A stretch of 64,000 nucleotides of DNA, taken from assembly GCF_028502605.1 (NCBI RefSeq), contig NC_079234.1, positions 4,340,001 to 4,404,000 of the forward strand, given 5' to 3'. The notes beneath the pieces were generated by a model. The model was not told the DNA's origin and did no database searches. It saw only the letters and a program-made list of their open reading frames with translations. The stretch comes from Trichoderma breve. Its lineage: Eukaryota; Ascomycota; Sordariomycetes; Hypocreales; Hypocreaceae. A program made the position numbers and the translations under genes. Below are positions 1 through 64,000 of this stretch, in pieces (position 1 is the first letter of the stretch; each line of letters starts with the position of its first letter).

Positions 1-2621
1 GCACATGCTGCTTTGGGCAAATGGCCAACCATGTCTCATCCAAGCGTTCATCGCTTGCAGGGGTGTGCCAGCCGCTCACTGGCTCTGCAGCAAGCACGAG
101 GCGGTGGTGAGCTGGCACAGAGTCGAGTCCCAGCATCCGATCCTTGTTTGCATGATTCGCTCCACCTCAGCATCAGCCGTGAAGGAAAGAAAAAAAAAAA
201 AAAAAAAAAAAGAAGGCCCGTAGACTTGGGTAGTGCTACATTGCAGCAAGCAAGTGTTCGGCACATATTGGAGTCGCTTTATGCTCTCGTCTTGGCTGCT
301 GAGGCCAAGCTCCGGATGCATATCAAGGCCGCGACCGGCCAGTCTGACCACGAGGAAACCAGATACTATCTGTCTGTCTGCCTTGGTCTGGGTCCCGCCA
401 CGCAGTGCTCACTCGGTGCATACTGTGGCAGAGAGTCCGGCCAGTCAAGACCAGCGACGCAGAGAGATGGCTGAACCAGGATCCTGCTGTGAGCTGGGCT
501 TTCACAAAGTCAACGGAGATGCATCCACGTCACTCCCTCTCGCATAGACTATTGCCAAGCTGAGCTTCTTGTCAACAGCTCCAGATCCAATCGCAGAGGC
601 GCAAAAGTCCGCGGGCTTGCCGAGCGAGCTCTGCTTGTTACATGTCTTGTTTCCTCTTCAAGTGCAGAGCCCGAGTATTAGCCCACATTCATGCGGTGTG
701 TTCCTGGTGCTGCATTGTGTCGTCAACTATTTTATCCTGCCTCTTTTTTTTCTTCGGCGAAGCGAAGCATGGTGAAATCTCCTTCCGTCTCCCGTCAAGA
801 GGCGTCCGGGAGTGGACCGAAAAAAAAGTGACGAGTATCATCATGCCATCCGGGCTCTGCCCTCAAGCCTGGTAATCGAGCAAGGATCCGCGATGTTCAC
901 TCCACTTCGGCGGCACTGGCGGACTGTGGGCTGCGGCCATCTCAGATCCGATGCGCCAAAGCTCGCCCGACGTCGTGCGGACATCATTGACTTCCATTAT
1001 TGCGTTACCTGCATCTGGCCCCCAAAAAAGAGCTCAACTCCCTTGCAGACTGTTGGCCGAAACCAGCATGGCATGATGCGATTTGTGCCGACGAGAGAAA
1101 AATAAGGCTTTGTTCCCCTCCTCCCTTCTCCCCAGATGGTCTCACAGCATATGAGACTCTGTCGCATTCTGCTAGCGATTAGCCCTTGTTTTGCTTTTTT
1201 TTTGCGACTTGCTTGAATTCTCTTTTTATCTCAAGTATCCACTGTCTGTAGCATCGCGCCGCTTAAGCGTTCAACAAGAGACAACTTCCCTGCAAGCCTC
1301 CTCGGTAAAATCAAGACTGTGCAGATTCCGAAATCGCCTTTTTCCGATCTCGTTTGTCAGCCTTACGTACGCTCGTAAACATCGATTTTGCGTGCTCACT
1401 CAGCCAGCTGAAGGAAAAGGTTAAATACGAGCCACTGTTCCTGATTACTTCTGGCTTCCCGTGCTTCTCCTCTTTGGTTCCTGGCCTGGCCAAAGTAGAG
1501 CGGTAGTACTGTACTGCGATCACTGCGAGTGACGCCTCCCCCAGAGACAAATATCCAGCATCTCCGCGTACATCCTCAAAAGGAGAAATGTCGTAGAGCT
1601 TTCTGTTTGAGAATGAGGAGCAACTCGCTACTTTGGAATATCCTTTCGCGAGATGAGACATATGAGGACATGTCGACCTCACCGACAAGACAAAACCCGG
1701 CGGTATGGCATGTTAAGACACAGCCCAGTAGAATTGCCCAACCATGGCCAACGGAGGACAGCGCACTTCACAGTGTTAGTGCCATCTCGCATTGTAGCTC
1801 GGAACCCTAAGGCTTCGTATGAAACAATGCTTTGAGGCTGCCTTCATTAGCTGCGTAGCAAGCTTGTCAAAGTGCATTAGCACTAGCTCTATTGCTCATA
1901 GTACATGTCGGAGCGTTTGCGTCCAGTACCGACTGTGCTTGCGTGGCCGATGACATGGAAAGGGGTTCTCATTCTAATAAGCCTAGCGGAAATTGTCGCC
2001 CAGCTTACACGAGATGAAAGTCAAGAGCTGACAGTTGACAGATTCAGCTGCAGCGATCACAATATATTGAGGCGGGGGTATAAGGCAGACTTCGAAGAGC
2101 TTTCAAGGTTGACAAATCCACATGCTAAGGCACTGGTGAAACTGGCGTGTTTTTGAAAGCGGTGCAAATATCAAACGAAAACGGCCAGCTAATCGTCGTA
2201 GCGTCTCGATGCTGAGAGAAGACACCGCAGATCCGCCACCACCGGGCTTCAACATGCACCCGCAAGCCGGGAGCTGCTGCTTTCATGTAAGCGTCATTCC
2301 AATATATCGATCGCCCGTTGTGAGAGCTTTGGCCAGGATGATCATCCAGAATCCGGGGCGCATCTGTGAAAGACAAAGCGGGGAACAAATACGAGGTACG
2401 GAGTACATGGAGTCGTAGACCAATTACATAAGCCACATAGTTGATAAGCTCGGGCGATCTGATAACTGTCGCCATCACGTGAAGGTAGAGCTCTCTTACC
2501 GAGCTCACCTTGAATCAGAAGCTCCTCACCGAGACTTCGTGATGAAACCCAGCGGACGATATCCACCTGTGTTTTCACTCATACCAACCACGCACGCGCC
2601 AACAGACATGTGACGTGAAAG
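1..2621. other. gene-free left flank
   Basis: No reading frame here has a recognisable domain or a convincing splice structure. A pure run of 22 adenines lies at 190-211. The longest open frames (13-474 on plus, 1311-1688 on minus) are low in complexity or show no coding character. The last few hundred bases are presumably the promoter of the dynactin gene. Confidence 0.6.
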
Positions 2622-4363
2622 ATGTCGCCTTCGACCCCGTACACGTACATCCAATGCCCTTGCTCGGATCAGACTGTTTCCGGTCCAGGAGGTGCGCTGT
2701 CAGATCCTGAGGAGAACGAAGCATTCGATCCAAAAGCCCCGCGGTCAAACTACAGCTTATACCCCCTCGAATACCTCCTCTACTGCGAAGACTGTCAGCA
2801 AATCCGCTGTCCGCGATGCGTAACAGAAGAATCGGTGACATACTATTGCCCCAATTGCCTGTTTGAGGTGCCTAGCAGTAACCTGCGCAGCGAGGGCAAC
2901 AGGTAATGAGCCCCCCTTTCGCATCACACGTATTTGTAATTGTCAAGTCTAATCACTGCTTGGCCAGATGTACGAGAAGCTGCTATCAGTGTCCGGTCTG
3001 TATTGGCCCTCTCCAAGTTGGAGCTATCCAACCTACCACGGATGCGAATCTTCTCCCGACACAGTATCAAACAAACCCCACCGGTGGCCCGTATGCGCTC
3101 TTCTGTCAATATTGCAACTGGACATCAACCGAAATCGGCATTGAGTTCGATCGGCCCAGCGGAATATATAATCAACTCTCCAAAGTGAACAACGGAGGCC
3201 AACCCAAGCTCACCTTAAGAGATGTTAAAGATAGGCGGAAAGACAACCCGGACGAACCGCCTGTGCCTGACGACCAAGTTGATTCCGACTTGCAATTTGC
3301 CAACCTGAAGGCCTTTTATCAGACACAGTTGTCAGAATCCAATACGTCAATACGTGGGCTTCCGTTGCATGATGGATTGGGTTTCTCGTCTCCTGCCGCT
3401 CTGACTCGCATCATGTCCCTATATACTGGCCGTGGTCATCAGGGTCGTTTGCAGCAAGGACCGGCAGATATTATGCGTGAGGCACTCGGCACCAACGACG
3501 GTCTCAAAATTGCGAATCTGGACGAGTCAAAAGATATAAAGAAGCTCATTGACGGAGGATGGGGCGTCACCGCGTCACTTGAACAGCGAAGCGAGCAGCC
3601 CACAGAGCCTGCACGATTCGAGGACGAGCTTCGGCCAATTGCATATCTTCTCCGCAGCAAGCGGTCAAAACGTTGTCCTTCTTGTCGCCACATTATATCC
3701 AAACCAGAGGCGAAAGTGGTGTCTACGAGATTCAAAATCCGCCTCGTTGCCAAGTCATATATACCAACAATCACGATTCGGCCGCTCAATCCCACAGCTA
3801 CACCTGTGCCGGTAACATATAGGCCCATGGTCCAGGAAGAAGCACCACTCAAGCCACATCAAGCGTATCATTTCGTTGTCACCTTTAAGAATCCTCTTTT
3901 TGACAATATCAAGGTTACCTTGGCCTCACCACCTAAAACACCAGGTCGCTTCTCCAGTAGAGTTACCGTGCTGTGTCCGCAATTTGAGGTTGACGCCAAC
4001 ACTGACATGTGGGATGATGCCCTCAAAGATGATGAAAAAGACCGAAGTCGAAAGGCAGACGAAGGCCCCGAAGTGGGCAAGATTTGGGAGAAGGGGCGCA
4101 ACTGGGTGAGCATCGTGCTGGAGGTTATCCCGGCATCTTTGCGAATCGATCAGTTAGAAAAGAAGGGCAACGACAGCATTGACACCAGCCCGCTCAAAAA
4201 GGGCGAAGACCTGCTTGAGATCCCCATGTTTGTTCGCATGGAGTGGGAGTCTGAAACGCAGGCCGACATGGATGGACCACCGAGCAAGGACAAGGAAACG
4301 AGAGAGAAGCGAGAACTGGCATACTGGTGCGTGCTCGGCGTTGGGCGCATCAGTCACGAATGA
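2622..4363 (+). CDS. dynactin subunit 4 (p62)
   Basis: Encodes the p62 pointed-end subunit of dynactin, the cofactor that links cytoplasmic dynein to cargo and carries it along microtubules. Exon 1 is 2622-2902 and exon 2 is 2968-4363, giving 558 residues; the 65-bp intron starts GTAATG and ends CCAG. The N-terminal 130 residues hold the paired-cysteine clusters of the family: CPC near residue 12, CEDC and CPRC near 55-65, CPNC near 77, then CYQCPVC just after the splice, forming a cross-brace zinc module. A further CPSC pair is in the middle of exon 2. The C-terminal half, with many beta strands and the motif TFKNPLFDNIKVTL, matches the conserved p62 tail. The gene converges with the eS7 gene, 295 bp apart. 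The cysteine pattern and length make the family call firm. Confidence 0.9.
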
Positions 4364-4658
4364 ATAGTCACGAATGAATAGTGGGACATTTACAGCGATA
4401 GATACCCCAGATAGATGATCAAAAGAGACGAAAGACAAGCATTTAGACGACAAGGCAGGTAGCCATGAGAGTGAATTGATCAAATCATGCCAGTAGCTTT
4501 ATATCATTAAACAAAAGCTACCTTGATATCAGACGCCAAGCCCAAATGTTGACCAACCCACCGATGCTTTAAAAACAGCAACGCATTTTTATGTTCCCAA
4601 TGGCCCCAAAAAGAGAAAGGATTTTTTAACACCAGTTAAATATTTCTTTTCAACTAGT

Positions 4659-5621
4659 CTAGAACTCGGCGTTACCGGTCTGGGGGAACTCGAAGTTGAC
4701 GTTGCGGCCAGTCAATCGTCGGTAGACCTCAGAGTAGGTGTCGAGTCTGTAGTCAACACCACCACGCTCCTTCTCGTCAAGGATGACCTTGAGGGTCTTG
4801 CTGCCGTCCTCCTTGGTGCGGATACGCTTGCCGACGATCTCAACGGGATAGGTGAGATCAGCCAGGATGGCGTCGTGGACAGCAGTCAGAGTGCGGGAAC
4901 GAGGGCGCTTCTGCTTCTGGGTGTTGCGGGAGCGGGCAGAGCGCTTGGGGCGGGGCAGGATGCGGCGAGAAGCCAGGATGAGGACGTGGCGGTCGGAGAA
5001 CTTCTTCTCCAGCTCACGGGTCAGGCTGTTGGGGGGATATATTAGCGGCTGTGATATGAGTTGAATTGGAGACATGGAAAATTGCTTACCGCTGCTGAAC
5101 ACGGTGGAAGCCCTGCAGGGAAGGGACGGGGACAAAGATGACAATAGCCTTCTTGCCGTGGCCAACTTCGATCTATTCAAGATCCCAAAGTCAGCATGCG
5201 AGCTCCAGGACATACGCCTTGGACCGCTTCCCGTCCTGCTCCACAGAAGTCAATAGTACTCCGGCCATGCGGCGCGTCCCTCGAAATATTTTTTTCCGAC
5301 AGGGAGAGGGTGTCAATAATTCCATTCTGTCGAATCGATATTACGCACACACTCCCTCTCTGCAGAGAGGGACGCCAATCGCATTTGAAGCCATTGTATA
5401 TCTTTGGGAACAGGATTTCGAAGATGTTCGGTCTCTTTTCTGGTTTGCTTTCAAGTCATTCTCACCTCACGGGCAGAGACGATCTGCAGAGGTCGCAGGG
5501 CAACCTTGAGGTCGGCAGTGTTGGTCTCGAGGTCGAAGAGAGCCTGAGCAATGTTCTGCTCAAGCTCGGAGGGGTTTTGCCTCGAGGGGCTGTTGGCGGC
5601 GATCTTGTTAATGGCGCTCAT
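4659..5621 (-). CDS. rps7: 40S ribosomal protein eS7 (S7)
   Basis: Structural protein of the small cytosolic ribosomal subunit. Three exons on the minus strand: 5621-5466, 5172-5090 and 5025-4659, joining in phase to 201 residues, the usual length of eukaryotic S7. Introns are 293 bp (GTGAG...ATAG) and 64 bp (GTAAG...ACAG); a longer first intron is common in fungal ribosomal protein genes. Diagnostic stretches are [38 protein letters not shown] and the C-terminal [20 protein letters not shown]. The start at 5621 follows from exon 1 reading [23 protein letters not shown] perfect 20-bp palindrome sits inside intron 1 (see separate entry). Confidence 0.96.
5353..5372. repeat. perfect 20-bp palindrome in eS7 intron 1
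   Basis: TCCCTCTCTGCAGAGAGGGA is its own reverse complement. In the pre-mRNA it could form an 8-10 bp hairpin in the middle of the long first intron. Function unknown; chance is possible. Confidence 0.6.
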
Positions 5622-6653
5622 CTTGACTGGTGATGCTCAACGGGAGGGTTGGATGAGTTGATCGTGACGACGAAGCAGAGATGCCCGTTTGGTTGACTTT
5701 GGCGCACTTGGAAAAAAGCTCGCTAAATTGGGGTTTTCGTGCCCTCTGCTCACGTTGGTTGTGCGCTTGCAGGGGTCTAGTGGCATTTCTGCCTGAGGCG
5801 ACGACTAAATGTGGGTCGAAGTCCTCTTTAGTGGGAATGATGTGGGTCTGCCAAACTGGAGCGCTGGTCTGTCCAATCCTGATAAAGGGTTCCTGAGATC
5901 TTGAGATCTCCAATCGCAGACATGGATACAGCCATGTAACTGTATGAACTTGTTTAAGGGAATATTGCTTCTATTATAAATGCTTGTTCAATAGCATGTA
6001 TGCGTTGGCCTCTGTACAATTCGCCTCCAATCATAGTCGTATGTCCTTGAAGCTAGCGCTAATATGGTTTGCGATGCCCCTCTGTTCTCAGAAGCTTCAA
6101 GATATTATGTCCTATAAATCCGTTTTAATTATATCATTCTATCGAGCAATTTGTGCTCTTTCTATGAGATTATTACAAATAATATTTCCCCTGCCGCTGA
6201 TACTGTTCATGACATGGCACTATTCCGACGTTCCATCATCCACATGCAAGATACCAGCACAAGCAGTCGCGATGAATCCCACTTAGATGTAAACTATCGA
6301 ATACGCAAGCAGTGATTCCTATCGGATATAATGCAATGATAGGCTTGCCTCAGCCGTCACTTTCGGCGATATTCGTCATTCTGAACGCATATGCTATGTC
6401 ATGGGAAGGAGCATCAAGTATTCCCTTGCCCTAAATTAGGCGGTGCTTGCTCCTTCCTCCGCAGTGAGAACCTCCATGCCTAACATCGATCCAAATTCTC
6501 AACAATTCTTTTCTTCTCTCTTTGCCTTCTCTTCTCGTCCCACTCTGCGTCCGTCACTCTTTAATTCATCTGCGTTCTCTCACTGCTCCCACGTTTATTG
6601 GCATTGTTGAACTTCTAGTCACTCCTCCTACCGCATCTTCTCATCCAAAAGAG
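5622..6653. other. divergent intergenic region, eS7 / WSC gene
   Basis: Holds the eS7 promoter on the left and, after an AT-rich middle (about 5940-6240), a pyrimidine-rich stretch (6490-6600) that looks like the leader of the WSC gene. No coding signal seen. Confidence 0.6.
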
Positions 6654-7751
6654 ATGATAGGCATTCTTCTACTCGCTCTTGCTGGCGTGGCCCGTGTTAT
6701 CGGTCAAGTCACGCACAATACGGGCGAGTTCTCCTATCAAGGCTGCTCTTCCATTGATCCAGCCTGCTTCGGAGAGCCAGTCGTATTTCCAAATGGCCCT
6801 TTAACTCCTGAGACGTGCCAACTCGCCTGCAGAGGCCACCAGTTTGCTGCTCTTCTCCCCGAGTGAGTCACGTATACGTTAGAGTTATTGATAGTAACAT
6901 CGCATTCTAACCGTCTTTGAAGCTGCTGCCGCTGTGGTGATGATCCGAACGGTGTTCATCCAACCGACGAAGCAAAATGCGACTATCCATGCATGGGAGA
7001 CAGCACCCGTGGCATGTGTGGGAGCATTTGTCCAGAGAACTCCCCTGTAGTTGCCAACGTCTACACGCGAGTCACGCCGACCCAGAGTCCGGTTTACGGA
7101 CAACCAACAAGCATTCAGTCCTCTGTTGCTGCAGCAGAGACCTCGTGCTCATCTGCCGATGCTTCATCAGCTGGAGAGCCTCAGCAGTCCTCTCAACGTA
7201 TCACACCGGAAGGACCAGCACCAGAAGCTCCAACCTCATTCGGAAACCCTGCGTCTGGGAATCCGGCGGCTACGGTTGTCCCAACCTCTAACTCTCCAGC
7301 AACCCAAGCGGCTCAAGAATCTCCATGCTCTACTCAAGCCAACACAGGATTGAGCACACCCTCACAAGGGCCTCTGACACCACCCGGCAACGCTCCAGAG
7401 CCCAAGACGTATTCTGATCCCAGACAGCAAGTTCCAAATGCGACACCCGCCTCCAACCCACCAGGTTATTCGTCAGATTGCCAGCCATCGCAGCCAGATT
7501 CTTACTCTGATGGGCATGGCGCTGGAGAAACTCCTGCAGGATACACCTCGGCAGACAATTGTCAGCCTGCTGGTAGCCCAGCTCTATCGCCGGTAGTTTC
7601 TGAGAGCACTCTTTGGCCATTTCCAAGCAAGAAACCGGAAGGCAGTCCTCCCGCTCCTTCTCATGTTCCAGCCTCAGATTCGCCTTGTGGTGTCATCCCT
7701 CCTCTTTCAAGCATCGGAGGATTTGTCCTATTGGCGGCAATGATTATGTAG
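6654..7751 (+). CDS. WSC-domain cell-surface protein, probably GPI-anchored
   Basis: Probable wall or plasma-membrane protein with a WSC carbohydrate-binding module. Exons 6654-6862 and 6923-7751 join in phase (60-bp intron, GTGAGT...GAAG) to 345 residues. The N-terminus MIGILLLALAGVARVIGQ is a signal peptide. Residues about 25-105 carry the WSC cysteine pattern: SYQGC, TPETCQLAC, CCRCGDD, CDYPCMGD and MCG. The middle 200 residues are a Ser/Thr/Pro-rich stalk likely to be O-glycosylated. The protein ends in a hydrophobic tail (PLSSIGGFVLLAAMIM) with no cytoplasmic part, which suggests a GPI signal rather than the transmembrane-plus-tail plan of WSC stress sensors. The spacing between the first cysteines departs from the WSC consensus, so the domain is somewhat divergent. 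Confidence 0.75.
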
Positions 7752-8422
7752 AGGTTTATGAGACAAGCTTTGCGAGCTGTCATGACAACATCGGTCAATA
7801 GTGAGATATCTCAACGAACTGTTTTTTGGAGGAAATTTTGGACGCTCATTGACGACTAGTGCAGTTACTGGTTGTTAAGTGCAGTGGTCACATATCAGAT
7901 ATTGTAGAAAAGGGGCTGCCACTTAATTGATTCAATTCGACTGCCTATGTGCTGCGCTGTTTCTTTGTTCACTGTAAGTGTTGATCTCTCAATTTTGGGA
8001 GTTGGGTGTTGTCTCGTCTGCTCCCAGTTTCTGCTCCCAGTTTGTCAACTGCTGCGAATGACGGAAATATCCAAGAATGATTGGATATGAGTTATACATT
8101 ATACTGTAACGAGCGGATTACCACAATTGGGCCACCCGCAGTATTCCTTAATATAGGTAGTCGTAATGCAGGGTAACTACTAATGAATCCGCGGGCGTAT
8201 TCTCCAACGCCGCTGTTGGTGGGGGCGTATTGCCACGTTGTGGAGGGGCTGCTGGTTGTCGCAACAATGGCGGGGCAACAGGAGAGGCTTGGACTTACAT
8301 GCGTCGTCGGGCCTTGACGAGAGCCCCGAAACTTGGAGTCTTCATCTGAGAATCACGGCATCGGACCGGCCTCAACATTGAATTAACAGCAGACTGCACG
8401 CTGTGCAAGATATCGAGACAAG
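7752..8422. other. intergenic, WSC gene 3' end and twinfilin promoter
   Basis: No coding signal. The sequence is AT-rich near the WSC stop codon and turns GC-rich (8200-8340) before the twinfilin start. Confidence 0.6.
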
Positions 8423-9566
8423 ATGCAGTCTGGAATCTCAGGTACGGATGCCGCCATCATGCCCGGATCAAATCAATTGGCCCCCTAGATGCGGTGAGCT
8501 GACCGCAGAATCTCGACAACAGCCTCCGAGGAGCTCCAGAAGGCGTTCAGCTCGCTGCTCGCGACGCCCTCCGACTTTGCCCTGCTTGTAACGATCCAGG
8601 GCGAATCCCTGGTTCCCGTTGAGACGATCGCGGGCAAATCCTCCGACTTTGGACAGAACCTGTCTGTGCTGGAGCCGTTCGTCAAGCCAGACGTCGCCCT
8701 CTATGCCATCCTCCGCCGCTACGACGACACGCCCAAGTTTGTTGCCGTGACATACGTTCCAGATGCCGCCAAAGTCCGCCAGAAGATGCTGTTCGCCTCG
8801 ACACGGCTGACGCTGGTGCGAGAGCTGGGCACAGAGCACTTCCGCGAGACGCCCTTCATGACCATGGCCAAGGAATTGACAGCGGACGGATTCAAGGCCC
8901 ACGATGCGCACAATGCCCTGGCAGCGCCCCTGACCGAAGAGGAGAAGTCGCTGGGCGAGATCAAGAGGGCAGAGCAGGAAGCTGGATCGGGCACTGCCAT
9001 CCGAGAAATCCATCTCGCCCAGAGCTTGAACATGCCGGTCAACGAGGATGCCATTGCGGCAATGAAGGAGGTTGCCGAGGGGCAAAAGGCCGCGGCGACA
9101 CTGGTGAGTTTGGCTCACGGCTCATCTGATTTAGCAGCCGAATTCGTATACTAATCACCATGCCACACAGAAAATTAACGCGGCTACCGAAAGAGTAGAG
9201 CTGGCACCCGAAACCCCCAACTCCAACTCCCTCACCGAGCTCATCAAGAGTATCTCTACTGTCGAGCCACGATTCACCTTTTATCGGTTTACCCATACCC
9301 ATGATGGAGCAGAACAGACACCAATCCTCTTCATCTATACTTGCCCTGCGACGGCTGGAAACAAGGCCATCAAGAACAGGATGCTGTACCCCCTGATGAA
9401 GCGTGCTGTTCTCACCATCGCCGAGCAAGAGGCCGGTATCAACATTGAGAAGAAGTTTGAGGTGGAAGACCCCAGTGAGATTACCGAGGAGGAAGTCTTG
9501 AACGATCTCCATCCCAAGAAGGTGGCTTCATCAGGTTTCAGCAGGCCCAAGCGCCCTGGCAGGTAG
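8423..9566 (+). CDS. twf1: twinfilin (two ADF-homology domains)
   Basis: Actin-monomer-binding and capping protein of cortical actin patches. Three exons, 8423-8441, 8523-9103 and 9171-9566, joining in phase to 331 residues, the normal twinfilin length. The tiny first exon reads MQSGIS; the acceptor at 8522 is preferred over the AG at 8508 because only it keeps the frame, giving MQSGISASEELQKAF. ADF-H domain 1 covers about residues 4-135 (VPDAAKVRQKMLFASTRLTL) and domain 2 about 180-305 (LFIYTCPATAGNKAIKNRML). The basic tail SSGFSRPKRPGR matches the twinfilin C-terminus, which binds capping protein in other species. It converges with the carrier gene, 368 bp away. Confidence 0.92.
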
Positions 9567-9934
9567 AGTCCCTCACGAGTTACGACACAGCACGAACGCA
9601 ACGATCTAGCCTGAATAGACATTGTCCATACTTTTTTATACAAGAAGATATATATCCACTCTACTATTTTGAAACTGAACACAACCCCAACGCCACAATC
9701 CATGGCTGCCATTAAAACCTCTAAACAATCATGTTTACCACCGTATCGTATCACCATCGCCGCTACCATCACCGTCATCGCTCACAAACCCTAAGCATGA
9801 TGGGGCTGACCCTGTCGCATTTCTGCTCTAGAACTACAATACAGGTCAGACCATGTCTTCCTCTCGTTTTTTTGGCCGAAAAAAGCAAGGGTATATATCG
9901 CAACAAAATGCATCGAAGTGCTGCCGTTTTTTTC
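9567..9934. other. convergent 3' intergenic region
   Basis: Shared 3' end of twinfilin (+) and the mitochondrial carrier (-). It contains AT-rich stretches suited to 3' processing on both strands; no gene seen. Confidence 0.6.
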
Positions 9935-11110
9935 TTACTCCTCATATTTGCCACCGACAAAGGCCAGGTTACTCTTTTCTAGCTTGGACTTGAGATACTC
10001 GTAGACGGTAAAGGTGACGGCCTGGCCGGGTGCAACGCGCATGATGCGGGGCGTGATGCCCTTGTAGAAAGCGTGGAAACCTTCTTGCCTGGGGGAAACT
10101 GTCAGCTCTCTTGTCCTATCTCAATCTTGGGCATGAAAGGGAGGAAACGTACTTGAACATGTCGCTGGTGATGGTGGTTATCCTTGTCCAAGCGGTGGTG
10201 CCAAACTCAGCCGGCGTCTTTTGCAGACGAGTCTTGATGGTGTCGATGGGGGCGTTGCTGAGAGGACCCATGGCGCCACTCACGAGACCGATGATGGTTG
10301 TCTGCCAGCTGGGCAAGTTACCGTCGGTGTACTGAGGCTGGTAGTCCTTGAGCCACTGCTTAAAGTAAGAGTATGCCGTGAAGTTGACGGCTTGGTTGGA
10401 GCCTTGTCTTAAGGCTGTTAAGCTGACTCCACGGTATAGCGCTCCGAAGCCTTCCTCCTTGACGACGGTGTACAGAGCATGCGCGGCGTTTCTGTATTTT
10501 GGAATATCCAGTGGATCAGCCATTGAGTGATGTTGCGCCTGCAGACGGATCTTGATGACCTCCATGGGTGTCACGACAGCCACGGCTTCTGTCACACCGG
10601 CAGCGAGACCAGCCAGAAATGTTCCTCGTCCTGAGACGGTGCCGGTGGTTTTATCGGCGAGGAGCTGCTTATACCATTCAAATGATGTGAATCGGATAGC
10701 CATTTTAGGAACAATGCCCGTCAAGACGGCGCCGAGGCCCTTGTACAGGGCGAGAGGAGTTTCCTTTTTTACAACCTCTACACCGGTTTTGATGAAGCCG
10801 CGGCGGGGGGCGCCGGGCATTCGTGCACGACGAGAGAGCTGCATTCGCACTTTGATTGTGTCTATATGTTGGAGGTTAACATCTTGTTCTTAGTCGGCAA
10901 TGGCCTATACGAAGTGGACGTACCAAGAGGGTGGCATGCGAGAGCTTCCATCATACCGGCGCCACCACCAGCTGCAAGAATGAAATCATGTTAGCCAAAT
11001 ACAATTTGGAAGCTCATGACATCCAATTGAGGGCCATGAGAGAAAAGGCAAGACGAACCGATGAGGTTTGTCGCCGCCGAGGGCGGTTGTTTACTGCCGT
11101 CTCTAGGCAT
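9935..11110 (-). CDS. sfc1: mitochondrial succinate/fumarate carrier
   Basis: Inner-membrane carrier of the Sfc1/Acr1 type, which exchanges cytosolic succinate for mitochondrial fumarate and is needed for growth on acetate or ethanol in yeast. Four minus-strand exons, 11110-11059, 10971-10924, 10861-10153 and 10088-9935, join to 320 residues. The three carrier signatures are intact: CHPLDTIKVRMQ (near residue 31), TPMEVIKIRLQ (near 128) and APIDTIKTRLQ (near 231). Sfc1-specific stretches are ALYKGLGAVLTGIVPKMAIRF, GVSLTALRQGSNQAVNFTAY and KGITPRIMRVAPGQAVTFTVYEY. Splitting of the N-terminal helix over two very short exons is common in fungal carrier genes. The start at 11110 gives MPRDGSKQPPSAATNLIAGG. 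Confidence 0.93.
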
Positions 11111-12479
11111 CTTGAAAGCTTAATTGTGCTGAACAGAGCAATTGAACGTCCTTCAGGTGCCGTTGATGAGCTTTCCTATTTAAAATCTCCAGACAAGGCT
11201 CGTGGGTCACTGCCGAGGATGTTTGCGCGTTCCTAGAAGAGCCGAGCTTATATGAAGCTAGGGAGGTATAGCTAATGATTTGCGGTTGGAAGTAGCAACG
11301 GCTATTCAATCAAGCGAGGAAACCGGGCAGGGAATGATACAAGAGTCACACCGGCAAGAGATGGAGGACGAGGAAGAGGCAGGATAAATAGTATGGAGGG
11401 AAAGGAAGGATGGATCGTGAAATTAAAAGCATAAGCTCAGAAAGAGGAAGAGAGAGGAGAGGAAGTAAAAGAGTCATCCAGACAGCCGATAATCGCTATT
11501 AAAGAAAAGCCATGGTTTTGACATATGATTCCGGCGTCTAGCTTCCATCTCGTCTCCCTTGGACACACGCCCCCCTTTGCCCGTTGGAGCTAGGGGCGAA
11601 CCAATAAGCCACGGCCATTGGACCGCAAGTCACAGGATACAAAAAGCCTGAGCCACAGCTCGGTATACTTTGGCTGTTTTACTCCTGTAAAAGTACATGT
11701 TAATTTCTGTTGCAGCCGGGCCGCCGGGCTGAGCAAGCTGGGTTGTCGTCGTCTCTTTTGGTGTAAGACGCTATCAAGCCAAGCTAAGCCGGTGCTGGCC
11801 CTCCCACCCCCGCGAAAATCGAATCGAACAACTGGTATTTGGCTTTTTTTCTTTTGGCCCGCGGCTCGCTCAGCTGGGCTGTCCCCACATTGGCTGGGGA
11901 AGGGGGAGTCACTTCAAGTGTGTTTTGACGGGCGAAGTTTACATAGCCGGACAGGTGGAGGATTTTCGGCTTGTCTGACCGAAGTGACCATTCCGATCTG
12001 TAGAGCAGGAGCTCCGTGTGGCCGGAAGATTGATGCAGGGGTGTGATTTCACGATAACATTGAACATTTAGCAGGGGAATTGTCGTCATTGAGATTTGCA
12101 GCTGTGGTTTTCTACGAGACGCACATGATAATAATGACGATGTACGTTAAAATCTGCTGCGTGTTTCCCTTTTTCTTTCAGATGATCTCAAATGTCAAAA
12201 ACGCCAGCCAGTGACGTTATTCCTCGTACCGACCACATGCCGAGCTTGTGATAATGCGGGGTCCCACGCGCAGCCGCACCTTGATGGTACGTACCGGATC
12301 TTACTAAGACAAGCCGGGAGGGACCGGACAGGTTGACCCGCTGATTTGCCGTGCTGGGCCGAGGTTCGTTTTCCCAGGGTCCCAGACGAGGAATTCGGCT
12401 TATGGGAGGGAACGTCATTTGGCTTGATGGGCGGCGTTTTGGGGGGGCAAAGCCGGCGACTTGAGATCAGATAACTGAC
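11111..12479. other. upstream flank of the carrier gene
   Basis: No gene recognised. A purine-rich stretch (11350-11490) lies just upstream of the carrier and GC-rich blocks follow at 11740-12440. An open frame at 11618-12046 shows no domain or coding bias. Confidence 0.5.
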
Positions 12480-13650
12480 TCATAGGAGCGTTTCGTACAT
12501 GAGGATTCAAGTTGGGTATTTCATAATGAATGGTTGTCTACGAACTAATTACACGCAATTTCCTTCACTTATACATCAATATTTTATTAAGAGTGACGGC
12601 ATAGTATGTGGCATCTTTAACGGTGCTCCTGTAAAGCTAGATAGAATAATTATAGGCTAACACATGTTGGTTATGGTAAGAGTAAGAACGCATAATTATC
12701 TGATGATAATTGGCATTATACATGGCTCACGGTCTAAGTATATACCTTGCCTGTGTCTTCCCGTAATGTGCTACACCATAAGCATGTGTTCCGCTAGCTG
12801 CTCTGTATGGGTATCTTGTGTATGATGGAGCTATTTAATTATATGGCACGTTATTATTCGGGCTACTTCTGTATGCCGAGATGTTCGGTTATTGCTTCAG
12901 CAGCGAGGCTTAATGTCGTTGATCCAAGAGGGGCTTATAGATGAGCGTGTGATCTGGAAACGGACACCGACCTCTCAGCCGAGTCGTAATCTCGGAGAAC
13001 GACGAAGCTGTGGAGATTCCACGTCTATTTATTTTATAATTATTATACTAGATACGGAGTGCTTAACATTGTTTTGCCACTGCTGTTTACAGAGTCAACT
13101 AGCCACACTGAGGACAGGATTGGGTCCACATACAAAGTAACCCTTCCTGGCGACCTTGTCACAGCTGTGGTGTGGGATTAAGCCTAGCTGGGCACCCATA
13201 GGGACGCGAGAAGTACTCGGATATAAGCGCTCCTGCTGATATAAATCAGTATAAAATAGAATATGGCTGCACCGACCATTAAGCTTAGTATGGTATGAAG
13301 ACTGAGGGCTCTGACTAAGTTGTTGGTTTATGTGATCTGTACGGGTTGTTCGGTTGTGCTAGGTCAAAGCCTGCAGGAACGCGCATATACATGAATAGGC
13401 TATTCTACCTACTCCCAAAGCATAATTCCAAGCTTTAATGCTTCTTGTTATAGCCATTGGGCTAGGCCTCATCCTATGCCATCGGATAATAAAGTGCGCT
13501 GGGATGTCCGAGTTTCAGCCCTAGTTTACTTCTAGATGCAGGCATCGTGTAGCCGTATAACAAAGATATATATCAGGGCGAGTAGGATTTTACCCTTATA
13601 ACATATCAGCTGGAGAGTGATCTTCATATCATTACTCTATCGAGTATCTA
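12480..13650. repeat. AT/TpA-rich decayed stretch, possible RIP-degraded element
   Basis: This block differs sharply from both flanks: it is AT-rich, full of TpA steps (for example TATTTATTTTATAATTATTA near 13025) and has no long frame. Such blocks in Pezizomycotina are often transposon copies destroyed by repeat-induced point mutation. No terminal repeats or transposase remnant could be read by eye, so the origin is inferred. Confidence 0.35.
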
Positions 13651-14020
13651 GACGCGATTCACAAATATAAAGTGCTGAGCACCGTATGTCAGCCCCGCCA
13701 TTTTGACGTTTAAGGAAATTGATTCCGTGAAGTCGCAGTTTAGCAGTTTTCGTAGGATTCGACACTTCTTACAGAAAATCTTTATCCGAACACCATGGCG
13801 ATGGAGCCTGCAACATACAACTCCGGGGAAGCCTTCGAAGGAAATGTTGGGATTGCTATATATGATTGGATAATTCACAGTATAAGGTGGTGTTGAGAAC
13901 CTTGCTCGTGCCTCCCATGAGGCGTACTCCATGGTATGAGTTTGCATGGATCGGGATATATGCGTCTTCGCAGCGTTGTAAACACTTCCTTTCAACCATC
14001 GAATGAACGTCTGCCACGAA

Positions 14021-14030
14021 TATAAATAAA
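14021..14030 (+). promoter_or_regulatory. TATA box of the secreted-protein gene
   Basis: TATAAATAAA lies 105 bp before the start codon at 14135. A G-poor C/A-rich leader follows it, typical of strongly expressed fungal genes. Confidence 0.5.
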
Positions 14031-14134
14031 GACGCCCTCTCTCACTATCAAAATAACATCTCATCAAGCAAACAGACCAAAAACAAAACACCAAAAAACT
14101 ATATCCCAACACTCAAACCTCACCTCCCACAACC

Positions 14135-14587
14135 ATGAAGCTCTCAACCATCCTCACAGCACTCACAACCCTCCTCCCCCTCTCCACCGCAGACTTCCAC
14201 GTCCTCACAGGCCCCTGCTCCATCTCCCCCGGCGAAGGCGGCGAAATCGAGAGCGACGTCGTCGCCTGCCCATCCAACTACTACAACTGCGACTGCATGC
14301 TCTGGGGCGACCGCGCCGGCTTCCTCAGGGCGGGCGACACCCCCGTCGACGGCCTCTCCACCACGGGCTCGACGTATTTTCAGCTCTCGGGCATGTGCGG
14401 CGTGGGAAACATGGATTTTTACAAGCAAGGCGACGGCACCTGGCTATTTTACATTGCTGGTGGCGATGGAAATGTGCAGGGAACTTGTTATAATGGTGAT
14501 AATAGCATCAAAGATTGTTTTGGTGTTAGTGCTTCTTGCAGCTGGAAAAATATTCTAGTTTGCTATTCGCAAATTTGCAACCCTTAA
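14135..14587 (+). CDS. small secreted cysteine-rich protein
   Basis: Intronless, 150 residues, family not recognised. MKLSTILTALTTLLPLSTA is a clear signal peptide, so the mature chain of about 131 residues starts near DFHVLTGPC. It has ten cysteines, an even number that could form five disulfides, including the close pair NCDC near residue 50 and the C-terminal series DCFGVSASC...VCYSQIC. Gly, Asp and Tyr are plentiful, there is no transmembrane segment, and the chain looks like a compact extracellular domain. Such proteins in plant- or fungus-associated Hypocreales are often effectors or elicitors. The gene is isolated: the AT-rich block lies upstream and a 3' intergenic region downstream. 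The 5' half is strongly C-biased at third positions and the 3' half is not, an unusual split. Confidence 0.75.
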   Translation: MKLSTILTALTTLLPLSTADFHVLTGPCSISPGEGGEIESDVVACPSNYYNCDCMLWGDRAGFLRAGDTPVDGLSTTGSTYFQLSGMCGVGNMDFYKQGDGTWLFYIAGGDGNVQGTCYNGDNSIKDCFGVSASCSWKNILVCYSQICNP

Positions 14588-15300
14588 TAGGCGACAAGAG
14601 GTAGAGGCGGTCACTACTATATCAGGCCCAGAAGAGATTTTGGATAAAAGACGAAAGAAACAAGGTGTGTTTAGAAGAGGACATTCACAAGGGATATTAT
14701 TTATAGCTTTGACTCGAGACATTCACAATTGCTTTGAGTATAACTATGCATGCGAGTAAACCATGTGTATTTTGTCGGACGAACCACGATCGAATGAACA
14801 GAGTGTCAATCTGGGCTATGTACTCGAGAAAAAAAGCGCCCAACACAATAGCGTTCACAAAGTCCGAAAGCTCCATTACTCCGTGTGTACTCCAAGCTGC
14901 AAGACATTTAGTCGCAGCATTCCCGTTGAGTCCAAAACGCCGTTTCCCAATTGCCCTCCGAGGGTATCCATTTCCCGTTGCGTTGCTACCATATCGGCCA
15001 ATATGAAAAAGAAATCGCTCTATGATTTGTGTTTTGTGATGAGAAGAAATAAACATGCCGTTTATGCGCTACCAGCACATTCCAGTTTCCATAACCCAAA
15101 AGCCGTCCGTCTAAATCCTGAAAATGGAGAAGAAAAGAAGAAAGTTGAAAAGACAATATCAGTTCGACACAAAAGAAGAACTTGATGCCAAAAAGTCGTG
15201 ATTTGTGCTACTAACACTCACTCGGTATATAACAACCAATGAGGGTAGCGTGATGGTGATTGGTGGTGTGATGGCGTTGCCGAACTGGGTTTGGCATCGC
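14588..15300. other. convergent 3' intergenic region
   Basis: Lies between the secreted-protein gene (+) and SCON2 (-). No RNA or coding feature seen; short open frames are AT-rich and without coding character. Confidence 0.55.
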
Positions 15301-17630
15301 CTAAGACGGCGTTCCCCTTTCCTCCAAGCTGGTGCCTTCGAAGCTGTACAGGCGAACTTCTCCATCCTCGCTGCCACTTGCCATGCGGCTATCGCTCAGC
15401 CCGACGCAAGTCACTGGGCCAGCGTGGCCAGTGAAGCTGCGCTCACACTTGCCGGAACGAGGCTCCCAGACCTTGGTCATAGAATCATTGGCACCGGTGA
15501 CGACACGGAGAGTGTCGCCCACCAAGCCCCAGATGCCCTCGACGTGACCAAACATGCTGCGGATGCATTTGCCCGTGGCAATGTCCCACAGTCGGACCGT
15601 GTTATCGAGGCCACCGGTAAGCATGTAGCGAGGAGGCAAAGGCCTGGAAGGATCCGACACGAAGCCGGAGCCAAACGCAGCACGCTGGTCGGATGTCTGG
15701 TCTGGAAGAGGTGTTGGGGAATCGCCCCGTCCGCTGCTCGCTGATGCAGCATCGGTCTTGTCAGCGTTGGGGTCCTCGTCAGGCTCAAAGTCTGGCGGCA
15801 TCAGCAAGATTTGCTGCACTTGTCCGACATGGCCCAAGAAAGTCTTTATACATTGCTTCGAATCTAGGTCCCACAGCTTGACAGAGAGGTCGTCGGAGGC
15901 TGAGAAGACGGTGCGAGATGCGGAGTCGAGGCGCACATGGTTGACCCAGTCGGAATGGCCCCGTAGCGTCCAGGTTTGCTTGGTATCGAAGCTGAAGATC
16001 TTGACCGTCTTGTCGATAGATCCCGAAACGAGCTTGCACCCATCGAAGTGGATGGAGAGCACACCGTCTGTGTGGCCCTGGAGTGTACTGATGCATTCGC
16101 CCGTGTGCCAGTTCCAGATCTTGATCGTCTTGTCGAAGCTTCCGCTGATTAGCTTGGCGTCGTCGAACTGCAGGGTCCTAATCGTCGAGGTGTGTCCACG
16201 CAGCGTGCGGATGCATTCTCCCGTCTCGACATTCCAAATCTTGATGGTTGTGTCGTAGGATCCGGTCGCCAAGATGTTGTGGTCGAATTGCAGGCAGGTG
16301 ATCCCGTTCTCATGGCCCTTGAATGTCTTGATGGAACAGCGTCCTGTCTTCCAGTTATATCCAACCTTGTAACGATCCCTATACACATCCTTCCATGGTC
16401 GAAACTTTCGCTCCTCGTCGAGTTGCGCCCGACCGTTGCCCGATTTGTTGACCCGTGATCTCTTGGCCCCGCTGTCGTCGCGGACCACCATGGCCCTTTT
16501 GTTGGAACCTTGGGCGGGAGCTGAGGCGGGCTCAGCAGAAGTTTCGGCGGCGCGATTGGATGGATTTGGGTGCGCCGTCTGTTGATGCCGGCTCCATGCC
16601 ATGAGCTTTTTCCGCTCTAATAGCGGCAGACCCCAGCCACACTTTGTGCATTTTCGGTCAATGTGCTGTTCGCACATTCGGTGCCAAACGACGTCATCGT
16701 CGGCCAGGTCCCTCCAGCGCCGGCTGACCTGCGCAGCTTTACACAACGACACGGTATCTAAATAACACAAGATCTTGTACGATAATTCTACGGGCAAGGT
16801 GGCGATGAAATCGATCTTGAGTTGTTCTTGGACTTCGCGGGAGACGGTCGAGAGCTGAGGGAAGCAGCATTGGGTGATGATGCCCTGCAGCATCAGTTCG
16901 CGATGTTTGGCTGGGGCGGCAGAGAACAAAGACCAGACGTGGGTAATTGCTTCCTGATCGGCGGATGAGAGGCTGTTGAGCTCCTATAAAGCGAAAAGGA
17001 AAGCATTGTTAGCAAAGTGACATGTCAGACAAGGCGGGCAGGCATAGCTTGGTTTAGACATACCCGTTGAATGGTTCCCATCTTGGTCTCATCTGCGGCT
17101 CGACGACACTTTGAATCGGGGCGATGGCGATAGCAGTACTTGGTATTGGGATCCTTAATATTGACCAAGGCATTGCCAGTGCCGGTCTGGTCGTCTCTCT
17201 TGAGATTCTTGCCAACGGGAGCATACTGGTCGGGGATGTGCTCCTTGAGAAAGGGACTTAAAGTCTTGCCAACGAGGTCGAAGGGCATCTTGACGAGACC
17301 CTTGGAGGGGACTTCTTCCTCACCCTCGCGGCGTCGCTCGCAGTTGTCTCTCGATGGCGGCTGCTGCGACAAGGACTGATGGGCAGAAACGGGATTGGAG
17401 GTAGCGACAGAAGCAGGGTCAAGAGCAGGAACGGAGACGGAGACAGACGTCGAGGGTAGAGTGTTGACAGTGGAGGTGGATAGCGAAGGTGAAGGCGAAG
17501 GTGATGTCGCAGTCGATGTTAGAGAGGCAGTGACAACTGCATCGGCCGTCGAAGAGTGGTCATAGTGGGCTCGAGACAGGGAAGAGAGAGAAGTCGGCTC
17601 GCGGCCGGGCGAAGTCGACAGGGACTCCAT
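15301..17630 (-). CDS. scon-2: F-box/WD40 sulfur controller (SCON2/SconB/Met30 type)
   Basis: Substrate-receptor subunit of an SCF ubiquitin ligase; in Neurospora and Aspergillus it represses sulfur acquisition by acting on the CYS3/MetR activator. Exons 17630-17064 and 16983-15301 join in phase (80-bp intron) to 749 residues. The first 90 residues are Ser/Thr-rich and vary in this family. The conserved N-terminal block [20 protein letters not shown] leads to an F-box at about 247-290 ([20 protein letters not shown]), then the family hallmark [19 protein letters not shown]. Seven WD40 repeats run from about residue 407 to 745, the first reading [19 protein letters not shown]. The start at 17630 is the first in-frame ATG; a later start would lose only low-complexity sequence. 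Confidence 0.93.
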
Positions 17631-20419
17631 GGGGATAATATGCGGTGAGAAGGCTTATCGCACGACGTAGCAAAGGTTAATTGGGATTGCGGCGACTCAT
17701 GCGCTGTCAAGCGAGAAGGCCAGCGATTGCGTGCTCCGGCCTTGGTATTTTGAGACACCACCCTACAAGCTGCGAGTGCCCGTTGCTCCGTCCGTCTAAC
17801 AAAAGAGCAGTGGCAGGACGAGGTCCGTGAGCCGTTGCGTGCGAGGATACGAACACGACGGGATTCTGCGGTTTGAGGGATGGCGAATGGCAGTTCTGGC
17901 AGGTGGCGCTCGCGGTGGTGAGGATGATGGAATTTGGATGATGGAATTTGATGGAGGAATTCTGACGGTTGGCTGTCCGCTGATTCGGCAGTGCAGCGTC
18001 CAAGTCGGAGGCAGGGCTGCAGTTCCAGCAGGTTCGCAGCTGGCCAGTCAGTTTGTCTTGTTGCTTTCTGTCTTGGCTCACACGACACAACACACGCTGC
18101 AGGATGGCGGAGGAAGAGGATCCAGGCCGGGGATTGTGATTGACAGAGGCGGCGAGATCGATATTGGGTCGCACCCCCAAGATTGCAGAGTCGCAGGGGA
18201 GGAAAAAAACTGAAACGGGCAGTAGGTGTCCAGTAGCTTCTTGGGTGCGATGGAGCCAAAATGGCGTTATCACACAGCGTGCGTGGCTTCGCTAAAGCTT
18301 AACGGACGGAGCCTGTAGCTAATGCCCTATGGTAGCCGCCTGTGGAGGGACATCCAGCGGCCGAGAGAGGCCTAGAGCCGCTGCCAGCTGCTGTGGTGGA
18401 GGTGCTGAGACCCTGTGACTGGCCTTGGATGCCCCGCCCCGACGACCCGATGGTGGGATGGATGGCGGAGGATCCCTTTAGTCATAAAGACTCCATCGCC
18501 CCAGCAGTGAAAAACCATAACAAAATTCCCAGTTTTTCTCTTGTTCTAGTCTTTGCTTTGACTCTTTTTTTGCCTCTGCTCGCAGTCCACGTGCCTGACA
18601 TAAGCCGGCGTTGCCACCGCCGCGGTGCAAGAAATTGCGACGTTGGCTGCCGTATCGAAAGCAACAGGCCCCGGACCCGGTAGATCTCGCCATCGATGCC
18701 ACGGAGCACAACACCGCGGCGCCGACTCCCGAGATTGCCATTCCAGGAGCCGCGACGATCGCATCAGAGGCCCCCGAGAGCCGCCGACAAGCCTTTTTGC
18801 CTGGGTCCGACAGCGGCGAGTGCCGCAATGAAGAACTATTGCTATTTTACTATCGTACTATCGCTGCTTGTGATCGCTTGAGGATCGAGGGTGGCTTGAG
18901 CCGGGCTCTGACCTCAGCTGATGGTTTGTTGCTAGTAATATGGAGTCGTGTCTTGGAAAGCAACACGAGCAACACCATCACAATTCCGAGCAACGCAACA
19001 CCACTGCCCTCATTGGGATACCGACACAGCCTAGCATCAAAGGAGACATCTTGGCACCCTTTCAGCTCACAATTGTGCCTGGCGCTGCGATTATGCCGCA
19101 TCTAGCTTCCCCAAGCAGGTAGCATCGACGCAAGAGGCCGAAAGTCAACTGCATGGAACCTTGGTCACCTCCCTAAACATGCAGAGCCAACGCCAACTCA
19201 ACTGGCCTCTCGACATCATCAACTGCCCTGGACTGGTTAATCTAATTAAATGGACCCCTCGCAGCATTTCTGCCCATGGGGTTTCGATTGGCGATCTCTC
19301 GCAGCGAACTTGCGCCTAGCTGCTTTGGCTCAGGGACACGCTTCGGCTGGCCACTGGCACCGCCGGAATGGCGCAATTCTCACCATCGAAGGCGTTTCGA
19401 TCCCTCGCCGCCAATCTGTCGGATGGCAGCACCAGCTCAAGCCCGCGCCTGAGTCACTTTCCGGTGGATAACAAAAGTGCAAAAAAGGCCCATTGGCCCC
19501 CTGGATCCCTTTTCTCAGGAGCTTGGATGTTTATTCCGGGCGTGCGTCTGTCACACATACATGCGTGGTGAAATGACGAGGCTCTGCTTGGGCTGAGATT
19601 GCATGTGTCTGGCTATCCGGCATCAACATCCTCATGTCAGCAAGCGCAAGTTTTCCGACGTCAAAATCCTGAGACGCGGTACTTTGCCGCAGGTGCTTGT
19701 GTCACACACCATTTGGTCCGCAGCATAATATTTCTTTGCATTGCTATTGATCAATCAAGAGGAGGACATGCAATGCGACATCATGGCTTTGAAGTTGTCA
19801 CTCGAGCACTTGATGGCGACATGAAGCGCCGGTTGGATTTCAAATCAATTCTCACTCAGGAGGCCTCGACAAAAGTCGCCGAAGAGCCCGCTGATCTAAG
19901 GAGTCAGAAGCTAACTTCAGGCTCTACTTCGTATACTGGGCTGCGATTTATCCCTTTTGCCACGGGCCTTAAACGATGATATTGGGCGACGATAAGCCAG
20001 TTTATCACGAGACGGGGTCACATCCTTCAAAGGTCCATCTTAATCACCAAAGCCAACGGCTGATGATGAGCCCCAGAGTCGCACATGCTTTTGTCGCAAC
20101 GTCCACAATCGAGCTCGTGCTAGGCTGCATGTCTCTGATGCATGTCTCTGATGCATTTCCCAACATAAGCGAGGGCAGCCGACTCTTTGTGCGGCCACAC
20201 GTTTCGAGTCCTTGCGGTCTGGCCCCAGCGTCTCCCACACATTTCTGTGACATCTGCCGGAAAATCAGGTCATCGTATCTTTTAGCCCACCCTCTCGAGG
20301 AGGAAGATGAGTGCCCAGAGTGACTCAAATGCAAATACGGAGTATCTCGGATGGCTATCTCGGATGGGTATTTCGGACAGCTATCGTCTAGGCCCATTTC
20401 CGTGGTGTAAGCAGCAGTC
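17631..20419. other. SCON2 upstream region and gene-free stretch
   Basis: The first 600 bp are the SCON2 promoter and leader. Overlapping open frames there (17519-18273 minus, 17827-18213 plus) have no domain and look accidental. The rest, to 20419, has only short frames in GC-rich sequence. I see no gene. Confidence 0.5.
20128..20153. repeat. 13-bp tandem duplication
   Basis: CATGTCTCTGATG occurs twice in direct succession, in gene-free sequence. Probably a simple slippage duplication. Confidence 0.7.
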
Positions 20420-20700
20420 TCGTAAACGGCTTACATGTCTTGGCAGCTTCTCGATCCATTCGTAGTTATCAGCGTAGTTGGTTGGCAGGAAGTCGAATCT
20501 CGAGGTTTTGTATACCGAGGCTCAGATCCTTTTTGAGCGACTTGATCTTGCCCGTTGAGATCTGCCAGGTCCTACCACTCCACTGGACCCCGTACCCTGC
20601 TTTCTATTCGCCCATTACTATCCCGAACCCGACGACGTAGCAATGAGTGTCTGAAAGGTAAAGGCCTCGACTCTTCGGTTGAAGGTTCCGCTTTAGCCTT
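20420..20700 (-). pseudogene. decayed coding fragment, family not recognised
   Basis: On the minus strand two adjacent frames carry protein-like sequence. The first reads TWQISTGKIKSLKKDLSLGI after an in-frame TAG at 20606-20604; the second continues after a one-step frame change near 20496 as FDFLPTNYADNYEWIEKLPR and then meets GTAAG at 20434-20430, which could be a donor site. The amphipathic and aromatic composition is unlike random intergenic sequence, but no start and no domain could be assigned. It may be a broken gene or one with introns I cannot place. Confidence 0.3.
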
Positions 20701-21087
20701 GGCTAATCTGAAAATGTGACCCTGGGTCGGAAATCTGACCATATCAGCTGTTTCTCAGCTTTTTCACGCTCCAATTGGTTGTAAACTTCGAATATTGGAT
20801 AACCTTGCAAAGACAATCAAGATACTTGAGTAAGCGGTTCCAATAAACCTTGATTGGTGTGGGTAGCACGCAGCAGGCCAGATTTGGAGTTGACGGTCGA
20901 AGTGACTAGCCAATGTTTCGGGTGGATGAAAGGAGATACGAGACACTGCCTTCTAAATTGCATCAACGCCGCAGAGCTTCCCTGCATGAGTCCCATCTTA
21001 CACAACTAGACATAACCTCTAATCATCTTTCTCAGAAAGGACCGAGATGCTCTACGACCAAACCTGTAAAATAACAAGGCGAGCAGC

Positions 21088-21465
21088 ATCCTGGAGGAGT
21101 TAGCACTTGGAGTTCCATATCGTGATGAAAGAATTGGATCTTCGGCCGGAAGTACATGTACCTTGATGACCTCAAACTTTACCAAGACCAGAAGTTATGT
21201 CAGTAGATTCACCATAGACGGCTATTTTAGAATTCTAATGACAAAGCTCGAGGTATTTGGGATATACAGTGTATCTCTCAGGCCGATTTCGAGGAGTGAT
21301 CCCTTTACAAGCTCGAGTGACTGATGCTTTACTAGAGAATCTGAAAGGCCAAGCAGAGCGAAGCCGCGGACCAGTGTCTGCGGGTTGCGTATGGAGTTGG
21401 ATACATATGTTGAATTCGTTTATGCGTATGTCTCAATGCTGCAGGCAGGTATCATGAGACAATGA
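21088..21465 (+). pseudogene. decayed coding fragment with frame changes
   Basis: Three protein-like stretches lie in different plus-strand frames: ILEELALGVPYRDERIG at about 21088, RVTDALLENLKGQAERSRGP at about 21315-21375, and LRMELDTYVEFVYAYVSMLQ at about 21385-21444, ending at a TGA at 21463-21465. Stops and frame changes separate them. The helical character suggests the C-terminal part of a lost gene. Introns could explain part of it. No family recognised. Confidence 0.28.
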
Positions 21466-21667
21466 GTATAGATAACGCCGTCACATTATCAACTTTGTTT
21501 TTTATATGCTATCCTAACTCTATCGATTATTAAAAGCTCAACGCTACCATAAAAGGGAAAGAATGCCAACTTGTTCGGCCAACTTGTTCCCTCTCAACGA
21601 CATAGTTCCCAGAGAGGATTCATTATCTTAGCATAAACATAATCCAGGTGTTATCACTGAGTGCAAC

Positions 21668-22429
21668 TCAATACCTGTGCTTCTTCTTAACGCAAGAAGC
21701 CACATGGGTGATTACGAAAACACCCTTCTCGGCATCATTAGACCAAGTCCCTTCGTAAAGTACGCCGTCCTTCGATTTGTATGATCCAGCGCCATGTCTC
21801 ATACCATTGAAGCACAGCCCACGATACACTCCCCCATTCTTGTAAATAATATTCCCTCTACCTGTAAACTTCCCATTCTGCGTCTCTCCTTCATAAATTG
21901 ACCCGTTACCAAAGTGACGAAACGTCGTTCCCTTTCCGCTAGCTTGACTGCTGTTCCAGGTTCCCTCCATCCAGTCTCCGTTTGCCCAACGCCAGACACC
22001 TTTCCCAAATGGCAGATTATTCTTCCATTGACCAGAGTAACTGGAGCCAGTTTTGCTATTCTTTTGGGTACCAGCTCCAGACTTTTGGCCAGCCTCGAAC
22101 CAGCCGTCATAAATACGGCCGTCGCTCGTCCTCAGTTTTCCGTGGCCGGCCTTGACGCCTTTGGACCACATGCCGGCATATTCGGCCGTCTTGGTGGTAT
22201 ATTTCCCGTGCCCCGAATATATCCCATTATCCCACTCGCCTTCATACATGGTGCCGTCCTTGTATCTCATCACTCCTTTGCCATGAGGGACGTATACGGG
22301 AGGATGTTTGGAAGTCGTCGAAGTCTTGACGGCCGAGCCCGTGTATTTTCCCTGTTTTCCTCCCACGAATATTGTGTCGGAGATCTCCACGAGTGTCCGA
22401 GCCATGGGGGATGGTTTCGGGAGAATCAT
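21668..22429 (-). CDS. MORN-repeat protein
   Basis: Intronless, 253 residues. From about residue 48 to 240 it is built of eight MORN repeats of about 23 residues with cores YEGEW, YAGMW, YDGWF, YSGQW, MEGTW, YEGET, YRGLC and YEGTW, each preceded by a G-x-G-x-(Y/W/F) turn such as HGKGVMRYKDG. There is no kinase, SET or other catalytic domain, and the C-terminus CVKKKHRY is basic. MORN repeats usually bind membrane lipids or act as scaffolds; free-standing MORN proteins are uncommon in ascomycetes. Two starts are possible, 22429 and 22405 (MARTLVEIS). It sits alone in the accessory stretch with 1.6 kb of gene-free sequence upstream. Confidence 0.8.
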   Translation of the reverse strand: MILPKPSPMARTLVEISDTIFVGGKQGKYTGSAVKTSTTSKHPPVYVPHGKGVMRYKDGTMYEGEWDNGIYSGHGKYTTKTAEYAGMWSKGVKAGHGKLRTSDGRIYDGWFEAGQKSGAGTQKNSKTGSSYSGQWKNNLPFGKGVWRWANGDWMEGTWNSSQASGKGTTFRHFGNGSIYEGETQNGKFTGRGNIIYKNGGVYRGLCFNGMRHGAGSYKSKDGVLYEGTWSNDAEKGVFVITHVASCVKKKHRY

Positions 22430-24096
22430 ATGACTCTATAAGATCGGATGCCTTTCGAAGCGCTTACTCGAAGGTTACATAGATGGAGGTTTCGTTTGGA
22501 GTTTACAACTGAACATCAGTTTGTAACAAGAGAAAATGATTCCGACAAAGGGAATGTTATCTAGTAAAAGAAGCTGGTTTCGTCATTTCCTATTTCAGAC
22601 AATCCTTTATCATGCGCATATGGCTGCCTGGAGATACATGCACTTCATCCACTCGGTACACTTATACATAACGGCAGGCGGCAAGGCTCCCAATCGAATC
22701 CAATTAATGTCAATTTCCTCGTCGTGAAAGGAATCGCTGAATATTGGGAATTTACACTGTGGCAGCACCAGTTGGGCCAAGCTTCCAATCAGGGGAGCAG
22801 TAATGCAGTTCTAACTACTGCATGACATGATCCTTGCAGCAGAGCGGTTAACCGATGGCGGTGGAATAACACACCGTTTACGTTTGAGGCAGGAGGACAA
22901 GGTGTCCTCTGAGGGGTATAATATGAGGCGGATCGGTGGCTGGCAGGCAGATGTGAAAAGATGAGGCTGAAGTTGTCTACTATTTCGAGTCACTGACAGT
23001 ATGAGGAGGCATAGAGAAAGTCTTCCCTTTTGGAAGAGTCCGACGACGATGGTCTCCATGGCTGTCATCCTTCCACTCACAGAGGCATTGAACTGAAATG
23101 GCGTAATCTGTCATACAAATATCTGTGTTTTCAGCTCCGACACTCACTGCAACTTCTTTTAGGTCACTTTCTATCTCAACACCTATTGGTCATGTTCGAT
23201 TCTTGTCACAGGTGTTCGCCCCCCGAATTTACAACACATTGTATTACACCCCGCGCGGGGCTGGCAAATATTATGTCGCTGAATTAACGTTAAAGTCTCC
23301 CTTTTATTGTCATCGGTCCACGTGGCGACGTTAAATGATGCCACACGGCCTTGCAGGAACTCTTCAAGGCTACCCTTCAGGCAAAACAATAGACATGTCC
23401 GCGTGTAGCGACTAATCATCAATTTCTTTTCTCAGACCTCAAAAGAGTCTGTTTATTTCGGTAGATCTGACCCTTCGAGAATGAAGTGGTTGCTACCTAT
23501 TATAAAGTGGCAACATCAAGTCCCCTGGATCCTTAAAACGGGGAATGTGGATGTCTCGGCCGTTCTACCGCTCTTGTACTGTCTCAGAATAGCTTATATG
23601 ATATCCTGCAGAAATACCACTCGAAAAATAACAAGCAATAATACTAATACACTACCGCTCCCACGTTTTGTAATTTACCAAATAGTGGCAACCGAATCTG
23701 ATCGACTTTAGATGAAGTTGCACTCTTTCAGTTACAAGAATAAAGGTATTGGAGACAACCTGGGGAAGCTCTCCCTCTGATGCCTAGGATTTACATTCCT
23801 GTCTACCCGAACATATGGTCCAACAACATTTTGAGTTGTTAGGCCCTCAACGCCTGCTCTCATTCCAACATGAGACAGACTTCACGTTGACTAGTGACCG
23901 CCAGTTCTCTGGTATGAAGATCATTTAGCCTCAGACATAAATTTGCTCAGCTGATTGATGTCTCTCCGAACACCATGCAAAAATAGTAGTCGCAGTACTC
24001 GTAGTAATATTAAGCATCTCACGCCCGACGAAACGGTCCTTTCTCTCCAAAATAACCCACCACGATGAAGCCACCGTAATTCTTCTACAGTCCATT
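22430..24096. other. gene-free AT-rich stretch
   Basis: Many short frames, none with coding character or a domain. Holds the MORN gene promoter at the left and that of the small membrane protein at the right. Confidence 0.5.
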
Positions 24097-24620
24097 ATGG
24101 AGACCAAAGAAGACACGCCGACTCGCTTTCCTGCTCTCTCCGCGGACGTATTTGCAGCCAGCGATTCCACCACCACAGAGAGTCCGCCTGTCAGTCCACG
24201 AACTCAGCTCCCTGCCTATGGCGACGAGAGAGAGCCTCCCAAATACCAGGAAGATGGATTAAGCAAAGATGAGGACGCCATCAACAAAGCGAAAACAAGA
24301 AGGACCCTATTTGTTCGACTTTTGTCGTCCATCTTCGTGACTGTGATAGTGTTGCTGGTTGTGGCGGCCGCGGTCGGGCGAATCTATGATAGGCAGGCCA
24401 GGGACAAGAAGTCGAAAGAAGAACAAAAGTGAGACCGCCTTTGCCCTTGTTAATATATGAGATAAGATGGACTTGCTGAGAGTTTAACCTAAGAGCCAAT
24501 GATACGGAAATGGGAGTCAAAATCCAAGAAGGAAACGATACTCTTCTAGTGTCATTAACAGCCACTTCTGCGGCTCTGGTCTTTACCGTTGCAGCGACGG
24601 CCGTTCCATCTATTGCATAG
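24097..24620 (+). CDS. small membrane protein, two hydrophobic segments
   Basis: Family not recognised. Exon 1 is 24097-24428 and exon 2 is 24494-24620; the 65-bp intron (GTGAGA...CTAAG) overlaps the apparent stop of the unspliced frame. The spliced product is 152 residues. Residues 1-65 are acidic and Ser/Thr/Pro-rich (TESPPVSPRTQLPAYGDERE), suggesting a cytoplasmic tail open to phosphorylation. LFVRLLSSIFVTVIVLLVVA (about 71-95) is a transmembrane segment, a charged Lys/Arg/Glu stretch follows, then GNDTLLVSLTATSAALVFTV is a second hydrophobic segment close to the end. The second segment and its in-phase stop at 24620 are the reason for the splice. A one-exon product of 111 residues is the alternative. 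Confidence 0.5.
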
Positions 24621-24709
24621 ATCTTAAATAACACCCAATTATCACTATTACACATTTCTTTTATTGTATGTACTTATTCGCAGTACAGTAATAATCGTCT
24701 AGTTTGAAA

Positions 24710-25099
24710 TCATGAAAAATTGCTATCGGAGCCTTTGGATGGCTTCTTCGCATCAAACTTTAATAATACATCAATGAGCTGTTCGCCCGCCTTTTCAATG
24801 ATCGCCACATTCAATAGTATTTCTTCCTATTCATGATTTGTATTGGTATTCAACTCTGCCCCCGTTCCCAAAAACTTCAGAAGACGCAGCGCAAGTACGT
24901 CTGGTGTCAAATCTTCTTGTTGTTCATTGCTGTCCTTAGTGCTACTTACAACACATGGTGCTTCATGAAGTTTCCAAGATTGATTGCAAAAGCTACATGC
25001 AGCCAAGCTTAGATGGTACGCCAAGAGTTTGGGGGCTGGGGACTTGCAAATCCTTCCCTCATCTTTACCGTCTCCATGGTCGGGATCCAAACTGCACAA
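24710..25099 (-). pseudogene. broken gene with in-frame TAG, helical-repeat tail
   Basis: An open minus-strand frame from 25099 reads LTPDVLALRLLKFLGTGAEL near its end and stops at a TAG (24829-24827). The same frame then continues for 38 codons, ILLNVAIIEKAGEQLIDVLL being the clearest part, to a TGA at 24712-24710. The alternation of hydrophobic and charged residues resembles the degenerate helical repeats at the C-termini of fungal ankyrin and NLR proteins. A GTAAGT near 24950 might be a donor site. I read it as a nonsense-broken remnant; a functional gene with introns cannot be excluded. Confidence 0.4.
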
Positions 25100-25583
25100 C
25101 CGAGGCTGGCCAGTGCAATACTCACAGATAGGTAAGAAAACTGGAGGATCTCACGCAACAGGAATTCGGACACGGAATTGGTTGAGGTGTGTGCATCATT
25201 TAGGTCCCATTCTCCCGCATGGAAGGTGGTTCCCCGACAATATGTATATACATACCTTAGTAGGTAGTACCTCTAATAGGGTGGTACGTTCTTCCTGTAC
25301 AGGTCTACGGGGTCCCGTACATTAATCTGGTACGGGTCCCGAATACCTATGGGTCACCCCACAGCCCAGCGGCACGTTTATATAAACAACATCGAAGTCA
25401 GACAAATCGAATACAACGCTAAGAGCATTGAGAAGTTCATCCCCATGAGAATCATTTTCAGGATGTGCTCTCATTCTTCAATGTGATGTTATGAGGTGTT
25501 TACTATATCTATAGGATAGATAGAGAAAAGTCAAGTATCTAGTTATTCACGGCATAGTCCTCCTATATACAAACTTCGAGGAT
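25100..25583. other. gene-free spacer
   Basis: AT-rich sequence with short palindromic runs (GGTAC/GTACC, 25260-25340). No gene seen. Confidence 0.5.
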
Positions 25584-25969
25584 TTAATATCCCTCTTCAT
25601 CGCTGATTATACTCCTCAGTTGTACTGTCCGTGATGGCAATGGTAGAAAGCTCTGAGGGCTAATAGATATGTCTGTAAATGTAACGAGTTCATATAACGT
25701 AGCATCAAACCAGAATGAAAAGAAACAAAGTTACATGACAAAATGTTGACAATATATGCAATGTAAAGCTCTCCTTGATACACCATCCTGTGGCAGTTGA
25801 GGGAAATGCCGGGCAGAATCCCGTCTTCGTCTTCTAGAGTAGGTACTGAAGTAGGATCCTTTCTCCTGGCCGTTCTATCGTCTCTGATACTGATGCGACA
25901 TGAAACTATCTCTACAGAAGCAGGTAGCAAAATTCCGTTCGATATTTCACCACCTGAATTTGCTTGCAT
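25584..25969 (-). CDS. possible small spliced gene, unknown
   Basis: The unspliced frame (25969-25616) ends in low-quality sequence. A 62-bp intron, 25734-25673 (GTAACT...TTTACAG), joins exons 25969-25735 and 25672-25584 in phase and gives 107 residues ending VQLRSIISDEEGY. No signal peptide, clear transmembrane segment or known domain; GELYIAYIVNILSYISI is mildly hydrophobic. It could be the tail of a larger lost gene. The splice signals are plausible but not strong. Confidence 0.3.
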
Positions 25970-26832
25970 TTGCTAAATCGGCGTCATCGACAGCGGGTAC
26001 GATCCATGAACCACATCCTTAAAAAGATACAGCAAATATTCCAGAATATACTGCTATTTCTTTCTCTCTGATTCACGAATTGTATTTAAAAGGAGGAATC
26101 AATTGAGCGACGATGAACGGGAATCAGCCGTTGCGTGGTCGAGAGGGAATTATCCGCCTACGTCATGTACATATATCATTACATGTAACTTGATTGAAAC
26201 CCCCACGCTCCCTGTATCGTAATTTCCTCCAACCCCAACGGATTCACTCTCACAGTAATGTCGAATGGGTGTGCGGATGTTACCAACGCGGCCAAAGGAT
26301 CTCGAGTGGAATGAGTTGGCGGGATTCGTATTGGTTGCCGACGCAAGACTCCTCACTTATACAACACTCACCATTTGCCACCTATCAATCAAGGAGCAGC
26401 CAACACGATCCTAGAACGAGGCTATGTAGAGAGGGGTTACAACTCAATATTATAAACTGCCTTGCCTTTCCCCATAATGCGCCTTCACACCTGTTCTGCG
26501 CCGACGGCAAGGCTGGGTGACACCCACGCATACGCTCACTTTCGTATGTCTATGAGTGCTATCATTCGCCATGTCTAGACTGAACGTTTGTCAATGTAAG
26601 GCGGGGTCAGAGTGGTATTGGGGGTGAAATTTAGAAATGTTACATCTAGAATCATCCATCTAATAAATTTGAATATCATCCTATATCAACCCACCAGTAG
26701 CTGCAAGTCTTGTGGCGCTGGCAGCCTTGCAATCCAATTCTTTTGAGCACCAGAAACTTTGGAGAACGATTTGATTACATGCGCCAAGATTAATATACAT
26801 TACAGTTAGCTTGTCGGGAATCAAACAACGCA
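25970..26832. other. upstream region of the NLR gene
   Basis: AT-rich, no convincing frame. Contains the promoter of the NLR gene. Confidence 0.5.
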
Positions 26833-29593
26833 ATGGAGCGACCAGTGCCCGGCCAGCGCGAGGTTGGCAACTCTCAATTTGGCAACAATACTACTATTCA
26901 CCAAGACAACAATACTTTTAGCTTCCATCTACCACTACGACCAGCTCGACCTGCCATCCGCATTATTCCTTATCCACTCAATGAGGATCTTGTCGATCGC
27001 CCAGATATTATGGGAAAGGTCGATGCGCTTCTACCGCAGGCGCCACACACATACTGCAGTGCTGCTCTCTGGGGTCTAGGCGGATCAGGGTAGGTCCCAA
27101 ATTCTTATCATTCAAATCCACGTATGGATGCGGCTATTAAAAGCGTCGAGAAAAACGCAAATTGCACTCAACTATGCGTATCAACGATGCAACAAAAGGG
27201 ACTGTTCCGTCTTTTGGGTGCATGCCGACAGCGAGGCAACATTTTCGCAGGATTACAAAACAATAGCGCAGGCATTCGGCATAGACCAGCAACTCAAAGG
27301 CGAAGAGCTATATGCAGCTGTGTGCGATCAAATAGCGGCACAACCAGATTGGGTTCTTATTCTCGATAATACTGACGACTTACGGCAATTTGGTGTTGAG
27401 CAGGCGCCACAGCAGACAAACAGCTTATATCGATACATCCCTAAGGCGTCCACCGGGACAGTATTGTGGACTTCTCGCGATGCTCATATTGTAGGGACGC
27501 TCGTAGGTTCAACGCGAGGCATCGAGGTCGCCCGCATGAATTATGATGAGGCGGAAATTCTCTTGAAATTAGCAGGGAGCTTGGAGGTGGGAAGAGAAAA
27601 AATGGAAATCATTACCTTGTTAGAAGAACTCCAATGGCTTCCCTTGGCCATTATGCAAGCCGGGTCCTATATGAGACGGACATCAACATCGGCCAAGGAG
27701 TATTCATCTCTACTAGCGCAAAACAAGAAAAGATGGCAGCTTCTCAAAGAAGAGGAATTTGACAGGCATCGAAAGCCCTATGTTCCTAACAACGTCCTCG
27801 AAACGTTGAGCATCTCGATTGACCGCCTTAAACAAGACAGTGAGATTGCATACAACATTCTCCACGCCATCGCATACGTTTCCAACCAAAATATTCCGCA
27901 CGAAATCATAACAACTATTCTCAAGCACTGCGATAACAGCCTAGTTGATCCAGAGAAGTTGGAGGCTGAGGCTACCAAAGCCATCATGCGTCTGAAAGAA
28001 TTTTCTTTTCTTGGCGTGCACAGAACGGAGGACGGTGGTAGAAGCTACGAGATGCATAAACTCGTTCAGGAGGCAACACGATATGGCTTGAGTCTATGCA
28101 AGCCCAGCGTTCCTGATAACGTTTTCTCAAATAGGGAAGGCGAGCGGTATTTTTCTGGCATTGCAGTTCAGGCCATACTCGATCTTTTCCCGGATTCAGA
28201 ACTGGGGACATGGTCGCAGTGTGAGAAATACTTGGCACATGCAGTGCAGACAGTATACTGGGCAGATTTAAACGACAAACGACACGAGACAAGCCTGCTC
28301 TTCTATAGAGTGTCCCTGTTTCTTCATGACTGTGGACGATGGAGCGAAAGAGAACTTGTGAATAAAAAGGGATTGGAATTCGATCGAGAAATCTGGGGAG
28401 AAAAGCATCCAGATACATTCATCAGCATGGAACACCTTGCGACAACGTACCGGATACAATGCCGGCATAAAGAGGCAGAGGCTCTGGAAGTCCAAATTCT
28501 TGACCTCAGACGAGAAACTCTCGGAAAGAAGCACCCGCATACCTTAATGAGTATGGAGAACCTTGCAACAACGCACTGGGCCCAGTGTCAGTACAAAGAA
28601 TCAGAGGCTCTTGAAGTGCAAGTCCTTGACCTTCGGCGAGAAATTCTCGGAGATAAGCATCCAGATACAATTCAGACAATAGGAGCTCTTGGAATAATAT
28701 ACAGGGATCAAGGCCTGTATAAAAAGGCAGAGCCTCTTCTGGTTCAAGTCTTTGATCTTTCACGAGAAATTCTTGGAGACAAACATCTACGGGTAATATG
28801 GAGCATGGAAAGCCTGGGAATTACATACGGTCTACAAGGCCGATATAAGGAGGCGGAGGCTCTTCAAGTTCAAGTCTATGACCTCCGACGAGAAATTCTC
28901 GGAACTAGACATCCAGAGACGTTTCAGGGTATGTCGAATCTTTCATTAACATACTGGCGACAAGGCCGATATAAAGAGGCAGAGGCTCTTCAGCTTCAAG
29001 TCTTTAAGCTTCAACAAGAAATTCTCGGAGAAAGACACCCAGACACAATTCGGAGTATATCAAATCTTTCATCAATATATGGTAAACAAGGACGGCGTAA
29101 AGAGGCCGAGGCAGAGTCTATTCAAATTAAAGTCTTCAACTTTCGACGAGAAATTCTTGGAGATAAACATCCAGAGACAATATGGAGTATGGAATACCTT
29201 TCGTCAATATACGGTAAAAAAGGTCTGTATGAAGAGTCAGAGGCTCTAGCAGTTCAAGTACTAGATCTTCGACGGGAGAGTCTTGGGGAAGAGCATCCGG
29301 ACACTATCAGGGTCATGCACAACCTTGCCTGTACCTGGAAGGGACAAGGCCGTCATGATGACGCCCTTGCACAAATGGGAAAGTGTGTGGAGTATAAACG
29401 CTCCGTATTAGGGCCAGAGCATCCAGAAACAGCCCTTTCGGTCAAAGTTCTCGAAACGTGGGAACGTGAGGATCATATTCTGGAATCGAACGAAATTGAT
29501 AGCCAAAATGAGGAAACGGTGGGGGGGCCTCAGCAAGTGCAAACCAAAACGTCCAGATTACGAAAGATGGCAGACACATTGAACTGTTTTTAA
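26833..29593 (+). CDS. NLR-type NB-ARC/TPR protein
   Basis: STAND-class ATPase of the fungal NOD-like receptor group, thought to sense non-self or damage and oligomerise to trigger a partner effector. Exons 26833-27089 and 27151-29593 join inside the P-loop (61-bp intron) to 899 residues. Residues 1-40 are an Asn/Gly/Gln-rich lead (GNSQFGNNTTIHQDNN) in place of a catalytic effector domain. NB-ARC features: Walker A GLGGSGKT (81-88), Walker B WVLILDNTDD (about 153-162), sensor-like TGTVLWTSRD (187-196) and a GLPL-like QWLPLAIMQAGSY (247-259). A helical region follows, then nine kinesin-light-chain-type TPRs at about 470-855, each marked by G-x-x-HP-x-T. The intron inside the P-loop makes the unspliced frame appear to lack it. 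A HET-domain gene lies 300 bp downstream on the same strand. Confidence 0.9.
28390..29440 (+). repeat. tandem 126-bp TPR-coding repeats
   Basis: Nine copies of a 42-codon unit. The G-x-x-HP codons start at 28397, 28523 and 28649 and continue at 126-bp steps; one unit is 6 bp longer (extra Ala-Glu near 29110). Blocks such as AAAGAGGCAGAGGCTCT and CGACGAGAAATTCTCGGA recur almost unchanged at the DNA level. Confidence 0.85.
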
Positions 29594-29893
29594 TAAAATT
29601 CGGTAGGCAAAATATGTTGTTAGCTTAAGTTATTTGCAAAGACCCCCCAAAAATATAAATAAAGATAAATAATAAAAAATTTTCTCATCTACTCGAGAAT
29701 GCGCATTACACGTCTTACACCCCTTATGCATGCATCACGCGCTAGAACATGTTAAAGCTTCGCTGTGCGGGCCGAGTACAGCACAGCAATTATATCCCCT
29801 CATTTGATCCCCCCAAAGCTCTTCAAGCATCTCGAGGCAAATTTCCCATAACGGAGCTGAAAAAAAAGTATTCACTCTGCCAAACTTCACGCC

Positions 29894-32137
29894 ATGCGTC
29901 TACTCCATACAAAAGAGCTGGACACTGGGGGGTTTGAGCTAAAAGAATTCGGCCAAGAAAATGTCCCGCCCTACGCCATTCTGTCGCACACTTGGGGTGA
30001 AGAAGAAGTCACCTTTCAAGACATGACTCTTGGTCGCTTTGCAAACAAGAAAGGCTACGACAAGATCAAAGGCTGTTGTATCCTGGCAAGGGCTAACGGA
30101 TACGACTATGCCTGGGTAGACACCTGTTGCATCGACAAGACAAGCAGTGCTGAGCTGTCTGAGGCAATCAACTCCATGTACCAGTGGTACGTTGAAGCCG
30201 ATGTCTGCTATGGCTTTCTTGCAGACGTGCCGTCCAAGGTTGCTTTTTCGGAGAGCAGGTGGTTTACCAGAGGGTGGACGCTTCAAGAATTGATTGCACC
30301 AGAGACGATGATCTTCTTAGATGAAGCATGGAACGAGTTGGGTACCAGAGAAAGCCTGAAACAAGAAATCTCCAAGCGCACCGGCATACCTATGAGCGTT
30401 CTCTCTGGTTCCAGTCTCGGGAGTGTAAGTGTTGCGCAAAAAATGTCATGGGCCTCTTCAAGGCAAACATCACGGTCTGAAGACCGAGCCTACTGTCTGA
30501 TGGGCATATTTGGCATCAACATGCCATTATTATATGGCGAGGGGGACAGGGCCTTTATGAGGCTCCAAGAGGAGATCATGAAGGTGACGGACGACGACAG
30601 CATTTTCGCCTGGAGATCCAAAACCCAGCGCCACTCATCGCTATTGGCTACATCTCCAGATGCGTTTGAGCACTCCGGCAACATTGTCCGTAGGCGCACT
30701 GGCTGGCTTCCAGACAGCAGATCTTGGACAGTCAGTAACAAGGGTATTCGCCTAGAGCTATCTTATATGGGAGTAGGACACCAAGGACTGGGACTTGCCA
30801 TACTGCATTGCGCAGAACGCAACAGAAAGAGACACGACTTTATTGCGATATACCTCAAAGATGTATCCCTTACCATGGAGAACTTTGAGAGAGTCTGGTG
30901 CGAACGGTACGAGTTGTTTGATCCCATGCCTTTTCGACCAAGTCAACGCCCTCAAAGATGGATAAACGTTCGGCAACACCGTCCAGTAACAACGCGAATG
31001 CGAAATCGTCACCAGATAGGAAGCGCAAGTATTGCCGCGCCGGGGCAACCCCCGCCGAACCCTCGTGATGACCCTGATTGGGGTCTGTTCGATGCGACGA
31101 TAAATTTTATCAACGGTTCGTCAACACCGCCGCCAGTGAATTGGAATTCTGGAGAGCAGCCTTCGCTCCTCGACATGGCAAAGGCAGGGCGCGTGTTGGA
31201 GACGCAATGGCTACTTGCAGAGCGTTCCACCAAGCCCGATCAGAAGGATAGGAGTGGACGAACTGCTCTGTCATATGCAGCGGCTAATGGGCATGCCAAG
31301 ATTGTATGGCTGCTCCTAATGCGGCGTGATGTCAAGCCAGATGAGAAGGATTCAGGCGGACGAACGCCTCTGTCTCATGCGGCTAAAGAGGGTCATGCTG
31401 AAGTTGTCTGGCTCCTCTTGACCCGAGGGGATATCGATATCCACTCAAAGGATAATAAAGGCCAGACACCACTATTCCATGCAGCGGCAAACGGGCGCAA
31501 AACCATCATATCAATGTTGTTGGCTCGCGGAGAGTCCCAGCATCACTTGAGAGACGATTCCGGGAGGACGCCGCTCTCGTATGCGTCAGAAGGGGGACAC
31601 GAAGCCGCTGTAGAGATGTTCCTCGACCGAAGCGATATGGACGCAGATGCAAGAGACGATCAGGGACTAACTCCTCTCGCCTATGCCGCCTTTAACGGAC
31701 ACTATTCGGTCACCATCATGTTGATTGAGCAGGGAGCCGATATCGACTCACAGGATAATCATCGTCAGACGCCGCTGTGGTTAGCAACTCAGAAGGGCCA
31801 TGAGAGGATTGTCGATTTACTCCTCAATAACGGGGCCAATATGGAGATTAAGGGCTACGATGGTAGCACGCCGCTTTTATCTGCAGTTTGTCTAGGGCGG
31901 GATGACATTATGCAGCTGCTCATCGACAAAGGCGCAGATTTAAATACGACGAATGAATACGGCGAAACACCGCTCATTAGGGCCATCAGAGATGAACATG
32001 CGGCTATGGCCAAAATATTGATTGAAAAGGGTGCCAAAGTCGATGTGAAAGACAAGTACCACACAACTGCGCTGCAGTATGCATCTGAGAAGGGATACCA
32101 TGACATTGTTCAACTGCTAGGCCACAACGGTGCTTAA
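29894..32137 (+). CDS. HET-domain protein with C-terminal ankyrin repeats
   Basis: Putative cell-death effector of the heterokaryon-incompatibility class. Intronless, 747 residues. The HET domain starts almost at residue 1: PPYAILSHTWGEEEVTFQDM (25-44), YDYAWVDTCCIDK (about 69-81) and SRWFTRGWTLQELIAP (about 121-136). The block EDRAYCLMGIFGINMPLLYG (about 197-216) is the usual extension of HET-D/E-type proteins. After a Pro/Arg-rich linker (about 355-425), ten ankyrin repeats run to the end; repeats 2-9 are canonical (GRTPLSHAAKEGHAEVVWLL) and the tenth stops early at LLGHNGA. The start codon is the first ATG and begins the usual HET N-terminus MRLLHTKEL. It lies 300 bp after the NLR gene on the same strand. 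Sequence beyond the stop still encodes ankyrin pieces. Confidence 0.9.
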   Translation: MRLLHTKELDTGGFELKEFGQENVPPYAILSHTWGEEEVTFQDMTLGRFANKKGYDKIKGCCILARANGYDYAWVDTCCIDKTSSAELSEAINSMYQWYVEADVCYGFLADVPSKVAFSESRWFTRGWTLQELIAPETMIFLDEAWNELGTRESLKQEISKRTGIPMSVLSGSSLGSVSVAQKMSWASSRQTSRSEDRAYCLMGIFGINMPLLYGEGDRAFMRLQEEIMKVTDDDSIFAWRSKTQRHSSLLATSPDAFEHSGNIVRRRTGWLPDSRSWTVSNKGIRLELSYMGVGHQGLGLAILHCAERNRKRHDFIAIYLKDVSLTMENFERVWCERYELFDPMPFRPSQRPQRWINVRQHRPVTTRMRNRHQIGSASIAAPGQPPPNPRDDPDWGLFDATINFINGSSTPPPVNWNSGEQPSLLDMAKAGRVLETQWLLAERSTKPDQKDRSGRTALSYAAANGHAKIVWLLLMRRDVKPDEKDSGGRTPLSHAAKEGHAEVVWLLLTRGDIDIHSKDNKGQTPLFHAAANGRKTIISMLLARGESQHHLRDDSGRTPLSYASEGGHEAAVEMFLDRSDMDADARDDQGLTPLAYAAFNGHYSVTIMLIEQGADIDSQDNHRQTPLWLATQKGHERIVDLLLNNGANMEIKGYDGSTPLLSAVCLGRDDIMQLLIDKGADLNTTNEYGETPLIRAIRDEHAAMAKILIEKGAKVDVKDKYHTTALQYASEKGYHDIVQLLGHNGA

Positions 32138-32330
32138 CAATGGGGGCAATTATGGTTAGTACAACGTTGATACAAACAAGGTAAATAATTCGAAGTGACG
32201 AAATATTGATTTTACTGCTCAAAAGAGGTGCCAGACTATGGTCGCGGATAGAGTAGGGCGGCTGATGGAACACCTATACACTTGGGAGCCAGCGTGATAG
32301 CATTGTTCAGCTACATAGAAATACTCGGCG
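32138..32330 (+). pseudogene. decayed ankyrin repeats 11-12 beyond the HET gene stop
   Basis: Directly after the TAA, ankyrin-like pieces appear in the expected order but in shifting frames: DEILILLLKRGARL (from about 32197), ADGTPIHLGA (from 32258) and RDSIVQL (from about 32293). Their spacing fits the end of one repeat and most of the next. The HET protein therefore probably once had a longer ankyrin domain, lost by frameshift and nonsense changes. Confidence 0.6.
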
Positions 32331-32857
32331 GTTGATAGGCAGCCCACTGAAGAGAGATAGAGTCTTTCAGAAACAATGTGATTGCATTCTTTGACCATGA
32401 ACAGTGTTCTCTGGAGCATAGCATCGTACCTGCCAACGTTGATCCCGGTTGATCCTGGACTCGAGGCCGATCATTCATCGTGAATGAGAACAAACGATGC
32501 CAAGCTATTTTATTTAATTCAACGTTCGAACATTAAATGATGTACAAGATATTGCTTCGTATTAGACTTGAACAGTCGAACCATGGTGCTTCAAAGTGTC
32601 ACTTAATATTCGTCCACGGGATATTCCCGTCCAATGATCAAACGACTCTCCCATGGTGATACTTGCCTTCTTCAGAGCTTTTGCCCAAGTATGAGTATTG
32701 AAGACATCGCGGCCAACAGCGACACTAACCACTTATATCCCCTCGTACATAATCTTTTATCCTCCCTTCACAAATCTTATACCATGAGCCAACTCTCCAC
32801 CTGACTAAGTCCTAGATCCTACATACATGGGCACAGCCACGATGCCTACCCAACACG
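32331..32857. other. spacer between HET gene and RNA array
   Basis: No gene seen. The AT content rises; no fifth copy of the array core is found here. Confidence 0.5.
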
Positions 32858-32902
32858 CCAATCACAGTCGTCCTTTCCCTTGCTCAAACGTCCGATATAA
32901 AG
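32858..32902 (+). promoter_or_regulatory. CCAAT and TATA boxes of RNA unit 1
   Basis: CCAATCACAG begins at 32858 and ATATAAAG at 32895, 37 bp apart; the TATA-like box starts 27 bp before the TTCAGTGAAG element. Confidence 0.55.
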
Positions 32903-32921
32903 CAAGTTAAACACGTTGGTT

Positions 32922-33071
32922 TTCAGTGAAGTAGCTGAATAATCTCCAGTATGAGACTTGTTTTCCAGGGGGCTCTCTTCGGAGAGTTCCGTTCGCAGAA
33001 CTTGTACCCCAATTGGGAGCCTTCACTTTTTGTCACTCGGTTCGAGTGAGCTCTGTTGCACTCTTTTTTTT
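32922..33071 (+). ncRNA. candidate Pol III small RNA, unit 1
   Basis: Predicted transcript starts near TTCAGTGAAG. AGTGAAG (32925-32931) can pair with CTTCACT (33021-33027). TAGCTGAATAA just inside resembles an A box; GGTTCGAGT (33039-33047) resembles a B box. A hairpin CCC-AATT-GGG lies just before CTTCACT. A run of five T follows CTTCACT and a run of eight T ends the unit at 33071. The RNA could end at the first T-run (about 110 nt, with GTTCGA downstream as in yeast SNR6) or the second (150 nt). No known RNA family recognised. Confidence 0.55.
33064..33071 (+). terminator. T8 run, unit 1
   Basis: Eight consecutive T, the type of site at which RNA polymerase III stops. It begins 24 bp after the start of GTTCGA. 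Confidence 0.5.
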
Positions 33072-33385
33072 CTTTGGATCGTCCGTTTTTATCCCATTAT
33101 CATAGCATAGAACACCATGGGTTACATGTATGGAAATATCAGGTACCTACTCATAGCTATCTCCTTAGACCCGGCCATAAAAAATATGGCCTCAGAGACT
33201 CCAAATCCACAAGACAAGAATATAGCTAATAATCTATATCAACAAATCAGTCAATAATGTAAACTTCCTCCAAAAGCACTGGACAACATCCCATAACAAG
33301 CAATGATGATGCTGTACACAAGCCTTGCACCAGCCTGCTTACAGCTACAGCCCTGGATGTGACTCACCACCCCAGCTCTACTCAG

Positions 33386-33429
33386 CCAATCACAGTCCAA
33401 ATCTTGTTACAACAACACCCCTTATAAAG
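33386..33429 (+). promoter_or_regulatory. CCAAT and TATA boxes of RNA unit 2
   Basis: CCAATCACAG at 33386 and TTATAAAG at 33422, 36 bp apart; the TATA box again starts 27 bp before TTCAGTGAAG. Confidence 0.6.
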
Positions 33430-33448
33430 TAAATTAAACGAGCTGATT

Positions 33449-33594
33449 TTCAGTGAAGTAGCTTAAGAACTCTCCAAAAATGAGACATAGTTGGAAATGG
33501 GCGATCTTCGTCCCGTATCTAGTTCATCTACCCCATTCGGGGACTTCACTTTTTGTCACTCTGTTCGAGTAACGTCTGTTGCATTCTTTTTTTT
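33449..33594 (+). ncRNA. candidate Pol III small RNA, unit 2
   Basis: Same plan as unit 1: TTCAGTGAAG at 33449, CTTCACT at 33544-33550, GTTCGA at 33563-33568, T8 at 33587-33594. The hairpin before CTTCACT reads CCCC-ATTC-GGGG. The central part is alignable with unit 1 (CTCCA...ATGAGAC, TCTTCG, TACCCC). Confidence 0.58.
33587..33594 (+). terminator. T8 run, unit 2
   Basis: Eight T beginning 24 bp after the start of GTTCGA, the same distance as in unit 1. Confidence 0.5.
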
Positions 33595-33905
33595 ATTTTA
33601 TCTCTATCTGTCTTTCTATATGACAGGTTATATGTATGTAGATGCATTAGTAGATACTTTCGTAGACTTGGCCTTATTTTTACAACATCGGAGTCTCTCT
33701 CTACATTCATATCCACAAACTTGGAGTATATATGCCTAAATCTCTATCATCACGCCGATTTCCAACTTTCACTGTAAATCCATCCAGACGCATCATACGA
33801 TACCCCAGACCAAGCAATGATGCTGTACACAAGACTTACACCAGCCTAGAGCTCTGGCTCTCGGTGTGTGACTCACCCCCACATCGCCATCCCAGCTCCA
33901 ACAAG

Positions 33906-33950
33906 CCAATCACAGCCCGTCTCTCACCAACACAAACATCCCTTATCAAA
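33906..33950 (+). promoter_or_regulatory. CCAAT and TATA-like boxes of RNA unit 3
   Basis: CCAATCACAG at 33906 and TTATCAAA at 33943, 37 bp apart; the TATA-like box starts 27 bp before TTCAGTGAAG. Confidence 0.55.
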
Positions 33951-33969
33951 CAACTTTAACGAGCAGACA

Positions 33970-34080
33970 TTCAGTGAAGTAGCTGAATAACGCAAACAGT
34001 CATTGAATCGAAAGTTTTCTCCTCTTTGGAGCCTTCACTTTTTGTCCCTTGTTCGAAAAGCTGTTGTGGCATCTTTTTTT
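33970..34080 (+). ncRNA. candidate Pol III small RNA, unit 3
   Basis: TTCAGTGAAG at 33970, CTTCACT at 34033-34039, GTTCGA at 34051-34056, T7 at 34074-34080. The variable middle is about 37 bp shorter than in units 1 and 2. The hairpin before CTTCACT is CTCC-TCTTT-GGAG. Confidence 0.55.
34074..34080 (+). terminator. T7 run, unit 3
   Basis: Seven T beginning 23 bp after the start of GTTCGA. Confidence 0.5.
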
Positions 34081-34355
34081 GCTCTGCTCTTATTCTATAG
34101 CACATACCTGTAACAGACTAAATCGTAAACTTGGTAAATACACACTTACACCAGCCGCCCAGTATGTTGCGGCGTCATTGTCGCATTATTCATTGAAATA
34201 TATTCTATTACAGAGCAATATTTTGTTTTCGCTATTCCAACACATCTCATAACATCACCAAGCCGTCTCTCAAAATCCCAAGCAGTATGCCAGCATGACT
34301 CACCCCACCAACATTCGTAGCTCCCGCTGCGCCTCACCAGTAGGCTCCAGCATCC

Positions 34356-34363
34356 TTATAAGC
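34356..34363 (+). promoter_or_regulatory. TATA-like box of RNA unit 4
   Basis: TTATAAGC, 27 bp before TTCAGTGAAG as in the other units. No intact CCAATCACAG is present at the matching upstream position. Confidence 0.45.
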
Positions 34364-34382
34364 CAAAACAAACGAGCTGAAA

Positions 34383-34488
34383 TTCAGTGAAGTAGCTGCT
34401 TTAACCACTTTGGAGTCCTCTTACACTGCTCCCCCAAAGGAGTCTTCACTTTTGCTCCTCTGTTCGAATATTCTTTATGTCGTATTTT
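34383..34488 (+). ncRNA. candidate Pol III small RNA, unit 4
   Basis: TTCAGTGAAG at 34383, CTTCACT at 34444-34450, GTTCGA at 34462-34467, and only a T4 run at 34485-34488. The hairpin before CTTCACT is CTCC-CCCAAA-GGAG. The weaker T-run and the missing CCAAT box suggest this is the least active or a decaying copy. Confidence 0.45.
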
Positions 34489-35121
34489 GCTTACCGGGCT
34501 ATTGTTATTTTTGCATGATGCTCCCAGCCATGTACCCATATATTGACATTTTACACATACCTACATCCAGCTTGATCTGATAAATTTATCATTTCTTCCA
34601 CTTTTCTAGACTGTTCAAATATACCTTACAAACAGGTAGTAGCATGCTATAGTCTCTGTGTCATCACTTGCTTTGGCGCAACCTTACATCGCACATCTTA
34701 TATCCAAGTAACAAATTACACTATGCTCGCCATGTACGATCAACACCCTTGGACACGTGCAGCGGAGCAAACCACAAACAACCACTAGGACTCAAACCAA
34801 AACGTCACAATCAAGGCAAAGCATAGACAATCAATGTGGCAAGTCAATCAACTCGTATTTTTATTCATCTCTACCCATATGCTGCACGTCAGTGCTGTCC
34901 CTTTTCCATCCCCAATCCTTCCCACAGTTGTGCCCAAAAAATAGACCAAAAAAGACAAGACCAAATAAAAAATAAAGGAAATAAATATTCTCTTTTTACA
35001 AAAACGACAAGGCGTCCTAGCGATCAAGGGTGATCAGATCTTCGCGGAACAGAGCAAAAGAGAATCAAGAGTAAAAGAAAAAATGCTCGAGTTTTTCCCA
35101 AGCATATCGCATATATACGTT
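34489..35121. other. spacer and 3' flank of the GH55 gene
   Basis: AT-rich. Contains A-rich stretches suited to 3' processing of the minus-strand glucanase. No gene seen. Confidence 0.5.
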
Positions 35122-35352
35122 TCAGTCATAATATATATAAGTGGGCTGGGCCTCTGGGCTAATCCACACGGTCCGAATTATCGTCACAACCTCCTCGGAA
35201 CCGTACCCCAGTGGCAGAGATTTGGTTGATGTGGGCAAGACGCTTTCAGTAGATTGCGGCTTTCCCGGAAGCTCAGGGACAGGCGTACTGTAACCCCCAG
35301 GGCTTGTTTTGGGTACTGGGGCTGAAGCAGCCGGAGCATCTTCGTCGTCCTT
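35122..35352 (-). other. in-frame open extension after the GH55 stop codon
   Basis: After the TAG at 35355-35353 the same minus-strand frame stays open for 76 codons to a TGA at 35124-35122. The stretch has protein-like character: acidic KDDEDAPAAS, then a Pro/Ser/Thr linker, then VVTIIRTVWISPEAQPTYIY. It may be a former C-terminal tail cut off by a nonsense mutation, a readthrough extension, or chance. Confidence 0.4.
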
Positions 35353-37680
35353 CTATGACGTCTCGAAAGAGGCAATGGTGCCGCAGAATGTGTTGCGGTT
35401 GTCCCTGTCAAAGACAGACTGCTGGCCGTTGAGGGTGACCATGCTAATACTGGCCTTGGTGCTAATGGCAAAGAGCTTAACTTGAGAGTTGCGGATGTCA
35501 ATCATGTTGTCCTGGCAGTTGTTGGCATTGACGCAAGTGTTTCCGTCGTAGTTGTTGAAGAAGCTGTACATGCCGGCACCGTAGATGAGGGTGTTGCTCG
35601 AGTTCACGATGCGAATACCGTAGGTACGGGCACAAGTGGAGGTGGTGCAGCTGGACCAGTCAGGGTCACCATACTTGGACTGGGAGGTGAAGGGAACTCT
35701 AGCATCAGGGTTGCCCTGCATGTAGGCGGTCTCAGTCTGGAGGATGTTGGCGTACACGTTCTGGGCATTGTTCAGGGCGTAGTTGTAGAGCACGCTGTGT
35801 TCCGAAGCGGTACCCCACAGCCAGGTGCCCTTGGTGCTCTCGATCAAGAGACCACGGCCGTTGTAGATGTTAACCTGGCTGTGATCGGCACGATCAAGCT
35901 CATGGTCAGACACCCAGAGCCAGGTGTTCTCCATGTAGATGCTTCCAGAAGTGGTGACGTGAAGGAGCAAAAAGGCGCCAAAGCATGAGGGGTTGGGGTT
36001 GGTCGTCTGGTTGGGGGTCTTGACGCAGCGGTCAGACTGCAGCTGAGTGCCGGCACTGCCACCGATACGGAAGTGGACATCCCAAAGACCGGCAGCGCCC
36101 TGAGAAGAACCGGCAACATTCCACTGCACGATGATGGCGCCGGGCTGCGGGCCGAGGGTCTCAAACATGATATCCTGAATCTCGACGTTGCCGACATCGC
36201 CGGGCTGACCAACTTGCCAGACGGGCTGGGGGTTGTTGATATCCTTGAACTTGGTACCGCCAACCATGATGAGAGCCCAGACCTCGCCGACAATCTTGAT
36301 GTTCTTGGGGACCTTGATGGTGTCGGTGACGACATACGCGCCGTGGTCGAAGTAGACAATCTGGCCAGAGGAAACGCTGTTGAAGACGGCCTGAATGGCA
36401 GCAGTGTCATCAGTGCTTCCATCACCCTTGGCACCACGAGACTTGACAGACACAAAGCTGCTAGCGGGGACATTCTCGTATTGGGGCTTGCTGCGAGTGA
36501 AGACCTTGCCACCAGCGGTCAGCGCAGCAGGCTTGGAGACGGTGGCACGGGTGCCCTGAACAGCTTTTCCGTTGTTGTTGGTGTAGGCGCGGCCCTGGGT
36601 CCAAGAGGCGATGTTGGCGTTTCCTCCGAGGAGGGTGGCACCGCTGCGAGCGTTCTTGACGGCAATGGGGGTGTTCGTGGTCATGTCCACGTTATCCAGA
36701 ACCAGAGTACCATAGGTGCCTGCCTGGTTGAGGTCATGGTTGGTGAGCACGCCGACCTTTGTGTTGGTGAGCTTAGAGTCGGCAAGCAAAATGGAGCCGA
36801 CTTGCTGGATGCCGTTACCATCAATGCCACTCATGTCGATACCAACGTTGGCGTTGTTGATGGTGATGCCGTGGAAGCTCCACAGCCAGTTCCAGTTCAT
36901 GTAGATGGCAGTCTGGCAGCCATTGAAGACGAGGTTACGGCTGGTAAACTGCTGGTTGCCAACCCACATGCCCAGAGCACCACCGGTGAAGGTGAGGTCG
37001 CTCAGCCAGCCGCCAGAACCATCCTCTCCCCAGAGACCCTGCTGCTTGTTGTTTGTGCTTGTGTCAGTGCTCATGATGAACTGGACATTCTGGATCGAAG
37101 TGGCCTGAGCAACACGCCAACGAATACCAGTGCCGGTATTGATGGGTTGTCCAGTCAGGTCAATCTTGAAGTTGCGAATCTGGCGGAAGAAGTTGTTGGT
37201 GGCGCCATACCAGCCGGGGTTGGAGTCGATGACGGCGATACCAGCAAAGTTGCGGGAGGCCTTGAGGGTAGGCAGGTTGGTGGCATCACCGATCAAGTGG
37301 GTGTAGTAGTAGAGCTGAATGGGGGACGAGACGATGTAGGTACCAGGAGGGAAGTAGACAATGGCCGGAGTGGTGGTTTGGGAATCGCAACCCGCACCAC
37401 ATCGGTTTCCAGAACTCAGCGCAGCATTGATGGCCGCGGTATCGTCAGTGACACCGTCACCCTTGGCACCAAAGCTCTGAACATTGCGGTAGATCTGATA
37501 GCCAGCGGCGCCGAAGGGAACAGTACCCTGGCGTGCGATGTTGGGAAGCCACCAGCTTGTGGCGGCGGCCACAGCCTTTGAATCAGCAGCCGGAGACGGA
37601 GCCGGTACAGCCACGGCCGGCACCGAGAAGAGGCGCAGGGCCAGCAGAGAGGCCGTCAAGATGGTTGAGAGGCCCATCAT
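35353..37680 (-). CDS. secreted GH55 glucan 1,3-beta-glucosidase
   Basis: Extracellular enzyme that breaks beta-1,3-glucan, used for wall remodelling, saprotrophy or attack on other fungi. Intronless, 775 residues, the usual size of the family. MMGLSTILTASLLALRLFSV begins a signal peptide ending near VAVPAPSP. The two tandem beta-helix halves each open with the pectate-lyase-like motif: FGAKGDGVTDDTAAI (about 69) and RGAKGDGSTDDTAAI (about 413). GTASEHSVLYNY near residue 625 is a conserved stretch that probably includes a catalytic glutamate. The sequence resembles the Trichoderma bgn13.1/lam1.3 group. Strong C-biased codon use (also producing a 502-codon antisense frame) points to high expression. 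The start could be either ATG of the ATGATG pair. The open frame beyond its TAG is listed separately. Confidence 0.93.
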   Translation of the reverse strand: MMGLSTILTASLLALRLFSVPAVAVPAPSPAADSKAVAAATSWWLPNIARQGTVPFGAAGYQIYRNVQSFGAKGDGVTDDTAAINAALSSGNRCGAGCDSQTTTPAIVYFPPGTYIVSSPIQLYYYTHLIGDATNLPTLKASRNFAGIAVIDSNPGWYGATNNFFRQIRNFKIDLTGQPINTGTGIRWRVAQATSIQNVQFIMSTDTSTNNKQQGLWGEDGSGGWLSDLTFTGGALGMWVGNQQFTSRNLVFNGCQTAIYMNWNWLWSFHGITINNANVGIDMSGIDGNGIQQVGSILLADSKLTNTKVGVLTNHDLNQAGTYGTLVLDNVDMTTNTPIAVKNARSGATLLGGNANIASWTQGRAYTNNNGKAVQGTRATVSKPAALTAGGKVFTRSKPQYENVPASSFVSVKSRGAKGDGSTDDTAAIQAVFNSVSSGQIVYFDHGAYVVTDTIKVPKNIKIVGEVWALIMVGGTKFKDINNPQPVWQVGQPGDVGNVEIQDIMFETLGPQPGAIIVQWNVAGSSQGAAGLWDVHFRIGGSAGTQLQSDRCVKTPNQTTNPNPSCFGAFLLLHVTTSGSIYMENTWLWVSDHELDRADHSQVNIYNGRGLLIESTKGTWLWGTASEHSVLYNYALNNAQNVYANILQTETAYMQGNPDARVPFTSQSKYGDPDWSSCTTSTCARTYGIRIVNSSNTLIYGAGMYSFFNNYDGNTCVNANNCQDNMIDIRNSQVKLFAISTKASISMVTLNGQQSVFDRDNRNTFCGTIASFETS

Positions 37681-40600
37681 GACCAGGAAACAGATTGATA
37701 CAACCTTTCCGCGGTTCGAATTTCGAGGGGATTTATGTATATACTGCCGGGCAGATATAGGCTACACGAGAAAGAAAACAGAGTCAGCAGTTTGTCCAAG
37801 AGTGAAAAAGTTTGTCCAACCACAGGCTTTTTGTATGAAATGCACAATTGTGAGTGTGATGCGATGTTGGAGGGAATGGGGGGCGGTTAATGAGAGACAT
37901 GGAGAAGGGTGATGTTAGACGGGAGCCAGAGAGAAGGGACTGACTCTGAATGCCCTCTCCCTCACAAACTTCAAGACTGAAGCTTTGCTATTGATAGAGG
38001 GTGCGCAAAGAAGCTGTCAATGCGCAGGGAAGAAAGCGATGATGATGAGAAGAAGGGCTGGTGAGAGGATTGTGAAAAGTGAGGCCGGGCATGGCCCTTT
38101 AATAGGCATGGGCAGTGAATGACAATAGAGCACAATACAATAGCAGAAGAAAGGCTTTTGGTGATGTATGGCCTTGCATGGCATGGCATGGCAACAAGGC
38201 GTGTTGAATCGACACCCCCCTTGGCCTCCAAACGCCCCCAAACCCCACCATCACGCGCCGATTGCTCTTTGGATGAGACCGAGGAGGAGGGTGAAGCCAA
38301 GTTGAGAAGAAGGTAAGCAGCTTCTTCTTTGGGCCCAAGCGTTGCAGACAATCGTCCGCCGTGACGAGGGTCATGAGGTATCCGCACACACTCGCTGAGA
38401 GCGCGCACACAGATGCTCCGGCAAACCGCACATCTTCAGCATCTGCCATGGCACCCTACAGAAACTTTTCTGGAGTTGCTCGGCCCGCACAAATCGAGAG
38501 ACAAGGGAGACCATGCACGCGCGCCAAGTGCCCGTCATGTTGCTCTCCACAGATGACATTTTGCCTGCAGCGCCACAGTAACTTACCACGTCAAAATGAT
38601 TTGTTTCGGTAGTATATCGCAAGCAGTGGATGCAATGCCAGGGCACTTGCTATGCTTAATGCTGGTGAATTGTTCTTCTTGCTTGGTCTTCGAATGCCAA
38701 GCGGGCGACGGGCCGAAAAAGGGGTGGGCCGTGGAGGGCTATATGTGAAGATGATTTGATGCCAAGGAGACAAAGAAGAAAAATCAACGCTGTTCAAAGC
38801 ACTAGAATCGATTGATGAATGAATGATGAAGAGGTATGAACACTCGCAGTGTGAATGGTGAAAGAAAAGAGATCACTGGATGAAGATGGACGGTCTAGAA
38901 CTGCACTTCTTTGTCTTGGGCAAACCAAAGGAAAGGCTGGAGAAGTCGTCGATGAAAGGGGAAGCGTTCAGCCCTCAAAGAGAGTATCACGTAGAACACA
39001 TAGATGGCGGAGAGAAAGAGAGAGACATGACGCAACGGCGTTGAGGAAACTTGCCTTATATCGCGCCTCCACGCCAAAAATAGGCCACGATAGAGCCGCC
39101 ATCACGATCAAACAAAGCTTCTCCCCTAATACTCCGTGTTCCGCACTCGTACGCGCGGGAGCGGCAGTTGGCTGGGAGCAGCGGACCAAGATTGTTCCTC
39201 TGAGACAAAGCTAGCAGCCTAAGCCTCGCAGGAGGTCATCTAAAGTTCAGAGACAGGCTTGGGTGGAGCGTCGTGAAGCTACGAAAAGCTCCGCGGTTGG
39301 GTACGGATGCTATTCGCGAGTCTGCCCATTGAGATTGAGCTCTCCTGAGTAGAGCCCAGGTACACGCTCCGTGGCGTATAGCCGCCACAGGAGCGCAGTG
39401 GATCCACGGCTACTTTCCAGGAACGTAATGATGCCATTGGCTGCCATTCTTGGTTTCAGACAGGCTGGACATGGGTGTCGACATGGGTGGTCCGCAACTC
39501 TACTTCCAGGCCAGCAGTGCCAGGGGGTTGCACTTCTTCTGCCGGCTCGGCCTATCGACGACAGCCTCTGAAGATGGTCGGCCGCTGTCCATCTCTTACT
39601 CGGCCCTGTTGCGAGCGGGCGAGAGGCAGCAGAAAGACGCCGAGCCAAGAGCGCGCGCCATGCATGAAACGACGAGACTCCCCGAGTGAATGAGTGGTTG
39701 GTTGTGATGTGCTGTTGCAACGATACGAGAACGAACTGAAGCATAAACGATAGATCGGCGAGGCATACGAGAATGCTTGCTCACACACGTGGTTTTCGAG
39801 GAGAGAATGCCCGCGACGTCTATCATATGGAGCTCTGACTTTGGCTCTGCCTCCGCCGCTGATCCAGTTCGGTACCACAACCTGTGAGGAGTTGAGGAGT
39901 TAGTTTTGCCTCTTACCCATGCTAACGATCTGGCGGCCGAAGAGAAGCGAGATGAACAAGAAAGGAAGTCTCTTTGTCGCATCCAATCCTCGCCTTGGTC
40001 ATGTTTGGTGCAAGACAGAGAAAAGAGCCAGCTGCCCTCCGCATCCCGATCGGGAGATGGGCATCAGGGCTAAAGTTTAGCGCCACAGCGCTGGAATTGC
40101 CTTTTTGCCCCTGGGCTAGCGGATTCCCCAGCGACCACATGGTGCTGGAATTATCGAAAAAAGAGCCGGCGGTACTGCTCTCGGCCCTGTACTCGTACAA
40201 CACAGTCAAGGTAAAAAGTTCCGTGTATGGGGTACCAGTACTGACAGGTACGAGTGCTCCATGCCAGCCGAAGCGAATCTCCTAGCGATTTACTTTTGCT
40301 TACCTTACATGTATGCTTACCGCTACCTACCGTATGCTGTTAACCATCTGAACCTTGATTCTACAAGAAACGCTTCCTTGTTTTAGCTCCGTTTGCGATA
40401 CCGCAATATCGCACCACAAGCGGATCAGGTGGTGGCCTATTGCCATGATCGTCTCGACTACGTTCATCAGGCGTCACCGTCACCAGCCAACGCTGGTGTC
40501 TGTGTCTGTTAGCCTGTCTCAGGATCGCAAACGACGTAGGTTGTCGCACCCTCAGCAGACACAGCTCGCACATGGGGAGAGTGGCGAGTCACCCTGAATA

Positions 40601-42439
40601 GGGGACGGGCTGGAATGAAAGGGCCAAGAGGTTCAGCAGTTGAGGAAGATACTGTCAGCCGCTATGTCCTAGTGGTATTGCTGCGAACATTACGGAGTAC
40701 CTACAATATCCAGGTCGATGGGTACAACGGAGCCTTGCTTCCTTCAGCCACGGGTGCTAGCTCCAAGTACTATCGAGACGCACCGCGAAGATCACAATTT
40801 GACGACCCATGATAAACGGTCACGACATCTGCATAGTCTCCACGTTACGCTGTGGCATTTGGACGGACGCTGAGGGAGCAGTCGGCCCAATGTCCTGGAT
40901 CAATACCGTTGTAAGGCTGCAGACCCAAATACCATGGCCGACACACCCGGTCGCACGCGCAGTGTCTCGTGTGAATACGCCAGGCTGTCACCTGAGGTGG
41001 CACTACAGTATAAGTCTGGCTTCTTTGCTATCAATTTCCTAATCAGGCAGATGGATTCGCCGTCGTACAGAGCACACGCACATGTCAATACTCTCTTTGG
41101 TCGATCTCTAACTGACACAACGAAGCAGGAAGCACAATCAGCGAGGTTATGCCATCACGCTCTCAATACGCAAATAAACAAGAATGCAAGATCACTCATA
41201 ATGAACCCCACGCCCACGAAACGCGCGGGAGTCACTGGGCCGTCCCAAATAGACGACGAACCAGGGCAGCGACTGGCTGGCAGCTGCTGGAGCCTAGCCC
41301 ATGCAACATATGCCACCAATCACACACCCAGAGTTGCGTGAACCTTGTCGACGCTGGCAGTCATCCTCCTCAACACCACGACCATGGTTCGATAAACGCC
41401 GGCTAGTGTCACGATAGACTGTAAGCTAATAGTCGGAGGCTCTCATTACTCGTACATAGCCAAGCTTCTAGCCCCTTCATTTCTCTCCTTTGCGGACCTC
41501 TTTTCTCAGCATAACTGCCTCTCTTGCTCTCCTCATCCGCAGCTTGTTCGCCACCAGAATCAATAGCTCGTCTCCGCGATGCACAGGCAATACTTTCCAT
41601 GCCCAATCCCAGCCCCAGCCACGTCATCCACCATGCAACTGCACCCCAGAAACTGCCCGGAGAGAAGCCGGCCGGCCTTGCTCCAGATGCCGCAAGAGAG
41701 CCGTGTTCACGTTCAAGAGATGCCGACTGGGCTCTGCCCTAACCCTCTGCCATTCCTCTTCTCAAGGCACCCCGGACTGGGGAGGCCAGGGGTTCCCCGC
41801 ACCGAACGGCAATAGGCTATTCTATGCCGCGCTTCCCCGACCTCATCTGTCTGTCGGCCGCACTCAAGGCAGCAAAGAAAGCCTTTGGTAGTATTGCGTC
41901 GTGCCGTTGCACTGATGCAAGCAGAGCGATAGATTCAGCAGCTGTTGCATCAAATCTGTTATAGCAGGACCCTGCAAGGAACGCCACACCCAATAACGCC
42001 ACCAGAGGTTGAATTCATGATATATCAGATTCTGCTAGCATACCATACAAACCCCCAGCATCAACAATCCAATCCCTGGCGCCACTCATCCGCCAACTCA
42101 CCGCCCAAGACTCGGAAGGGGCCGGCCCTTGTCGTGGGTTTTTTTTTAAGAATAGAAGGTTATCCGATATGCTTTGTCACCACTGCCGAATTGCGCTTGC
42201 AGCGGAGGAATAATGGCGCAAGTCTCGTTTATATGAAAGGGCCGAGCTGACACGGGGCTGTGGGATGATGCCTTTTTGCATGGCGCCTACTGACATTGCA
42301 TGTGAAGTCGAGGTAGTACTCGTTCGGGGAATGGTCCCGACAGTCGACTTTGTTACCGTGAATTATGCTGCAGGTGAAGAGTTTTCGGTGCATCTTGCTA
42401 CGAACGCTTGATGCGACATTTTAGACTTGAGTGTTTAAA
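37681..42439. other. long gene-free region upstream of the glucanase
   Basis: Nearly 5 kb with only short frames that lack domains or plausible splicing. The first kilobase should hold the glucanase promoter; a CreA/Cre1-type GTGGGG (minus strand, 38248-38243) is present, but single sites occur by chance. No tRNA or rRNA gene recognised. Confidence 0.45.
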
Positions 42440-43060
42440 CTCGCGTGCTGTACCTGAGTTGTCAGCTCTCAACTCTCTTCGTACTCGTAAATCCACACGT
42501 AAAAGTAAAGCAACAATTGATCTATCAAGTCCTTCGGTCGAACTACATATTACAGATACACCAACCCCGGCTCATACTCATTTCTAATCCCACAAAAATC
42601 ACCACAATCATCTACCATCCCAACACGTGCTCTTCAATCCCCAGAATCTCACCAACTCCCATCCCCATGTTTTTTTTTTCCTTCTCAACCACCCCACACA
42701 ATCCCATCCCACCCCACAAACTACTCGGCCATACCCGCATCCAGAGGCATGACAAAACCTCTCCATCCAACTCCGTCCTCCGAAAAAGCCAAACAAACAT
42801 CCTCTTCCTCTCCTCCCCCCCATGCCAGTTTATGCACACCCAGATGTTCACTAGATCACCAGATCAAAAAAACACCCTCCCACCCGCACCGGTCCCTCCT
42901 CGGCTCGTTTCCTCCGCCTTCTTCTTTCTTTTCAACCCCGATTCTACCAATTTACAAAGAGGAAATAATCGTCATACACAGGCATTCCCATTCGGCACTT
43001 CGAATCCCGCTGCCTCCACTGAATAAAAAGCCCCTTTCCCACAAGAGGCTGCTACATACC
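42440..43060. other. strand-asymmetric, G-poor C/A/T-rich block
   Basis: The plus strand is strikingly poor in G and rich in C, with pyrimidine runs and repeated CCAC, CATCC and CTCC words. A 193-codon open frame here is a by-product of this composition. The block may be an untranslated leader or an R-loop-prone region. Confidence 0.45.
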
Positions 43061-44093
43061 ACCTAGACTTAAGTACGAGTATGTTACCTTTTTAACGCAG
43101 CTAGGTAGGGATATAACTTTTTTCTCAACGTCGTACTCGGGCGCTGATCCCTTATTTGCCACACACCCCCTCACGAAGAAGAGAAAAAACGGTCGTGCCA
43201 AGGCGCCTGAAAGAAAAGCTTCTCTCTTCTCCCCGATACAACGAGGATTGCGTTGCCATTCATTCGCCAGTACCCGTCGCCATGATACTACTGCACTTGG
43301 CATCATGTAACGCTGTAACCCAAGACTAAGCCACCACAAAATGACCAGCTAATAGCGTGGGAAAAGAGTGAGAGTAATAACAGTAGTCTTGTCAAACCAT
43401 TTAAAGAAAAAAGAATTCGTTAAATTAATAAAATCAACAAGACACAAACATAGCTATCCCATTCCCAACCCCGTTGCAAAAAACGAAATGTCCCTGTTGC
43501 ATAGCTCGTCTATATGTTTCTTCGCGCGCCACTAATCGAAAAATCCCCCAAGTTGTTTTCCGTTTCCTGAACCGCTCGCTCCCTTAAAACAAAAACAAAA
43601 AAAATCCCATATCTGCATGTCTATGTCTTGTCAAACCTGCTCTTGCATGACTATGACTGACTGTTAAAAAGAAAGGACAGTAAAAGATTGCTTCATAAGA
43701 GAAAAAAAAAAGTTCGACGCTTATCCAACAGCCACCGTAGAATTAGGTTGGAAGGCCCAGTGCCAAGTCAAATGCCAAACAATGCCCATTCTATCGCATC
43801 TGTATGCCCAAAATAGTCTATTCACCAAGGGGTGCAGCCGATATAGAAAGCCAGTCGTAAAAGAAGATGATGTCGGATGGAAAGGCCAAGATGAGCGTAA
43901 TGCACGCTGATCACTTCACTTCGCCGACCATTGCCGTGATGGAAACAGCAAAATGACATATAATAATTGCAAAAAAAAAAAAGATCAAGGCCGATAGTGT
44001 GCGTCAATCCCGTAATACCGGCGGGCGACGTGACGTTCAATGGTCCCACAGCTGAGCATGGTCCCTGGAGTCGGTCCGGATGCATATATTAGT
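43061..44093. other. 3' flank of the FWD1-like gene
   Basis: AT- and homopolymer-rich (A/T runs near 43600, 43700 and 43970). Presumably the 3' untranslated region and downstream spacer of the minus-strand gene. No coding signal. Confidence 0.5.
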
Positions 44094-46274
44094 TTAAAAG
44101 ATGTTGCCGCCGATGCCGGTATTGGCACTGTTCAACATGTCGATGCCCTCCACCTCTGCGCCAAAGTCCATGATGAGAATCTTGGGATCCTGTCCGGTAC
44201 TGACAATGCGTCTATAGTCGCTCTTTGCGCTAAGGACCCAACTGGCATGCCATCGAGGGAAGTCGAGCAATTGGCGGCCCGTCTCCATGTCCCAGACCTT
44301 GATGTCTGTGTCATAGCTGCCACTGACCAGACGCCCGCTCACGCTGTCAATGTGCAAGCTGCGTACTAGGTTCTCGTGTGCACGCATCTCGCGGACACAC
44401 TCGCCCGTGTTGGCGTCCCAGATGCGAATCACCTTGTCGTTGCCGGCCGACGCGACGTATCGACCGTCCTCGGAGAACTGAGAGCAAGCCAGGCCCTTGG
44501 TATGGCCGACGAATTCGCGAATGTTTCTTCCAGTGTCAATGTTCCACAGCTTGACCCGGAAGTCACCAGAGCATGACACGATGGTGTTTCCACGCATCTG
44601 GACGGCATTGACGGGGCCGGTGTGGCCGCGGAGCTGGCGGAGAAGGTTACCAGTCGCTCGGTCCCAAACACAGATGCTAATGTCCTTGCTGCAGGTCACA
44701 ATATGCTTTTCGTCAAAGGCCAAGTCGAGAACAGCAGCGGTGTGGTGGGTGAGACGGCGAATCGGACGATAGCCATTGCGCATGTCATACACAATACACG
44801 TAGAATCCGATGAGCCGGTCACCATAATCTCCTCGTCATATTGCAAGCACAAGATAGAAGCCTTGTGATGCTCATCGAAGGAAGCCACCTTTGGCATCGA
44901 GGGCGACGCCCGATAGCTGTCGGAAAAGTTGACATAATGGGTAGGATTGCCTTCGGCATCTTCCAACATCATGGGGTGGTTGACCACCTCGGGAGGTCCG
45001 ATGACCAGGCGACACTCCAGGGTTTGCATGTCCCAGATTCTGATGGTCTTGTCTCTGGAGCCAGAAATGATTTTATACCTGGGGCGAGGTCAGTAAACAT
45101 GTCAAACCAAGACAACGTAAGAGGGAGAAAGGAGTAAGGGATGCAGTGTGAGCGGAACATACTCATCAAATTGTAGACAGTAGATGCTGTCCATGTGTCC
45201 GTTAAGGTACATGGGGCGAGCCTTGCCCTCCTTCCACTTCTGAGCCAGCTCAAGTTTGGCACGGTAGATCTGCTTCCAATCGTTGGTGGGAACAACTTCG
45301 GGAATGCCCAAGCCAGCGCCAGGCTTGACGGGCTCACTGGTAGCATAAGTGGTGGTCATCTCCCGTAGGCAAGATTCTCTCCAGATATGTTGGTTGCGGA
45401 CCACCTCATTCCAGTGTCTAGAGACGACACTCGCTTTAGCCAGAGCGGCGGCGTCAAGGCAAGCCAAGACATGGATGGCGAGTTCGGATGGCAGCTGCTT
45501 GATAAAGTCGACCCTGCTAATGTTGCTATCCTGAGCAAGGATGGATCCGTCATCGCTGAGACCCGACTCAATAAAGGGCTGGGTGACGACGATGCCGATT
45601 CCGCTCTCGCGATCGTTGCTATCCTCGCTCGACGACTGCAGCCACTGGGTGTGCATAGCTTGTCTGGTATAGTATTCGTTCTGCAGCGCTACTGAGGCCT
45701 TTGCGGCAGCGCCGGTATTCATGGGAATATACGGAGGCTCGTCTCCCATTGCGGGAATAGGCATGTGAGGGTTTTGCTGCTGCTCGTAGAGGCCATCATC
45801 GGTAACATTGAAACCGTAGAAAGACCTCGACCGGCGAAAGGGCGCGGCGTGGCGAAGACGGTTCCACGTGTGGTGGGCGCTCGTCGGTCTGGCATGGGAG
45901 ACAGGCTGGTTGTTGAATTCAGAGGGCTCGGCTGTGATGGATGGCCGACGATGAACATGAACCATGCCTTTGAGGGATAAGGAGGCCCGACGAATCACGC
46001 CCTTGATGGTGCCGGCGGTGCTCTGAGCACGAACACGGCGCTTTCGAGAAGGAAGTTCGTGCGTGTCTTCCGAATCGTCGATGGCGACTTCGTGAGTCTG
46101 GCGCGGCGGGTGCGGATCGTCGTGGGAAAAGACGGCATGTTTGTGGTTTCGGAGGAGATTGGAGAGGCTCATGCTACGCATGCGCTGGTCATGGGATTGG
46201 TGGGATGAGGGAGCACCGGTGGCCCGATTGCCAGCAGATGCCCCCATGGTGTAGGACTGGAACTGGTCCGCCAT
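44094..46274 (-). CDS. fwd-1: F-box/WD40 protein, FWD1/beta-TrCP type
   Basis: Substrate receptor of an SCF ubiquitin ligase. The Neurospora member FWD1 targets the phosphorylated clock protein FREQUENCY; Slimb and beta-TrCP are the animal counterparts. Exons 46274-45163 and 45078-44094 join in phase (84-bp intron, GTATGT...CCCAG) to 698 residues. The N-terminal 240 residues are disordered, with a basic SRKRRVRAQSTAGTIKGVIR block. The F-box is at about 253-300 (FIKQLPSELAIHVLACLDAA). Seven WD40 repeats run from about 353, for example GHMDSIYCLQFDE and YKIISGSRDKTIRIWDM, the latter spanning the splice site. The frame stays open upstream to 46652, but MADQFQSYTMG at 46274 is the better start; the upstream part looks like leader. 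Confidence 0.88.
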
Positions 46275-48612
46275 TGCGTCTGTTTGAGAAGAATCTTGGC
46301 TTGAAAGACGTCTTTGTGGTAGTGCAGACAAATCGTACCACTCTTCGAACGCAGCGACTGTTGGCCGTAAACGTTCGGACTCGTGATGGAAATATTGACT
46401 CGGATCGAGAAAATGAATGGCGAATGAGAGGTTGCAGAAAGGAATTTGTCGAACACGAAAAGGCTCGTCAAATGATTGCTGATCAACGGGGTCGAAGTGG
46501 AAGAGCCTCGGTGGAGTTTCGTCTTGCTCGTCGGCAAAGGAAGGACGACTGACTAGTCTCGAGATGGAGTGCTGAAACACCAGCGGATCCAACAAACGCG
46601 AGCAACGAATAGACGGCAAAACAAATAGAGAAAGATGACACAATGCCTCCAAGGAGCGGGAATGGAAATATCGACAAGCAAGAGTGGTTGTGAGAGTTGG
46701 AAACTCGGGCTGGAAATTGGAATGCAGAAAGATTCAGGGCAAGGCGGTCTTGCTGGTGATGGGCGCCACGCGGCGGCTGACAATGCCTCGTGCGTGTGTC
46801 CGGAGGGTCCCGTTTCGATTTTAGCGGGAATGAAATGAAACACGACGGCTAGGAGGCCACGCAGGATCCTGCTGAGCAGTCGAAGAGGCGGCGAGGAGAT
46901 GGAAATGAGGACGAGGAGAAAAGGAGAGTGGTTGAGAGGAAGCGAAGAAACAGTGTTGCGATAGGACGTAAAGTAGCAGGACCAAAAAAAAACAAGGGGA
47001 CCGATAGCGGTATCTACTCTGGTTGTCACTAATACGGGCATATTACTGGGCTGTGTTAGTGCATGTACGGCGCAGCCCGCACAGACTTGGAGGGATGGAC
47101 AGATTGCCCACCATTTGCCGGAGACCCTGTAAGGAAGAAAAAAATTCTGGCGGCGTTGAGGCTTGCCCCTGGGGGAGGGATGCCACGACATGGCGTGTAT
47201 AGGTACAGGTACCTGATGCTTCATGTTCACTGAATGGCATCGAAGCCACAGCCACTGGTCAATCAATCATCGAGAACAAGTGTAGGTATCCGTAACATCC
47301 CTTGAGATCAATGCCCCGGATTTGTTTCCACTGACCCTTACTAGCACTAGACTATCTCAAACTACGGAGCAGAGTGGAGAGAAGCATCTGGACTCTGGGG
47401 ATGCCCCTGATGACCTGTGCATGCTGGTCATGGTCATGCCGCGCCGTCTTCACCTTTGGTGAGCACAGTAATAATAATAGCACCACACATCATCACATCT
47501 CAGTTGTCACCAGGTGAATCAAGTCATTTGCCGGCATCCGTCGCAAAGAGCCCATGTTTCAGTTCTAAAGGACATTACGTCGACAACTTCGAAAATGACT
47601 GAGCTAAAAGCGCGAGCACACGCGGAGGCGTAAAACTTTTCTGTCTCGCAGTATCAATGGCGAAAAAAACACAAGTACAAGTACAAGCCACTAGCAGCGG
47701 CAGCGATCAGGTCTTCGCAGCACTTGTGCTTTTTAGGTGCGATCTGAAGCGGAGTGTCCGTAAATTACGGGTCGCTACCTAGTCAGCTCTTTTTTGTTCC
47801 TTTTTTCTGTTTGCTGGCAAGCCATTGGATTCTCGTCCTTCTGCCGCGGGTCTTCCGGGCATCGCTTTGTCTTGGCTGCTGCAGCTGGGATTGGACAGCT
47901 GTGATGATCTCCGTGGAGACTGTGCGCTTCTACTTCAGATTTTGCTAGCTTCTCGAAGCACCATTCGCCACAGAGCGAGCAGAAAGAGATGGCCGCCGTC
48001 GGTTTGTACCTTGCGGTGAGGTGTGTGCCTGCCAAGACCGCGGGTGGACAAAAGACAACTGGCCATGACCCAACAGGCATGTCTCAATAGTGCATGCAGG
48101 ATGGGTGACAAGAAAGATGAGACGAGACGATAAAGATAGTCGTATTATGGAAGATGCTTTTTTATGGATGTTTCAATGGATTCCTACTACGCTTACAATA
48201 ATGGTCTGCTCGGCATTGGGTAATAAATTCGTGAGACTCAAGTATCACAACCCTCATCTAACCAGGCGGCTGGAAGATGAATAAGAGACAACTGAGAGAC
48301 ACTGCCCCTGGACGAGACAAGGCAATGATCGTCGTCCCATCCCTGGCGAACCTAACAAAGATACAAAGAAAAGATGATTCAGCCACGTTTTTCTCGGCAG
48401 TGGAGTTGGGACGACGTGCATCTGCTTCAGGATGACAGCCAACGTACAGCAGCGCGAGGTCACCGCAACGGCTTACTTACATATGCTCAAAGACCATTAG
48501 TAGCCAATCGCAGCGCAGTTGCGGCAGGCCTGGAACTTGGACAATTCACACGTCCGCCTGCTTTGGCTCTGCATTGACCTTGACCGAAACATCTTTTTCA
48601 CGATACGGCATC
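46275..48612. other. divergent intergenic region, FWD1-like / DUF7704-like genes
   Basis: The first 700 bp are probably the long leader and promoter of the FWD1-like gene, where an open frame continues from the coding frame. The remainder shows no gene; frames at 46553-47266 and 47775-48080 on the minus strand have no domain. Confidence 0.5.
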
Positions 48613-49056
48613 ATGGCGCCAGCGCAGCTAAGTTTTCGCTTCCCCCTTGCATACCGCCTCTTCTTTCTCTTCCTAGAGCCCATTTCCGCTCTAGTCGGAG
48701 CCTTTTACACCCATTTCCGCCAGCAGCGCTATCTCGAGCTCCTGGACAGGGCGACGGCACCTGCACAGGTCTCGCTGGGCACTTCGGTGGCCATGTCCCA
48801 GCTTGCAAACATGTACTTCTTCTTCGCCATCAACGAGGCGCTTGTGCTCCGGTCTACCCGGGATCTGCGCGTGTGGCGGGCTGTTTTGCTGGTGCTCTTG
48901 ATTGCAGACTTTGGACACTTGTACTCGATGAAAGAATTGGGCCCCGAGATATACTACAATGTCACGGGTTGGAATGCTGGCGATATTGGCAACGTGCCTT
49001 GGGTTTACGCGGGGGCGACGCTGAGGTTGTGTTTCCTGGCAGGGGTTGGGCTGTGA
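48613..49056 (+). CDS. small membrane protein, DUF7704-like
   Basis: Intronless, 147 residues, about four membrane segments: FPLAYRLFFLFLEPISALVG (about 10-29), LGTSVAMSQLANMYFFFAIN (55-74), VWRAVLLVLLIADFGHLYSM (85-104) and the C-terminal WVYAGATLRLCFLAGVGL. The FLEPISALVGA motif near the N-terminus and the terminal AGATLRLCFL are typical of a small fungal-specific family of unknown function that I recall as DUF7704. The start at 48613 (MAPAQLSFRFP) is preferred over 48574 because the extra residues are not hydrophobic or conserved-looking. No role can be proposed from the context. Confidence 0.7.
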   Translation: MAPAQLSFRFPLAYRLFFLFLEPISALVGAFYTHFRQQRYLELLDRATAPAQVSLGTSVAMSQLANMYFFFAINEALVLRSTRDLRVWRAVLLVLLIADFGHLYSMKELGPEIYYNVTGWNAGDIGNVPWVYAGATLRLCFLAGVGL

Positions 49057-49766
49057 GGACGGCCGATGGGACCCGAAAAGAGAGGCTATAGAGGCACATT
49101 TTACGAGAAGGCATCAGGTGTTTAAGTAGCTACCAAGAGGAGGACGCAGGCGCCAAGAGGGATTTCAATATCTTGACAACATGAATCAAGCACTAGATTC
49201 GGAATCCGGGCCCGAATCGCATCGAGCTTGAAACCACCAGAGCTCTCACGAGGTGAAGAACTCGGCACTCATTCGGCATCGACTGACCCGTTGGTCGTGA
49301 CGTCTGCTTAAGTCATCAACGGCAATCAGCTTATCGCGAGCTCTCTTTGGTGGAACAATCGGACATTCGCCGGATTATCTCGCGGTATCGGCGACGGAAA
49401 TGGGCTAGATACGCCTCTTCGCCTCCAAAGGTGGGGGTTTGTGAGGGTCTAGAGGCTCCTCATCCGCAAATATTCAGAGACTATCTCGTCACTGTTTCTG
49501 CGCGGAGACGCCTGAGAATGGCGCGGGTAAAGTGAAGCAGTGGCTGCCCCTCATATGATGATGGTGGGGTAGACAAGAGGCAGAACGATGACCCGAGAAT
49601 TGGGCAATTATAACTGTCAGGATCTCCCCCTCACCAGCTAGTGATTCCTTTGGTTGTTCTCTTTTTTTCCCTGTAATCAGCTTCTTGTTCGATAAGCTTG
49701 CCTTCATACCGTCCCGACAGACCTGTTACAGCTCCTTCATCCATACAGCAAAAAAAAGAGCTCAAG
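49057..49766. other. intergenic, promoter of the alcohol dehydrogenase
   Basis: No coding signal. The last 150 bp are pyrimidine-rich with a short leader (CAGCAAAAAAAAGAGCTCAAG) before the start codon. Confidence 0.55.
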
Positions 49767-50916
49767 ATGGCAGTCCCTGACAAGTTTACCGGCTTCCAGT
49801 CACCCAGCGCTGGCAAGTGGCTCGAGTTTGAGAAGGGCTCATGGGAGCCTAGACCCTTTGGCGACTATGATGTCGACATTAAGACAGAGTGCTGCGGCGT
49901 CTGTGCCAGCGATCGCCACACCATCAGCGGCGATTGGGGCGACTGCCCCTACCCTCTGGCCGTGGGACACGAAGTCGTTGGCAAGGTCATCCGCGTTGGC
50001 CCCAAGGTGACGCTGGCCAAGGTCGGCCAGCGAGTCGGTGTTGGTGCGCAGGTGTACTCTTGCTTGGAGTGTCGCCAGTGCAAGAACGAGAACGAGACGT
50101 ACTGCAAGCACCAGATCGATGCCTACGGCGCCCCATACCTCGACACCGGCTACACAACCCAGGGAGGCTATTCTTCTCATTCTAGAATCCACGAGTACTG
50201 GTGAGTGGCTGTCAGAACCTTAATCTCTGTTCGATGACCTAGAAGGCTGATTCGAATGATGACGTAGGACATACCCTATTCCCGAAGCTCTAGAGAGCGC
50301 CGATGCCGCCCCCATGCTGTGCGCCGGCATCACCGTCTTCAGCCCCTTGAAGCGCTTCGGTGCCGGTCCCGGCAAGAAGGTCGGTGTTGTGGGCATTGGT
50401 GGCCTGGGCCACTACGGCATCATGTTTGCCAAGGCCCTGGGTGCCGAGACCTGGGCCATTTCTCGAACCCGAGCCAAGGAGGCTGACGCTCGCAAGATGG
50501 GAGCTGATGGCTTCCTGGCAACATCAGAGAAGGACTGGACCAAGGGACACGAGATGACATTTGATCTCATCATCAACACTGCCAACTCCTTCGAGGGTTT
50601 TGCTCTGGGTGAATACCTTAGCCTGCTCGACGTCCACGGCCGATGGAACTCAGTCGGTCTCCCCGGTGGTGAGGGTGTCTCTGTCCGAAACCAAGACTTC
50701 CTCGGAAACGGCTGCTTCATCGGCAGCTCACATCTGGGCAGCCGCAAAGAGATGCTGGAGATGCTGGACCTAGCAGCATCCAAGGGTATTCACTCTTGGG
50801 TAGAGAAGATTCCCATCTCCAAAGAGGGTCTGCAGCAGGCTATGAACAGACTGGCAGACTCGAGCGTGCGATACAGATCATGCATGGTCAACTATGAGGA
50901 GGCTTTCGGTGCTTAA
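49767..50916 (+). CDS. zinc, NADP(H)-type alcohol dehydrogenase (CAD/Adh6 family)
   Basis: Cytosolic medium-chain dehydrogenase that reduces aldehydes to alcohols, with relatives active on cinnamaldehyde and branched or aromatic aldehydes. Exons 49767-50200 and 50268-50916 join in phase (67-bp intron, GTGAGT...GTAG) to 360 residues, the family length. Catalytic zinc ligands lie in CCGVCASD (about 43-50) and GHEV (about 70); the structural zinc lobe is CLECRQCKNENETYC (about 101-115). The nucleotide-binding motif GIGGLGHYG is near residue 185. The Ser-Arg-Thr sequence after the second strand (AISRTRAKEADA) agrees with NADP preference in Adh6-type enzymes. It is probably a detoxification or general aldehyde reductase; the exact substrate cannot be told. 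Confidence 0.9.
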
Positions 50917-52205
50917 TGTGTGAATCAAATGTGTGTATAAAACAAAAGTTAATAGAAGAAGATAAAAAGAAAAAAAGAAATAAAAGCCACTTGACGTTGG
51001 AATATACCGCATTCTCCCTACCACTCATTCACGTGGGTGAAGCTGTGATAGAACCTTGATGGACAGCCGACGTCTCCACTTCTCTCAATGACGAGCAGAG
51101 ACTCCGAAGCCGATAACAGCTCTTCCTTATTAGTAAGTTGTGCCTGATTACTGAGAAAACAGCTTTGTAACGCATCAATCGTTATTTCACGTAATCACCT
51201 TGACCCAAGCATCAATGACGCCACCGAAAACAATACCAGGGTCAGGCTATTACTGCCACATTCGGCTCGGCCAAAGCCAGCTCGGCCAGCTCGGCCAGCT
51301 CGGCTTACCCAAGCAGCCTCATTTACCACTCACGCCCTCAAATCACGAAGACAACTAACGATTTAAGCTTAATCCCCAACTAAACCTCATCCATCTCGCC
51401 GAACAACGTTGAATTGGTTTTTTTCCCCCACAAGCCTAACAAGACGAAGCTGAACATCGGCGCTGTAGTTTCTCGCAATATCGGGCTCGCGTGAGTCACG
51501 CTGAAAAATCTCCTTTCTGAGATGGCCGGTTCGAAAGAAGGAAAAAAGAAACTTGCCCGAATAGGCAATTCTGCCCTTTAGCTTCTCTCTCCCCGGGGGA
51601 ATACGTGTAAAAGGCCCGGCGAGACGGATTGGGCTGGTTTGTGGGGCTGGTTAACTGCCATAACAGTCTGTAACTGTTCTTTTGCGCGGAACATGTTAGA
51701 GCATCTAATATTGGTTGTCTTGTTTCAGTTGATTGATTGATTGAGATGATGTTTTTCTTGCTGAGTCTAGCAAGCCGTTGTAGCCGAGTTCCGTTGGTTT
51801 AGATTCCCTCGTCAAAGACTCTAGAACCGTTCGTATCACAACTCGGGCTAGCGATATACGAACAAATGTGGAGAAATAAAAGAGAAATGGCTCAGTTAGA
51901 TAGGCTGTACTTATTCCAAATTGGCTCTGTCAGCAGAAGGTGCCGACGATAGGAGCTGCAAGATGACTGGTCCCGCCGTTACATGGGGTTGGTTGTTTAC
52001 TTTGGAAGGGCGGGATGGGATAAATAGAACGCGGGCTGCTCCTCTTGATGACTTTGACCTCGTTGGGGAGGAGTGGGAGGAGTAGACAGAAACAAATTGA
52101 ATAAAAACATTTTTCTCTTAAATCGAATCCAATAATTCACATAATCATTGTCACCGTCGTTGTTCATCTTCAATTACCCATAAACACTGACTCATATTCG
52201 CCAAA
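50917..52205. other. gene-free intergenic region
   Basis: Holds the 3' flank of the alcohol dehydrogenase and the promoter of the WD40 gene (TAAATAGA near 52021). A small tandem repeat lies at 51277-51303. No gene seen. Confidence 0.55.
51277..51303. repeat. 9-bp tandem repeat, three copies
   Basis: CCAGCTCGG three times in succession. Simple microsatellite-like repeat with no obvious role. Confidence 0.8.
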
Positions 52206-53280
52206 ATGTAAGTGTTTCCACCAACTCATCACCGCCATGCCCTCATCGACAAAATGCCAACGAACCACAAAATCCAGGTCTCCCGCGCCGTCTCCGTCAC
52301 CTCCTCCCCCCTTCCCCTCAATCTCTCTCACCCTCCGCTACACCCGCCCCGCCTCCCGCTCCGAAATCACCGCGGTGGGCATCTCCCCCTCGTCCACCGT
52401 CGCCTACGCAATCTTCCCCGGCGCCCAGGCCGACCAGCCCTGGATCGACACCTTCGACCTGGCCACCCAGCGCGGCTACTCCAAGATCATTGGCCCCGTC
52501 GCGAGCTTCTCGCCGTCGCTGCACTCGTCCCCGCTGCGCGTCGGCAAGCCCTCGGCCTCGGCCTTGGCGTCGTCCTCGTCCGCTCTGCCGTTCCCTCGCA
52601 TCGCCACGCTGTCGTCGACCCTGTCTCTCATGGTCCGCGACTTCGCCTCTGGGAAGACCGTCCTCGAGCTCAAGGAAGTCGCTGCTCCAATTGCCTGGTC
52701 TCCCGACGGCCGCGCCATCGCCGCTGCTGAACCCCGGAACCGTATCGGTCTGTGGGACGTCCGCACGGGGACCCGCATCGGCCGCGTGCCGGGCCACATC
52801 GACACCGTGACCCACGTCGCCTTCGCCCCTGACTCAGCGCTGGTCAGTCTCTCACGGGATGGCACTCTCCGCGTCACGGACCCTCGCACCAGCAAGACGC
52901 TCTACAAGCTCGAGATGGAGACGTCCAAGAACCCGCGTGCCCTGGCCGTCTCCCCCGACGGCACCACCATTGTCTCCGTCTGGGGCTCCGTCGTGCACAT
53001 CTGGATGCCGCAGCACGGCCAATTGACCTCGTACAGCCTCTCCAGCACGCGGCCCTGCGAGGGCTGGCCCCTGAGCATCTCCCCTGACTGCCGCTACATC
53101 GCGAGCTGGACCGAGGAGGGCTTCGATATCATGGATGCGGCCTCTGGCGCCGTCGTTTGCACCCAGGATGGTGGCCCCCTGGTCACGTCTGCCGATTTCT
53201 CTACTGATGGAAGCGTTTTGGTCCTTGGAAGAATCAGCGGCGACGTCGAGGTTTGGGATATTACTGATAAGCGTGCTTAG
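52206..53280 (+). CDS. WD40/beta-propeller protein with intron-split start codon
   Basis: Family not identified beyond a WD40-like propeller. Best model: exon 1 is just the AT at 52206-52207, a 70-bp intron (GTAAGTG...ATCCAG) follows, and exon 2 is 52278-53280, so the start codon is AT|G. This gives 334 residues beginning MSPAPSPSPPPP. Recognisable repeats: IAWSPDGRAIAAAEPRNRIG (about 147-166), HVAFAPDSALVSLSRDGTLR (about 190-209), ALAVSPDGTTIVSVWGSVVH (about 231-250) and a last one ending SGDVEVWDITDKRA. The alternative start at 52237 (MPSSTKCQ, 347 residues) reads through sequence that looks like intron. Strong C-biased codons. It converges with the coiled-coil gene. Confidence 0.7.
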
Positions 53281-54047
53281 AATTTGTAAATGAACCGTAT
53301 ATAGATGTATAAGTAGGTGTTGCCTGATGGATACTGCATGGCTTCGAAGGCGTAGAGAGAAAGGGTTGTCGTTTTGGGAGTGGGTTTTTGTTCTTTTATT
53401 CACGGTTAGTCAGTGTTGTCTTTTGTTGTTTTATGTTGTATATTAGTGTTCAGCATACGTATGAGCCTGTTTAGTCACTCTATAGTCATGTTCGAGCTGG
53501 CCTTTGTGTTGTATATCAGCTAGATATATAGCGAGGTCATGGTGGTTTTCAGCGGCGGGAGAGGGAGGCATTTTGATACCCTTTTGTTTCATCTCATGCG
53601 AGGTAATAGGCACTTGTGATAGCGCGAGATTCATTCTACATTTCAGTTTTACAATTAGCCGTAGTAAAAGAGTGGTATTATATATTCAAGTTTGGTATAT
53701 AGTTGTACTAGCAATATCTTCATTGGGGTATTTTTTCGTGTCCTTCGTGGCCTGAATCTACCAGGATCCAAACTGTCTGTGAGAAATATGCTAGGCCATG
53801 TTCAAAGGAATGTTGTGACGCCAAGCACTCACTTCTGGTTTCCTTACCCTCCCTCATTAGAGCCTCAGTCTCACTTAACAATGCCGTTTCCATTCCAGTG
53901 AAACACCAACACATTACACCCACGTATAAAAGCCTTCATCCTCCAGCTGACGCTCCGAACTCCCGTTAAGTCTTCTTCGCAGGTAGATGCATTTTCTACT
54001 CAACATGGATATCCTTTCCCGTCTCTGGATTCGCAAAGATCGATCCT
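53281..54047. other. convergent 3' intergenic region
   Basis: AT-rich 3' flanks of the WD40 gene (+) and the coiled-coil gene (-). No further feature seen. Confidence 0.55.
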
Positions 54048-57000
54048 TCACGCAACCCAACCCAACGTTTCCAGCATGCCACGAGCTTCGGAAGGGGGTA
54101 AACTAGCAACGCCCAATTGGCGGACTTGGGTGCCGCGTCTCAGCCGTTGTAGTCCAACAGCAAGTTTCCAGCCCTCGGTTTCCTCAACAATAAAAAGGTA
54201 GCTTTTGGCTTCTTGGTCGCGAAGTGTCGCCCGAAGGACATGTAGGCCCTTGGATTTCCACTCCCCAGTCTGTCCCGTCGATGATGGAATGTTGGTGTTC
54301 TTGAACGTACGGTCGCAGAGGCCAAGACGACAACACTCTCTACAGGCGTGAAGCATCTCTGATAGATACAGATCAGCCTCAGTACCAGTAAAAGCGGCGG
54401 GACCATCCCGGTCTGAGCGGCTTCTGCCAGCCATTTTGTGAAGGAAGCCGGAGCCTTTACTAGCGGTAGATCCCGCTGATGGCGGCGGTGCAGTCAAGCA
54501 ATGTGGCAGGCACCACACCTCGACAAGTTTGAGTGTCCAGGCCTTGACGTCCCACTCGCGCTGGGGGACTCCGCGAACGTCGTCGTCAATGAAGAGTCCC
54601 TCGGTTGTGATTCGAAGAACCAAGCCGTCTGTCACCGTGCCAACTCCTGATATGAGCTGGCTGGATGGCGTCTTTGTGAACTGGTTCATGAAGAGATACA
54701 CGGATTGGATGACAACCTTGTCAGGATCATTAGTCGTGTAGGGAGATCGTATCGAGGGCGGTGGTGTCGTTCGAGCTGTTGTCTGAGATGCCGCCCACGA
54801 TGCGTCGGATCCTGTGAGAGATGATGTCGACTTCCTATGTCTCGGTTTGTTAGGTGGTGTCTGGTCGTATGGTGGTGGTTGCTGGTGTTGCTGATGTTGC
54901 GGTTGTGGCTTGCTTGGTTGGTCGTATGGCCGGTAAGAGTACGTCTCCGACTCTACATAGCTGCTGTTGCTACTAACATATGACTTCGGAGTGGGCATTG
55001 ATCGTCTTGCCGAGGGGTCTGATCTCCTCGAGGCGGACGAAGGAGCCTCAGATGGGGCAGCAGCGGGAGGTGGCCGCTTTGTAGGGCTCTCACCTCTGTC
55101 AAATCTCTCGTGTCTCTCCGACCTCTCTGTCCGTTCTGTCCGTTCTGTTCGGTCGCTTTCGTCAGACATCCTAGAGGTTGCCGAAGAGACCACGGAGGGG
55201 GAGGAGGTCGATGGAGGAGGGGGTGCAGGAGGTCGGCCGTTGGGCCACATGGCCGTCTTCTCGCCAACGCTGGAGTATGCATAGGCGGTGCTGCCGACTC
55301 GACTTGCTGGCATGGCAGCCTTTGCTTCAGCAGCTGCCTTGGCCTCTGCGGCGGCTTTGGCCTCAGCTGCAGCTCTCGCCTCGACTGCGGCTCTGGCATC
55401 AGCAATAATCTTGGCCTCTGTCGCAGCTTTGGCCTCCGCAGCCGCCTTGGCATCTGCTGCAGCTCTCTTTTCAGCTGCAGCTTTGATTTCAGCTTCTCTC
55501 TTTCGTTGCTGTTCTCTTTCCCTCGCCTCTCTTTCTCTCGCCTCTCGCTCTTTCGCCTCCCTTTCCCTGGCTTCCAACACCTTGGCTTCTTTCTCTATCG
55601 CTTCTCTTTCCCTCGCTTCCCTTTCTCGTTGCCTAGCCAGTTCCAGTTCTTCTTGTTTGCGCCTCCGCTCTGCCTCATGCCTCTCCGCCTCTTCTCTTGC
55701 CTGCTGTTCTGTCTCCTTTTGAAGCTTCTCCTTCTCGCGCTCCTGCCGCTCCTTTGCTTCCTTGGCACGCAGTTCGAGCAGCTTTTTGGCAGCTGTTTCG
55801 CGACGCTTTTGTTCTGCTTCTTTAAGCCTCCTGTCTTCTTCCTTCTTTCTCATTTCTTCGCGCGCCTTCTCCCACGTTCCTTTCGGTGTCTCGGCCTTCT
55901 TCATGTCCGGCTGAGGAGGAGGATTTTGATCGAGCTTGGGTTCAGGAGGCGGTGGCTGTTGCTTAGTCTCAGGAGACACGGGAGTGTCTGGCTTGAGAGG
56001 CGTTTGCTTCTCTGGCCGTGGATCTGGTCGAAATGGGGGGATAGGTGCCAGGTCTGGCATGCGCGGTAGCTTCGACGCTGCTTTAGGTGTTGCTGTCATC
56101 TTCTCTAAGCCAGCAGCCGCTTTCTTGTCAAAGTCAGGTATCTTTGCTAGCTCAGGCACGCTCTTTTTCCTTTCCGGCGAAAGGGACGGTTTTGACTCTG
56201 CTGGTGGAGGGTACTTCTTTTCTGGCGAGGAGGGTCGTTTCCTCTCAAGTTCTGGGGAGTTTCTCCCAAACACCGGAGACATCTTTTCAAAGCCAGGCTG
56301 CTTCAGCTCAGATTTCAGAGGTGCCCTTTCAGGTTCTGGGATTGGGTTCTTCTCTTCTGCAGGCGGTGCCTTCTTCTTCTTCTTCTTTGGCTTCTCTACC
56401 TCAGGAGCCGGCTTTTCCTCCGATGGCGCAGGCTGGCGTTGGCGTTGCTTCTCGGTGTCCAGTGGTGACTTTGGGGTTGGAGGTGGTGGGCCTTTTTGAG
56501 ATGGCGAGCGGTGAGAAGGCGACGAGGCCGGCTCAGAACCATGCTTAGGCGGCCGCGGTGTCTCTTCAGGTTGGGCATCCGCACTCTTCCAGGTTCCCTG
56601 GGATCGATCATGGCGTGGAGGAGGAGGTGGGCCATCGGTAGAACGACCGTGAGGGGGGGGAGGAGGCGGCGGCGCATTGGGGTCTGCTCGCCCTCCCGAG
56701 TTTGGGCCTCCGAAGCCACCGTGTCCGCCATTTGCGCCGTGAGGCCCATGTCCGTTACCGAATCCTCCACCTTGGCCTTTATCGCCTGAGCTGGACGCAG
56801 GTGCCGGGCCACCGGTCTGCATCCGGCCCAGGGCCCAGGCTCCAATGCCAACCCCCAACAAGAGCGTGGTTAAGCCCGTACCTCCTATGCTGGAGCCATT
56901 AATCCACAGCTTCACGGCCGGTGCCACGGCTTGGAACAGGGCAACACATATCAGTGCGGAGGCAAAGCCTGCCACGAAACTATTGACGTTCGGTTGCATC

Positions 57001-57134
57001 GATGGCAGGTACAGAAAGCCAGAGCCTGATGAATGCTGGGGAATGACGAATATGTCGTAATTGCCTGGAGGCAGACCCGAACCCGACGACTTGGGCACCT
57101 CGCCATGCGGCGGAGGTGGTGGCGGCGCGCTCAT
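54048..57134 (-). CDS. membrane-anchored coiled-coil protein, unknown function
   Basis: Single exon, 1028 residues. Order of parts: Pro-rich start (MSAPPPPPPHGE), two hydrophobic segments at about 51-70 (FVAGFASALICVALFQAVAP) and 83-102 (GLTTLLLGVGIGAWALGRMQ), a Gly/Pro-rich and then Pro/Lys/Glu-rich disordered region (105-410), a long charged coiled coil (about 415-608) whose second half is a run of Ala-Glu-Ala-Lys repeats, a Ser-rich region, and a globular C-terminal domain (about 800-1028) starting DKVVIQSVYLFMNQF and ending MLETLGWVA. The plan suggests a membrane-tethered scaffold with a long stalk. I cannot name the family. The repeat codons also produce long antisense frames, which are not genes. 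No intron is needed. Confidence 0.8.
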   Translation of the reverse strand: MSAPPPPPPHGEVPKSSGSGLPPGNYDIFVIPQHSSGSGFLYLPSMQPNVNSFVAGFASALICVALFQAVAPAVKLWINGSSIGGTGLTTLLLGVGIGAWALGRMQTGGPAPASSSGDKGQGGGFGNGHGPHGANGGHGGFGGPNSGGRADPNAPPPPPPPHGRSTDGPPPPPRHDRSQGTWKSADAQPEETPRPPKHGSEPASSPSHRSPSQKGPPPPTPKSPLDTEKQRQRQPAPSEEKPAPEVEKPKKKKKKAPPAEEKNPIPEPERAPLKSELKQPGFEKMSPVFGRNSPELERKRPSSPEKKYPPPAESKPSLSPERKKSVPELAKIPDFDKKAAAGLEKMTATPKAASKLPRMPDLAPIPPFRPDPRPEKQTPLKPDTPVSPETKQQPPPPEPKLDQNPPPQPDMKKAETPKGTWEKAREEMRKKEEDRRLKEAEQKRRETAAKKLLELRAKEAKERQEREKEKLQKETEQQAREEAERHEAERRRKQEELELARQREREAREREAIEKEAKVLEAREREAKEREAREREAREREQQRKREAEIKAAAEKRAAADAKAAAEAKAATEAKIIADARAAVEARAAAEAKAAAEAKAAAEAKAAMPASRVGSTAYAYSSVGEKTAMWPNGRPPAPPPPSTSSPSVVSSATSRMSDESDRTERTERTERSERHERFDRGESPTKRPPPAAAPSEAPSSASRRSDPSARRSMPTPKSYVSSNSSYVESETYSYRPYDQPSKPQPQHQQHQQPPPYDQTPPNKPRHRKSTSSLTGSDASWAASQTTARTTPPPSIRSPYTTNDPDKVVIQSVYLFMNQFTKTPSSQLISGVGTVTDGLVLRITTEGLFIDDDVRGVPQREWDVKAWTLKLVEVWCLPHCLTAPPPSAGSTASKGSGFLHKMAGRSRSDRDGPAAFTGTEADLYLSEMLHACRECCRLGLCDRTFKNTNIPSSTGQTGEWKSKGLHVLRATLRDQEAKSYLFIVEETEGWKLAVGLQRLRRGTQVRQLGVASLPPSEARGMLETLGWVA

Positions 57135-59861
57135 GCCTGTCGATTAGTTTCCTCGGTCAAGATCTCTCGATGGGACGCTGTGTGGTATAGAATCTGCGCA
57201 GATGCTAAAATGTGAAGAATTGCAATCGCCTTTGGTCTATGAGCGCATCGAGAAAGCCATGGGAAACCGTGGTGAAAACTATTTCGCGACCGGAAACAGG
57301 AAACAAACGAAACCTGGCCAACATGTTAGATTCAAACTCGTCGCCACTTCGACAATGCCGCCGCGGGTGAAGCAATTCGTGAATTTTGCGACGGCAACGA
57401 GCCCCTCTGCCCAGGCAATGGGAAAAGGGGCCAAAGAGTGAGATGAAGGGGGAGCATCTCAGCGCTCTTTTGGGGTCCTAGCGGGATTCAACTAACCAAG
57501 ACAACAAACACCACAGAGAAACAAACGCCGGGCTCCAGATGACAAAAAAACACGCCGCACAGCCGTTTGGCTCTCCAATTAAGCAAAGGCGGGATCGAGT
57601 CGTCGCGTGTTCTTGACGAGATCGAGCAGGAGGCGTAGCCTCGACATGGGGCAGGCGAAATTAAATTTGAATTGAGGTTTTGGTGGCTACGAGCAAGTGG
57701 GGGTGGACAAGACGGATAAAAAGAGGTCCAGTGCTGTGATCTGCTGTGAGCACGAGAAAATCCAGCCTGGCGGATTGTTTACCTGGAGCAACGACGAGAT
57801 AGCGGCAGACCAGGGCTGCTAAGAGCCGGCTGGTCAGTTGGATGGACCCCTCCAGGGTTTGGGAGGGGCGGAAAGAGAAAAGACAGCGGCTGGGAGAAAG
57901 CCTGATGCCTCGACGGTTGGTTGCGCCGCTGTTCTAGTGGCTGGACGGCCCGGGGAAAACGTCACAGAGGCGCGCTAGGGGCCTGTAGGAGCTGGGTGGC
58001 AGCTGGAGGGTGCTGCAGCCGCTAAACGAGGTGCGCTATCAATTCCAACCTTGAACCTTGAATCCATGCTGCATGGCTCTCGACTCTCGTCATCATTCTT
58101 CATTCATGTTGTCAACAAATCCATGGATGTCTACAAGAGGCTTCCCCTGTCACTACACAATCGTTCGAAAAGAGGCCGAAAGAAGAACCGCTCGCCGAGA
58201 GAAAGACAGCCCGGGACAGCTCTTTACTGTACTCGTACGCGCCGTCTCTCTCCTCCTGCTCGCTGGGACGTTTCATGAGCATCTGCTGCCCATCAGCATC
58301 CACCAGCAGCCCCTCTTCCCAGCCATGGATTTCTGTCCCGCTTCAACCTGCATCTGCCTACATGTACTCCATATCTTCGCCTACATCTCACGCGTCCGCG
58401 TAACGCTTCTGTCCATTCACGAAGCCCAATTGCCGTCGCGACGTCGTTTCGCGGGTGCCAAAGCCCCGGTTCGCAAGAGGTCTTATTCCAATCGTGGCTC
58501 CTCGCTACCGCCAGGGCCTGCTTCTCTGGCCGTTGCAGAGTCCCCCACGACACCTGGATCCACTGATAACCCGTTTGACCGGACGAATCGACGAGAACTT
58601 GGTCGAAGCACTTTTGTTGATGCCGTGACCCATAGACTCTATATCGCCGCCGCTTTTCATGTGAAGTTGACGTGTCCAATGTGTGCTCGCAGCCAGCCGA
58701 AGTGCATGCAGAACCATGAATGCCAGGTCGGCATGTCACTGGCAGCGGCTGGTTCCTTGGAGATAGCGGCTGGCCAGGCTCAGAGTTGGAAAAACAAGTA
58801 GCGCTGTTGCCCAGCAACTACAGCTGATCCTGTCTTTGCCACTTCTAACAAGTGACGTATACTAGCAGACGCCGCAGCCGTTAGCGTGGCAATTGTAGGC
58901 TTCGAGTTTTTGACAGCGTTGTAGGTTGATTCCTTAGCCAACCTGACCAACTGACTCTTACAGCCTCCAACCTGCCCCCCCGGGTTTCGAGGCCTCGGAA
59001 TGGTGTCGTCAGGTGTTCTAGACCGTTGGCGACGGCTCCCTGATTGCCGCCCCGGTAGTTGGATGAATGATTGATTCGTGCAAGGACGCTCCCACGTCCC
59101 ATCCATGGCTGACTGGTTGGTATCACCGTGCCAAGCGCATATAGGCACTCATCACAGAGCGAGAGCGAATGACAGACCAAGTCTTACGAGATGGAATCCT
59201 GGGTGGCGGTGTGATGGCATATTTTTGGTTCACGTGCTGGATTTAACCAGCCACACCGTGACAGCGACAGCACGAGTCGACCTGTCTAAAAAGGACTGGC
59301 TGGACTAAGTCCTTGTGCCAGACTCGGGGCTCAACAAAACGGCCGACTAGACGTGGCCGTATTCGTATTGGTGATATTGCTTCGAGATCTCAACACATAC
59401 GCACAACAACCGAATTAACTCAGCTTCACGTTAGCATATCTACCTATTCAACAACGAGCCTCATAATAGTAACGGTATTGCGTAAATTGGAATTTATCGT
59501 TACAGCTGATATCATAGCGATTGACCATGTTAACCCCAATGCCAATGCCAAAAACAGATTGCGCCCCCGAAGCCTCAAGCCCCCTCCCGAAAGATCAAAC
59601 AAAAAAAAGTACATGATGCATGATGGTGAATGTTTTTCAACGTCTCGCTCGCTCGCTCCGTATGTCGTGTCTTCCCGCATTAATAAAGCAATAATCAAGA
59701 AAGGAGGTTTATGCCGGCTTCCCACCCAAAGAAAGAATCACAATCACCAACTCCCATACCCAAGCCAAAATGTTAAACAACGTCTGGAAAACCCAGAGCC
59801 AATAAGCCAAAACCCTCATTGCTAGCATCAATGCTTCAAAGGGAGCCATTATGGCAATGAG
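57135..59861. other. gene-free region
   Basis: Promoter of the coiled-coil gene on the left, 3' flank of the Vam7 gene on the right. A 247-codon frame at 58058-58801 (+) overlaps a 174-codon frame on the other strand; neither shows a domain, so neither is called. Confidence 0.45.
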
Positions 59862-60953
59862 TCACATCTTCTTAATGCGCCTGTTAGCGACCCTGACTTT
59901 GCCATCGACCCGATCGACGTCCTCGTCGAGCGAGTCCAAAAGCTCCGTCTGTCGTTCTACTTCCTCATTGATTTGAATGCCCATCTCTTTCTGCCTCCGT
60001 ATAATTGCGGCGAGCTGGTCGATTGCCTGGTCTTGGGATTGCATCTCCTGCTTCTGTAGCAGCAGCACGCCCTGGTTGTCGAGCTCCCTCGTTCGGTCTG
60101 TTTCGGGCAATGGGGCGCCTAGTACCCGACTCGATGTCGCAGGCTTGGCTGCCGCCAAGAAATTCGATCTGTTGGAAGAGGACGCCTGCACTTGGCTCAC
60201 ACTACCACCTCGACTGGGGGTCACCGACGAGCCAGGCATGGTGCTGGCAAGCTTATCCAGACCGTCTCGCTCCATCTTGGCGGCCGAGACAAGGTCGCGT
60301 CTTCGCCGTATCTCGCCTTCGCCCAGTCTCCCCGATTCCTGCATCTTGCGGAGGCCGTCCGAAAGGTTGTTAACCAGCCCGGAGGCTTTGACCAGCACTC
60401 TCTTGGCTGCCGCTGCCGACTCCGCCGCCGCTGTGAAATTGCCGCTGTCGGCCGCTCCGTCTCGTTTCGAAAGGCATTGTCTCGCTTCATGCAAACACTG
60501 CTTCACTTCCCTGTGAACATCCAGCCAGGCTCCCGGGTCAGCCACTCCTGAAGCTGTGCCAACCATACCTGCCGCCGACACTGTAGAGTTGCTCGTGCTA
60601 GAACTCGGCAGATTCAAGAACGTTCTCCAGGCTGAGGTGTCTCGCCATCTTCGATCCGGCGATTCCGCAATCACTCGCAGGTACTTTTCGAGGCCAAGCT
60701 GTCGCTCTCGCGTGAGCTCGGGCGAGTTGATGGTCGACCTGAGCCAATGCTTGCCGGGCAGGGGCAACGGCGGTGGAGCGCCAACTTGGCTGACCAAGGC
60801 GCTGTGGAGGGCGTCGAATTCGGAATATCGCTTCTGGACGATGAAGGAACGCAGCGGTAGGCGAAGACTGATGTTGTATAGCGTGTAGGGCTTCGATGAG
60901 CCTTCGTCAGAGACGCTCGTCGACGGTATCGCAATCTCGGGCGGTGGCGCCAT
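59862..60953 (-). CDS. vam7: vacuolar SNARE Vam7 (PX domain plus Qc-SNARE motif)
   Basis: Soluble Qc-SNARE that drives homotypic vacuole fusion and is brought to the vacuole by binding phosphatidylinositol 3-phosphate. Intronless, 363 residues. The PX domain covers about residues 5-120, with the lipid-binding RYSEFDALHSAL stretch and the Pro-rich loop PPPLPLPGKHWLRS. A helical linker follows, then the SNARE motif at about 298-360 (QSQDQAIDQLAAIIRRQKEM), with the zero-layer glutamine at about Gln335 in ERQTELLDSLDEDVD. There is no transmembrane segment, as expected for Vam7. The C-terminus ANRRIKKM matches the family. Confidence 0.93.
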   Translation of the reverse strand: MAPPPEIAIPSTSVSDEGSSKPYTLYNISLRLPLRSFIVQKRYSEFDALHSALVSQVGAPPPLPLPGKHWLRSTINSPELTRERQLGLEKYLRVIAESPDRRWRDTSAWRTFLNLPSSSTSNSTVSAAGMVGTASGVADPGAWLDVHREVKQCLHEARQCLSKRDGAADSGNFTAAAESAAAAKRVLVKASGLVNNLSDGLRKMQESGRLGEGEIRRRRDLVSAAKMERDGLDKLASTMPGSSVTPSRGGSVSQVQASSSNRSNFLAAAKPATSSRVLGAPLPETDRTRELDNQGVLLLQKQEMQSQDQAIDQLAAIIRRQKEMGIQINEEVERQTELLDSLDEDVDRVDGKVRVANRRIKKM

Positions 60954-62217
60954 GGCTTCTGTCGTTTCAAGGATCCGGCGACTTTTCCTGGTCTGTCTCG
61001 ATGCTAGGCCGGGGTGGTTCAGGTGATGGTGCTTTCTTTAGAGAATGAAGAGACAAGTGTTGTTCTCTCTCCTTGTTATAGCCAGCGTGTCGAGAATTTC
61101 TGGGCTCCCGGTGTCGTGGCAGCCTGTGATTAGAGTTTCGTGTACGGAGTAGGTAAGGTATGATGACGATGCAAGTGTCGGGACAAGGAGTGACGGCTCT
61201 GTGCTCGTACAAGTACTTCACTCATACGCGCACAAAGTGTGTGCTAACTGCACGGAACATGTATGGATCTTTGGGGGACTTTCAGTGGAACCGGCCCAGC
61301 TTTTAGTGCTTGCCAGCTGACGGCAGCCCCCGTAATACCGCTCAATCTGTCTTTGCTCAGGGCGAGCACTAACCGGTGGATACGCGACCCCTGCCTAGCA
61401 GCCATGGGAAGTTTAATTGACGGCCTGCCTGGTGTCTCTCCTACGTTGTCCGAGTACGAGAGTTAGTTGGAGCTGCAAACGAGTACGTCTGTGCAATACC
61501 GGACATCAGATGAGAGAGACAAAAAAGCCCTGAATACGGCGCATCTCGAAATCAACAGATGCGTGAAATTCAATAGCCCTAGGGCTAGGGATCATTTGGG
61601 ACAAGTGCCCCCCCAGATGGCGATGGCAATGCTGGAATGCTACTGGATACCGGGTAAGGACCACGTGCAGCTTCATGGCCAGGCACAGAGTCGGCATGCC
61701 ACGAATCTTGCTGTACCTTGCCGATGCAATGTGTCGCGTGCTTGTTGGCGGACCACATGCAATCCGAAAAGAGGCTGGAGTGCTGAATGTGAGCGAAAAG
61801 GGACGAGGATCCCTTTGCGAGTGCAACTGTGGATACGGCGTCGCATCTGGTGGCCGCGGTGCACTTGACCGCTTCTATAATTGGACATCCTCAGCGCTTC
61901 GTGGTTGAAGGATCCGAGGGATGTTCCTAGCTGACTGTGTTTTGATCCGGACAAATAAGAATAACACCAACCAACACAAAGACGTATTAATAGTAGTATT
62001 GTCCAAACAGTTGTACTAGTTTGCTCTATAGGATTCACACCCTAAGTCCTCTAACAAAAAAAAAAAAAAAAAGAAAGGTGTAAATTGCGGCACCCATGAA
62101 TGCTTCCATCACGCATGAACTGGCCATATGCTTTGAATCAACAACCCAAACCCTTCCAAATGCTCCCTCCCCATCCCCTTCTAAGCGATCAAATATCACG
62201 GTCCAATAGCTTCGTTT
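60954..62217. other. gene-free intergenic region
   Basis: Vam7 promoter on the left, EB1 3' flank on the right, with a run of 18 A at 62056-62073. No coding or RNA feature seen. Confidence 0.55.
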
Positions 62218-63187
62218 TTAAAAAGTCTCCTGGTCATCCAGACCCTCGGCCTCGGCTGGGATCTCGAAGCCCTCCTCCGTAGAGTACAGGATGTTCTGAA
62301 TGTGCTTGACCAGGCCATCCTCTTGCTTCTCCAGTTCAGGGTCCTCCTCCACAGCTTGCTGGATCAGCAATTCAATATCACGAAGCTTGCTAAAGTAGAA
62401 GTCTCGTTCGCGCTCCAGGCCGCCCACGCTCTCCTTCAAAGTCGCTATCTCCGCCTGCAGAGCTGCGGTGCCCGGGCCTGGTGCTGCCTTGGCGAGACGA
62501 GGGCCGGTGCTTGGGGTGGTACCGCCAACTCGTCGGGCAGCGGCGCTAGAGACAGCAGCCCTGGGCGCCGGTCCTGAACTGGCTGCGGGCGCACCGCCAG
62601 CCTTTCTTCGTGCAACAGCGTCGTAATCGTGGTCGGGGAAGTTGAGGTCCCAGAACTTCTTCGTCCATTGCAAGAACTCTAGGTTGTCCTGCATCTTACA
62701 TTTCACCAACGATTCGACGGGGATGGGCTTATCGACCTGGTGCTTGAGGAACGTGTCTATGTGGGCCGTTAGGACCTGGTCTGCGCGAAAAGGGGGCAAC
62801 CAATCCAGGGGGGAGTTGGGCAAAGGCACATACTCTGCAAAACTTTGAAGTTTTGGATGTAGGCGTAATCGCCGCTGACGTTGAACTTGACCTTGGACAT
62901 AGGCACGTCCATGTATATGCTGTCAAAGACCTGGCAGAGCGCGGCGCTGGAGAAGCTCGTGTCAGCTGTTTGTTTATATCGTAGCGGGGTTGTTCATCAG
63001 GCGGGGTGCCAAAAGAATACACTCACCCAGTTCCGCACTGCTCGACCTTGGTCATGTTAAGCTGAAGGAGGCTGTTCAGCCAATTGAGGAGCTCTTGTCT
63101 GTTGTCTGCGGTTAGCCAATAGCCCCCCTCTTGGCTCCTGAGAGCCTCGGCGCGCGGAGAGAGGGCGACATACCTGGATTCACCCAT
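62218..63187 (-). CDS. EB1-family microtubule plus-end protein (Bim1/Mal3)
   Basis: Tracks growing microtubule ends and recruits partners through its C-terminal domain. Four minus-strand exons, 63187-63174, 63098-63027, 62946-62834 and 62756-62218, join in phase to 245 residues. The calponin-homology domain covers about 1-110: RQELLNWLNSLLQLNMTKVE, GAALCQVFDSIY, YAYIQNFKVLQ and LVKCKMQDNLEFLQWTKKFW. The third intron (62833-62757) contains an in-frame ATG, so an unspliced frame appears to start inside it; removing it restores KVLQNTFLKHQ, as in other EB1 proteins. The C-terminal EB1 coiled coil (ERDFYFSKLRDIELLIQQAV) ends with the acidic tail GLDDQETF. The protein is slightly shorter than animal EB1. 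Divergent from the helicase gene, 476 bp apart. Confidence 0.93.
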
Positions 63188-63663
63188 TTTGTCAGGTTAT
63201 GTGATGCAAATAGAAAGTTAGGGCAACCGCTGGAATAGCTATCGCGACGAGAATGCGAAGTTTCAAAGGAGAGAATATAAAAAGGGCAGAGTGCAGATGC
63301 TGGGTATCGCCTAGAAAAGGGACTGCAGCAGCCGGTGTCGTGGCGCAGGGCAGCGAAATGAGGATGACAGGAGAAATTTATCCAGCTATTCGTTCGCGTG
63401 TTTGGATTGTCAAGGTCGTCCAGAGGCCTGTATTTTGACAGGGTCGTCCAATCAACGGTGGCGGGGTCGCTCGGAGAAACAGCTAGGGAGATAGCCGCTA
63501 ATCTACCGCCTTTAATAAGTGAGAGCTGCTTCACCGCCAAAATTTTCAAAAAACGGCAGAAAAAACGGCTTGGCGCAGAAAAGTCGCTGCTTCGAATTTT
63601 TGCTTGAGGCCCCGCCAGCATCGACAAGCTTCTGTAGCAATTGCGTTGCGAGAAATCCTCAAG
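63188..63663. other. shared divergent promoter, EB1 / Drs1-like genes
   Basis: A 476-bp region between two start codons on opposite strands. An A-rich block (63535-63600) lies just upstream of the helicase gene. No separate gene. Confidence 0.6.
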
Positions 63664-64000
63664 ATGGCGCCGTCACAGAAGAGATCAATTGAGGACGATT
63701 TTATCCATACCCTCTCGGATAACGACGACCAAATTGCCGAGGAAGAGCAGGTCGCCGTTCAGCCTCCCAAGAAGAAAGCAAAGACGAACAAGAAGTCGGC
63801 CAAGAAGAGCAAGGATGAGGAGCCTCAACCGGAAGAGACCGAAGGGGTCTGGGGACAGAAGGACGAGAACGATGGCGCTATGGACTCTGATTTCGAATTC
63901 ATGGTCGACGACGCTGGCGACCTCGGCGAGGATGAGTTTGAAGGATGGGGATTCGAAGGCGCAAAGAAGGGCATGGCCGTCGAGAAGGCCGGCGTCGACC
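63664..64000 (+). CDS. N-terminus of a Drs1-like DEAD-box RNA helicase (partial)
   Basis: Open from [20 protein letters not shown] to the end of the window, 112 codons, cut off by the window edge. The sequence is acidic with Lys-rich nuclear-localisation-like stretches ([17 protein letters not shown]), then [20 protein letters not shown] and [15 protein letters not shown]. From memory the last two blocks resemble the N-terminus of fungal Drs1, a helicase for 60S ribosome assembly. The catalytic core lies outside the window, so the assignment rests on this lead region only. Confidence 0.6.

What the first reader, a model, noticed from the sequence alone, without database searches (positions are those of the whole stretch)
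32858..34488. Four tandem copies of an unknown small-RNA gene with RNA polymerase III architecture
Seen: four units whose spacers have drifted but whose core elements keep fixed spacing. The TATA-like box (ATATAAAG, TTATAAAG, TTATCAAA, TTATAAGC) starts exactly 27 bp before TTCAGTGAAG in all four. CTTCACT starts 18-19 bp before GTTCGA in all four, and the T-run (8, 8, 7, 4 T) starts 23-24 bp after GTTCGA. Three units also have CCAATCACAG 36-37 bp before the TATA box. Known: TATA near -30, A box, GGTTCGA-type B box and T-runs are class III signals, as in SNR6 and the Pol III-driven milRNA loci of Neurospora. Inference: a Pol III small-RNA gene family, about 70-110 nt or 110-150 nt depending on which T-run stops transcription. 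It matches no tRNA, 5S, U6, 7SL or RNase P RNA that I can recognise.
Basis: partly seen in the sequence, partly recalled or inferred. Interest (0 to 1): 0.9.

Follow-up and report, generated by a model that had tools for sequence, protein, structure and literature searches.

The report
Four fungal Pol III small-RNA genes
A Trichoderma genome carries a row of four related genes that look built to make short, closed-ended RNAs of a kind not in the RNA-family library searched; nobody has yet shown here that they are transcribed or what they do.

Summary
In detail: four tandem units at 32858-34488, all stated spacings confirmed. The organism is a Trichoderma (neighbouring GH55 protein 97% identical to T. 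aggressivum). CTTCACTTTT-N6..14-GTTCGA occurs exactly four times in 38.5 Mb, all here. No tRNA and no Rfam match at gathering score. If transcription starts 30 bases after the TATA octamer begins, the RNA starts AGUGAAG and ends CUUCAC plus U4/5, so a 7-bp stem closes the RNA directly before a T-run of a length also found at tRNA genes here. Predicted RNAs: 107, 103, 71, 68 nt. TATA spacing matches the genome's SRP gene (29 bases); U6 and SRP carry GTTCGA. Best reading: a four-gene Pol III family of closed-stem, Y/sbRNA-like RNAs with an SNR6-like downstream B box and unusual upstream CCAATCACAG and TGACTCA motifs. Ro60 (TROVE) was not detected, so it is not filed as a Y RNA. Transcription, conservation in other species and function could not be tested. 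The fourth unit is weaker.

The parts
32858..32867 (+). u1 upstream element CCAATCACAG, 37 bp before TATA
32895..32902 (+). u1 TATA-like box ATATAAAG
   Evidence: spacing compared with the SRP gene
32925..33031 (+). u1 predicted RNA, 107 nt; 5' AGUGAAG pairs with 3' CUUCACU, ends at T5
   Evidence: inference, no transcript seen
33039..33049 (+). u1 B-box-like GGTTCGAGTGA, downstream of the first T-run
   Evidence: 8 of 10 informative positions of the (recalled) consensus
33064..33071 (+). u1 second T-run (T8), possible back-up terminator
33360..33366 (+). u2 TGACTCA, 62 bp before TATA
33386..33395 (+). u2 CCAATCACAG
33422..33429 (+). u2 TATA box TTATAAAG
33452..33554 (+). u2 predicted RNA, 103 nt
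   Evidence: inference
33562..33572 (+). u2 B-box-like TGTTCGAGTAA (7 of 10)
33587..33594 (+). u2 second T-run (T8)
33869..33875 (+). u3 TGACTCA, 74 bp before TATA
33906..33915 (+). u3 CCAATCACAG
33943..33950 (+). u3 TATA-like TTATCAAA
33973..34043 (+). u3 predicted RNA, 71 nt
   Evidence: inference
34050..34060 (+). u3 B-box-like TGTTCGAAAAG (6 of 10)
34074..34080 (+). u3 second T-run (T7)
34296..34302 (+). u4 TGACTCA, 60 bp before TATA
34356..34363 (+). u4 TATA-like TTATAAGC
34386..34453 (+). u4 predicted RNA, 68 nt; weakest unit (T4, weak A box, no CCAATCACAG)
   Evidence: inference
34461..34471 (+). u4 B-box-like TGTTCGAATAT (7 of 10)
34485..34488 (+). u4 second T-run (T4)

Best explanation
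Each unit is a gene for a short RNA made by RNA polymerase III. TFIIIB is placed by the TATA box. TFIIIC is helped by an A-box-like TAGCTGAATAA just inside the RNA and by a GTTCGA B box just downstream of it, as in yeast SNR6 (recalled). Transcription starts at the A of CAGTGAAG and ends in the T4/T5 after CTTCAC, giving RNAs of 107, 103, 71 and 68 nt whose 5' and 3' ends pair in an invariant 7-bp stem followed by a U-tail. The loops vary between units. Invariant ends with variable loops suggest that one protein or complex holds the stem, as with Y, sb or vault RNAs, while the loops differ in what they bind. CCAATCACAG and TGACTCA at this distance upstream, not found at the tRNA, U6 or SRP genes examined, suggest that the array is regulated (for example by a CCAAT-binding complex and a Gcn4/Cpc1-type bZIP factor; factor names recalled) rather than housekeeping. 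Shown: the sequence elements, spacing, copy number, complementarity and predicted folding. Inferred: transcription, ends, protein partner, regulation and function.
For: Spacing and invariance. Uniqueness in the genome. 7 of 7 complementarity of the two blocks; the stem is in the predicted minimum-energy fold of 4 of 4 trimmed RNAs. u1 and u2 fold better than shuffles (z -2.1 and -3.0). TTATAAA lies 29 bases before the SRP match start and TATATATTA 28 bases before the presumed U6 start, against 30 bases here from octamer to proposed start; SRP has CGTTCGACGCC inside and U6 has GTTCGAATC in what reads as an intron. First run of 4 or more T after 22 tRNA genes: T4 3, T5 5, T6 8, T7 5, T9 1. A-box-like match 6 of 7 informative positions in u1-u3; 0.9% of window positions score that well. 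A short hairpin directly before CTTCACT is possible in all four; in 0.3% of 2000 shuffle sets all four reach the lowest observed score (scoring rule set after seeing the units).
Against: No transcript data. No relatives from other species could be searched. The terminal stem never varies among the four units, so there is no covariation to prove pairing. u3 and u4 fold little or no better than shuffles (z -0.6 and -1.2), and with three extra 5' and two extra 3' bases the minimum-energy fold of u3 loses the stem. B boxes match the recalled consensus only 6-8 of 10. u4 has a weak A box (4 of 7), T4 runs and no CCAATCACAG. The 3' hairpin and the GCU/AGC extension of the stem partly exclude each other, and singly the hairpins are matched by 5.6-29% of shuffles. 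RNAalifold on u1+u2 did not return the terminal stem; the alignment had slipped by one base there. The TATA of the RNase P gene lies 59 bases before its Rfam match start. 3 of 22 tRNA genes have CCAATCA within 40 bp of the gene, though none has CCAATCACAG within 150 bp.
Confidence: 0.66

Rival explanations
1. Longer Pol III RNAs: the first T-run is read through and the second one ends transcription, so the B box is inside RNAs of 147, 143, 108 and 103 nt, possibly trimmed later.
For: T8, T8 and T7 are longer than T5; 14 of 22 tRNA genes here have a first T-run of 6 or more; an internal B box is the usual type 2 layout (recalled); u1 and u2 stay 13 of 17 identical after GTTCGA.
Against: The stem that closes the RNA ends exactly at the first T-run. 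T5 is the first run at 5 of 22 tRNA genes. After GTTCGA the five other unit pairs are only 6-9 of 17 identical. The second run of u4 is only T4.
Confidence: 0.2
2. Pol III milRNA precursors, as reported for Neurospora: the RNA is cut into small RNAs of about 20 nt.
For: Pol III makes the major milRNAs of Neurospora (PMC3547838, passages); one hairpin locus is shared by Cordyceps and T. reesei (PMC9757828, passages), whose sequence I could not compare.
Against: No long hairpin in 4 of 4 units. The conserved parts are the ends, not a duplex arm pair. milR-1 has no predicted A or B box. A full-text search for five short strings of the units found one unrelated paper.
Confidence: 0.08
3. A TFIIIC-bound DNA boundary or insulator between the HET-ankyrin gene and the GH55 gene, where the RNA does not matter.
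For: Four B-box-like sites in tandem between two genes.
Against: Does not explain the invariant complementary blocks, the TATA spacing or the T-run at the end of the stem.
Confidence: 0.05
4. Inactive relics of duplicated Pol III genes or of a SINE.
For: u4 lacks CCAATCACAG and has weak boxes.
Against: Blocks are identical in all pairs while spacers have drifted; no dispersed copies found.
Confidence: 0.04

Closest known systems
SNR6/U6 genes of fungi
   Same: TATA near -30, A-box-like element, B box outside the mature RNA sequence (downstream in yeast SNR6, recalled; in what reads as an intron in this genome)
   Different: RNA is not U6; no Rfam match; upstream CCAATCACAG and TGACTCA motifs absent from U6 here
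Y RNAs and nematode stem-bulge RNAs
   Same: Small Pol III RNAs, 5' and 3' ends paired, conserved lower stem, variable loop; the vertebrate Ro60 site is described as a 7-bp helix with a bulged C and a 3-nt bulge opposite (PMC4726728, passages); here a 7-bp stem, with a UA bulge before GCU/AGC pairing in the predicted folds of u1 and u4
   Different: No TROVE protein detected in the genome; no Rfam match; A-box-like and downstream B-box-like elements; [quoted passage not shown]
Vault RNAs
   Same: Short Pol III RNAs (84-141 nt, clustered; abstract of PMC8287541 as shown in the search listing)
   Different: B box lies outside the proposed RNA; MVP repeats not found, but that search rang in no control genome, so absence is not shown
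Neurospora Pol III milRNA loci
   Same: TATA-like element and T-run; in a filamentous ascomycete (PMC3547838, passages)
   Different: No long hairpin; conserved ends rather than arms

Membership tests
Pol III-transcribed small-RNA gene | TATA-like element about 30 bp before the start | tested here: met
   27 bp to TTCAGTGAAG in 4 of 4; SRP 29 and U6 28 bases agree, RNase P 59 does not. The start itself is inferred
Pol III-transcribed small-RNA gene | Terminating T-run | tested here: met
   T5 in u1-u3, T4 in u4; both lengths are first runs at tRNA genes here, 5 and 3 of 22
Pol III-transcribed small-RNA gene | A and B boxes | tested here: inconclusive
   A-box-like 6, 6, 6, 4 of 7; B-box-like 8, 7, 6, 7 of 10 informative positions; consensus recalled
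Pol III-transcribed small-RNA gene | Actual transcription by Pol III | not testable with these tools
   No RNA or ChIP data at hand
Y RNA / sbRNA | Ro60 (TROVE) partner in the genome | tested here: not met
   0 matches for PF05731 in own genome; control rang in 1 of 14 genomes, Deinobacterium chartae. Six-frame search without regard to introns, so a strongly split gene could be missed
Y RNA / sbRNA | Match to a known RNA family | tested here: not met
   0 at gathering score in the window; at E up to 10 over 32600-34800, 2 weak matches (LPR69, PVT1_3), neither over a predicted RNA as a whole
Y RNA / sbRNA | 5'/3' terminal stem | tested here: met
   7 of 7 complementary in 4 of 4; present in predicted fold of 4 of 4 trimmed RNAs, 3 of 4 with extra end bases
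Vault RNA | Major vault protein in the genome | tested here: inconclusive
   0 matches, but no control rang either
milRNA precursor | Long hairpin | tested here: not met
   Longest uninterrupted predicted helix 9 bp, in u1
tRNA or tRNA-derived SINE | tRNA fold or dispersed copies | tested here: not met
   ARAGORN 0 in the window (bacterial code); u2 as query finds only units of this array

The most novel reading that the evidence does not exclude
A fungal counterpart of Y/sb RNAs that works without a recognisable Ro60: a regulated, tandem family of closed-stem Pol III RNAs with one shared protein-binding stem and four different loops, switched on by CCAAT-binding and Gcn4-type factors.
Probability: 0.3. 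Interest if true: 0.78.

Novelty: new variant of a known kind. Interest (0 to 1): 0.62.

Why it matters
Few Pol III small RNAs are described in filamentous fungi beyond tRNA, 5S, U6, SRP, RNase P and milRNA precursors (recalled). [quoted passage not shown] A closed-stem family with four loops and stress-type upstream motifs would give a tractable system, in a laboratory-friendly fungus, for asking what such RNAs do without Ro60 and how a Pol III gene is regulated by upstream factors.

Tried and rejected
Rfam at gathering score (whole window) and at E up to 10 (32600-34800): nothing credible.

Cross-species search: gapped patterns in viral contigs (1 and 0 hits) and genome contigs (4 hits; there only one gap range, 45-75, which covers the short units but not u1 and u2). 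5 of 5 hits judged chance: none has TTC before AGTGAAG or GTTCGA within 40 bp after; one, L030, has TATA 24 bp upstream.

Of the 53 places with TTCAGTGAAGTAGCT at up to 2 mismatches (27 forward, 26 reverse) the four units are the only exact ones. 16 of the other 49 were examined on the right strand: 0 of 16 has CTTCACT or GTTCGA within 145 bp downstream. The other 33 were not fetched. The reversed control gave 81 places, so such hits are chance level.

RNAalifold on two unit pairs showed 1 both-sides change each, too few sequences to count. A covariance model (R1) finds the four units in the window, from which it was built, plus one chance match at E 1.1.

Papers: ten searches showed no description of this family in their listings. 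Two returned no paper; two listings were capped, 20 of 46 and 20 of 27.

Full report
OBSERVATION. The window lies on contig C3 of a 38.5-Mb, 9-contig genome. The GH55 glucanase gene to the right of the array encodes a protein 97% identical to one of Trichoderma aggressivum and 95% to one of Trichoderma sp. SZMC 28013, so I take the organism to be a Trichoderma. ARAGORN found no tRNA in the window (run with the bacterial setting). Rfam gave no match at gathering score in the window and, at E up to 10 over 32600-34800, only two weak matches to unrelated families (LPR69 and PVT1_3).

COPIES. TTCAGTGAAGTAGCT occurs exactly 4 times in the genome. AGTGAAG-N40..70-CTTCACTTTT finds u3 and u4 only; that gap range cannot hold the longer u1 and u2, and longer gaps were not searched. 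CTTCACTTTT-N6..14-GTTCGA finds the four units and nothing else, 0 for the reversed control. u2 as a DNA query finds itself, u1 (75%) and two parts of u3 (75% and 78%), nothing elsewhere at E up to 10; it misses u4, so copies as diverged as u4 could escape that search. CCAATCACAG-N25..50-TATAAA finds u1 and u2 only. The own genome could not be searched with the covariance model.

CONSTRAINT. Three blocks (15, 10 and 6 bases) are identical in all six unit pairs. Of columns without gaps, 25 of 139 upstream, 7 of 19 in the inner loop and 13 of 86 downstream are invariant in all four. The blocks were chosen for being invariant, so the contrast is descriptive, but it suggests that the copies are old and that the blocks were kept.

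AGTGAAG and CTTCACT are perfect complements. A start at the A, 30 bases after the TATA octamer begins, gives an RNA whose first base pairs with the first U of the T-run. The predicted fold of the trimmed RNA closes this stem in 4 of 4 units; with extra end bases (up to three 5' and two 3') it does so in 3 of 4, u3 failing. u1 and u2 are more stable than shuffles (z -2.1, -3.0), u3 and u4 hardly (z -0.6, -1.2). After the stem, a UA bulge and GCU/AGC pairing extend it in the predicted folds of u1 and u4 and in the joint fold of u3 and u4. A 3-5-bp hairpin directly before CTTCACT is possible in all four with different letters; in 0.3% of 2000 shuffle sets all four reach the lowest observed score, but singly the hairpins are weak (5.6-29% of shuffles), the scoring was set after seeing the units, and the hairpin competes with the GCU/AGC extension.

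POL III COMPARISON IN THE SAME GENOME. The SRP RNA gene has TTATAAA 29 bases before the start of its Rfam match and CGTTCGACGCC inside. The U6 gene has TATATATTA 28 bases before its presumed start, reads as split by two introns and has GTTCGAATC in the first. The RNase P RNA gene has GTATAAAA, but 59 bases before its Rfam match start, and a T7 behind it; either the gene has a leader or it does not follow the rule. Among 22 distinct tRNA genes found near 28 GGTTCGAATCC sites, the first run of 4 or more T has length 4 in 3, 5 in 5, 6 in 8, 7 in 5 and 9 in 1. T5 thus looks like an ordinary terminator here; T4 occurs, with a longer run behind it in all three cases seen. The tRNA sample is biased to that B-box variant. 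7 of these 22 have TATA between -50 and -15; 0 of 22 has CCAATCA between -150 and -40 or TGACTCA within 150 bp, but 3 of 22 have CCAATCA within 40 bp of the gene; 0 of 22 has CCAATCACAG within 150 bp. U6 and SRP have neither CCAAT nor TGACTCA within about 300 bp; RPR1 has CCAAT at -244 and -32 relative to the Rfam match and no TGACTCA. The upstream motifs at their distances therefore look particular to the array: CCAATCACAG in 3 of 4 units, TGACTCA in 3 of 4 (u1 has TGACTAA further up). The factors named for them are recalled, not tested.

MECHANISM. I commit to Pol III transcription of short closed-stem RNAs, ending at the first T-run, with the B box just downstream. I put this at about 0.66, and a protein-scaffold role of Y/sb type at about half of that. 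The longer form ending at the second T-run is the main rival (0.2).

MEMBERSHIP. It works like a Y or sb RNA in outline, but TROVE was not detected (the control rang in 1 of 14 genomes) and no Rfam model matches at its cut-off, so it is not filed there. Vault protein repeats were not found either, but that control rang nowhere. The milRNA reading lacks a long hairpin. [quoted passage not shown] PMC3547838 (passages) describes Neurospora Pol III milRNA loci; PMC9757828 (passages) reports a hairpin locus found in 15 Sordariomycetes and in T. reesei, whose sequence I could not compare; PMC5640933 and PMC8297844 (passages) gave nothing on this family in what I saw. Ten paper searches showed no description, which covers only the listings of the open library searched.

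LIMITS. No RNA data and no other fungal genome could be searched. The fourth unit is weaker in most elements: TATA, A box, T-runs and the missing CCAATCACAG. The terminal stem shows no covariation because it never varies.

Noticed in passing
L022 (G000:C3:3413826-3416894, minus strand): The U6 gene reads as split by two introns, with a GTTCGAATC box in the first; the Rfam U6 match covers only part and stays below the cut-off (34.7 against 44 bits).
   Followed up: partly
window 33360, 33869, 34296: TGACTCA, a Gcn4/Cpc1-type site (recalled), lies 60-74 bp before the TATA of u2-u4; u1 has TGACTAA 93 bp before its TATA.
   Followed up: partly
window 27080-29593 and 29861-32137: Left of the array lie an ORF with many TPR repeats and a HET-ankyrin ORF, of the kind linked to fungal self/non-self recognition (link recalled; domains from Pfam).
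   Followed up: partly
window 33306-33336 and 33817-33847: A 31-bp stretch before u2 and u3 is 94% identical although much of the spacer has drifted.
   Followed up: no
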